NCBI GenBank assembly: GCA_013204185.1
Contig: JABMOI010000082.1
Coordinates: forward strand, 1-48,150
Length of the DNA: 48,150 bases
DNA from: a bacterium
GTDB lineage: Bacteria > Bacteroidota > Rhodothermia > Rhodothermales > UBA10348
Direction of reading: 5' to 3'
Position numbers and translations under genes: made by a program. Positions 1 through 48,150 of this stretch are shown piece after piece. Position 1 is the stretch's first letter, and each line of letters opens with the position of its first letter. The notes under the pieces are model-generated. The model did no database searches. It was not told the origin of the DNA and worked only from the letters and a program-made list of their open reading frames with translations.

Positions 1-2
1 AA

Positions 3-176
3 GCAGCAGCTCCAGCGAAAGCAGCCAAAAAAGCTGCCGCCGACGAAGTTGTAGCTGAAGAAGCTCCAATTGAAGCAAAGCCAAAAAAGAAAGCAACGAA
101 AGCGAAAGCAAAAGCGACTGAAGACGTTGAAGAAACGGATACAGAAGCAGATGCAGACGCTAGTGAGGAAAAGTAG
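3..176 (+). CDS. C-terminal tail of a protein truncated by the window edge; Ala/Lys/Glu-rich, possibly a ribosomal protein tail (e.g. bS16)
   Basis: Open frame from the window start, AAAPAKAAKKAAADEVVAEEAPIEAKPKKKATKAKAKATEDVEETDTEADADASEEK, stop TAG at 174-176, followed by a terminator. The family assignment is a guess from composition. Confidence 0.5.
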   Translation, partial: AAAPAKAAKKAAADEVVAEEAPIEAKPKKKATKAKAKATEDVEETDTEADADASEEK

Positions 177-209
177 GACCTCGCGTCCTGCTTGACTGAA
201 TAGTTGATG

Positions 210-245
210 AAGAGGGGCGACATGTGAACATGTCGCCCCTCTTTT
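210..245 (+). terminator. Rho-independent terminator
   Basis: Perfect stem AGAGGGGCGACATG / CATGTCGCCCCTCT (211-224 / 229-242), TGAA loop, followed by T tract. Confidence 0.9.
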
Positions 246-295
246 CATTATGTATGAATCATTGAATGTGTAAAGTGAATAGCAACGAAAAAAAT

Positions 296-1126
296 ATGAC
301 TTCTATTGTTCCAGACTGGAAAGCACCAACGCCCAAAGAACTCCAACTGAATCGGGTTTTACTCGAGCGCACCTCTGGGAAAGTCCACACCCTGTTAGAA
401 CGGCTTGTGGCAGACAAAGAGATTAACCTGTATCACAGTTATGCGAATGTGGTCTCCGTTCGAAGACTAGGCTACAACGACCATGGACCCGTGCATGCCC
501 GCATCACGACCTACAACTCACTTAAGATCTTAAGGCTGCTCAATGACGGTGGTATACAGACAAGTCTCGAGGCAGAGACGGTAAGCGATTTTGAGCACTC
601 TCAGGTAGCAGTAGCATTGGGCTGCTTTTTACATGACACTGGGATGGGCGTGACTCGTGACCACCACGAGTGGCATTCCATTAACTTGATAGATCCCTTT
701 GTGGTCTCCTACCTGGAATGGTTGTACCCAGATGATATGGCAGCTAGAGTCGTGATCCGATCACTAGTGCATGAGATCATTGTCGGGCATATGGCGCATA
801 TACGCATCCATTCCATCGAAGCAGGGGTAGTCTTGGTCGCTGATGGGACAGATATGACAAAGGGACGGTCCCTCATTCCAATCAACCTCCAGTTAGATCC
901 AGAGGTTGGAGATATGCACCGTTTTTCGGCAAACACGATTTCACGCGTTGAAATCGTGAAAGGGAGCAATAAGCCGGTTCGCATCTCCATTCACATGGAC
1001 AATGCAACGGGCTTGTTTCAGATTGAAGAAGTGCTCATGACCAAAGTCAAAGCATCACCCATCATGAAACACCTGGAAATTGAGGCGATTATCGACGGAA
1101 AAGAATCTCGGATGTACCTCAAATAA
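296..1126 (+). CDS. HD-domain metal-dependent phosphohydrolase
   Basis: Motifs GYNDHGPVHARI, FLHDTGMG, HE..H and ADGTDMTKGR are typical of HD phosphohydrolases. The ORF is open from 266; the ATG at 296 (MTSIVPDW) is a likely start. Confidence 0.7.
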   Translation: MTSIVPDWKAPTPKELQLNRVLLERTSGKVHTLLERLVADKEINLYHSYANVVSVRRLGYNDHGPVHARITTYNSLKILRLLNDGGIQTSLEAETVSDFEHSQVAVALGCFLHDTGMGVTRDHHEWHSINLIDPFVVSYLEWLYPDDMAARVVIRSLVHEIIVGHMAHIRIHSIEAGVVLVADGTDMTKGRSLIPINLQLDPEVGDMHRFSANTISRVEIVKGSNKPVRISIHMDNATGLFQIEEVLMTKVKASPIMKHLEIEAIIDGKESRMYLK

Positions 1127-1146
1127 CTGGCTTAACGGCCATTCTG

Positions 1147-2241
1147 CTAAACAGGCGAGTTGCCGGATATGATTCGAGATACGTCGGCTGGTTTGCGCTG
1201 GCCGGTTATGACATCCGCAATCAGTTCGCCAAAAAGCGCTCCAAACTTAAAGCCGTGTCCAGACCCGCCATACATTTTGGCATAGTTAACTTCTGATTCA
1301 AATTGAATCGTGTTGTCTGGCGTGCATGAATAATAACAGATTCCATATCGACTAGGCTGAGCCCAATCTGGGCTTAACCTGGTGTCTGAGATGGTTTGAA
1401 TGTGATTTCGGTCTGATTCGTTGATTGTTTCTGGGCCATACGGATTGCCTTGAAGCCTGGATAAATGATCTCCGATTTTCAGCGGAAAAGCAGAAGACCC
1501 TGGAACGAAATAGAAGCCCCCCACATCCGATATGTCCAATATCATGGGGCAGCCATTTTCGATGGTTGCAAACTGCGGGGCGTCATCAATTAAGGAATAG
1601 ACCTGCCTTATGGGTATGATTTCACCGGGGAAAAAACGGGTATGACCTGCTCCTAATGCGCAAAGGATGAAGTCTCCTTGGTAGTTATTCTTTTCTGTAC
1701 CCCAGACAATAGAGCGTTTAAAGTCTATCGACTCTATTTCAGTGTGGCTGCGAAGCCCAACGCCCAGAGATGCCAACTGAATGGAAATCGATTCTAGAAT
1801 CTTTCGCGCCGACAGAATACCGCCTGCCTTAGTGAATAGCGCCTTTTCATCAGTCCCCATTTTTAACCAGGGAAAGGATTCAGCTACTTGACCATGGTCC
1901 AGCACCTGGCAAGCAATATCCATTTGATCAAGAGAATGAATGGACTGCTGAATCCAGCCAGAGCTTACGCTACCCAAAGCAAGGCACCCAGTTTGTATGT
2001 AATGAGACACTCCCAAATTCGTCCACAACCTGTCCCAAGCCCCAAAAGCAGCGGGAATAAGGTTTGCGTAGCCTTGTTGGTCACCATATGCATGCCGGAT
2101 TAGCCGATGGTAATCAAAGCTTGAAGACTGAGGATGCGGGATAGCGCCCCGATCAATCACTTCAACTTTGTGCCCTTGTTCAGCTAGACGTAATGCAGCT
2201 GACAGGCCGTAAATACCGGCCCCCACTATTATTACCTTCAT
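1147..2241 (-). CDS. FAD-dependent amino-acid/sarcosine-type oxidoreductase (DAO family)
   Basis: N-terminal dinucleotide-binding motif VIIVGAGIYGLSAALRLAEQGHKVEVIDRG and C-terminal YGGSGHGFKFG, typical of DAO/MSOX-like enzymes. Confidence 0.85.
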   Translation of the reverse strand: MKVIIVGAGIYGLSAALRLAEQGHKVEVIDRGAIPHPQSSSFDYHRLIRHAYGDQQGYANLIPAAFGAWDRLWTNLGVSHYIQTGCLALGSVSSGWIQQSIHSLDQMDIACQVLDHGQVAESFPWLKMGTDEKALFTKAGGILSARKILESISIQLASLGVGLRSHTEIESIDFKRSIVWGTEKNNYQGDFILCALGAGHTRFFPGEIIPIRQVYSLIDDAPQFATIENGCPMILDISDVGGFYFVPGSSAFPLKIGDHLSRLQGNPYGPETINESDRNHIQTISDTRLSPDWAQPSRYGICYYSCTPDNTIQFESEVNYAKMYGGSGHGFKFGALFGELIADVITGQRKPADVSRIISGNSPV

Positions 2242-3173
2242 TTGCTGAATCGGTTGAAAACGATTGAAGCCGCTACTAAATCTTCGATGCTTGCTCCAAC
2301 AGATTTAAATACAGAGACCTCTGAGTTCGATTCTCTCCCTGAGTGGATGCCTTGACATAATTCCGACAATTCTGCTTTCACGTCCTCCATCTTGAAACTT
2401 GTTTCTAGAGCAGCTTGAACCAAATCTCCTCCTTCTACACAAGCTCCGGCTCTTGTGTCCACAAAAATACTGGAGGTTGAAATGAGTTCGGCGTTTGATT
2501 CTCGCATCGTAGGGAGGTAAGCGCCAACCAGGTCCACATGTGTGCCTTGACGCACATGTTCTCGCAATACGAGGGGAGTGCTAGAGAGGGTAGCACAGGA
2601 AATGACATCAGCCCCAGCTGTGGCCTCGTTCAAGTCTGAAACGTGCTGAACTTCCATTTCATTCTCCAATTCTGACCTCACCTGATCAATCCCGCGTTCT
2701 GACCTATTCCAAATCTGAACCCTTGTAAACGTACGAATGTGAGAGTGCGCCCGAATTAAGGGGACTGCTAAAGCACCTGCTCCGACCATTAATAAGGTTT
2801 TGGAATCAGGTCTCGAGAGGTATGAGCTAGCCAGTGCAGACGTAGCTGCTGTTCGTATTCGCGTAATTTCCGCTCCATCAAGAATGGCAAGTGTCTCTCC
2901 TGTTTCCCCACTTTTAAGGACGTAAATGGCATCGATAGCTGGCAAGCCTCTGGCACCGTTCTCTGGGAATACGCTTGCAATTTTAACTCCGACGTAGGAA
3001 TGATCCCATGCAGGCATCAAAAGCAAGGTTGCGGGCGTAGAATGAGCCACTGGTACCTTAAGATGTTGCCGCGCAGGTATTTTCGGGTTTTTCTTAAATG
3101 CCGATCTCAACCCTTCAATTAACTCTGGATAGGGGAGGTTGGCTTGAATATCCGATTTGTTGAGCGTCAGCAT
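2238..3173 (-). CDS. Ornithine cyclodeaminase / mu-crystallin family protein
   Basis: Family-typical TRIRTAATSALASSYLSRPDSKTLLMVGAGALA and HVDLVGAYLPTMRE; overlaps the downstream oxidase by 4 nt. Confidence 0.85.
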   Translation of the reverse strand: MLTLNKSDIQANLPYPELIEGLRSAFKKNPKIPARQHLKVPVAHSTPATLLLMPAWDHSYVGVKIASVFPENGARGLPAIDAIYVLKSGETGETLAILDGAEITRIRTAATSALASSYLSRPDSKTLLMVGAGALAVPLIRAHSHIRTFTRVQIWNRSERGIDQVRSELENEMEVQHVSDLNEATAGADVISCATLSSTPLVLREHVRQGTHVDLVGAYLPTMRESNAELISTSSIFVDTRAGACVEGGDLVQAALETSFKMEDVKAELSELCQGIHSGRESNSEVSVFKSVGASIEDLVAASIVFNRFSK

Positions 3174-3274
3174 GCAAGGATTGGGTACTGATTGAAAGGA
3201 GCGGTTACAAGTTGTAGCTTGATGCCGCTAAAAATACCAAATCTAACTCTTGGAGGCGCGCTTTAACGCCCCAC

Positions 3275-4447
3275 ATGGACAAAAACGATAAGCTTCACAT
3301 AGTCGACTCAGCCGAAGGTTCAACGGTACCGTTTCTACGCGGAATCCTAACTCGTTCCTTGCAAAAAGCAGGCTTAACCTTTGACCAAGCCTATAAAATG
3401 GCATCTTCCATTCGAAAAGAATTGGGAGATGAACACACGGTATCTAACCTTTACCTGCGTAAGGTTGTTGTAAAACATTTAGAGAAACGTGGTTTTAATT
3501 CGTGCATCGAAGACTACTTAAGTCAATCAATTGAAGCTCCCCAAATACGAGTTCTGACAAGTGACGGTTCAGATGCTCCATTTTCAAAGGGTCAACTTTC
3601 AGATTCGCTTCAAATTTGTGGGCTGCCCAAGGAAGAAATTTATAGAATAGCCGCAGCGATAGAAGGTGAATTGATTGCTGCGGAAAGGCAAGAGGTGACC
3701 ACCGAGGAGATCACGGATCGTGTTTTCGATTTGCTTGAAAAGTATGCAGGCCTGGATATTTCAAACGCCTATAGAAGATGGGTTGCCTTTTCTCATACGG
3801 GTAGACCTCTCATTATTCTTGTTGGCGGTGCCAACGGGAGCGGGAAAAGTTCGATCAGTTCGGAATTGGCCCATCGGCTAGACATTGTACGTACGCAGTC
3901 CACAGACATGTTACGTGAAGTGATGAGGCTTTTGGCACCTGAAAGGCTGGTTCCAACACTCCACACGTCGTCATTTGAAGCGTATACTCAAATGCCTACT
4001 GTGAGTGATACCTACAAAACTGAGGAGATGATTACTGGCTATCTGACCCAGAGTCGACAAGTAGGGGTCGGGGTAGAAGGTGTACTAAACAGAACGTGCA
4101 ATGAACGGGTTTCTGTCATCATTGAAGGAGTTCACCTGCATCCGCAGTTGATGGAGCGCATTTCCAGAGAGACTGATGCCCTTGTGGTGCCCATAATATT
4201 GGCTGTGTTGCGTGCCAAACGACTCAAGAAGCGGCTCGTGGGACGTGGGCAAGTAATATCGTCTCGAAGGTCAGAACGCTACTTAGAGAGCTTCAACAAG
4301 ATATGGGACCTGCAGTCGTTCTTGGTCTCACAAGCGGACGAATACAACATTCCCATTGTTGCAAACGACAACGAAGACGACACCCTACGAGAAATAATGC
4401 AGACAATTTCAGAATATTTAGAAAAGGCCACAACCCAGAAAAACTAA
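3275..4447 (+). CDS. 2-phosphoglycerate-kinase-like P-loop kinase with two N-terminal ATP-cone-like repeats
   Basis: Walker A GGANGSGKSSISSELA, then TQSTDMLREVMR...LHTSSFEAY, as in archaeal 2PGK; two ATP-cone-like segments before residue 180. Confidence 0.7.
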   Translation: MDKNDKLHIVDSAEGSTVPFLRGILTRSLQKAGLTFDQAYKMASSIRKELGDEHTVSNLYLRKVVVKHLEKRGFNSCIEDYLSQSIEAPQIRVLTSDGSDAPFSKGQLSDSLQICGLPKEEIYRIAAAIEGELIAAERQEVTTEEITDRVFDLLEKYAGLDISNAYRRWVAFSHTGRPLIILVGGANGSGKSSISSELAHRLDIVRTQSTDMLREVMRLLAPERLVPTLHTSSFEAYTQMPTVSDTYKTEEMITGYLTQSRQVGVGVEGVLNRTCNERVSVIIEGVHLHPQLMERISRETDALVVPIILAVLRAKRLKKRLVGRGQVISSRRSERYLESFNKIWDLQSFLVSQADEYNIPIVANDNEDDTLREIMQTISEYLEKATTQKN

Positions 4448-4474
4448 TCTTAGTAGATTCCGGCCCCGGTTTGC

Positions 4475-5323
4475 TTAACCGAATTTCCCTTCGATGTAGT
4501 CGGCCGTTTCTTGGTGTTCAGGCGTTACAAATAGGTCTTCCGTTTTTGAGTGCTCAACCATTTTACCCATCAGCATGAAGGCGCACTCGTCCGAGGCACG
4601 CCTAGCTTGAGCCATATTGTGGGTGACAATCAAAATGGTGTATTCCCCGCGCAAACCCCAGATGAGCTCCTCAATGGCAGCTGTAGCCTTAGGGTCTAGT
4701 GCTGAACACGGTTCATCCATCAAGAGAACTGTAGGTTTGATGGGTAAAAGACGTGCAATGCACAGCTTTTGCTGTTGCTCCAAGGAGAGATTGATGGCGG
4801 GAGCGTTCAGCTTGTCTTTCAAGTCATCCCACAGCAACACTTCTTTAAGTGCTGATTCAATGACGGCATCGTCTTCACTTTTAGTGGTTGGCCGCGGCGT
4901 GTGGAGATGATATCCAAACAGAATGTTTTTACGTATCGTAACGGGTAGTGGATTGGGGCGCTGGAAAACCATGCCGACCTGGCTCCTGATTTGAGTTAAA
5001 TCTACTCCAGGGGCATAGATGTCATGACCCAAAACTTCCACTTTGCCCTCAGTGCGCACGTAACCGAGGCGTTCATTTATACGATTCACGCTACGCAATA
5101 GTGTGGATTTACCGCATCCAGACGGCCCGATCAACGAGGTAACGAGACCTTGCTTAACTTGAAAATCTACATCAAATAAAGCTTGAAACGTCCCATACCA
5201 CAAGCTGAGTTTGGTCGTTTCGATCGCTAAGGCTTGATTCGGCATTTCTACTTTAAGTTGGCCACTTCCAGGATTACCACCTGAAACCGGCTGAGATGAA
5301 TCACCCAAAACGCCCCTCCACAT
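4475..5323 (-). CDS. pstB: Phosphate ABC transporter ATP-binding protein, paralogue 1 (atypical signature motif)
   Basis: GPSGCGKSTLLRSVNRINER, VGMVFQRPNPLP, LLMDEPCSALDP, IVTHNMAQA; signature is LSLEQQQKLCIAR. ORF open to 5356; start uncertain (ATG at 5356, 5323 or 5245). Confidence 0.9.
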   Translation of the reverse strand: MWRGVLGDSSQPVSGGNPGSGQLKVEMPNQALAIETTKLSLWYGTFQALFDVDFQVKQGLVTSLIGPSGCGKSTLLRSVNRINERLGYVRTEGKVEVLGHDIYAPGVDLTQIRSQVGMVFQRPNPLPVTIRKNILFGYHLHTPRPTTKSEDDAVIESALKEVLLWDDLKDKLNAPAINLSLEQQQKLCIARLLPIKPTVLLMDEPCSALDPKATAAIEELIWGLRGEYTILIVTHNMAQARRASDECAFMLMGKMVEHSKTEDLFVTPEHQETADYIEGKFG

Positions 5324-6086
5324 AGTCTGTTGTTCTAACGTCTTTGGCACGTCCATTAAACATGTCTTCAGTTTGGCCTACTTCCACCACTTCTCCGTTA
5401 AGGAAAAAGGCGGTCCGGTCTGCGAGCCGTTCTGCTTGTTGAACCAAGTTGGTCACAAGAATAATCGAAATCTCGCTTTTCAACTGCTTCAGCACGTCTT
5501 CGATTCGCATGGTAGTCACAGGGTCAACCGCAATCGAAAACTCATCCAGCATCAATAGGTCGGGATCTTGTGACAATGCTCTTGCAATGGTTAAACGTTG
5601 CTGCTGGCCACCTGAAAGGAGAGAGCCGAGTGAAGTCAGTCGATCTTTCACCTCGTCCCACAGTGCAGCTCTTCTTAAACATTTTTCAACTATTTGGTCC
5701 AGCTCCACTTTCTGCCTAACGCCTGAGATTCGAGGCGCAAATGCAACATTTTCATAGACTGAAAGGGGGAGGCCGGTAGGTAACGGGAAAACGACTCCGA
5801 TTCTCTTGCGCAGCGAATACAAGTTGCGCCACGTCGCCGTGTCGTATCCATGAAAATGGATCGAACCCGTCGTTGTCATTCCCGGAGTCAGCTGGTCCAT
5901 CCGGTTTACTGCTTTCAAAAACGATGTTTTCCCACTTCCTGACGGTCCGATAATCCCAAATATCTCATTGTTCTGGACATCAAACGTAGCATTTCTTAGG
6001 ATTGTTTTTCCTGAGTATGCAATGGAAAGGTCATTGATTTCCAGAACTGGAGGCGCCCCGGAAGCCTTTTGGTTGGTTTCTTTCAT
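5301..6086 (-). CDS. pstB: Phosphate ABC transporter ATP-binding protein, paralogue 2 (atypical Q and H loops)
   Basis: GPSGSGKTSFLKAVNRMD, LSGGQQQRLTIARAL, LLMLDEFSIAVDP. The listed ORF extends to 6140, but the ATG at 6086 (MKETNQKAS) fits just after the pstA stop. Confidence 0.88.
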   Translation of the reverse strand: MKETNQKASGAPPVLEINDLSIAYSGKTILRNATFDVQNNEIFGIIGPSGSGKTSFLKAVNRMDQLTPGMTTTGSIHFHGYDTATWRNLYSLRKRIGVVFPLPTGLPLSVYENVAFAPRISGVRQKVELDQIVEKCLRRAALWDEVKDRLTSLGSLLSGGQQQRLTIARALSQDPDLLMLDEFSIAVDPVTTMRIEDVLKQLKSEISIILVTNLVQQAERLADRTAFFLNGEVVEVGQTEDMFNGRAKDVRTTDYVEGRFG

Positions 6087-6087
6087 T

Positions 6088-6957
6088 CTACCACTTCTTC
6101 TTATTTCTGAGACGAACTCGGAAACCGATGGATAAGGCATTCATGAGCAGTACGATGGCCACGAGCAGTAGGGCAACACCATATGGCAAATCATGAGGAA
6201 CGTTGGGCACTTGGGTTGCTACCACAAACAAGTGAAGAGAAAGCGCCATGGTTTGATCAAATACACTTTCAGGCAAAAAAGGCAAAAAGAATGCCGCCCC
6301 AGTAAACATAATGGGCGCTGTTTCGCCGGCCGTGCGTGATACTTCCAATATGACTCCAGTTAGGATGCCAGAAACTGCATTTGGCAATACAATACGCCGG
6401 ATGGTTTGCCATCGTGTTGCACCCATACTCCAGCAAGCTTCTCGAAAAGCCTGAGGTACGGACTGCAGCGATTCCTTTGTGGCGACAATGACAACTGGCA
6501 AGGTCATAATGGCGAGCGTAAGACTAGCGGCCAAAATGCTCGTTCCAAATTCCATAAATATCACAAAGGCGCCAAGACCAAACAACGCATGCACAATGGA
6601 CGGAACGCCAGCCAAGTTGATGATGGCCAGATTAATAATGCGAGTCATCACATTATCTGGAGCGTACTCGCTCAGATAGATCGCTGCGGCAATTCCCAAG
6701 GGAACCGAAAAGACCAGAGCAAGAGAAACCAAGTAGATGGTACCAAGCAGTGCTGGAAAAACTCCACCAGCCGTCATTCCTTTTATTGGAAAGGCTGTTA
6801 GAAACTCCCAAGAAATGGCCGGGCCACCACGGACAATTAGGAGTGTCAAAATGATAAGAACTGGCAAGATCAAGAGGGCCGTCATAACGAGGAATAGAAT
6901 CCTCCAGCGTCCTTCAATCTTGTAATTCTGTACGTTATGGGCAGTTTGGGTAAACAT
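6088..6957 (-). CDS. pstA: Phosphate ABC transporter permease PstA
   Basis: GGVFPALLGTIYLV, PLGIAAAIYLSEYAP, EACWSMGATRWQTIRRIVLPNA (EAA loop) and TM segments; gene order. Confidence 0.93.
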   Translation of the reverse strand: MFTQTAHNVQNYKIEGRWRILFLVMTALLILPVLIILTLLIVRGGPAISWEFLTAFPIKGMTAGGVFPALLGTIYLVSLALVFSVPLGIAAAIYLSEYAPDNVMTRIINLAIINLAGVPSIVHALFGLGAFVIFMEFGTSILAASLTLAIMTLPVVIVATKESLQSVPQAFREACWSMGATRWQTIRRIVLPNAVSGILTGVILEVSRTAGETAPIMFTGAAFFLPFLPESVFDQTMALSLHLFVVATQVPNVPHDLPYGVALLLVAIVLLMNALSIGFRVRLRNKKKW

Positions 6958-7887
6958 TTACGATCTCTTTATTCCGCGAACAACGAGGTCAGCCGTTAGG
7001 TTGATTAGAAATGTGATCAGGAACAGGAAAATACCCAGTGTAAAAAGGGCTCCATAATGGTCGGATCCGACCGCCGTTTCACCGAGTTCTGCAGCTATCG
7101 TTGCAGTCAAGGCTCTGACGGAATCGAAAACACTACCAGGAATGTTAATGGAGTGACCGCTGGCCATAAGGACTGCCATCGTTTCGCCAAAACCACGACC
7201 AATACCTAGAAGAACGGCAGAAACAAGCCCGTTTTTTGCAGCTGGAAGTACTACCTGTCGAATCACTTGCCACTTTGTAGCACCCATTGCTTCTGCGGCT
7301 TCTCGGTATTTATCAGGAACCGCTTTGAGCGCATCTTCAGCGATAGTCGTCATGATGGGAGCAGCCATTAAGCCCAGAATAACACCTGCGTTCAGGACGT
7401 TTAGCCCAACAGGGACGTTAAAAAGCTGAATAATGACTCCATTCATGATGGTTAGGCCAATGAACCCCCAAACCACAGAAGGAATGGCGGCCAAAAGTTC
7501 AACCAACACTTTCAGAGACTCCCGCGTCTTTCCGGTCGCAAATTCTCCGATGTAGATGGCGGCGCCCAATGAAAAGGGGATCGCAATGAGCATGGCCATC
7601 CCTGTAATACTGGCCGTGCCTACAATCAGAGCAAGAGCTCCAAAGGTTTTATTGTTTTCTGAGGTGGGCCGCCAATTAATGGAGCCAAAAAACTCAGTAA
7701 AACTAAACCCATCAAAAAGGAAGGAGAACCCTTCTTTTGAGATGAAGACAAAAATCCCGACGATGAAAATGATTGCAGAAATACCGCCCACAAACATGAC
7801 AGCTTGGACAAGCCTGTCCATATACCAGGATAAATCGCGACGGTCAAGGCGCGCTAGATCTTTTGAGTGTTTCGAATTCATGTTCAC
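6958..7887 (-). CDS. pstC: Phosphate ABC transporter permease PstC
   Basis: TASITGMAMLIAIPFSLGAAIYIGEF, EAAEAMGATKWQVIRQVVLPAA, GIGRGFGETMAVLMASGH; gene order. Confidence 0.93.
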   Translation of the reverse strand: MNMNSKHSKDLARLDRRDLSWYMDRLVQAVMFVGGISAIIFIVGIFVFISKEGFSFLFDGFSFTEFFGSINWRPTSENNKTFGALALIVGTASITGMAMLIAIPFSLGAAIYIGEFATGKTRESLKVLVELLAAIPSVVWGFIGLTIMNGVIIQLFNVPVGLNVLNAGVILGLMAAPIMTTIAEDALKAVPDKYREAAEAMGATKWQVIRQVVLPAAKNGLVSAVLLGIGRGFGETMAVLMASGHSINIPGSVFDSVRALTATIAAELGETAVGSDHYGALFTLGIFLFLITFLINLTADLVVRGIKRS

Positions 7888-8951
7888 GAGGTGGATTGCG
7901 TTGCAGGTCCACGTACCAGTTGTACCAACGACTCCACGTGTTCAGAAATGAAAGCAAACAAAGTTGCTGTATCCGCGGCATCAGGAGTCTTCCAATTCAC
8001 TACGCTACATCCGTAAGGCACTTTGGCCATGAAGTCCGATGTTTTAACATCGATGCAGATAAAAACGTCATTTGTCTTCCACGTATTGTCTGACGTATTC
8101 ATTTTGCTTGGGTCAAGACCGCTGATATCTAGCCCCTTAGTAGTGCACATCTCGTGGACATCAGAGCGCAGAGAGGCGCTCGGATGTAAACCCGCACTGT
8201 TGGCGGTAACCCGATTTGCATAAAACTTTCTGCACAAGGATACAGCTATTTGAGTCGCACCGTCGTCCTTTTCGTCAAGGAAAAGCAGGCGAAATGGACG
8301 ACGCTGTTTGGTTTTGCCCGTTTTTGTGAAGACTACCTCTTCGCACAGGTTTTTAGCTTGATCACTGACCCGCTCGATCAAGTTGATGATATTGAGTCGG
8401 GCAAAAAGGTCCTTTCTTTCCAGTTCAGAAGCATCCAATTCTACAAGGTCCGAGTAGGCCATGACGAACTCACGATCTACTTTTTTGGCAACATCGGTCG
8501 TTTTTTGTGCCAAAACTGCATCTTGCTCCTTATAGGAATTAACGGCGTCAGCCAGCATTTCAAGAGCGTTGTAGGCCATCGTTTGCAGGTCATTCTTAAA
8601 CGACCCTTGCAGGTCAATGTCCAAATGAACCGATTCCTTGGAGATGGTTGCTGCGTAATCTCCAAGGCGTTCCATCAAAATGATGGTTCGAAGCGAAGAT
8701 GAAATAAAACGCAGATGCCCAGCAGAAGGAAGGTGTTTTGCAATAAAGCGATGACATTCTTGATTTAAAGCGTCCACATTCCGGTTAACGGGGTGGTCGC
8801 CCAAAATGGTTGAATAAGCCAGATCTGCATTTTGGGTAAGCAGAGCCTCAATTGAGTTTGACAGTCCAGTGTGGACTGTCAAACCCAATTCGGCAATACC
8901 AAATCGAATGCTGTTAAGATCGTGCTCGAGCCGTTGCTCGTAATGAGACAT
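7884..8951 (-). CDS. phoU: PhoU-domain protein with C-terminal low-molecular-weight phosphatase/arsenate-reductase-like domain lacking the catalytic loop
   Basis: N-terminal about 210 aa resemble PhoU (LRTIILMERLGDYAATISKES, LIERVSDQAKNLCEEVVF). C-terminal region has the LMW-PTP/ArsC layout (SAGLHPSASLRSDVHEMCTTKGLDISG, VVNWKTPDAAD). Confidence 0.85.
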   Translation of the reverse strand: MSHYEQRLEHDLNSIRFGIAELGLTVHTGLSNSIEALLTQNADLAYSTILGDHPVNRNVDALNQECHRFIAKHLPSAGHLRFISSSLRTIILMERLGDYAATISKESVHLDIDLQGSFKNDLQTMAYNALEMLADAVNSYKEQDAVLAQKTTDVAKKVDREFVMAYSDLVELDASELERKDLFARLNIINLIERVSDQAKNLCEEVVFTKTGKTKQRRPFRLLFLDEKDDGATQIAVSLCRKFYANRVTANSAGLHPSASLRSDVHEMCTTKGLDISGLDPSKMNTSDNTWKTNDVFICIDVKTSDFMAKVPYGCSVVNWKTPDAADTATLFAFISEHVESLVQLVRGPATQSTS

Positions 8952-8966
8952 AGTCAGACCTCAATA

Positions 8967-8985
8967 GAAATCATTCAATGATTTC
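8967..8985. repeat. 19-bp near-perfect palindrome between pstS and phoU
   Basis: GAAATCATT-C-AATGATTTC, perfect inverted repeat in the intergenic segment. Confidence 0.75.
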
Positions 8986-9005
8986 GGTTCGTTACACGTT
9001 ATATG

Positions 9006-9896
9006 CTACATTGCCGGTGCAGGGCACGTAGGTGTAGAAGAAGGTGCATATCCTTTCTCGAGAACAATACACTGCCCAATGTCACTCAGAATCCAGTTGA
9101 TGTAGGTGGCAACAGCGCCTTCTGGCTGGTCTGCAGTATACATAAACAAAGGACGAGCAATTGGATACGTGCCGTCAACAGCTGTTTCAACGGAAGGAGC
9201 AACACAGCCACCTTCAGCTGAAGAAATAACGCACGGCATTTTAACTTCATCCGAAGCGTAAGCCAATCCAGAGTACCCGATAGCACACGGTGTGTTCATG
9301 ACAAGATCGACAACGTCTTTGGATCCGTGCATATCGCGTGATCCGAGTTTAAAGTCGCTTTCGTCAAGTACCGCTTCGCGGAAGTAAGCATATGTACCGC
9401 TGTTATTTTGGCGACTCACGCGGACAATCTCGTCACTGTCACATCCTGGGACGCTGATACCAAGCTGAGACCAGCTTTCGATTTCGCCACCATCACCATA
9501 AATGGCTTTGAGTTGTTCTAGCGAGATTTGATCGATAGGATTGCTTGGGTGAAGGAAAATGGCAAGTGCGTCGTAGCCAACCACGAATTCAACCGGGTTG
9601 TGACCGTTTGCCATCAACGTTTCGCGTTCAGAGTCTTTGATCTGGCGGGAAGCGTTTGCAATATCCACTGTGTCGTTCATGAGGGCAGCAATACCGGTCC
9701 CTGAGCCACCGCCTGTTACGGCAATTCCCACAGTCGGCTCAACGGTTTGATACGCTTCAGCCCATGCCTGAGCTACGTTCACAAGGGTGTCTGAGCCTTT
9801 GTTTTCGATAACTGTTCTGGAGCCACCGTCACGGCTGCAAGCCGAAAGTGCCAGCGTCAAAACGAGAAGAGAAAGAAGATTAAGTTTGGTACGCAT
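9006..9896 (-). CDS. pstS: Phosphate-binding lipoprotein PstS
   Basis: Lipobox LALSACS; ENKGSDTL, GGGSGTGIAALMNDTVDIANASRQIK, VSRQNNSGTYAYFRE are typical of PstS. Confidence 0.92.
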   Translation of the reverse strand: MRTKLNLLSLLVLTLALSACSRDGGSRTVIENKGSDTLVNVAQAWAEAYQTVEPTVGIAVTGGGSGTGIAALMNDTVDIANASRQIKDSERETLMANGHNPVEFVVGYDALAIFLHPSNPIDQISLEQLKAIYGDGGEIESWSQLGISVPGCDSDEIVRVSRQNNSGTYAYFREAVLDESDFKLGSRDMHGSKDVVDLVMNTPCAIGYSGLAYASDEVKMPCVISSAEGGCVAPSVETAVDGTYPIARPLFMYTADQPEGAVATYINWILSDIGQCIVLEKGYAPSSTPTCPAPAM

Positions 9897-9929
9897 TTGT
9901 TTGGTACAGATAAACCGATTAGGTAAGGG

Positions 9930-10919
9930 TTAAAATGAAGCGAGTACGGTTAGACGGCCAGTAATGGTGGGGTCATTCTCCGTATCCAACTTGTTAAAGA
10001 GTAGGTTTGGGATGATTTCAATTCCACCGTTTGGCATCCATGAATAGCCAGCAATAAACCAGTTTTTGGCGGTCGAATCACCAAATTCATTCCGGTCAAG
10101 TGAGTCAAATCGGCCAATTAGGCGACTAGTTTCGGAAAGGTCGTAGGAGCCAAAAACGGAAACGCCTAAAAGGGTATCATCGTCATCAGGAGTGTCATAG
10201 TGTTTGGGGGCCAGGAATCCTTCCACTCCAAGCTTGGCGTGGTCGAATTTGTAACCGGCGAATGCATTTCCTGCAACAGAGGTACCGCCATCAAAGGCGT
10301 AGAAATCGCCGCCCAGGCTAGCCACCCAATGTTCGGTAGGATTAAATTCTAACTGGCCGTAGAGGCGCTTGAATTTGTCCGTTTCTTGTTTCCCGCCTGA
10401 GTTGTTGGCAAACATGAAGGCGTATTTGATCGATCCGTCAGAGGTCAGCGGGCCGTTAAATGCAATGCCTAAATCTCGAGAGCTTGCGTGTTTGTTTGCA
10501 GCCATAATAGTCCGATCAAGGCCTCTGTAGCCCCAATGCTTTTCGGATACAGCCCAAAGAGGAGGCCTACTAATACCGAACATGACATTATGTCCTTTGC
10601 CCCATACGTTTTTCCAACGCACGTACATATCCTTAATGAACGCGGCTTGTTTTCCCGTGTTGGTTGTAGTTGCGTCGACTGCTTCAAGCCGAAGACGACC
10701 ATCAAACTGGTCAGATATGACAAAATCTGCTGAGAAATTTACCCGGCGAAGATCGAAACTATTCTCACCGTCGTGAGCCCCATCCGGGGAGGAAAAAATG
10801 TAAACGTAGTCACTGAATAGACTGCCGCTCAATTTAACTGAACTCTGTGCCAACACGGTTGACACGGCAAAGCCAATAACTATCGTAATAGCTAGCAAGA
10901 AAAGAAAATTCCTTTTCAT
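9930..10919 (-). CDS. Outer-membrane porin, OprP/O-like beta-barrel
   Basis: Signal peptide, alternating beta-strand pattern, FDLRRVNFSADFVISDQFDGRLRLE; located in the pst locus; C-terminal aromatic residue. Confidence 0.75.
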   Translation of the reverse strand: MKRNFLFLLAITIVIGFAVSTVLAQSSVKLSGSLFSDYVYIFSSPDGAHDGENSFDLRRVNFSADFVISDQFDGRLRLEAVDATTTNTGKQAAFIKDMYVRWKNVWGKGHNVMFGISRPPLWAVSEKHWGYRGLDRTIMAANKHASSRDLGIAFNGPLTSDGSIKYAFMFANNSGGKQETDKFKRLYGQLEFNPTEHWVASLGGDFYAFDGGTSVAGNAFAGYKFDHAKLGVEGFLAPKHYDTPDDDDTLLGVSVFGSYDLSETSRLIGRFDSLDRNEFGDSTAKNWFIAGYSWMPNGGIEIIPNLLFNKLDTENDPTITGRLTVLASF

Positions 10920-10966
10920 GATATACTCTTTTCAAAATGGGGGTGACGCCATTTCCAAGAGGAAAT

Positions 10967-11007
10967 GATGTCGCAATGTTACGATGTCAATGTTACCTTA
11001 GTGTTAA
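10967..11007 (-). promoter_or_regulatory. Candidate Pho-box-like direct repeats
   Basis: On the minus strand TTAACA-N5-GTAACA-N8-GTAACA. On the plus strand GATGTCGCAATGTTAC/GATGTCAATGTTAC in tandem, in the divergent porin / Na-Pi symporter intergenic region. Confidence 0.5.
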
Positions 11008-11041
11008 CATGTCAAACGGAATTTGAGATGCACACTTTTTG

Positions 11042-12739
11042 ATGAATGACCTAGCCTCGCAACAAACATCAATTGACTGGATAGCCCTCGTAATTGGAGT
11101 GATGGGAGGGCTTTCCCTGTTTCTGTATGGACTTTTTATTTTAGCAGAAAGTCTGAAGAGAGCTGCGGGATCGGCGATGAAGCGCATCCTTTCTAGGCTC
11201 ACTTCGAATCGTTTCAAGGGTGCTGCAGCTGGGGCCTTTATCACGGCCGTCATTCAGTCTTCTTCGGTCACTACTGTTCTGGTCGTAGGATTTATTTCTG
11301 CTGGATTGATGACGCTTTCGGAATCGGTGGGCGTGATCATGGGCGCTAATATCGGAAGCACGGTAACGGCTCAGATTATTGCTTTCAAAGTGACCAAGCT
11401 TGCAACAGCTTTGATCGGTATTGGAGGCCTTTGGTTTGTTTTTACTAAAAAACAGCAATTTAAAGACGTCGCCATCATGACCCTGGGTATTGGGTTAGTG
11501 TTTTTTGGGATGACGATGATGTCCGATTCGACCTACCCGCTGAGGTCTTTTGAGCCATTTATTGCCCTGATGAGCAAAATGGAGTCGCCGTTAGCTGGGA
11601 TTTTGGTAGGGGCACTTTTTACAGCCGTCGTTCAGAGTTCGGCGGCCACAATGGGCATCGTGATTGTGTTGTCTTCCCAAGGCCTCGTTACCCTAGAGGC
11701 TGGAATAGCCCTTGCTTTTGGAGCCAATATTGGGACGTGTGTCACCGCGCTTCTAGCTGGCATTGGCAAGCCAGCTCAAGCCGTGCGCGCTGCAGTAATT
11801 CATGTCTTGTTTAACGTGATTGGCGTCCTCCTGTGGGTTGGTTTTATTCCAGAACTGGTTCAAATGTCGGAATGGTTATCGCATAGCCTGGGCCAATCGG
11901 CAACGGACCAGCATGTGAACATCGCTCGGGATCTTGCTAATGCTCATACGTTGTTCAATGTGGCAAATACGGTCATTTTGATTGGGTTTGCCACGCCTCT
12001 GGCTCGTTTGGCAACGTGGCTTGTGAAAGACCGTCCGGAGAAAGGCCATCTTGCATTAGAGGCACAATATTTAGACGATATACTCATTGAGACTCCGTCA
12101 CTTGCCCTAGATAGAGCTCGCCTAGAATTGATTCGGATGGGGGATCGGATCGTTGAAATGATTCGGAAAGCCGCCGATATCACCCTGATGGGAAATGAAT
12201 TCGAGCTTGAACAACTTCAGGAATTAGACGACGAGATTGATTCTCTGTTTGAGCAGATTGCCAGGTACCTGGGTAAGGTCTCATCGCAGTCTCTCGGGCG
12301 TGAAGAGGCTTCCGATTTAAAGTTGTATCTGAATACGGCAAACGTATTGGAGAACATGGGGGATCTTATTGAATCAAGATTTGTGCACGCTGGCTTTGAG
12401 CGGTCCAAGCTCCATGAAGAGTTTAGTGCGGAGACTAGGCTACTCATGAAGGACTTAATTCTGTCTGTCATTCCAAGTGTTGAGTGGGCAATCGAGGCCA
12501 TGGATACGAAAAGTGTAGACAAAGCAAATCAGATTCGGAATGAAAAAGGCAAGCTCACGATCAACATAACGCACCTTCAAGCTCACCTGGCGGTCCGGCT
12601 TTCGCTCAGCTCTGGCGAAAGAGCGCGCGTGTTTGGCCTAGAGTCCGAGATTGTAGAATCCTCCCGTCGGCTCTATGATTTGAGCAAGCGAATTGCTCGA
12701 AGCGTTTTGGACCGAGCGGAAGAGCTTGAGCGTGACTAG
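11042..12739 (+). CDS. Na/Pi cotransporter family protein with PhoU-like C-terminus
   Basis: Duplicated QSSSVTTVLVVGFISAG / QSSAATMGIVIVLSSQG and GANIGS/GANIGT motifs of the NptA/YjbB family; helical C-terminal region. Confidence 0.92.
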   Translation: MNDLASQQTSIDWIALVIGVMGGLSLFLYGLFILAESLKRAAGSAMKRILSRLTSNRFKGAAAGAFITAVIQSSSVTTVLVVGFISAGLMTLSESVGVIMGANIGSTVTAQIIAFKVTKLATALIGIGGLWFVFTKKQQFKDVAIMTLGIGLVFFGMTMMSDSTYPLRSFEPFIALMSKMESPLAGILVGALFTAVVQSSAATMGIVIVLSSQGLVTLEAGIALAFGANIGTCVTALLAGIGKPAQAVRAAVIHVLFNVIGVLLWVGFIPELVQMSEWLSHSLGQSATDQHVNIARDLANAHTLFNVANTVILIGFATPLARLATWLVKDRPEKGHLALEAQYLDDILIETPSLALDRARLELIRMGDRIVEMIRKAADITLMGNEFELEQLQELDDEIDSLFEQIARYLGKVSSQSLGREEASDLKLYLNTANVLENMGDLIESRFVHAGFERSKLHEEFSAETRLLMKDLILSVIPSVEWAIEAMDTKSVDKANQIRNEKGKLTINITHLQAHLAVRLSLSSGERARVFGLESEIVESSRRLYDLSKRIARSVLDRAEELERD

Positions 12740-12785
12740 CGCAATACTAAAAAATGAAGCTCACCTGAAAGTTTGCACAAAAGAA

Positions 12786-12819
12786 ACGGGGCGTTCATCT
12801 ACCGATGAACGCCCCGTTC
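12786..12819. terminator. Strong intergenic hairpin, probable terminator between convergent genes
   Basis: AACGGGGCGTTCATC-TACC-GATGAACGCCCCGTT, perfect 15-bp stem; T-rich TCTTTT follows on the minus strand. Confidence 0.75.
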
Positions 12820-12853
12820 CGCAAGGCCTAATTCGTGTCTTAGAAGCTCAAAA

Positions 12854-14347
12854 CTAGTCTTCGACGTTGTCGATTTGTGCTTTCTGCAGCTTGCCGCTGT
12901 AGTCTACATAAATGGTTTTGGTTTCCGTGTAGAACTCAAACACTTCCCATCCACCTTCACGGTGTCCGTTTCCAGTGCCTTTTACGCCGCCAAATGGCAT
13001 GTGAGCTTCTGCGCCAATGGTTGGACCATTGATGTACGTGATTCCGGCTTCAATTTCGTGCATCGCTCTAAACGCCGTTGCAACATCTTTCGTATAGATG
13101 GCTGACGAAAGACCATATTCGATGTTATTGGCAACCTGAACGGCTTCTTCGTAGGAAGAGATTTTCAGGACCACCAATACAGGACCGAAGATTTCTTCTT
13201 TTGCGATGCGCATATTGGGAGTCACGCCTGTAAAGATGGTAGGCTCGTAGAACGTGCCATCGCTTACACCTTCGCCAGAAGGACGTTTTCCACCGATGAG
13301 CACCGTTGCGCCTTCTTCTTTACCAACACCAACGTAGTACTCAATCTTGTCCAATCCTTTCTGATTGATCACAGGACCCATTTCGGTGTCTTCAAGATTG
13401 CCGTATCCAATTTTTAGCTTGGATGCTTTCTCAGCTAAGCGAGATACTAATGCATCATGCACATCTTCGTGGACAATCAAGCGAGATGTCGCGGTGCAAC
13501 GCTGTCCGGTTGTGCCAAATGCGCCCCACAAGAGGCCATCAATTACCAAGTCAAGATCTGCATCCGCAAGCACGATCATTGGGTTCTTGCCGCCCATCTC
13601 AAGCGAGAATCGCTTGTGCATGCGTCCACACGATTCGCCAATTTTAGAACCCGTTTCGGTAGAACCGGTAAATGACACAGCATTCACATCAGGGTGCTCG
13701 ACCAACGCGCGACCTGTATTTCCACTTCCTTGAACAAGATTAACGACTCCCGGAGGCACTCCGCAGTCTTCAAATACTTTAACCAATAACGCGCCGCTGT
13801 GTGGAGCATCTTCGCTTGGCTTGAATACCACCGTATTGCCAGCGGCAAGCGCTGGGAATATTTTCCAGGTCGGCACTGCGACAGGGAAGTTCCACGCGGA
13901 AATAATGCCACAAACGCCAATTGGGCGCCGAATTGACATGTTAAATTTGTTCGGCATTTCAGACGGGACGGTATGTCCAAACAGTCTACGCGTCTCTGTC
14001 GCTGCGTAATAGGCCGTATCAATGGCTTCCTGTACGTCCCCCTTGGTTTCGAAAAACGGCTTACCCATTTCACGGGTCATTTGAAAAGCCAATTCGCTTT
14101 TGCGAGCCGTCAGAACATCCCCGATTTTTCGAAGAATGTCCCCACGTGCGGGAGCTGGCATCGTGCTCCATGCTTTAAAAGCACGCCTTGCAGCGCGAAC
14201 AGCATCGTCTACATCTTCAACTCCGGACTCAGGAAATTTCCCGATCACATCGCTGTTGATGGCTGGATTAATATCTTTAAATGTGGCTCCGCTCGCGGCG
14301 TCCTGCCAAATTCCGTCTATGTAATTCTGATTCAATACGTCTGACAT
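12854..14347 (-). CDS. Aldehyde dehydrogenase family protein
   Basis: IISAWNFPVAVPTWKIFPALAAGNTVVFKPSE, FTGSTETGS, LEMGGKNPMIV, GTTGQRCTATSRL, EEIFGPVL. Confidence 0.93.
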   Translation of the reverse strand: MSDVLNQNYIDGIWQDAASGATFKDINPAINSDVIGKFPESGVEDVDDAVRAARRAFKAWSTMPAPARGDILRKIGDVLTARKSELAFQMTREMGKPFFETKGDVQEAIDTAYYAATETRRLFGHTVPSEMPNKFNMSIRRPIGVCGIISAWNFPVAVPTWKIFPALAAGNTVVFKPSEDAPHSGALLVKVFEDCGVPPGVVNLVQGSGNTGRALVEHPDVNAVSFTGSTETGSKIGESCGRMHKRFSLEMGGKNPMIVLADADLDLVIDGLLWGAFGTTGQRCTATSRLIVHEDVHDALVSRLAEKASKLKIGYGNLEDTEMGPVINQKGLDKIEYYVGVGKEEGATVLIGGKRPSGEGVSDGTFYEPTIFTGVTPNMRIAKEEIFGPVLVVLKISSYEEAVQVANNIEYGLSSAIYTKDVATAFRAMHEIEAGITYINGPTIGAEAHMPFGGVKGTGNGHREGGWEVFEFYTETKTIYVDYSGKLQKAQIDNVED

Positions 14348-14527
14348 GGAGGTGCAGATCTGGTTCGATTAATAAGTAAGGGCAAATTAGCTTCTTGATA
14401 GAGGCAGTTCAAGCAAAGATTCTGCGCGGAAAATCAACTTTGGTCACAAAAAGAGATCGTATATTCTTAGTCTCAGCCCGAACCGGCTCCTCGTAGAAAA
14501 CTTTAACTTGGCCCGACTAGATACGAA

Positions 14528-15730
14528 ATGTTGAATTTGTCCGACAGGCTCTCGAATCGCGTAAAGATTGTGCCTCCTTCCGGCATTCGGCGATTTTTTG
14601 AAATCGCAGCCACGATGAAAGACGTAATTACCCTTGGAATCGGTGAACCGGATTTTATCTCTCCGGAGCCGATCCTTAGAGGTGCGCGAGAATCCATGGA
14701 GCGAGGATTCACAGGGTACACATCAAATGCAGGGATCGCTCCGCTACGGGAAGCAGTTTCTGAACAAATTCAGAAGCAATACGGCGTATCCTACAATCCA
14801 ACCAATGAGATTCTGTTGACGGTTGGAGCAAGTGAAGCCATTCAATTAGCGATGTTGGCTCTTTTGAATCCGGGCGACGAAATCCTCATCCCTGAGCCCT
14901 GTTTTGTATCCTATGGCCCAACTGCAATTTTTGCGGGTGCCACGGTGTCATACGTGCCGACTTCGGTGAAAAACAATTTTCAGGTCACAGCAGCGGACAT
15001 CGAGGCGCGCATTACACCGCGTACTAAACTGCTTTTTTTGGCGTATCCAAGTAACCCCACTGGTGCAGTTCTTAGGAGAGAGACGCTTGAAGAAATTGCC
15101 GAAGTTGTCGTGAAACACGACCTCCTCGTACTTTCTGATGAAATTTATGATCGACTTGTTTACGGGTCGGCATTCGAAGTAGGTCATACCTGTCTTCCTT
15201 CAATTGAAAGCCTCAGAGATCGAACCGTTTTGCTGGGTGGTTTCTCAAAAGCTTATGCGATGACGGGTTGGAGAGTCGGCTATGCATGCGCTCCGAAACC
15301 GATTTATGATGCGATGTACAAATTACATCAATACATCATCATGTCGGCACCAACTGCGAGTCAATGGGGGGCATTGGCTGCGATTAAAGAGTGTCAACCT
15401 GATGTGGAACGAATGCGACAAGCCTATGACGCACGCCGGCGTACCATTGTAGATGGCTTTAGAGCGGCGGGCGTGCCTACTTTCGAGCCGGAAGGCGCCT
15501 TTTATTGTTTCCCCGATATTACGTCGACGGGCCTATCGTCCGAAGAATTTGCCCAAGAGTTGCTTCAGGAAGAACATGTTGCCGTGGTTCCGGGAGATGC
15601 GTTTGGTCCATCTGGAACAGGCTATATTCGTTGCTCCTACGCTAATTCGATGGCTAATATTGAAGAATCTATTCGGCGGATTTCACGCTTTGCCATGAAA
15701 AAACAAGAGCAGTTTTCCCAAAAGGGTTGA
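14528..15730 (+). CDS. PLP-dependent aminotransferase class I/II
   Basis: ITLGIGEPDF, YPSNPTGAVL, LSDEIYDRLVYG, GGFSKAYAMTGWRVGY (PLP lysine). Confidence 0.93.
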   Translation: MLNLSDRLSNRVKIVPPSGIRRFFEIAATMKDVITLGIGEPDFISPEPILRGARESMERGFTGYTSNAGIAPLREAVSEQIQKQYGVSYNPTNEILLTVGASEAIQLAMLALLNPGDEILIPEPCFVSYGPTAIFAGATVSYVPTSVKNNFQVTAADIEARITPRTKLLFLAYPSNPTGAVLRRETLEEIAEVVVKHDLLVLSDEIYDRLVYGSAFEVGHTCLPSIESLRDRTVLLGGFSKAYAMTGWRVGYACAPKPIYDAMYKLHQYIIMSAPTASQWGALAAIKECQPDVERMRQAYDARRRTIVDGFRAAGVPTFEPEGAFYCFPDITSTGLSSEEFAQELLQEEHVAVVPGDAFGPSGTGYIRCSYANSMANIEESIRRISRFAMKKQEQFSQKG

Positions 15731-15740
15731 GTTAGGAAAT

Positions 15741-16079
15741 ATGACTAAACTTTACATGCTGCTTTCAGCGGGTACGGCACTTCTTCTACATTTGGTCTTC
15801 GGCTGGCAGTATGCCGTTATCGGAGCCATTGTGGCTGGGGCTCTTTTTAAGGAAAAGCCTGTGATAGCAGGGATGCTAACCCTGGTGACATGCTGGGGAG
15901 GGTTAGTTATTTACAATTTTACAGTGGCTACCGAGGAGACCATGAAAATGGTCGGTATCATGGCAGCGATCATCGGCGATATCCCTTCATTCATGATTGT
16001 GGGGCTCACTGTATTGATTGCAGCAGTTTTAGGCGCCGCAGGTGGTTGGTTGGGTGCAGCACCTCTGCGCAAAATCTAG
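15741..16079 (+). CDS. Small membrane protein of unknown function
   Basis: 112 aa, several hydrophobic segments, starts 10 nt after the aminotransferase. Confidence 0.65.
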   Translation: MTKLYMLLSAGTALLLHLVFGWQYAVIGAIVAGALFKEKPVIAGMLTLVTCWGGLVIYNFTVATEETMKMVGIMAAIIGDIPSFMIVGLTVLIAAVLGAAGGWLGAAPLRKI

Positions 16080-16130
16080 CCCATTCAGATATTTAGACAT
16101 TTATAAATTTAATCGTCTGGCAGAATTCCT

Positions 16131-17229
16131 ATGGACAAAGAACAGATTCGAAATTTGTTAGAGCGTATCGGTACGCTCAGGAGGTATCTTTGACGTTGAG
16201 AAACGAGCAGAGATCAGAAAAAGTCTTGAAAGCAAGCGTCTAGATCCCACCTTCTGGGACAATCCAGCTGAAGCACAGGTAACGGAAAAGGCCATTTCAA
16301 TTGAAAAAGAGTGGCTGGACGCATGGAATGAGGTCAACACGAAGGGAGAAGACATTCAAACCCTCGTAGAAATGGCATCGGAAGAAGGGGAAGACCTAGA
16401 CGCTGAAATTGCATCGGAATGCGCCGCATTAACAGTTTTAGTCGACGCACTAGAGTTAAAAAGTCTTCTGGCCGAGCCCGACGATCAGCGCGATGCCATT
16501 TTGACCATTCATCCAGGTGCTGGCGGTACGGAAAGTCAGGATTGGGCCGATATGTTACTCCGCATGTACACTCGGTGGGGAGAACGGAATGGCTACTCTA
16601 TGCAGCTCCTCGATCATCAAGACGGAGATGTTGCAGGTATTAAAAGTGCCTCATTGGCGTTTAGGGGTGCCTTTGCATACGGTTACCTCAAATCAGAATC
16701 GGGCGTTCACCGGCTTGTTCGCATTAGTCCGTTCGACTCCAGTGGGAGGCGTCACACGTCGTTTTCTTCCGTCTTTGTATATCCTGAAATCGACGATTCA
16801 ATTGAAGTTGATATCAAGCAAGATCAATTGGAGCTTCAGACATTTAGGTCTGGTGGTGCCGGCGGCCAAAACGTGAACAAAGTGGAGACTGGAGTTCGTT
16901 TTATTTGGACCGGTGAACTCTCAAATGGAGAATCTGCCCGGGTGGTAGCTGAGTGCACGGAGGAAAGAAGCCAGCTACAGAACAAGGAACGAGCAATGAA
17001 TATGATCAAGAGCAGGATTTACCAGCTCGAGCGTAATATTCAAGAGGCCATAAAAAACGAAGTTGAGGGCAACAAGAAGAAGATAGAATGGGGCTCTCAA
17101 ATTCGAAGTTATGTGTTTCAACCCTACACCATGGTAAATGACCACCGGACCGAGACAAAGATTACAGACGTTCAATCCGTTATGGATGGGGATTTGGATG
17201 TGTTTATCAAAGCATTTTTGACCCAATAG
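16131..17229 (+). CDS. prfB: Peptide chain release factor 2, with programmed +1 frameshift at 16188-16194
   Basis: ATG at 16131, 20 codons to in-frame TGA at 16191-16193; site AGGAGG-TAT-CTT-TGA-C matches the RF2 frameshift cassette. The +1 frame continues DVEKRAEIRKSLESKRLDPTFWD... to RSGGAGGQNVNKVETGVR. Confidence 0.96.
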
Positions 17230-17237
17230 TCTAAAAA

Positions 17238-18833
17238 ATGTCCACACAACGACATCGAGTTGACTTTTTAGTTTTAGGCAGCGGGGCTGCCGGGCTTTCT
17301 TACGCCTTGCAAGTGGCTGAATTCGGAAGTGTTGCAGTGATAACGAAAGCTGACGCTTCCGAAAGCAATACTCAGTATGCACAGGGCGGTATTGCGGCCG
17401 TAATGGACCAATCAGATAGTTTCGAAAACCACGTCCGTGATACATTGATCGCTGGTGCTGGGCTGTGCGATGAACAGGTGGTTCGAACCATAGTGGGCGA
17501 AGGTCCAAAGGAGATCAATCGTTTGATTGCGGAGGGGGCGTCTTTTTCCAAACAAGATGGAATACTTCATCTTGGCAGGGAAGGTGGTCACGGCAAAAGC
17601 CGAATTGTGCACGCCGCAGACACGACCGGTGAAGTAGTAGAAGAGACCTTATTAGACAGGGTAAAAAGCCACCCTAATATCCAGGTCTATCAACACCATT
17701 TTGCTCTGGAGTTGATCACAGATCACCATCTTGGCCAACACGTATCGAAAGTCCGGCCAGACATAAAGTGCTTTGGAGCGTACGTTTTCAACGAGAAATC
17801 GGCCGAAGTGGAAACGTGGTTGGCGAAATCCACGATGCTAGCTACTGGCGGAGCAGGGCAGGTCTATTTGCATACTACAAATCCGGGGGTAGCAACTGGG
17901 GATGGAGTTGCAATGGCATACAGAGCAAAAGCTCGCGTGGCCAACATGGAGTTTGTTCAGTTTCATCCCACCTCACTCTTTCATGAGGATGCGCGTTCCT
18001 TCCTCATCTCAGAAGCCGTACGAGGCGAAGGGGCCGTACTACTCAATCTTGATGGTCATCAATTTATGGAGCAGTACGATAGTCGAAAGGAGCTGGCTCC
18101 CAGGGACATCGTCGCCAGGGCCATTGACGACCAGTTGAAAACAAGAGGGGAGCAACACGTTTGGCTCGATATTTCGCACAAACCGGCAGATAGTATTTTA
18201 CACCATTTTCCGCGAATTCATGCTCGCTGTATGGAAGTTGGTATCGATATCACGAAGGACAAAATTCCTGTCGTGCCTGCCGCGCACTATATGTGCGGCG
18301 GAGTATTTACGGATGTCAATGGGCAAACTTCAATTGAAAGGCTGCTGGCTTGTGGCGAAGTTGCATACACTGGTCTCCATGGAGCAAACAGACTGGCTTC
18401 AAACTCGTTACTCGAAGCGCTAGTTGTTGGTAGCCGATCGGCCAAATTGGCGGCGGAGTTAATCACAACCTCGACTTGGAATGAGGAGATTCCCGATTGG
18501 GACGATAGCGGAACGACTCATCCTGCTGAATGGGTGCTCATTTCTCACAACAAAGACGAATTACGTCGAATTATGTGGGACTACGTCGGCATTGTCCGTA
18601 GTAACCTTAGATTAGAACGGGCGGCAAGACGAATTGACCTCTTATACGAGGAAACGGAAACGTTTTATAGAAGGTCGCGCGTCTCCACGGGGCTCTGTGA
18701 GCTTCGCAATATGATAGCCGTTGCCTATTTAGTAATTCGAAGTGCCTCCATCAGGCGGGAAAGCAGAGGACTTCATTTTATTACGGACTACCCGGACACA
18801 GTAGAAAATGAACGCCGAGTAACGCTGATTTGA
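17238..18833 (+). CDS. nadB: L-aspartate oxidase
   Basis: VLGSGAAGLSYAL, SNTQYAQGGIAAV, HTTNPGVATGDGVAMAYRA, EFVQFHPTSL, GANRLASNSLLEALV. Confidence 0.95.
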   Translation: MSTQRHRVDFLVLGSGAAGLSYALQVAEFGSVAVITKADASESNTQYAQGGIAAVMDQSDSFENHVRDTLIAGAGLCDEQVVRTIVGEGPKEINRLIAEGASFSKQDGILHLGREGGHGKSRIVHAADTTGEVVEETLLDRVKSHPNIQVYQHHFALELITDHHLGQHVSKVRPDIKCFGAYVFNEKSAEVETWLAKSTMLATGGAGQVYLHTTNPGVATGDGVAMAYRAKARVANMEFVQFHPTSLFHEDARSFLISEAVRGEGAVLLNLDGHQFMEQYDSRKELAPRDIVARAIDDQLKTRGEQHVWLDISHKPADSILHHFPRIHARCMEVGIDITKDKIPVVPAAHYMCGGVFTDVNGQTSIERLLACGEVAYTGLHGANRLASNSLLEALVVGSRSAKLAAELITTSTWNEEIPDWDDSGTTHPAEWVLISHNKDELRRIMWDYVGIVRSNLRLERAARRIDLLYEETETFYRRSRVSTGLCELRNMIAVAYLVIRSASIRRESRGLHFITDYPDTVENERRVTLI

Positions 18834-18892
18834 ACGGGTGGGGATTGATTTACGTAGTTATTCTGGTGTATATTAAGTGTTGCGGAGGAAAA

Positions 18893-18917
18893 GGGGGGCT
18901 ACCAGCCGCCCTTTTTT
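18893..18917 (+). terminator. Terminator-like hairpin 1 downstream of nadB
   Basis: GGGGGGCT-ACC-AGCCGCCC then TTTTTT (one mismatch). Confidence 0.75.
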
Positions 18918-18938
18918 GTTGGAGATGGACTTTGGGGG

Positions 18939-18970
18939 CGCCCGTCCGAGCTTCGGACCGGGCGTTTTTT
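18939..18970 (+). terminator. Terminator-like hairpin 2 upstream of rimP
   Basis: CGCCCGTCCGA / TCGGACCGGGCG (one bulge) then TTTTTT. Confidence 0.8.
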
Positions 18971-19077
18971 GCAAAGTCGATATTCAATTTTCGTATAACA
19001 TAACGAGCTAACAGAGACTTACCCTGGAAGAAACGACCCTTAATACAAGCGAATTGAGTGCCGATCAGCACGTGCCA

Positions 19078-19527
19078 ATGGACGTAAAGATTGTAAATCT
19101 GGCACAAGAAGTACTTATGCGCGATGAGTTATTCATCGTCGCCGTGGTAGTTCGTGGATCAAAAGGTTCACGATTCGTCGAGGTATACGTGGATGGAGAT
19201 GACGGGGTAAGCGTCAGTGACTTGGCCAAAATTAGCCGTGAATTAGCTTTCGCCTTGGATGCGGAAGACGTTGTCAAAGGCAAGTACCTACTGAACGTTT
19301 CGACCCCAGGGGAGGAACGTTGCCTTCTGTTAGAAAGACAGTATCAGCGACACGTAGGTAAGCAATTGGTCATCTTGACCAATCATGAAGATGGAAGTAA
19401 TCAGTTCGAAGGGGAAAACCTCGGCGTAACTGACGGCGTTCTGAGCCTAAAGATTTCGGATTCCGAATCAACAAAAGATGTGCCGCTTGATCGTATATCA
19501 AAGGCAAAAATTAAACTCCCTTGGTAG
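19078..19527 (+). CDS. rimP: Ribosome maturation factor RimP
   Basis: Position before nusA; RFVEVYVDGDDGVSVSDLAKISRELAFALD and LNVSTPGEERCLL match RimP. Start ambiguous (TTG 19054, GTG 19072 or ATG 19078). Confidence 0.88.
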   Translation: MDVKIVNLAQEVLMRDELFIVAVVVRGSKGSRFVEVYVDGDDGVSVSDLAKISRELAFALDAEDVVKGKYLLNVSTPGEERCLLLERQYQRHVGKQLVILTNHEDGSNQFEGENLGVTDGVLSLKISDSESTKDVPLDRISKAKIKLPW

Positions 19528-19576
19528 GGGCTGATTGGCCTTGTTGCCATGAAGCTGACAATTAAGAAAGGAAATA

Positions 19577-20863
19577 ATGCAGAATTCTGATCTTGTTTCT
19601 TCGTTTGCGGAAATCGCACGGGAAAAGGGTATCGATCGCGATTCCCTCCAGCTTATTGTGGAGGATGTTTTTAAGGCGATGATCCGTAAGCGGTACGGTT
19701 CCGACGATTCTTTTGAGATCATTTTAAATCCCGATCACGGTGATATGCAGATTTTGCATATCAGGGAAGTGGTTGATAACTGGGCCGTTGAAGACCCCGT
19801 AACAGAAATTGAGGAAAAAGACGCTCAAGTCATTGACGAAGATTTCGAAGTAGGCGATGAAGTTGCTGAGGAAATCGAGTTTAAAGATTTCGGACGCCGA
19901 GCTGTTCTCACGGCTCGCCAGACGTTTAGTCAGCGAATTCGAGACATTGAAAAAGACAATGTCTTTGACTGGTACAAAGATTTGATCGGCGAAGTCGTTG
20001 TTGGTGAGCTGTATCAGATGAGACGGCGCGAAATCCTGATCATCCACAATAAAGTGGAATTGATCATGCCCCGAAATGAGCAGATTTACCGTGACAGGTT
20101 CCGCAAGGGGGACATGATTAGGGCGGTCATTAAGGAAGTACTTCGTGATAACGCCGGAAATCCATTAATTATAATTTCCCGTGCCGATCCTGTTTTCATG
20201 GAGCGCCTTTTTGAGCTAGAAGTGCCAGAAATCGACGAGGGAATTGTCGATATCAAGAAAATTGTTCGCGAACCGGGAGACCGTGCTAAAGTGGCTGTTA
20301 TCAGCCATGATGATCGTATTGATCCAGTTGGAGCATGCGTTGGAATGAAAGGATCTAGGATTCATGCAGTGGTTCGGGAGCTTGGAAACGAAAACATCGA
20401 CGTTGTCCAGTGGACTGAGGACAAACACGATATGATTAAGCGGGCTCTATCGCCAGCTAATCCTGTTTCTGTTCAGTTGAACGATGAATTAAATCCTCCA
20501 CGAGCCAAAGTTGTGGTTCGCGCGGATGAAGTGAGCCAGGCAATTGGTCGCGGCGGTATTAATATCAGATTAGCATCTGCACTCTGCGGTTATGAAATCG
20601 ACGTTTATCGCGAGATTTCGGAAGAAGAGGAAGATGTTGAAATCCAGGAATTCTCCGATGAAATTCGTGAAGATGTGCTTCAGCGTCTTCGTGATATTGG
20701 CTGTGATTCAGCACGTGCAGTGCTAGAATTGTCCAAGGACGAACTCATTAGAAGAACTGGAATGGAGGATGAGGATGCACAGCATGTGTTGAACGTCATC
20801 CGTAAAGAATTTGAAGAAGAGTCATCGTCATCGTCACCATCGAGTGAGGACACAGTGGAATAG
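19577..20863 (+). CDS. nusA: Transcription termination/antitermination factor NusA
   Basis: S1 and KH regions; DPVGACVGMKGSRIHAVVRELGNENIDVVQW, RADEVSQAIGRGGINIRLAS. Confidence 0.96.
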   Translation: MQNSDLVSSFAEIAREKGIDRDSLQLIVEDVFKAMIRKRYGSDDSFEIILNPDHGDMQILHIREVVDNWAVEDPVTEIEEKDAQVIDEDFEVGDEVAEEIEFKDFGRRAVLTARQTFSQRIRDIEKDNVFDWYKDLIGEVVVGELYQMRRREILIIHNKVELIMPRNEQIYRDRFRKGDMIRAVIKEVLRDNAGNPLIIISRADPVFMERLFELEVPEIDEGIVDIKKIVREPGDRAKVAVISHDDRIDPVGACVGMKGSRIHAVVRELGNENIDVVQWTEDKHDMIKRALSPANPVSVQLNDELNPPRAKVVVRADEVSQAIGRGGINIRLASALCGYEIDVYREISEEEEDVEIQEFSDEIREDVLQRLRDIGCDSARAVLELSKDELIRRTGMEDEDAQHVLNVIRKEFEEESSSSSPSSEDTVE

Positions 20864-20907
20864 TACACCTTTGGCCCTGAACATTTCTGTCCTCCAAATT
20901 TCGACTC

Positions 20908-23793
20908 ATGTCAACGATTAAAAAATTTAAGAAAGTCCGCCTGTTCCAATTGGCTAAGGAGTTCAACGTTTCTGTTGATGCCTTAGTGGTACATATGGGT
21001 GAATCCGGTCACAAAGATGCCCTTACGGGATCCGGAATCAATGCCGCAATCACTACCGAGGAGGCATATGAGGACTTGTTGGACTATTTCGCTGACGATC
21101 GTGTTCAAGCTGAACGAGTTCAGAAAATGCGTGCAGCTCGTAAGGATGAAGGCGATGGAGGTGAAGATGCTCCGGCCGAAGTTAGTACAGAAACGGTTGA
21201 GGCTGTAGCCGAAGAACTAGTTGAAGAAGCCGTAGTTGAGGAAGCTGTTCAGGAAGTAATCCCAGAAGAGCCTGTTGCCGCTGAAGAGCCTTCCGAAGTC
21301 GAAATGGCCCCTAGCGAAGCCATTTCGAGTGCCAAGGAAGAGGTTGTTTCAGAGGGCCATTCGGACGAACAAGAATTAAGTGTAGTAGCTGAGCCACAAG
21401 CAGTGGCCAAGGAAGAAGAGCCTGCGGCCCTGCCAGACAAGGTGTTAGCCGATGAAGCTGAGAAGCTACCTAAAGTAGATTCCAAAGAAGACAAAAGTGA
21501 TTCACCTGCGTCTGGCGAAGAGAATGTACAGCCTAAACCGGCCAAAGAAGAAACTCCTTCCGAGCCGCAAGAAGCCCCTAAAGAGGCAGATGCTGCAGTC
21601 GCAGTTGACGAAGTAAATGCTGAAGAGGTTGTTGTACTTCCTGATGTACCTGAAAAAGTGTTTTCTGCAGATCGGTACAAATTGACAGGTACGACCGTTC
21701 TTGGCAAGATTGACCTAGGAACCGTCGAAGATTCCGAGCCCGGTTCTAAACGAAAACGGAAGCGGAAACGGAAAAAAGTAGGTGCAGAGGATACAGCGCC
21801 TCGCGCCAAAGGTGAGGTCAAAGCTGCTCCTAAAAAAGAAGAAGCCAAAGGGAAAGGCAAAGCCAAAAAGAAAAAGGGTCCGGTTGTCGACGATAAAGAT
21901 GTAGAAGCCACCCTGCAGGAAACGCTCCGCGAATTACAGGACGGTGTGAGCAAAGCCAGACAGAAGCGTAGACGTCAACGTAGAGATACGCGTGCAGCTG
22001 AGCGCGATAAGGCCGAAGAGGATTTGCAAGATCAGTTAAGCGTTTTGCAGGTCACCGAGTTTTTGTCTACGGGTGAGCTCGCAAACCTCATGGACGTTCA
22101 GGTTACTGAAGTAATCAGTACGCTCTTTGCTGCCGGTTTGATGGTATCCATTAACCAGCGACTAGATGCCGATACCATTACCATTGTTGCCGACGAGTTT
22201 GGTTTTGAAGTTGAGTTTATTACGGACTTCACCGCCACAGACATCGTAATTAAGGAAGATGCTCCAGAAGATCTAGAGCCTAGAGCTCCTGTAGTAACGG
22301 TCATGGGCCACGTTGACCACGGTAAAACTTCCCTATTGGACTACATTCGCAGCGCGGACGTTGTGAAAGGAGAAGCGGGTGGGATTACACAACATATTGG
22401 AGCCTACCAAGTTGTGCTTGCGTCTGGGAAAAACATCACATTCCTAGATACACCGGGTCACGAAGCCTTTACTGCCATGCGTGCTCGTGGAGCACAGGTA
22501 ACTGACGTTGTTATTCTTGTTGTCGCCGCAGACGACGCTGTGATGCCTCAAACGATTGAAGCGATAAACCATGCTCAAGCAGCTGGCGTCCCAATGGTCG
22601 TGGCTATCAATAAAGTCGATAAAAGCGGTGCCAATACTGATCGCGTAATGCAGCAGTTGGCGGACAAAAACGTTCTCGTTGAGCAATGGGGCGGAAAAGT
22701 TCAGTGTGAGTTTGTTTCTGCCAAAACAGGACAAGGAATTCCAGAACTTCTAGACAGAGTCCTACTAGAGGCCGAGATGTTGGACCTCAAGGCCAATCCA
22801 AATCGAAATGCCGTTAGTACGGTTATCGAATCCAGATTGGAAAAAGGGCGAGGCAACGTTGCTACGGTGTTGGTTCGAAACGGAACATTGAAAATTGGAG
22901 ATCCTTTCATTGCAGGTGTTTGCGCAGGTCGTGTTCGCGCCATGTTTGATGAAAGAGACCGCAGAATTAGCGAAGTTGGACCTTCAAGCCCAGCGTTGGT
23001 AATTGGACTAGATGGCGCTCCTGAAGTTGGAGACACATTTATTGTATTAGACGACGAGAAAGAAGCACGCGAACTAGCTTCCAAGCGTCAGCAAATCCAC
23101 CGTGAGCAGTCTTTGCGTCAGCGTAAACATATTACACTGGACGAGATTGGTCGTCGATTGGCACTTGGTCAGTTCCGCGAACTGAACTTGATTGTTAAAG
23201 GAGACGTGGGTGGATCAGTTGAAGCATTGTCCGATTCCCTTATGAAACTGGGTACGGAAGAAGTGGTGGTTAATATCATCCATAAAGGAGTGGGAGCCAT
23301 TAACGAAAGCGATGTCGTCCTTGCTTCTGCTTCTGATGCCATTATTATTGGTTTCCAGGTTCGGCCGGTTGTTGGCGCACGCCAATTAGCGGAACGCGAA
23401 GAAATTGACATTCGCCTATACTCAGTTATTTACAATGCCATTGAAGAAGTAAGAGATGCTCTAGAGGGTCTTCTTTCGCCTGATAAATCAGAGAAAATCA
23501 ATGGTGTTGCTGAAGTCCGCGAGACCTTCAAGGTGCCAAAACAGGGTATGATTGCGGGTTGCCATATAATCGAAGGGAAAATTCGTCGTCCAGACAAAAT
23601 CCACTTGGTTCGCGATGGCATTGTGATCTATGACGGTACACTGGCATCCCTCAAACGCTTCAAAGACGACGTCAGAGAAGTTACGAGCGGATACGATTGT
23701 GGAATGGGTATTGACGGGTTCAACGATTTGAAAGTGGGCGACCAGATCGAAGCTTACGAAATCGTTGAAACCAAACGTTTGCTTGAAAGATAG
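20908..23793 (+). CDS. infB: Translation initiation factor IF-2
   Basis: [42 protein letters not shown]; acidic/basic low-complexity N-terminal linker. Confidence 0.98.
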
Positions 23794-23808
23794 GCTCGGT
23801 GGTGTACT

Positions 23809-24225
23809 ATGAGTATTAGAACGGAGAGGGTTGCCAGCCTCTTCCAGCGAGAGATTGCTGGGATATTGTCGCTGGAATATTCTGACCTATTGCACCCCAT
23901 GGTCACGGTAACGGGTGTTCGTGTAACGAACGATTTAGCCATTGCCTATATCTATCTTTCCGTTCTTGGCGATTCTCCTACTCAAAAAAGCGCCGTACTT
24001 GCAAAGATCAAGGACTTTGCACCTAGAATTAGAAAAACGCTCGGTCAGGCCATCCGCCATCAGGTAAAAAGCATTCCAGAACTCCGTTTTTTCCTCGATC
24101 AAACACTGGAAAATGCCTACAAGATGGATCAGATCTTTGGAGAGATCCAAAAGGAACGCTCCGCTCGTACGGGCGAACCTCTGCCTGAGGATGATGAGAA
24201 TCGAGAAGTGGGCGAGGATGGTTAA
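23809..24225 (+). CDS. rbfA: 30S ribosome-binding factor RbfA
   Basis: MSIRTERVASLFQREIAGIL..., RHQVKSIPELRFFLDQTLENAYKMDQIF; position between infB and truB. Confidence 0.95.
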   Translation: MSIRTERVASLFQREIAGILSLEYSDLLHPMVTVTGVRVTNDLAIAYIYLSVLGDSPTQKSAVLAKIKDFAPRIRKTLGQAIRHQVKSIPELRFFLDQTLENAYKMDQIFGEIQKERSARTGEPLPEDDENREVGEDG

Positions 24226-24956
24226 TGGCGCTTGCACCCAATCCGGAAAGCGTACCGATATTTCGAGTTGGATCGAAGCTTGAGGGCTGGGATCCGCTTG
24301 TGCTTCTTATCGACAAACCAAAGGGATTGACGTCTTTTGACGTGATTCGGCGTCTACGGCGTATTGCACCTATTCGCAAAATTGGCCATGCTGGCACGCT
24401 GGACCCCATGGCTACTGGGTTACTGATATGCCTCTCGGGCAAAGCAACGCGTTTGATGAATCATTTTATGGGTCAGCGAAAGATTTACACAGGCGTGATT
24501 CGTCTAGGCCAAACGACCCCTTCGTTCGATGCTGAAACGGAGGTGAACCAAGAAAAGGATGCCTCGAATGTTTCAGACACGGATATTGAGCAGGCTTTGA
24601 CTCAACTCACAGGCGAAATTACTCAACAGACTCCTGTTTATTCGGCTGTCAAGGTTGGTGGAGAGCGCTTGTATAAAAAGGCACGGAGGGGGGAGAAGGT
24701 AGTGCTTCCCTTTCGTCATGTTACGGTCCATGAGTTTTTGATTACCTCCAGAAACGGGGTAGATCTCAGCTTTCAGGTCACCTGTTCAAGCGGCACTTAT
24801 GTACGCAGCCTGGCCCATGATCTTGGTCAGCTAGTTGGAGTTGGTGGCCATCTTGTCGAACTCCGACGCACAATGAGTGGATCACTTTCGGTGGATGAGG
24901 CCTGGCCACTTTCCGAGCTTTTGGAACAGAACCAGCCGGTACTTGGTGATGGTTGA
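24225..24956 (+). CDS. truB: tRNA pseudouridine(55) synthase TruB
   Basis: IDKPKGLTSFDVIRRLRR, GHAGTLDPMATGLL, YSAVKVGGERLYKKAR. Confidence 0.97.
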   Translation: MALAPNPESVPIFRVGSKLEGWDPLVLLIDKPKGLTSFDVIRRLRRIAPIRKIGHAGTLDPMATGLLICLSGKATRLMNHFMGQRKIYTGVIRLGQTTPSFDAETEVNQEKDASNVSDTDIEQALTQLTGEITQQTPVYSAVKVGGERLYKKARRGEKVVLPFRHVTVHEFLITSRNGVDLSFQVTCSSGTYVRSLAHDLGQLVGVGGHLVELRRTMSGSLSVDEAWPLSELLEQNQPVLGDG

Positions 24957-25881
24957 TTTCCGACTTGGCGGCCCCATTAAGAATAACACCGTTGTTACCA
25001 TCGGAAGTTTTGATGGGGTGCATCTAGGCCACCAGTCCATCCTAAATGTGATGCAAGCCGAGGCCCAGGCGTGGGGTCTAGAAACGTTGGTTGCTAGTTT
25101 TGACCCACATCCAAGGGAGGTTCTAACCTCTGAGTGCAAATTGCTGCTTTCTCCGGTAGAAGAACGTTCTAAGTTGCTTGCTGAGCAACGAATTCATCAC
25201 CATGCGCTCATTCCCTTTAGCGTCGAGTTGTCCCAAACCGAACCGGAGGACTTCGTTAAGTCCATCTTGGTTGATCTGTTTCGGGTAAAACGACTTATTG
25301 TTGGCTATGATCATCGGTTTGGCCGCAATCGAAGGGGAGACGTTTCTCTGCTGCAGAGCATGGGGCAAGAGTTAGATTTCAAAGTGATTGAATGTGACGA
25401 AGTCGTAATTGACTCGGAAACCATTTCATCCTCGGGCATTCGAACGTTGTTGTCCGTTGGTAGCGTCTCAAGCGCATCTGCTCAATTGGGCAGGAGGTAT
25501 AGCGTAACAGGCACGGTAGTTCGAGGAGCAGGAAGGGGGAAGGGAATAGGTATTCCGACTGCGAATATTGAAGTCCATCCTTCAAACAAACTCATCCCCA
25601 AAAACGGGGTTTATGCAGTTCGAGCCGAAATAGATTCAAACGGAGAGATGTTGGGTGGTATGATGAACATCGGTTCTCGTCCCACATTTGAACGCTCAGG
25701 CCCCGTTAGGCTTGAAGTAAATCTATTTGATTTCGGCGGTGATTTATACGATCGTGAAGTTCGTGTTGAATTCGTCGAAAGAGTGCGAGATGAGCGTAAA
25801 TTTGGCTCCGCATCGGACCTAATCGAGCAACTTAATGCAGATAGGGTGCGTTGCAACGGCTTGTTAAGCGCAATATCTTAA
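24949..25881 (+). CDS. ribF: Bifunctional riboflavin kinase / FAD synthetase
   Basis: TIGSFDGVHLGHQSIL, YDHRFGRNRRGD, GRGKGIGIPTANIEV. The listed ORF starts at 24877; ATG at 24949 overlaps the truB stop. Confidence 0.95.
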   Translation: MVDFRLGGPIKNNTVVTIGSFDGVHLGHQSILNVMQAEAQAWGLETLVASFDPHPREVLTSECKLLLSPVEERSKLLAEQRIHHHALIPFSVELSQTEPEDFVKSILVDLFRVKRLIVGYDHRFGRNRRGDVSLLQSMGQELDFKVIECDEVVIDSETISSSGIRTLLSVGSVSSASAQLGRRYSVTGTVVRGAGRGKGIGIPTANIEVHPSNKLIPKNGVYAVRAEIDSNGEMLGGMMNIGSRPTFERSGPVRLEVNLFDFGGDLYDREVRVEFVERVRDERKFGSASDLIEQLNADRVRCNGLLSAIS

Positions 25882-25928
25882 CGAGCTAGGACAAACTGTC
25901 CCATTTATTGATAGGATTCGGTTTCAAT

Positions 25929-25960
25929 CAGGTATTTCCTCTTAGCAGGTATTTCCTCTT
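25929..25960 (+). repeat. Tandem direct repeat in rpsO leader, 17-bp period
   Basis: CAGGTATTTCCTCTT at 25929-25943 and again at 25946-25960, separated by AG. Confidence 0.9.
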
Positions 25961-26009
25961 GAAGTACGGGTTCTTCTTTAGCATGGTATTAATCTAAAGA
26001 GGTTCTCAA

Positions 26010-26276
26010 ATGATTTCAAAAGACCAAAAATTAGAACTGATTGATCAGTTCGGCAAAAGTAAAGCAGATACAGGCACCTCTGAAGTGCAGATTGCAATTT
26101 TCAGTACCCGTATCAAAGAATTGACAGAACACCTGAAAATTCATAACAAAGACCACTCAACAAGACGTGGATTGCTTCAATTAGTTGGTAAACGACGCAG
26201 ATTGCTTAATTATCTGATGGATACTGACATTGAACGATACCGTACGATTATTGCTGAGCTTGGTATCCGTAAGTAG
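26010..26276 (+). CDS. rpsO: 30S ribosomal protein uS15
   Basis: 88 aa; [49 protein letters not shown]. Confidence 0.98.
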
Positions 26277-26281
26277 TATGA

Positions 26282-26313
26282 TGCGGCGCGTTCGAAGAAT
26301 CGAACGCGCCGCA
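26282..26313 (+). terminator. Strong hairpin between rpsO and pnp (attenuator or RNA-processing stem)
   Basis: TGCGGCGCGTTCGA-AGAA-TCGAACGCGCCGCA, perfect 14-bp stem; no clean T tract. Confidence 0.65.
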
Positions 26314-26466
26314 CTCATTTCATGTCACGTCTTCCAACATCTTTTCCGGGTAAGACGTGGCATCGTGAGGCACAAGTTCGAATGCCGTAACTCCTTGTTA
26401 GGCAAGTTATTAGGCAGTCTCACTTTATTGTATGTGTAGGAAAGGAAGAAAAACAGACAATTGTAT

Positions 26467-28719
26467 ATGTCAGAAGCAACAATCCGGGAAATCGAATACG
26501 CACCCGGAAAAGTAATGTCTATCGAGACGGGACGTCTCGCTAAACAAGCCGATGGAGCAGTCGTTGCTCGCATTGGCGACACCATGGTAATGTGTACTGC
26601 TGTTCTCGCAAGAGACGTTCGGGAAGGCCAAAGCTTTTTCCCGCTTACGGTCGATTACCGTGAAAAATTTTGTGCGGGGGGTAAGATCCCTGGCGGTTTC
26701 ATTAAGCGTGAAGGACGCTCTACAGATAAAGAGACGCTTTCCTCACGCCTGATTGACCGCGCACTGCGCCCTTTGTTCGGAGATAATTTCTTCAACGAAG
26801 TGCAGATCATTTGTAGTGTTATATCTGCAGACGATGAAAACGACGGCGATGTTATAGCCGGCGTGGGTGCTTCGGCAGCGCTTTTGCTAGCCGGTGCTCC
26901 TTTTGATGGCCCAATTGCAGAAGTTCGCATTGGCCGTGTAGATGGCCAGTTCATTGTGAACCCAACTCTCGAAGAACTTACATCTTCCGACATCAACTTG
27001 ATTGTTGCTGGAAAGAGTGACGCAATCGTGATGGTAGAAGGGGAGATGGATGAAGTATCCGAAGAGGAAATGCTTGAAGCCCTTTCGGTTGCACATGAGT
27101 CCATCAAGATTTTGTGCCAAGGTCAGATTGACCTCGTCGCAGATTTTGGAGGAGCCAAAACCTTCGAATATACTCCTGTAGGCTTGCCTGATGGAGTCGT
27201 TGAAGCAGTTCGCGAATTTGCGTCTGCACGATTGGAAGAGCACATTCTAAAACCGTATTCGAAAGAAACGTTTTATGGTGGCATTTCAGAAATCAAAGCA
27301 GAAGTTGTAACTCACTTCCTAGGAGAAGGAGAAGACGCGGTTTCAGCAACGGAACAAGGCTGGACTAAATCAGACATCAAAGAAGCTGTAGGCAAGGTTG
27401 AGTCTGATGTCATGCGTGAACTCATCTTGCGCGACGGACGAAGAATTGACGGTCGTGGCCTAACTGATGTTCGTAACATTTGGACCGAAGTTGGCTACCT
27501 TCCTCGCGTTCACGGTTCTGCCGTTTTCACTCGTGGAGAAACTCAAGTTATCTCTAGTGTGACATTGGGCACAGGAAAAGATGTTCAGCCTGTCGATCAG
27601 GTGTTCGACAACAAAGACAAATCCTTTTACCTGCATTACAGCTTTCCTCCGTTCAGCGTAGGAGAAGCAAAGTTCTTGCGTGGACCGGGACGTCGTGAAA
27701 TTGGTCATGGTATGCTTGCCGAACGTGCTCTTCAAAGCATGATCCCAAGTCAGGAAGAATTTCCTTACACCATTCGTATCAATGCGGACGTGCTTGAATC
27801 AAACGGCTCGTCCTCTATGGCCAGCGTTTGCTCGGGCTCAATGGCCATGATGGATGCAGGTGTACCTCTTCGCAAGGCCGTTTCTGGTATTGCAATGGGT
27901 TTGATCAGCGACGGTAAACGTACCGCAGTCCTAACCGATATCCTCGGAACGGAAGATCACCTGGGAGACATGGACTTCAAACTTACGGGAACGCGTGATG
28001 GTCTAACTGCTTGCCAGATGGACATCAAGATTGCCGGATTGAGCCATGATCTCATGTCGAAAGCGCTTCTTCAAGCAAAAGATGCTCGCTTGCACATTCT
28101 GGACATTATGGACGAAACCCTCGCTGAAGCCAGAGAGGACCTTTCACCATTTGCTCCACGCCTAACCCAAATCACAATCGATTCTAGCTTCATTGGAGCG
28201 ATTATCGGCCCCGGTGGTAAAGTGATTCAGGGCATTCAGCGCGAAACCAATACAAACATTGAGATTCGCGAAGAGGAAGGTGTTGGTATTGTTGTTATTG
28301 CAGCGACCAACGGCGAAGACGCAGAAGCTGCTCTTGAAATTGTTCGAGGAATCGTAACGGTTCCTGAAGAAGGTCAGGACTACGAAGGTACCGTGCGCAA
28401 AGTCGAAGGCTTTGGTGCGATCGTTGAAATTCTGCCAGGCAAAGAAGGTCTTCTTCACGTCTCAGAACTTGACTACGGTTACGTTGATAATGTCCATGAC
28501 TATCTCGAAGTTGGTGACAAAATCAAAGTTCAGCTCATTGAAGTTCGCGACGATGGTAAACTTCGATTTAGCCGGAAGCCGTTTCTTGAAAAACCAGAAG
28601 GTTATGAAGAACGTCCGCGCGAACGCCGTGAAGGCGGCGGTGGACGTGGAAGGGATGGCGGTGGTCGCGGACGCGGCGGCCGTGATGGTGGTCGCGACGG
28701 AGGTCGTGACAGACGCTGA
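26467..28719 (+). CDS. pnp: Polyribonucleotide nucleotidyltransferase, with Gly/Arg-rich C-terminal tail
   Basis: RNase PH repeats, KH (IIGPGGKVIQGIQRETNTNIEI) and S1 domains; tail REGGGGRGRDGGGRGRGGRDGGRDGGRDRR. ATG at 26467. Confidence 0.97.
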   Translation: MSEATIREIEYAPGKVMSIETGRLAKQADGAVVARIGDTMVMCTAVLARDVREGQSFFPLTVDYREKFCAGGKIPGGFIKREGRSTDKETLSSRLIDRALRPLFGDNFFNEVQIICSVISADDENDGDVIAGVGASAALLLAGAPFDGPIAEVRIGRVDGQFIVNPTLEELTSSDINLIVAGKSDAIVMVEGEMDEVSEEEMLEALSVAHESIKILCQGQIDLVADFGGAKTFEYTPVGLPDGVVEAVREFASARLEEHILKPYSKETFYGGISEIKAEVVTHFLGEGEDAVSATEQGWTKSDIKEAVGKVESDVMRELILRDGRRIDGRGLTDVRNIWTEVGYLPRVHGSAVFTRGETQVISSVTLGTGKDVQPVDQVFDNKDKSFYLHYSFPPFSVGEAKFLRGPGRREIGHGMLAERALQSMIPSQEEFPYTIRINADVLESNGSSSMASVCSGSMAMMDAGVPLRKAVSGIAMGLISDGKRTAVLTDILGTEDHLGDMDFKLTGTRDGLTACQMDIKIAGLSHDLMSKALLQAKDARLHILDIMDETLAEAREDLSPFAPRLTQITIDSSFIGAIIGPGGKVIQGIQRETNTNIEIREEEGVGIVVIAATNGEDAEAALEIVRGIVTVPEEGQDYEGTVRKVEGFGAIVEILPGKEGLLHVSELDYGYVDNVHDYLEVGDKIKVQLIEVRDDGKLRFSRKPFLEKPEGYEERPRERREGGGGRGRDGGGRGRGGRDGGRDGGRDRR

Positions 28720-28750
28720 TAGCCCTCTCCAAGAAAAGGGCCTATTCTTT

Positions 28751-28784
28751 AGAAAAGCGGAGGCCATGTGGCCTCCGCTTTTCT
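28751..28784. terminator. Terminator after pnp
   Basis: AGAAAAGCGGAGGCCA-TG-TGGCCTCCGCTTTTCT, perfect 16-bp inverted repeat with flanking A/T runs. Confidence 0.9.
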
Positions 28785-28820
28785 AGTATTGTTTTGTTGC
28801 ATCAATTTTAACGTAGCTGT

Positions 28821-30080
28821 ATGCCTGATTCATTTCAGAAAAGCGTTTTAGACAACGGTGTCAGAGTCATAACTGAGCACATACCTTCGGTAAGGAGTAT
28901 TTCGGTCGGTGCTTGGATTGGTGCTGGAAGTCGAGATGAGAGCGATCTTGAGAGCGGAATGTGCCACTTTATAGAGCACATGGTGTTCAAGGGCACATTA
29001 AAACGCCGAATGCATCATATTGCCCAGCGAATGGAAAATGTGGGCGGGTATTTAAACGCGTTTACTTCCAAAGAGTACACCTGTTTTTATGCCCGCAGTT
29101 TAGATGAACATCTTCCGCGTGCATTGGACACGGTAATCGATCTAATCCATACACCGACGTTTCCTGAGAAGGAAATCGAGAAGGAAAAGGATGTGATTGT
29201 TGAGGAGATGAAGATGTATGAGGATACGCCCGACGATCGAGTATTTGACCATCTCGACGCAGCGCTTTATCCCGGAAGTGCCATGGGGCGGCCGGTAATT
29301 GGGACGGAGGAAACGGTGCGTTCTTTTACCCGAGAAGGACTTATGTCCTTTCTAAATCGCCACTATGTTGAATCTAACACCATTATTGCGATTGCTGGGA
29401 ATGTCTCTCACAAAAAAGCTGTCAAGCTAGTCGAAAAGTACTATTCCCAATCCAACCCAATTTTGGATGCTGGCGAGCGTGAGGGCATACTTGATTATAG
29501 CCCCTCTGTATTCTCTGAAAAACGCCCAGTTCAACAGGCTCACCTAATTTTGGGAACGAGGGCCTATGACGTTCACGACCCGAAACGCGTGGCTCTATCT
29601 GTACTGAACACCATCTTGGGTGGCGGTATGTCGAGCCGTTTAAATCAGAATATTCGTGAGAGATACGGATATTGCTATAACATTTATTCCTTCAACAATC
29701 TGCATTCTGATATTGGTGATTTTGGCGTCTATATGGGTACAGACGCCAAAAAAGTGGACCATTCAGTAAAACTGATCTATCGAGAGTTTGATAAGCTGCT
29801 CAAAAAGTCCGTAACCAAAATGGAATTGGATCGGGCAAAAAGTCAGGCTAAAGGATCTATTATGCTTGGCCTAGAGAGCATGGGAAGCCGAATGATGCGC
29901 ATTGGGAGACAGGAATTGTATTATCAAAGATACTATTCGTTGGATTCCATTTTAAACATGATTGAAGCCGTTTCAATGGATGATATTATGGACGTTGCAA
30001 CAGAAATATTGGACCCGTCCCAGTATTCATTGATTAAAATCATTCCTGAAACTGAAGGACCGGCAGCCTTGGAGAAATAA
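28821..30080 (+). CDS. M16 family zinc metallopeptidase
   Basis: HFIEHMVFKGT (HxxEH), GGYLNAFTSKEYTCFYA, VIVEEMKMYEDTPDD. Confidence 0.93.
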   Translation: MPDSFQKSVLDNGVRVITEHIPSVRSISVGAWIGAGSRDESDLESGMCHFIEHMVFKGTLKRRMHHIAQRMENVGGYLNAFTSKEYTCFYARSLDEHLPRALDTVIDLIHTPTFPEKEIEKEKDVIVEEMKMYEDTPDDRVFDHLDAALYPGSAMGRPVIGTEETVRSFTREGLMSFLNRHYVESNTIIAIAGNVSHKKAVKLVEKYYSQSNPILDAGEREGILDYSPSVFSEKRPVQQAHLILGTRAYDVHDPKRVALSVLNTILGGGMSSRLNQNIRERYGYCYNIYSFNNLHSDIGDFGVYMGTDAKKVDHSVKLIYREFDKLLKKSVTKMELDRAKSQAKGSIMLGLESMGSRMMRIGRQELYYQRYYSLDSILNMIEAVSMDDIMDVATEILDPSQYSLIKIIPETEGPAALEK

Positions 30081-30081
30081 G

Positions 30082-31014
30082 ATGAAAATAGTAGTAACAG
30101 GTGGTGCAGGGTTTATTGGCTCGCATGTAGTCGACTCCCTGCTCGAAAGAGGGCATGTCGTTCACGTAATTGACGATTTGTCGGGTGGGTACCGGAAACA
30201 GGTCTCTGAGCGTGCCATATTTCATCAACTAGACATTCGAGATGCTTCAATTGCTGCTCTTTGGGAAGAGCACAACTTTGAAGTGATGTTTCATCTAGCT
30301 GCTCAAATGGATGTTCGCAAATCGGTCGCGGACCCTAGATACGATGCAGATGTGAACATTGGAGGCCTGCTCAATTTGATGGAAGCGGGACGTAAAAACG
30401 GCCTTAAGAAAGTCGTTTTTTCATCTACCGGAGGTGCTATCTATGGAGAACCTGAAAAGGTGCCACAGGACGAGATGCACACCTTGCAACCTCTTTCTCC
30501 GTATGGGATAACCAAATTGAGTTCTGAAAAGTATCTCCATTTCTACAAACTTACCTACGGAATCGACTACGTGGCCCTCAGATATGGGAATGTCTACGGC
30601 CCCCGTCAAAATCCTCATGGTGAAGCGGGAGTCGTCGCCATTTTTTCAGAGAAAATGTTAGATGGAGTTCAGCCTTTCATTAATGGTGATGGTCAACAAA
30701 CGCGTGATTACGTGTTCGTTTCAGATGTCGTGAATGCGAATATGAAAGCCTTGGAGTTCAGCAGTTCTGATATCTTTAATGTTGGGACAGGAGTTGAAAC
30801 CAACGTTGTTCAGCTTTTTCAGACACTGAGAGATGCGTTGGCCCCGAATATGAAGGATGCCTTTGCTCCAGGGAAACCAGGAGAGCAAATGAGATCAGTT
30901 TTGGATTATTCTAAATCTGAAAGAACATTAGGTTGGACTCCCAAAGTGGATGTGACACAAGGGCTAAGAACGGTGGCTCACTGGTTCCGAGACCAGAAAG
31001 AACGCACGGAATAG
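30082..31014 (+). CDS. NAD-dependent epimerase/dehydratase (UDP-glucose 4-epimerase-like SDR)
   Basis: VTGGAGFIGSHVVDSLLERGH, SSTGGAIYGE, YGITKLSSEKYLHFY, LRYGNVYGPRQNP. Confidence 0.92.
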   Translation: MKIVVTGGAGFIGSHVVDSLLERGHVVHVIDDLSGGYRKQVSERAIFHQLDIRDASIAALWEEHNFEVMFHLAAQMDVRKSVADPRYDADVNIGGLLNLMEAGRKNGLKKVVFSSTGGAIYGEPEKVPQDEMHTLQPLSPYGITKLSSEKYLHFYKLTYGIDYVALRYGNVYGPRQNPHGEAGVVAIFSEKMLDGVQPFINGDGQQTRDYVFVSDVVNANMKALEFSSSDIFNVGTGVETNVVQLFQTLRDALAPNMKDAFAPGKPGEQMRSVLDYSKSERTLGWTPKVDVTQGLRTVAHWFRDQKERTE

Positions 31015-31023
31015 ACGGAAACG

Positions 31024-31785
31024 ATGTATAAGGTTCGACTGCAGCAATTTGAAGGACCGCTGGATCTTCTGCTCTTTTTTCTTCGGAGAGATGAGTTGGA
31101 TATCCAGGACATCCCAATTGCGTCCATTGCAGACGAGTTTCTGGATTACGTGAAATACATGGAAGAGGTCGACCTCGACGGCGTAGGCGACTTTCTCTAC
31201 ATGGCAGCCGTGCTCATTAGTATCAAAGCAAAGATGCTATTGCCAGGCGCCGAGGTGGATGAAGAGGGAGAACCAATAGACCCTCGTCAAGAGTTAGTCG
31301 AACGACTTCTTGAATACATTCGCTTTAAAGAAGCGACGGAAATACTTGATCAGAAGTATGAAGAGAGGAGTGAGAGGCACAATCGGGGAGTAGCCTCAGC
31401 AATTGACCAAGTTGAATACAAGGGCGAAGAAGAACTTGTTGAAGCCACCGTTTTTGACTTGATACTCGCCCTTAAGCGTGTCCTTACTGATGCACCAGAC
31501 GAGGTGTATCACGCGATCGAAGCTGAGTCGTACACACTGCAGGATCAGAGAGCGCTTCTGAAGACCACTCTTGAGGTGGGAAAGCAGCAGTCTTTCGTTG
31601 GAATTGTTACGGGGCATTCCAAGCCGTTTATAATCACTACATTCTTGTCCATTTTAGAAATGGCAAGACTGCAAGAAATTGATATCTTTCTTGGAACTGA
31701 CCCTAGTGATTTTTTCATCACCTTGACAGGGGTGAATGCCGAGCCTGAAGAAGATTTTGAGGGAATCAAGGAGACTGATGAGTGA
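31024..31785 (+). CDS. scpA: Segregation and condensation protein A
   Basis: FEGPLDLLLFFLRRDELDIQDIPIASIADEFLDYV, FLYMAAVLISIKAKMLLP. Confidence 0.94.
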   Translation: MYKVRLQQFEGPLDLLLFFLRRDELDIQDIPIASIADEFLDYVKYMEEVDLDGVGDFLYMAAVLISIKAKMLLPGAEVDEEGEPIDPRQELVERLLEYIRFKEATEILDQKYEERSERHNRGVASAIDQVEYKGEEELVEATVFDLILALKRVLTDAPDEVYHAIEAESYTLQDQRALLKTTLEVGKQQSFVGIVTGHSKPFIITTFLSILEMARLQEIDIFLGTDPSDFFITLTGVNAEPEEDFEGIKETDE

Positions 31786-32521
31786 GACACCCCCACATAG
31801 TGAACCAAAAAATCAGGCTGAAGCTAACATTCAAGGACTAGGGTCTACGCGGCTTGAAAGTGCAGTTGAGGCCCTCATCTTTGCAACGGAAGAACCCATC
31901 ACTGCTCATCTGTTGGGTCTAACATTTGCAGAAACAACGGGTGAAGATGCGCCGACCGCTACGGAAATAGAATCAGTGGTGGATAGGCTAAACCTGATGT
32001 ATGAACGAACCTCAAGATCATTTCGAATTGAAAAGTGGGGAGGAGGGTATCGATTTGCAACCATTACTTCTGTTTCACCCTTCATCAAGGCCTTGTTTGT
32101 TACAGATAGGCAGCGCAAACTGTCTCGCACATTGATGGAATCGCTGGCCATCCTGTCTTACCGGCAGCCAGCATCTCGAAGTGAGTTGGAATTTATCCGA
32201 GGAGTCGATTGTGACTATGCGCTGAGGAAACTGATGGAGTTCGGCTTAATCGATGTCGTGGGTCGTTCAGAATCGGTTGGCAGACCATTGCTTTACGGCA
32301 CGACCCCACGCTTTCTGGACCTATTTGGACTTCAATCAATTTCAGACTTACCAAATTTGCGTGAGCTTGAAGCTATTCTGGACGACCCGGCGTTCCAGAA
32401 AGAGAAAGCACGGATGTTAATGACCACAGCGGTTCAATTGCCTTTGAATGTCGAAGGGAATTCCGAAGTAGAACAAGGGAATGGAGTAGAGTTGGAATCT
32501 GATGAAGAATCGCAGGACTGA
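31778..32521 (+). CDS. scpB: Segregation and condensation protein B
   Basis: LESAVEALIFATEEPI, LSRTLMESLAILSYRQPASRSELEFIRGVDCDYALRKLMEFGLI. Start revised from 31736 to the ATG at 31778. Confidence 0.94.
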   Translation: MSETPPHSEPKNQAEANIQGLGSTRLESAVEALIFATEEPITAHLLGLTFAETTGEDAPTATEIESVVDRLNLMYERTSRSFRIEKWGGGYRFATITSVSPFIKALFVTDRQRKLSRTLMESLAILSYRQPASRSELEFIRGVDCDYALRKLMEFGLIDVVGRSESVGRPLLYGTTPRFLDLFGLQSISDLPNLRELEAILDDPAFQKEKARMLMTTAVQLPLNVEGNSEVEQGNGVELESDEESQD

Positions 32522-33338
32522 GAAACCACATAGACAGCGACCGCGAAGTGCCAAACACAAAGCGGCAAACTCAACAGAAGGCAAAAGACCGTTTGAGCAC
32601 AATCTGGATCTAACTGAACCGGTTCGGCTCAATCGCTTTATTGCCCGTAGTGGGGTTTGCTCTCGAAGAGAAGCAGACACCATGATTGAGAAGGGATTGG
32701 TATCCATTAACGGCGTCGCCGTGACAGAACTGGGCACCAAGGTTTCCCATGGAGATTCTGTTCAAGTAAATGGTAAGCGAATTGTACCGACCGACAAGCA
32801 ATATGTCTTGTTAAACAAACCAACGGACACCATAACCACGACCTCCGACGATAAAGGTCGGACTTCTGTTATGGACTTAGTTGAGTTCGAACAGAACGGG
32901 ATGAAAGGAATGTTTCCCGTAGGCCGGTTGGACCGCCATACTACCGGTGTTCTAATCCTAACCAATGATGGCATGTTAGCCCATAGGCTAACCCATCCAA
33001 GCTTCCTCATAGACAAAGACTACCTCGTCGAGACCACTGAGGTGGTTAGCGAGGAGAACATGAATAAGCTGATGACGGGAATCGAACTGGAAGACGGGTT
33101 GGTGAAAGCCGATCGAGTCGAACGAGTGGATCCTCGAATTGGCAATCTATTTCTAGTTCGCATTCACGAAGGGAAAAACAGACAAGTACGCCGCATGTTT
33201 GAATCACTTGGGGCTGAAGTAAAAAAATTAGAGCGGACAACCTACGCGGGTCTAACGGCCAAAGGTGTTCGACGAGGAAAGTGGAGAAGACTCACTCGCG
33301 ATGAAGTGACAGGACTCTACAGAAAAGTAAAATTATAA
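32502..33338 (+). CDS. rluB: Ribosomal large-subunit pseudouridine synthase (RluB/RsuA family)
   Basis: S4 domain RLNRFIARSGVCSRREADTMIEKGLVSING, GRLDRHTTGVLILTNDG, EGKNRQVRRMFES. Confidence 0.92.
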   Translation: MKNRRTEKPHRQRPRSAKHKAANSTEGKRPFEHNLDLTEPVRLNRFIARSGVCSRREADTMIEKGLVSINGVAVTELGTKVSHGDSVQVNGKRIVPTDKQYVLLNKPTDTITTTSDDKGRTSVMDLVEFEQNGMKGMFPVGRLDRHTTGVLILTNDGMLAHRLTHPSFLIDKDYLVETTEVVSEENMNKLMTGIELEDGLVKADRVERVDPRIGNLFLVRIHEGKNRQVRRMFESLGAEVKKLERTTYAGLTAKGVRRGKWRRLTRDEVTGLYRKVKL

Positions 33339-34871
<1,533 letters not shown>

Positions 34872-34878
34872 ACAATAG

Positions 34879-35949
34879 ATGTTTTCAACTCGACAGAACG
34901 AATTAAGAAATGCGGTTGGGTTGGAAGAGCGTCACGCTTGTTTGGTTAGCTCGGGACCGGACGTAAGATGGCTGTCCGGTTTTACTGGATCGAATGCTTC
35001 TGTTCTGCTCATGTCCGATTCTGCTCATCTTTTTACGGATGGGAGGTATACGGAGCAGGCTACTCAAGAGACTGAGGGCTTGGAAATCCACATTGGTTCG
35101 GGCTCAACCATTGATTCGGCTCACACGTGGGCTCGGAATCACCAGATTACTGACCTGATTGTAAGCGCAGGGCTGTTGACCTATCAAGAAGGGCTTAGTC
35201 TTTTCCATGGAGATAGGCCGCTTCAGTATCGAGAAATATCGTCCTTTTTGCAGTTGCTACGAGCGGAAAAGAGTCTACTTGAAACGAACTCGATTAGAAC
35301 CGCACTTCGGATAACAGAACAGGTGGTAGCAGATGTCCTTCCCATGATACGCGAAGGCATTACGGAGAAAGAACTGGCTACAGAAATTGACTACCGGCAG
35401 CGATGCCTTGGTGCTGAAAAGAGCTCATTCGAGACCATTGTTGCATTTGGGAAGCATTCTTCGCTTCCACATGCTCGACCTGGTAACGCTAAACTCACCT
35501 CCAATACACCCATTTTGTTGGATTTTGGATGTGTTATTGACGGCTATGCGTCTGATATGACGCGCATGATTCACTTTGGAAAACCAACTGGTGAGTTTCT
35601 GCAAACCTATGCAACGGTTCACGACGCGCTTGACCGCTCTCTCGGTGCGGCAAAGGCCGGTATAACGGGAAAAGATTTAGATGCAGTTGCTCGAAATACG
35701 TTCAAAAAGGCTGGCGTGGAGTCTTATTTTTGTCATAGCCTCGGACATGGCGTAGGTCTCGATATTCATGAATGGCCTTCTGTTTCATCCAGAAACTCAG
35801 ACAAATTGCCAGAACACTGTATAATTACCATTGAGCCGGGTCTATATTTACCGGGTAAATACGGAATTCGAATTGAAAATATGGTCCAGCTAACGGCAGA
35901 CGGCTGTGACAAGTTAAACGACCTTACGACTGAATTACTTGTTTTATGA
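34879..35949 (+). CDS. M24 family metallopeptidase (Xaa-Pro aminopeptidase-like)
   Basis: WLSGFTGSNASVLLM, LLDFGCVIDGYASDMTRMIHFG, HSLGHGVGLDIHEWP, TIEPGLYLPGKYGIRIE. Confidence 0.93.
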   Translation: MFSTRQNELRNAVGLEERHACLVSSGPDVRWLSGFTGSNASVLLMSDSAHLFTDGRYTEQATQETEGLEIHIGSGSTIDSAHTWARNHQITDLIVSAGLLTYQEGLSLFHGDRPLQYREISSFLQLLRAEKSLLETNSIRTALRITEQVVADVLPMIREGITEKELATEIDYRQRCLGAEKSSFETIVAFGKHSSLPHARPGNAKLTSNTPILLDFGCVIDGYASDMTRMIHFGKPTGEFLQTYATVHDALDRSLGAAKAGITGKDLDAVARNTFKKAGVESYFCHSLGHGVGLDIHEWPSVSSRNSDKLPEHCIITIEPGLYLPGKYGIRIENMVQLTADGCDKLNDLTTELLVL

Positions 35950-36617
35950 GCCTTTCTAAGAATTATGAACCGTTTGTCCATCCCATTCAGCTGTCTGCCG
36001 AAGAAGCAGTAGGGCGCTCTAAATCGATTCACGAGTTGCTTGATGGAAGGCGTACCATTCGCGATTTTAGCACCCAAGAAGTACCGCTAGAAGTCATTCA
36101 GAATTGCATCCTAGCTGCTTCTACCGCGCCTAGTGGTGCTCATAAACAGCCGTGGCATTTTGCTGTAGTTTCCGATCCATCCAAGAAAAAATTGATTCGA
36201 GAGGCGGCAGAGCAAGAAGAGCGCGAATTTTATTCAGGAAAGGCCCCAGAGGAGTGGATTGAAGCCTTGCGGCCTTTTGGCACAGATGAAAACAAGCCGT
36301 TTTTGGAACTCGCACCGTACTTAATCGGCATCTTCGCTAGGAATTACGAGCTTGAAAAGGACGGTTCACGGTCCAAAAACTATTATGTATCGGAGTCCGT
36401 CGGGATCGCAACCGGAATGTTAATATCCGCGCTTCATCAGGCCGGTTTGAGCACCCTTACTCACACGCCGAGCCCAATGGGGTTTCTAAATGAAATAATG
36501 GACCGACCGTCACACGAGCGAGCACTTATTCTCTTGGTTGTGGGTTACCCCGCTAAAAATGCCTCGGTGCCCGTTTTGAAGCGAAAAACCTTGTCTGAAA
36601 TCGCCTCATTTCTTTAG
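35946..36617 (+). CDS. Nitroreductase-superfamily flavoprotein, iodotyrosine-deiodinase-like
   Basis: RRTIRDFSTQEVPLEVIQNCILAASTAPSGAHKQPWHFAVVSDPSKK...EEREFYSGKAPEEWIEALRPFGTDENKPFLELAPYLI...YYVSESVGIATGMLISALHQAGLSTLTHTPSPMGFLNE closely resembles recalled IYD sequences. Confidence 0.85.
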   Translation: MSLSKNYEPFVHPIQLSAEEAVGRSKSIHELLDGRRTIRDFSTQEVPLEVIQNCILAASTAPSGAHKQPWHFAVVSDPSKKKLIREAAEQEEREFYSGKAPEEWIEALRPFGTDENKPFLELAPYLIGIFARNYELEKDGSRSKNYYVSESVGIATGMLISALHQAGLSTLTHTPSPMGFLNEIMDRPSHERALILLVVGYPAKNASVPVLKRKTLSEIASFL

Positions 36618-36621
36618 GTTT

Positions 36622-37935
36622 ATGCAGGCACCACCAGACAAACATGCTGTAGTACTTGCGTATTACTTTCCCCCGTTGGGGCTTTCTGGCGTTCAACGGA
36701 TCGCGAAATTAGTTAAGTACTTGCCTTTATTTGGGTGGAAAGTCACCGTAATAACACCTGAGCCGGGTTCGTATTTCGCATTTGATGAACAACTTTTGGC
36801 GGAGGTTTCCGAAAATCCACACGTCCGTATTGAACGAACGCGTTCATGGGATCCAACCCGGCTTAAGAAATCCAGCGGCTCGAACCTGATTCCATTTCCC
36901 GAGGAAGCATCGAGAAAGCTGTTTAGCACCCTAAGCCAGTGGGTCTTGGTGCCAGATAACAAGATTGGCTGGAAGCGATTCGCTGTGAAGCGGGCCATTG
37001 AATGTCACGCTCAAACGCCATTTGATTTAGTATTCGCTACCGCGCCTCCATATACCTCATTTCTTGCGGGCAGGGAAGTCGCAACCAGGCTGGGAATCCC
37101 ATTGGTCCTGGACTACAGAGACGACTGGATAGGCAACCCAAGGCATTTGTACCCAACGTATTGGCATAAGGCGCTGAACCAACGCTATGAACGCCAAGCG
37201 ATTGCGGCAAGCAAGCTCGTGTTCTCGATAAACGCTCAGATTGCCCAGTCTATTCAGAACAGACATCCCGAATGCGCCTCGCGAGTATCTGTTGTGCCGC
37301 AAGGTTTTGACCCTGAGGATTTCGAGGGCCATTCGTCTAGTAGTGCCGAAAGTAGTCCGGCCGCTTCGCCCGGCAAGATGACCTTCTTGTACGCCGGTGT
37401 TTTTTATGACGCACAACAACCAGACAGCTTCCTGAACGCCCTCCATCGCGTATTTGAACGACGGCCTGAGTTTAAAAACGTCGTCCAGGCGCGGTTTGTG
37501 GGACTTTTCCCTGAATCAGGGAAACGACTTATTGAGCAATTGGACTTAGATGTCGCAACAGAAATGACCGGTTATGTTGACCACAACGAATCTGTTTCGG
37601 CGCTGACGGAATGCGATGTAGCTTGGATGATTGTCGGGCGGCAAAAAGGGGAAGAGGGCATTTCAACAGGAAAGCTGTTTGAATACTTCGGATCTCGCAA
37701 ACCCATTTTAGGACTTGTACCGGATGGTGCTGCCAGAGAAGCGCTTGTTCAGTATGGCAATGCCAGATGTGTTTACCCTGACGACGTAGAAGGCATTTCA
37801 GAAGCGATTGAAGCCCTGATCACGGACTGGCAGAACGGAAAACTGAGGCTAGCTGATGCAGAAAAAGCCGAGCCGTACAATCGCAAGAAACAAGCGGCAC
37901 ACATTGCTTCCATGTTTGACCAAATCGTGCTATAA
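36622..37935 (+). CDS. Glycosyltransferase (GT4-like)
   Basis: YYFPPLGLSGVQRIAKLVKYLPLFGWKVTVITPE, VVPQGFDPEDF, STGKLFEYFGSRKPILGLVP. Confidence 0.88.
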   Translation: MQAPPDKHAVVLAYYFPPLGLSGVQRIAKLVKYLPLFGWKVTVITPEPGSYFAFDEQLLAEVSENPHVRIERTRSWDPTRLKKSSGSNLIPFPEEASRKLFSTLSQWVLVPDNKIGWKRFAVKRAIECHAQTPFDLVFATAPPYTSFLAGREVATRLGIPLVLDYRDDWIGNPRHLYPTYWHKALNQRYERQAIAASKLVFSINAQIAQSIQNRHPECASRVSVVPQGFDPEDFEGHSSSSAESSPAASPGKMTFLYAGVFYDAQQPDSFLNALHRVFERRPEFKNVVQARFVGLFPESGKRLIEQLDLDVATEMTGYVDHNESVSALTECDVAWMIVGRQKGEEGISTGKLFEYFGSRKPILGLVPDGAAREALVQYGNARCVYPDDVEGISEAIEALITDWQNGKLRLADAEKAEPYNRKKQAAHIASMFDQIVL

Positions 37936-38028
37936 ATAGCTCAGGTTGAATGCATTTCGCTTCATTTATTTCGTAGATTGCGACCACTGTTTTACGGATC
38001 ATTAAAACCTTGTCAACCCCTTTTATTC

Positions 38029-38442
38029 ATGAGTGGAATTGTCCCAGCGTCAAAGACGATAGAAATATTCAGCACCTTTGATGAGTTGGAGCGCATAGTG
38101 GATGAAGCCGAGGCATTTTTCGGATTGTGCTTCACAGAGGATGAAAAAGTGTACGTTGGGGTGTTGCTGGCTAGCGAAGCGGTCACAAATGCCATTGAAC
38201 ACGGAAACGGTTTAGATGAGACCAAAAAGGTCACCGTCCTCTTCAAGTGTTCCGATAATCTGGTTGAGTTATGGGTCGAAGATCAAGGACCTGGATTCGA
38301 TCGTAGCTCCGTTGCCGACCCACTAGACGAAGACCATTTGTTGGCAGATGGAGGCCGAGGTATTTTCCTAATAGAGAAGCTCGCCGACGACGTCAGATAC
38401 GAGAACGAAGGCCGCAAAATCGGAATTATGTTCAACCGATAG
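38029..38442 (+). CDS. Anti-sigma-factor-type serine kinase (RsbW/SpoIIAB-like HATPase)
   Basis: ASEAVTNAIEHGNG (N box), VEDQGPGFD (G1), GGRGIFLIEKLADDVRYENEG (G2). ATG at 38029. Confidence 0.85.
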   Translation: MSGIVPASKTIEIFSTFDELERIVDEAEAFFGLCFTEDEKVYVGVLLASEAVTNAIEHGNGLDETKKVTVLFKCSDNLVELWVEDQGPGFDRSSVADPLDEDHLLADGGRGIFLIEKLADDVRYENEGRKIGIMFNR

Positions 38443-38460
38443 GGCCTAAGAACGTCCCCT

Positions 38461-39375
38461 TCAGGTTTTAATCGCAGATATGACGTTGGCAGCGGCATCC
38501 GTTCCGTCTACATCTATCCAGGTCGCGGACTTATAACGACCGTACCACGTCAACTGCCTTTTGGCATATCGACGCGAATTCCTCTTCATCAGCTCAATGG
38601 CATCTCTCAGCGAGATCTCTCCTTTTAAATGAGGGACCAGCTCTTGGTAACCAATGGTTTTAAGGGAATTGAAGTCGTTTTGGGCGTTTTCCCTGTAGAT
38701 TCGCGACACTTCTTCCAACAGCCCTTCCCTAACCATTTCGTCTACGCGTTGGTCGATACGCTTGTATAGCTCTGAACGCTCCCGAAAAAGGACGAAGAGC
38801 CTAAAGTCAAAGTTGGAAAGGGGAGGAGGGGCATGGAAGCTTGAAAGTGGGTGTCCCGTTCCATTGAAAACCTCAAGTCCTCTAATAATGCGCTGACTCT
38901 TTGTTGCGTCCAGCGTGGCTGCAAAAGTGGGATCCACTTGAAGTAGTTCGCGATACATTTCACCCGGACCTTCGCGCTCAAGCCTAGCATTCAGCTCAAG
39001 CCGAATAGATTCTTTAACCTTTGGAATGTCAGAAAGTCCTTCAATTAGCGCGTGCACGTAAAGAGTAGAGCCACCCGTTACAACTGCTCCCATGTTTCGA
39101 TTTTGAAGATCTTCGACGATGGGTTCAACTCGATTCGCAAACATTCCTGCTGAATACGGCTCCGATAGGTCTATTTCTTGAATCAGATGATGAGGCACAG
39201 ATGCCAATTCTGCGGCCGTTGGCGCAGCCGTTACGATGCCGAAGTCTCGATAAATCTGGCGGCTATCCGCTGATATGATCTCCGCGTTCATCTCCTTAGC
39301 GACACGAAGGCTCGTACTCGTTTTTCCAACCGCAGTTGGCCCGGCTATGATGGGAATAATGGGGCGCATGGCCAT
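38461..39375 (-). CDS. miaA: tRNA dimethylallyltransferase
   Basis: IIAGPTAVGKTSTSLRVAKEMNAEIISADSRQIYRDF, TGGSTLYVHALIEGL, KRNSRRYAKRQLTWYG. Confidence 0.96.
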   Translation of the reverse strand: MAMRPIIPIIAGPTAVGKTSTSLRVAKEMNAEIISADSRQIYRDFGIVTAAPTAAELASVPHHLIQEIDLSEPYSAGMFANRVEPIVEDLQNRNMGAVVTGGSTLYVHALIEGLSDIPKVKESIRLELNARLEREGPGEMYRELLQVDPTFAATLDATKSQRIIRGLEVFNGTGHPLSSFHAPPPLSNFDFRLFVLFRERSELYKRIDQRVDEMVREGLLEEVSRIYRENAQNDFNSLKTIGYQELVPHLKGEISLRDAIELMKRNSRRYAKRQLTWYGRYKSATWIDVDGTDAAANVISAIKT

Positions 39376-39376
39376 G

Positions 39377-40318
39377 TCAGTCCTTTTTCAAGTCAAGATT
39401 GATGTAGTCTGCTGCGCTATCTCTTAGCCTGTCACGTTGATGGACATAGACCATGGTGGTTTCAATCTGTTTATGACGGGCATGGCTTTGGACCTGCTGA
39501 ATGGACGCTCCGGCCTCGATAGCCAGCGTACAGCCCGTGTGACGCAGCGTATGGGCGCCAATTTCCGGTAGACCGGCAACCAGCGCCGCTCCGCGGACAA
39601 TCCTATAGATACTGGTTGGGGTTAATCTGCCGCCAAGATTTCGTCTAGAAAGAGACCTCCAAAGAGGCCCAGAGGCTATTCCATAAGCCTCTTTATGTAC
39701 TTCAATGGCTTCAACCACGTGCTCAGGGATTTTCACGTATTGATCTGCGCCGCCTTTTGTGTAAGGCAAATCCAAGATCCAGTATTTACCCAAAGGACGA
39801 ATATGTTCGACATCCATGGATGCTACTTCGCTACGCCTAAGTACACAATGCAGCATGGTGAGCATCATGGCATGGTTTCGAACACTCTGCTCAGCAGCCG
39901 AATTCAAGAGTCTGTTTGCTTGGTCCGAAGTCAAAACGATCAAAACCCGATCCTTTGTCCGGACAGACTTGATCCGCCGAATGAGTTGCCTGTGGGCCGG
40001 ATTGTTTTCAATTACACCCAACGCGTGAAGCCAATCATAAAATCCACGAATGGCTGCAACACGCCGTCTGATGGTTGATGATTTGGATCCGGCTGCTTCA
40101 AGCGCTGCGATATACTTATTAACAGCAACAAAGGAAACGGATTTTGCTTCGACAAGAGAAACATCCTCAGAACCAAAAAAATCGACGAGGTCTGTTCGAT
40201 AAGCTCGCCGAGTCGAGGGTCTATCGAACTTTAACAGATACGTTTCAATTAGCCGCTCGGAGGTAACGTTTCCGGGGAGAGCCTCAGTTATTGAAACAAC
40301 AAATCGTTTTTCAGACAT
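39377..40318 (-). CDS. Tyrosine recombinase (XerC/XerD/XerS type)
   Basis: Catalytic set in order: LRRSEVASM (R), YTKGG (K), HTLRHTGCT (HxxR), HARHKQIETTMVYVH (H and Y); N-terminal SAM-like core-binding domain. Confidence 0.93.
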   Translation of the reverse strand: MSEKRFVVSITEALPGNVTSERLIETYLLKFDRPSTRRAYRTDLVDFFGSEDVSLVEAKSVSFVAVNKYIAALEAAGSKSSTIRRRVAAIRGFYDWLHALGVIENNPAHRQLIRRIKSVRTKDRVLIVLTSDQANRLLNSAAEQSVRNHAMMLTMLHCVLRRSEVASMDVEHIRPLGKYWILDLPYTKGGADQYVKIPEHVVEAIEVHKEAYGIASGPLWRSLSRRNLGGRLTPTSIYRIVRGAALVAGLPEIGAHTLRHTGCTLAIEAGASIQQVQSHARHKQIETTMVYVHQRDRLRDSAADYINLDLKKD

Positions 40319-40362
40319 ACATGAATGCTGATTGTCGTGGATTATGACACCTTTACTAGTTC

Positions 40363-40394
40363 TAATGTACGATAACTAGTATTATCATACATAA
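40363..40394. other. Candidate dif-like tyrosine-recombinase core site
   Basis: TAATGTACGATAA-CTAGTA-TTATCATACATAA; arms match 11/13 as inverted repeats around a 6-bp centre, inner ATAA/TTAT as in dif. Confidence 0.55.
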
Positions 40395-40507
40395 CATATC
40401 TGGAGAAATACTTAAATAATGCTACCGAGTCCTGGGTTTCGAGTCTGGCGTACACTTTCCTCTGTTACGCTTGGCATTTGCATAACTGAATTGCACTGCA
40501 TCAGTAC

Positions 40508-41230
40508 CTAGTCATTTGGCCCTTCTTCAATTGTTTGAATCATCGCATATTGAAGCTTACCATTTTGGTGGCCGCTCAATGTTACTTTCAGGGTCGTCGG
40601 ACCATTTGAAGTTTTTCCATTTTCACTTTTAAACGCCAGGCCAGCCTCGTCTAGCAAGACATACATTTCATTTCCAACTACAAAAAGTGGCGGTATATCT
40701 CCTAACAAACAAAGCCGTGCACACGCACTATGCAAAAGGCCTTCTCCGGGGTTCATGACACCGAGCCAACATTTGCCGTCGACGACTTCGCCCGATAATG
40801 TTTGAACTGTTTCATCCCATTCACGAGCCATAAAAGGCTCTGAATTACCAAAAGAGGCGCTATCAGGCCATATTTCTGATAGTTCAATCATGCTGACTCC
40901 GGCCCGGTATATGAGACTGCCTTTGACCAGAACTAATGAGCCGACGTATTTTTTGACGAGATCCTCAGCTCCATGTTTAAACGGAGCCACAAGCAAAAAC
41001 TCCTGCTGATTAGAACGGATAACTGGGTACGGATCAAGTTCAATGGTGCCTTGCCATTCTTTCACCACCCCGTATTCGAACGTTCCATCGGTGGAATCTG
41101 CAAATATAGTGCTCCAAAGTACCCCCGAGCCCAAAACGAGAACCATAACAAGGCCAAGAACCTTTCGAACGAAGCGAGAAGACTCTGGAGCAGCTGTTGC
41201 TAAGTAGCCAATATATAAGGGACGTTTCAA
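40508..41230 (-). CDS. Membrane-anchored protein with conserved-looking Cys motif, unknown function
   Basis: One N-terminal TM segment; GEVVDGKCWLGVMNPGEGLLHSACARLCLLGDIPPLFVV. Confidence 0.75.
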   Translation of the reverse strand: MKRPLYIGYLATAAPESSRFVRKVLGLVMVLVLGSGVLWSTIFADSTDGTFEYGVVKEWQGTIELDPYPVIRSNQQEFLLVAPFKHGAEDLVKKYVGSLVLVKGSLIYRAGVSMIELSEIWPDSASFGNSEPFMAREWDETVQTLSGEVVDGKCWLGVMNPGEGLLHSACARLCLLGDIPPLFVVGNEMYVLLDEAGLAFKSENGKTSNGPTTLKVTLSGHQNGKLQYAMIQTIEEGPND

Positions 41231-41251
41231 GTTTTGAGTGATTGAGTTGGA

Positions 41252-42268
41252 TTAAACAGGAGAAACAGTCGACCGTATCCACACTTCACCATGTTCCAGG
41301 TGAGTCTCAAAGGTTGGAATATGTTCAGAAAACGGTTCCGGACTCTTCCCAGAACGCGGACAATACTGATAGCCGTGCCAAGGACAAGTAATAAAGCCAT
41401 CAATAATACGCCCTTCAGCGAGCGGACCGTTCTGATGTTGACAAATACCGGAAACAGCGTACGCCGTTTGGCCGTCGCGAAACAGGGCTACCGTCTCTCC
41501 GGAGATCATTAATGAAATGGCATATCCATCTTCAATGTCGAGCAAGGGCCCGGCGTTAATAAACTCGCTGGCATCTCCTGCGAGTGATTCCGAGTCTTTT
41601 CTGTGAGACTTAACTCCAGCCCAGATGTGAATTGATACCAACCACCCTGCTCCAAATGAAGTAAATAACAACGGCCAATATGTAGCCGATTCCTGCCCAA
41701 CCCCAAATGCGACGTGCACAATCAGTAAGGTATATGCCAAATAGACGAGCATATGGAGCTTCTTCCAAACTGGAGCTGAAAATTGGGAAAGCCAAAAATC
41801 GTGACTCGTGGCCGCCATCACCGCGATAATCACGAGTGCAGCAAACCCGAACGGTTGAAATGGAAATGGACTGGACCCACTGAGGGCATTCCAGAATGAA
41901 CCATCCGTTGAAAGCACGCTCGCCAAAGGGTTGAGGTCACCAAACATGTGAAACTGAAAAAGCGAAAAGATTCCGTGGCCAACGGCAAGGAGCGCCATTA
42001 CAACACCAAGGTGCCTCCTGTTGTAAAGGAAAGGAAGAAACCGATTGTCGATCCTGGCCAACGGACCGATACTTAGAATAACATGCAATAGCACAAATGC
42101 GGATGTGGATAATGCCCGGATTATGAGCGTTTCGGCGGTAATATGTTCGAATTGCGATAATCCAATCCCCATAAAAAGTGCCAGATAAAGCACAATACCT
42201 CCTAGGACAACTCCATCATAGATGTACTTTTGTCGATTAAAACCTACGGCTTTATATGTATGACCCAT
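41252..42268 (-). CDS. Ferric-reductase-like transmembrane domain fused to a Rieske [2Fe-2S] domain
   Basis: Multi-TM N-terminal part with conserved His residues; C-terminal Rieske ligands CQHQNGPLAEG...CPWHGYQY. Start at the ATG at 42268 (MGHTYKA), not 42292. Confidence 0.85.
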   Translation of the reverse strand: MGHTYKAVGFNRQKYIYDGVVLGGIVLYLALFMGIGLSQFEHITAETLIIRALSTSAFVLLHVILSIGPLARIDNRFLPFLYNRRHLGVVMALLAVGHGIFSLFQFHMFGDLNPLASVLSTDGSFWNALSGSSPFPFQPFGFAALVIIAVMAATSHDFWLSQFSAPVWKKLHMLVYLAYTLLIVHVAFGVGQESATYWPLLFTSFGAGWLVSIHIWAGVKSHRKDSESLAGDASEFINAGPLLDIEDGYAISLMISGETVALFRDGQTAYAVSGICQHQNGPLAEGRIIDGFITCPWHGYQYCPRSGKSPEPFSEHIPTFETHLEHGEVWIRSTVSPV

Positions 42269-42372
42269 TATAAGCTTCCTTTTGTCAGCCAAGCCATAGA
42301 AAGAAGGACAACAACAACCGCGGCAAGCGAAATCCAGGCCCTCAGGTGGCGTTTCCGAAGCGACTTAATCAT
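42268..42372 (-). CDS. 34-aa single-TM small protein (not in the ORF track)
   Basis: MIKSLRKRHLRAWISLAAVVVVLLSMAWLTKGSL; TAATG stop/start overlap with the Rieske fusion and 8-nt overlap with the upstream 83-aa ORF. Confidence 0.7.
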   Translation of the reverse strand: MIKSLRKRHLRAWISLAAVVVVLLSMAWLTKGSL

Positions 42373-42595
42373 GTTTTGCCCCCCACATCTTCTTGTGGGC
42401 AGTTTTTTCTTCTGGAATGGCAGCGCCTCTCAACAGTCGTGAAATAACGACTGGCCACAGTAGTGCAATTCCAGGCAGAATGGTCAATTTGAAGCCCAAA
42501 GAAGAACTCATAGTTGCTGGATCAAGTCGTTGAATGTATCCGAAGGACACTATTGGGGCCGCAACAACCCCAATCAAGCAATAAAGTGATATCAT
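42365..42595 (-). CDS. Small membrane protein with two TM segments
   Basis: MISLYCLIGVVAAPIVSFGYIQRL...LGFKLTILPGIALLWPVVISRLL...; translationally coupled to the 34-aa ORF. ATG at 42595; TTG at 42616 is the alternative. Confidence 0.7.
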   Translation of the reverse strand: MISLYCLIGVVAAPIVSFGYIQRLDPATMSSSLGFKLTILPGIALLWPVVISRLLRGAAIPEEKTAHKKMWGAKHD

Positions 42596-42788
42596 CAATG
42601 CGATGAAAGATGCCAAAATATTCTACCTGTTTTGTAGATGGTATACGATCTGATTCTGCGAAAGCAGAATCCTCGAACTGATCGACTCTCAATTATAATG
42701 CATTGGCGGACGATTGCAATATAATTCGTTTCAAGCGAAGCCTTTGGACAATGCTTTCGTACATGAAAGACAGAAAATCAGAAAAAGT

Positions 42789-43361
42789 ATGCCTTGGCTC
42801 CTACTGTTATTTGTTGTTCTTCCAGCCGTCGAAATCTATTTGTTGATCCAACTGGGCCAACTTATTGGCGGCCTCCAGACATTTGGACTGATTCTGGCGA
42901 CGGGATTGCTCGGCTCGTACATGGCAAAAAAGCAGGGCCTTGCAGTATGGACAGAATTGAATAAGAAGCTGGCTTCCGGTCAAATGCCGGGGACGGAACT
43001 CATTGACGGAGCCATCATATTGGTTTCCGCGACCCTGCTCGTTACACCCGGAGTCGTGACGGACGTAATTGGTTTTATGGGTCTTTTTCCGAATACCAGA
43101 ACCTTGATTCGGATTTTTGCTCAAACCTTTATCAACGGCAAAAGCGGTATCAGCGTAAATATTGGAGCGTTTGGAGGAAGCCATGGATATTCTAGTGCTT
43201 CCTCGGGACAACATTCGAACACTCCAGATGGGCAAACGGCCCCTCCTTCGCCGCAATATTCATCGAGCTCTAAACAGGAATCGGGTGACGCAGCCTCTTT
43301 AAAAAAACCTCCCGTGGAACTGTCAGGAAAGGCAAAATCTAGACCCTCCTTTGATCATTGA
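42789..43361 (+). CDS. fxsA: FxsA family membrane protein
   Basis: LPAVEIYLLIQLGQLIGGLQTFGLILATGLLGSYMAKKQGL, TPGVVTDVIGFMGLFPNTR. The ATG at 42789 is preferred over TTG at 42714. Confidence 0.88.
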   Translation: MPWLLLLFVVLPAVEIYLLIQLGQLIGGLQTFGLILATGLLGSYMAKKQGLAVWTELNKKLASGQMPGTELIDGAIILVSATLLVTPGVVTDVIGFMGLFPNTRTLIRIFAQTFINGKSGISVNIGAFGGSHGYSSASSGQHSNTPDGQTAPPSPQYSSSSKQESGDAASLKKPPVELSGKAKSRPSFDH

Positions 43362-43427
43362 TTTGTGGCCTTTTCTAGCAACCACCTCCCGGATACGGGA
43401 TTCGTCATGCCGTAACACAGATAGCGA

Positions 43428-43910
43428 ATGCAACTTTTTATTGACCGTTTGAATCAGCAACTGACTGAACTTGACGGCTTCACGAATATGACCCTGATTA
43501 GGCAGGAAACGATCAGCAAATGGAGTGTTGGTCAGCATATAGAACATTCGTTAATTGCGATATCGGGAATGATCTTGGCGTTGCGAAAAGAACACCCTGG
43601 GACGGGTAGTCGCGCCCCCAACGTGTACCGAGATTCAGTTATGGAAGCGAAGCAATTCCCGAGGGGCGCAATAGAAGCGCCAGCTATCTCAAGGCCAAGT
43701 GAAAGCCCGGATCAGAAATTTCTACAACGGATGCTCATAAAAACCAGCAATCGAGTTGGGAATCCACTGGAGATATCACAAAAAGCGACGCTAATTCACC
43801 CCATCATGAATGTGATGTACCGCGATGAAGCGATTGAATTTATGACGATCCACACGGAGCATCATCTGAAAATTATTCGCGATATTCTGAGTGATGATGG
43901 CGCCCTTTGA
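43428..43910 (+). CDS. DinB-like four-helix-bundle protein
   Basis: WSVGQHIEHSLIAI and IEFMTIHTEHHLKII give the DinB/DUF1569-like His pattern. Confidence 0.65.
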   Translation: MQLFIDRLNQQLTELDGFTNMTLIRQETISKWSVGQHIEHSLIAISGMILALRKEHPGTGSRAPNVYRDSVMEAKQFPRGAIEAPAISRPSESPDQKFLQRMLIKTSNRVGNPLEISQKATLIHPIMNVMYRDEAIEFMTIHTEHHLKIIRDILSDDGAL

Positions 43911-43939
43911 CGCCTACTACTGGTTTCTCAACATGGCCG

Positions 43940-44749
43940 CTAAAACGCAATTCGGATATCAATATTCCAGGCCTTGGAAAGAGACTCTACGATCTCCCTC
44001 TCCCCTACTTTTACAGTCCCATCTGCACTTGCAATTGTTACGAGATCGTCAAGAACCACAAGCCGCTGGGCCCTAGGTAATGCTTCTTTGATGGCTGACA
44101 CAGAATCTGTGATATCGTCCTGGTCTGGGCTTTGGCTGTAGTACTCAAGTGCGGTCCGAAGAATCGATCTGATTTTAGGTTCATCTAAATCGGGTTCCCA
44201 CTCACCAAGCCGATCTATCATGGTGGCAATTTCAACTTCCGATAATTCGCCATCCGTGCTATGGGCCATAATGATGTACATTAAGGCGATATCGTGCAAT
44301 ACACTCCATTCGGGATCGCTTTCGAGCCTTGCTGTTGTCTCTTCGATCAATCGATCTTTTGTGGCTCTTATGTCCCACGCGGCAGCTAATACAGAGAGAA
44401 TATTCTGTTCTGAGTTAAGAAGAACGCCATCAGCTTCAGCCACGCGCATTGCGTCTTCTAAAACTTGCTGTTTTTGCTCCGTACTTAGTGAGACGCCCAG
44501 CGATTTAACTGACTGAACGACCTCGCTTTCTGCTTCAGCTTCGAAAAAGATAGAAGCTGCTTCTAATACAATCTCATGGATTTGATGCTCATTGGCTTCA
44601 GGCTTCCAGGATTTAAGAGCCCTAGATATCGAATCGACCTCCGTGTCTGAAAGGGATGCATCCGTAGAGTAAGCCAAAGCCAAAAAGACCAAGGCCATGT
44701 CATGTAAATGGGTCCAAGAATCGTCTGCCGAATGCATATCTGAATTCAT
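43940..44749 (-). CDS. Protein with two tandem TerB-like domains
   Basis: Internal duplication: LHDMALVFLALAYSTDASLSDTEVD... and LHDIALMYIIMAHSTDGELSEVEIA..., each ending in AxADGxxxxxEqxIxxxLxxAWxI. Confidence 0.75.
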   Translation of the reverse strand: MNSDMHSADDSWTHLHDMALVFLALAYSTDASLSDTEVDSISRALKSWKPEANEHQIHEIVLEAASIFFEAEAESEVVQSVKSLGVSLSTEQKQQVLEDAMRVAEADGVLLNSEQNILSVLAAAWDIRATKDRLIEETTARLESDPEWSVLHDIALMYIIMAHSTDGELSEVEIATMIDRLGEWEPDLDEPKIRSILRTALEYYSQSPDQDDITDSVSAIKEALPRAQRLVVLDDLVTIASADGTVKVGEREIVESLSKAWNIDIRIAF

Positions 44750-44789
44750 AAGTCAATTGGGAAATAAAAGAGAAGCCGTATGATACTAC

Positions 44790-45389
44790 TTACAGAGATG
44801 AAAATAACTGGCCTAATTCTTTTTCAACTTCCAAGACTCCCGAATTCGCATACCATTCGATGGTTGTACCTGATACAACACTGCCTTCAGCCTGATTGTC
44901 CATGAGGTTCTTTCGTATCAGCCGAATTTCTTCGGGTTGTGGTCCCCAAACCGCCACAATTTCACCAGCCTGATTTTCGATGATCAGCTTTGGAATAGAT
45001 CGGGCTCCATCTGTCAGATACTCATCTAACACCTGCAAATTGTCATTTTTAAGTCCAATTATTAACTGAATGTCTTTCTTTCGACTTGAAATCCATTGGA
45101 GCAAGGGTAAACTATACGCGGAATCGATGCACCAGTCGTCCGTGACGAAAAAGAATGTCAGTGGGCCAACTATACCATCCACTTCCTTCATAAAAGTCGG
45201 GCTGGGAAGCCATTCAGATTCAACTCGCTCTTGCCTTTCCAAGTTGTACTTAGAATAGAATCGATAGCGCCGTTCAATCTTGTCTAAGCCTTTGAGCGGC
45301 AACGAGTTCGTAGCCCTCCACTGACTCATATATTGGTCAACGGAAAGCGGATTATTTAGGCGTATAGTGGCGCGTGTAGGCTGAGCCAT
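44790..45389 (-). CDS. Thioredoxin-fold family protein with single active-site Cys
   Basis: FFFVTDDWCIDSAYSLPLLQWI and SIPKLIIENQAGEIVAVWGPQP. Confidence 0.75.
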   Translation of the reverse strand: MAQPTRATIRLNNPLSVDQYMSQWRATNSLPLKGLDKIERRYRFYSKYNLERQERVESEWLPSPTFMKEVDGIVGPLTFFFVTDDWCIDSAYSLPLLQWISSRKKDIQLIIGLKNDNLQVLDEYLTDGARSIPKLIIENQAGEIVAVWGPQPEEIRLIRKNLMDNQAEGSVVSGTTIEWYANSGVLEVEKELGQLFSSL

Positions 45390-45477
45390 ATGAGACGAAT
45401 GCAGTAATTGTTAAAGACAAGGACTGCGATAGGTCTCGGTACACTCTCAAATGTTACTCGGTCGTGATTTTCTGAAT

Positions 45478-46161
45478 TCAGTTTACACCAGCGAGAGTAC
45501 GAGGAAAAAGAATGTTGTTTTCGAGGTGAACGTGCTCATGCATCGCTTTCTCGAGGTCTTCAAAGCCAGACCAAAGTGCGCGCCATGTATTGCACGCGTA
45601 TTCAGGCGCTACATAACTGTCTGTGAGCCGGTTAATTGCGCGAAGCGCCTCTCCAGCGTCCTCATGGTCCTGTTCCAAATCACCTAAGAGCGTTGACGCC
45701 TCTGTTTCGTTTCCTTGCATGATGGATGGAAACAGGACTTGCTCTTCCTTCAACATGTGCTCCATCAATTCGTCACCCAATTTGGTGTAGACCGCTTGAA
45801 GCTCAGAAAAACGTTCTGGATCGACGTGTCCATGAACCTTCTGAACCTTATCTAACATGGACTTTAATCGAGGAAGTTCAACTCTCAGCGGTTCGTGGTA
45901 CGTGGTGATAATGTGAGATATTAGCGCAACTGAGGATGCGCTTTTCCAATCGTTTGGACTTTCCTCTCCGTTACCAGCAGCCTGGAGTGTAATGTCTAAA
46001 AGTACCTGGTCGACATCTAATCCCTTCTTTTCGCAAACGGACTCAAGAGACTTACCTCCGCCACAACAGAAATCAATTCCAAAGCGATAAAACGACCGCG
46101 TCGCGGAAGGCTGTTCTACGGCTATGTCTCCTACTCGTGATTCTGGGGAAAAAGATGACAT
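45478..46161 (-). CDS. ric: Iron-sulfur cluster repair di-iron protein (Ric/ScdA/YtfE)
   Basis: RVGDIAVEQPSATRSFYRFGIDFCCGGGKSLESVCEKKGL (DUF542), then hemerythrin-like His/Glu pattern HIITTYHEPLR, LMEHMLKEEQVLFP, DHEDAG, MHEHVHLENNILFP. Confidence 0.93.
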   Translation of the reverse strand: MSSFSPESRVGDIAVEQPSATRSFYRFGIDFCCGGGKSLESVCEKKGLDVDQVLLDITLQAAGNGEESPNDWKSASSVALISHIITTYHEPLRVELPRLKSMLDKVQKVHGHVDPERFSELQAVYTKLGDELMEHMLKEEQVLFPSIMQGNETEASTLLGDLEQDHEDAGEALRAINRLTDSYVAPEYACNTWRALWSGFEDLEKAMHEHVHLENNILFPRTLAGVN

Positions 46162-46178
46162 AAATAGCTCCGATAGTT

Positions 46179-46206
46179 TTATTTAAGACAAATAACTCTT
46201 AAATAA
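46179..46206. promoter_or_regulatory. Perfect 10-8-10 inverted repeat upstream of ric, candidate operator
   Basis: TTATTTAAGA-CAAATAAC-TCTTAAATAA, centred about 31 bp upstream of the ric ATG. Confidence 0.6.
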
Positions 46207-46300
46207 TACGGCGCTTTATATCCACATACGAACACGGTGCGCAAGACTCGGCACTAATTCACACTTGAGCACACACTTGCCTCCTCTACCTGAAGCGCCT

Positions 46301-48118
46301 CTATACCAAGAAGTGCTCCATCCCTTTTGATTCATTGATGTATCGCTCATGGACCCTTACGTAGGTCGTTTTAACTAAATGGTTGACCTCCTGGGCCGAT
46401 AGAAACTGCTCGGAAAAGCCTGGCATTTCCCGGTCCACAATTAATTTACAAGCCTGTTGAAAGTGAGCCATCAACTCTTTTGGATTTTCATCCCCAATCG
46501 CCATGCGAATGGTTGTTTGAGAAATACCGGCGCTGAGGAGCGCCTCACGGTCTAATTCAGAGTGGGATGTAAATGCTGGGCAAAGAACTGTGGTGTTGCA
46601 TTGGCCCAGGCTCACTTGGTGGTTGAAAACCGGAGCGAGAGAATCGAATAGGCTCACAAAGGTCTCCCTGGAAATTCCAGCGTCTTCAAAATCTATGGTG
46701 AAAAGAGGCGCTGACAGCTCATAGCGCAAGCTTCTCTTGCGAACCCCATAGTTCCAGTGCCCTTCAAGTGCATTACAATTAACATTGATCTTTGGATGGG
46801 AATCCAGAAAACGCGCTAGGACTAGCGTGTTGATGCACTTTTTCATCATTCGCATTTCAAGCGTTTTGATTCCTGAAATGACTTCGAATGCTTTATCTGA
46901 ATCTAGAAAAGCCCCTTTTATGTAGTAGGCATCCCAGAAAAGTGTTTCGTTCCACTTGACTCCTTTAAACACTTCGCCTTTGGGAATGAACATGCGTTCA
47001 TTTTTAGCGATAACGACTCCTGCCGTTGCATTACCGCTTCCAGCAAGATCCTTCGTATAGGAATGGATCAAGTAATCTGGACGGCACATTTCATCGTCCT
47101 GCTGAAGCGGTTTGTTTAAAAAGGGCGTGGCAATAGTGGAATCGTGAAGCACCTTCCACCCTTGTTCATGCGCTGATTTTGAAATGCCTGCAACATCCAA
47201 GACGTATCCGTGGGGGTTACATGGGGACTCAATAAAGACCCATACCCGTGAGCCGTTCTCAATTTGCTGTTCGTATTTTGCGCTTACTTCGGTTGCTAAT
47301 CGGTTAAACTCATCGACTTCATAGCCATCAAACCACTCCAATTTGGCAGCCATGCGGGTAGGGTCACCATAAAAATCATGGAGTAGCTGATAGGTCCCGC
47401 CGTATACGTTTCGAGAAACAATCACGATGTCTTGGTGCCGAATGAGGTGCGACAACAACGTGTCAATTGCGGCCATGCCTGAGTTAAAATTCCAAGCGAG
47501 ATACTCGTCGGCATACGGGCCAGCCTCTAGGTCAACGATGTAATTAGCAAGCGAGATTGAAGTCGGATTCAGCAGGCGGGAATAGATCTCGTGTAATGCT
47601 TCCTTTCCATGAAATGCATCGTCCACCCATTCGGTACAAGCGTAAATGTATGTTGCTGTGCGAACGATAACCGGATTGGCAGAAAAGAGCGCGGTTACGT
47701 TGTCAAAAATGGGATAGGGACCTTTCGCTTGCTGGGAATCGTCGGCGAGGTTGAGGCTCTGATACGACTTTCTAAACGGGTTCTGAATGGTATCCAGAAT
47801 TTTTGCGACCTGAAAGGAAAGGAATTTCTTCGCGTTGAAATATGCAATTCGGTCATTCTTATCCAGACCGTCTATTGTTTCTGAAGTAACCTCCCACAAC
47901 CGAGTTATATCAGATTGAGCACCATACAATTTTTGGACTGCCGCCTGCATCGCTTGTCCATATTCAGATTTGGAATCGATACCAAAGTGTTGAAGTTGTT
48001 CTTCGGCCAAAGCAACCACGGTTGTTTCTTCTGTCGATTTGCGGCGAGGCGAAAGAATCTTGGCGGCGTCGATGTTTATGACAGGCGCGACGCTTGATTT
48101 TGTAGGGAGTGATTGCAT
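46301..48118 (-). CDS. Large PLP-dependent enzyme of the Cys/Met-metabolism fold with N-terminal extension
   Basis: NFNSGMAAIDTLLSHLI, IVSRNVYGGTYQLLHDFY, IESPCNPHGYVLDV, HSYTKDLAGSGNATAGVVI (PLP Lys); 605 aa, with about 150 residues before the fold. Confidence 0.85.
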   Translation of the reverse strand: MQSLPTKSSVAPVINIDAAKILSPRRKSTEETTVVALAEEQLQHFGIDSKSEYGQAMQAAVQKLYGAQSDITRLWEVTSETIDGLDKNDRIAYFNAKKFLSFQVAKILDTIQNPFRKSYQSLNLADDSQQAKGPYPIFDNVTALFSANPVIVRTATYIYACTEWVDDAFHGKEALHEIYSRLLNPTSISLANYIVDLEAGPYADEYLAWNFNSGMAAIDTLLSHLIRHQDIVIVSRNVYGGTYQLLHDFYGDPTRMAAKLEWFDGYEVDEFNRLATEVSAKYEQQIENGSRVWVFIESPCNPHGYVLDVAGISKSAHEQGWKVLHDSTIATPFLNKPLQQDDEMCRPDYLIHSYTKDLAGSGNATAGVVIAKNERMFIPKGEVFKGVKWNETLFWDAYYIKGAFLDSDKAFEVISGIKTLEMRMMKKCINTLVLARFLDSHPKINVNCNALEGHWNYGVRKRSLRYELSAPLFTIDFEDAGISRETFVSLFDSLAPVFNHQVSLGQCNTTVLCPAFTSHSELDREALLSAGISQTTIRMAIGDENPKELMAHFQQACKLIVDREMPGFSEQFLSAQEVNHLVKTTYVRVHERYINESKGMEHFLV

Positions 48119-48150
48119 GACCAGAAATCCAAGTTAGCAGGAAACTATAT

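Follow-up and report, generated by a model that had tools for sequence, protein, structure and literature searches.

The XerCD/dif system is usually regarded as near-universal, vertically inherited core machinery. Systems that work with one recombinase have also been described. In Streptococcus and Lactococcus the single recombinase XerS has a gene-linked site, difSL, of 31 bp with an 11 bp centre (PMC5357621), which is located at the terminus. The XerH/difH system of Helicobacter and Campylobacter likewise has one recombinase, of 354–362 aa, and a linked site, and it is FtsK-dependent (PMC5357621). The archaeal XerA/dif system is FtsK-independent and combines one recombinase with a palindromic 11-6-11 site that is sometimes linked to its gene (PMC5357621). 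In the Legionellales, a group thought to lack dif/Xer, the divergent single recombinase XerL and its terminus-located palindrome have been experimentally tested (PMC9765430). For the Bacteroidetes, Kono et al. 2011 gave dif predictions for 19 members (PMC3025954). No published dif/Xer description was found for Salinibacter or Rhodothermus in the open-access literature.

Here we investigate a dif-like site and the neighbouring recombinase gene, T1, in a Rhodothermales MAG, a 3.44 Mb genome in 271 contigs. The window, the whole stretch of DNA that was analysed, is 48,150 nucleotides long. An earlier sequence-only reading of it had proposed a candidate single-recombinase module for chromosome dimer resolution. 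This proposal is now supported by terminus location in relatives, by conservation and by the absence of XerD, while recombination itself is inferred. With a probability of roughly 0.92, we take the 28 bp core of the site to be the chromosomal dif of a single-recombinase Xer system and T1 to be its recombinase. The features concerned are as follows.

38461 to 39375, minus strand: miaA, a downstream neighbour kept in many relatives, which flanks the in-place exchange of T1 with a second recombinase, T3; it starts 1 bp past the end of T1.
39377 to 40318, minus strand: T1 tyrosine recombinase, 313 aa, intact, with the catalytic R-K-H-R-H-Y conserved in the family.
40363 to 40394, no strand: dif-like site, a 13-6-13 near-palindrome, TAATGTACGATAA-CTAGTA-TTATCATACATAA, resting on its coordinates, single copy and conservation.
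40365 to 40375, no strand: left 11 bp half-site ATGTACGATAA, predicted from sequence and arm co-variation to bind one recombinase protomer.
40376 to 40381, no strand: 6 bp centre CTAGTA, the predicted strand-exchange region, from its sequence and its variation between genomes.
40382 to 40392, no strand: right 11 bp half-site TTATCATACAT, from sequence and arm co-variation.

The 13 bp arms, said to match at 11 of 13 positions as inverted repeats around the 6 bp CTAGTA, do so in the sequence, and the distance to the ATG of the recombinase, put at about 45 bp, is 44 bp with the site upstream. The 11-6-11 core occupies positions 40365–40392. On its own a palindrome in the window is weak evidence, because eight palindromes of the 13-6-13 form with at least 11 of 13 matches are present, against 0.7 expected under an order-1 Markov model. 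Four of the eight are perfect and are, by appearance only, G+C-rich terminator hairpins. As several are stronger than the site, palindrome statistics from the window alone were not considered decisive. Across the whole genome the site occurs once at up to 3 mismatches, and it is also single copy in three relatives of one genus (G039, G049 and G058).

T1 orthologues (E below 1e-50) are present in 35 of 61 genomes, comprising that of the window and 60 relatives. Conservation of the site upstream of these orthologues, on which the sequence-only reading could be tested, is borne out: among the distinct genomes whose upstream sequence could be used, 25 have GATAA-N6-TTATC near T1. One genome has a one-mismatch version (G010) and in another the site is degenerate (G012); in G028/G052 neither GATAA-N6-TTATC nor any other palindrome could be recognised in the neighbourhood of the T1-like gene. 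The length of the centre is conserved at 6 bp, and its sequence differs from one genome to another, unlike the inner arms, which stay the same. At the six positions next to the GATAA box, palindromic matches average 4.24 within a site and 2.84 after the arms of different sites have been shuffled (p ~1e-4, with the relatedness of the sequences uncorrected). This co-variation of the arms suggests that one protein binds both half-sites, although there are no binding data.

Where on the chromosome does the locus lie? The switch from plus- to minus-strand genes that had been noticed in the window is present, with a local skew change near 38–40 kb, but as a sign of the terminus it is confounded by gene strand, and the GC skew of the window contig was for the same reason set aside. 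The genome itself is too fragmented for its skew to be followed. Skew was instead sampled at 20 × 20 kb, with a resolution of 135–240 kb, in four relatives from four families. T1 is at sample index 19.8 in G036, 14.5 in G032, 10.6 in G038 and 15.2 in G049, and the best-fit switch from positive to negative skew falls at 19–20, 14–15, 10–11 and 14–15, respectively; in G049 the sample immediately preceding T1, number 15, has a slightly negative skew. In all four the locus of T1 and its site is in or beside the sampling interval of the switch, and the skew test named in the sequence-only reading did not refute it. G034 and G058 likewise show a drop in local flanking skew from one side of the site to the other. 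In G037, G046 and G056 the local skew was too flat to be informative. The orientation of the site relative to the replichores was dropped as evidence, because the terminus reads from positive to negative on both strands.

T1 is assigned to the tyrosine recombinase family by its PF00589 domain and its catalytic hexad, which is kept in 28–30 of 30 aligned sequences. It (P0001) fails the XerC and XerD equivalogs, with 113 bits against a cut-off of 335 and 105 bits against 330. The description of T1 as a lone recombinase holds only in that the genome has no XerC or XerD above the curated cut-offs; it encodes six Phage_integrase proteins. One of these is an integron integrase and another is T2, a Xer-like protein with a degenerate catalytic site; the others look mobile or integron-type, although not all were examined. 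The integron integrase (L001:292-1287, on contig C264) scores 394 bits with TIGR02249 against a cut-off of 265.

The absence extends beyond this genome. XerD (TIGR02225) is above its cut-off in none of the 60 relatives, the best score being 188 against 330, so the presence of XerC and XerD that would have refuted the proposal was not encountered. In the wider class, XerD is above cut-off in 73 of 150 genomes, all of those among the matches listed belonging to families outside the Rhodothermales, and most of the 73 have a second strong match, presumably XerC. FtsK-gamma is found in 58 of the 60 relatives, including all 44 of good quality, which means that these bacteria can supply a translocase carrying the activating domain. 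T1 and its site very probably replace the XerC/XerD pair for separating fused daughter chromosomes throughout the Rhodothermales.

Not all relatives carry T1. In 17 of them a different recombinase, T3, is present, which is ~25% identical to T1. Its site, AACATAA-N6-TTATGTT or more generally AACRTAA-N6-TTATGTT, is present in 16 of the 17 (G007 has a variant), and some T3 sites have perfectly identical half-sites. Only two T1 genomes have a T3-type site: G002, where both genes are present, and G031, in which a T3-type site adjoins an extra recombinase. In the family of the window several relatives have T3 in the slot of T1, between fxsA and miaA. In the genus of the window, G003 (L081) retains after T3 the last 31 aa of a T1, with 90% identity to the T1 of the window, and G002 (L047) has after T3 a T1-like gene with a diverged N-terminal part and a nearly identical C-terminal third. 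On a tree of T2, taken as a vertically inherited marker, the T1/T3 label changes at least four times. In G017 the T3 site is at 311.9 kb, between skews of +0.058 (280–300 kb) and −0.065 (350–370 kb), which places the terminus there only to ~50 kb. From these sequence comparisons, in which T3 comes with its own site in the T1 slot, site and enzyme appear to be swapped together without leaving the terminus. At this one locus at least two unrelated enzyme-site pairs appear to have replaced each other, even inside a single genus, with remnants of the lost gene still in place.

Some arrangements are less simple. No T1 or T3 passed the thresholds applied in G033, G035 and G051, all of good quality, which counts against the proposed reading, as do the sites that are degenerate in G012 and unrecognised in G028/G052. 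The reading frame of T3 in G017 (L085) ends early, without the catalytic tyrosine, possibly through an assembly frameshift. In G038 (L098 region), and also in G048 and G057, a T1-like gene is followed within ~1 kb by a weakly T3-like recombinase, at the terminus. G031 (C184:49836-50810; C230) has, in addition to T1, another T1-like gene and an extra recombinase with its own CATAA-N6-TTATG site directly upstream.

Could the palindrome merely control the recombinase gene, either as part of its promoter or as an autoregulatory operator, the latter being the alternative that the sequence-only reading had itself raised? The site is just 44 bp from the T1 start codon, dimers bind symmetric operators, and −35/−10-like hexamers seem by eye to flank or overlap the site in several relatives. 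In the window, however, a consensus scan has promoter-like matches only on the strand opposite T1. An operator also does not explain the spacing: the distance from site to T1 ranges from ~45 bp to ~0.85 kb, the latter across an HNH gene, and an HNH-type ORF separates the site, or a degenerate site, from T1 in six genomes. In G040 and G050 the T3-type site and the T3 gene are on different contigs. Between G004 and G024 the 27 bp core ATGTATGATAATAATAGTTATCGTACA is identical but inverted, while the order and orientation of fxsA, T1 and miaA are unchanged. Together with the placement of the locus at the terminus in four families, these observations weaken the operator alternative and make it very unlikely as the whole explanation. 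A dual role is not excluded, as the apparent overlap of a sigma-70-like promoter with the site in several relatives, read by eye, means that a site serving as dif may also regulate the T1 gene.

The HNH-type endonuclease-like ORFs lie upstream of T1 at L012, L015, L017, L020, L021 and L022; two were Pfam-tested (HNH_3) and the others were assigned by similarity. At L012 the ORF is antisense, and the half-site TTATCGTACATTAAG is left beside T1. Between L009 and L010 an identical 27 bp core is flipped between the same neighbours, and the inversion of so short a stretch is unexplained. On the T1 tree there are at least five changes in the orientation of the centre, assigned by eye.

The repeated company of HNH endonuclease-like genes beside the site, the several T1/T3 exchanges and the scores of T1 far below the XerC/XerD cut-offs could also be taken to mean that T1 is the integrase of a mobile element and the palindrome its attachment site. 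Such an integrase would be hard to reconcile with a single-copy site that has no attL/attR pair, with the lack of cargo, with the fxsA-recombinase-miaA context conserved across the family of the window, and with a terminus location in distant families. We give this explanation almost no weight.

A different question, compatible with the site being dif, is whether the synapse contains one protein or two. T2 (L005:1486-2424, on contig C135 of the same genome) adjoins a dihydrolipoamide acyltransferase-like gene. One copy is present in each of the 60 relatives. When 250 genomes of the class were sampled, most Rhodothermales among them had T2, which is nearly confined to the order. In all 30 aligned sequences Arg-148 is replaced by Ser and Arg-247 by Thr (E. 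coli XerD numbering), yet T2 keeps the integrase domains, the Lys, both His and the Tyr. It could therefore be a non-catalytic partner of T1 or T3, as in XerCD with one dead subunit. Nevertheless, T2 accompanies both T1 and T3 in spite of their different sites, so that by appearance it is not an arm-specific partner, and the nearly identical half-sites, perfect in some T3 sites, fit one enzyme. In none of the four genomes sampled for skew does T2 lie at the terminus, although location alone is weak evidence. We consider the two-protein arrangement possible but unlikely. A broader scheme is offered no more than tentatively and is doubtful: XerC/XerD would have been lost early in the Rhodothermales and its place taken by self-contained dif-recombinase cassettes, one supplanting another at the same locus, perhaps with the help of the HNH endonuclease genes beside dif, and T2 would act on whichever enzyme is resident, either regulating it or joining it as a common non-catalytic partner.

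If the core is the dif of a single-recombinase system, a course of events can be proposed by analogy. An odd number of crossovers would fuse the sister chromosomes. FtsK would translocate the DNA to the terminus and so pair two copies of the site at the septum, where four T1 protomers may bind, one to each near-identical half-site. The conserved tyrosine would then carry strand exchange across the 6 bp centre, and two monomers would be restored. FtsK-driven synapsis and homotetramer exchange over a 6 bp centre are inferred from XerS, XerH and XerL (PMC5357621, PMC9765430). Binding, recombination, FtsK dependence and homotetramer stoichiometry all remain inferences for T1, without biochemical or genetic evidence.

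One whole bacterial order appears to have abandoned XerCD for one-enzyme modules. The origin of single-recombinase systems and their replacement of XerCD can be tested directly here; T1 and T3 with their sites give biochemists two naturally occurring pairs that are probably orthogonal, and the order-wide pseudo-Xer T2 is a further unexplained conserved gene. As far as the open-access literature shows, what is new is the lineage, the enzyme families, the order-wide absence of XerCD, the conserved pseudo-Xer and the replacement of one module by another in place; the kind of system is already known.

How, then, does the T1 locus stand beside the described systems? The criteria for a single-recombinase dif/Xer system, namely a palindrome with a spacer, location at the terminus (in relatives), a single copy and one intact Xer in the absence of XerC/XerD, are fulfilled, with recombination inferred. 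The T1 locus is like XerS/difSL in its one recombinase, gene-linked site and terminus location. Unlike difSL with its 11 bp centre, the T1 site is 11-6-11 and near symmetric with a conserved 6 bp centre, and T1 fails the NCBIfam XerS equivalog (42 bits against a cut-off of 267). It shares one recombinase and a linked site with XerH/difH; at 313 aa T1 is shorter than XerH, and among solved structures that of XerH (5jjv) is a weak sequence match (E 6e-4). The archaeal system is alike in its one recombinase, its palindromic 11-6-11 site and the occasional gene linkage. The best solved-structure sequence match of T1 is 4a8e, labelled XerC-like, which we take to be Pyrococcus XerA, and a XerA structure, 5hxy (E 2e-9), also ranks near the top. 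T1 fails the NCBIfam XerA equivalog, however (110 bits against a cut-off of 220), and FtsK-gamma is conserved in the relatives, whereas XerA is described as FtsK-independent. XerL/dif is similar in having a divergent single recombinase and a terminus-located palindrome; the catalytic tyrosine of XerL is residue 387, so XerL is longer than T1, and only in the Rhodothermales, as far as found, has an unrelated enzyme with its site taken the place of the resident pair. With XerCD/dif the T1 site has in common the 28 bp 11-6-11 architecture and the presence of FtsK-gamma, and the inner CATAA/TTATG boxes of the T3 sites (AACATAA-N6-TTATGTT) are shared with E. coli dif. It differs from XerCD/dif in that XerD is not above cut-off in the Rhodothermales and that the T1 sites have GATAA/TTATC with symmetric arms.
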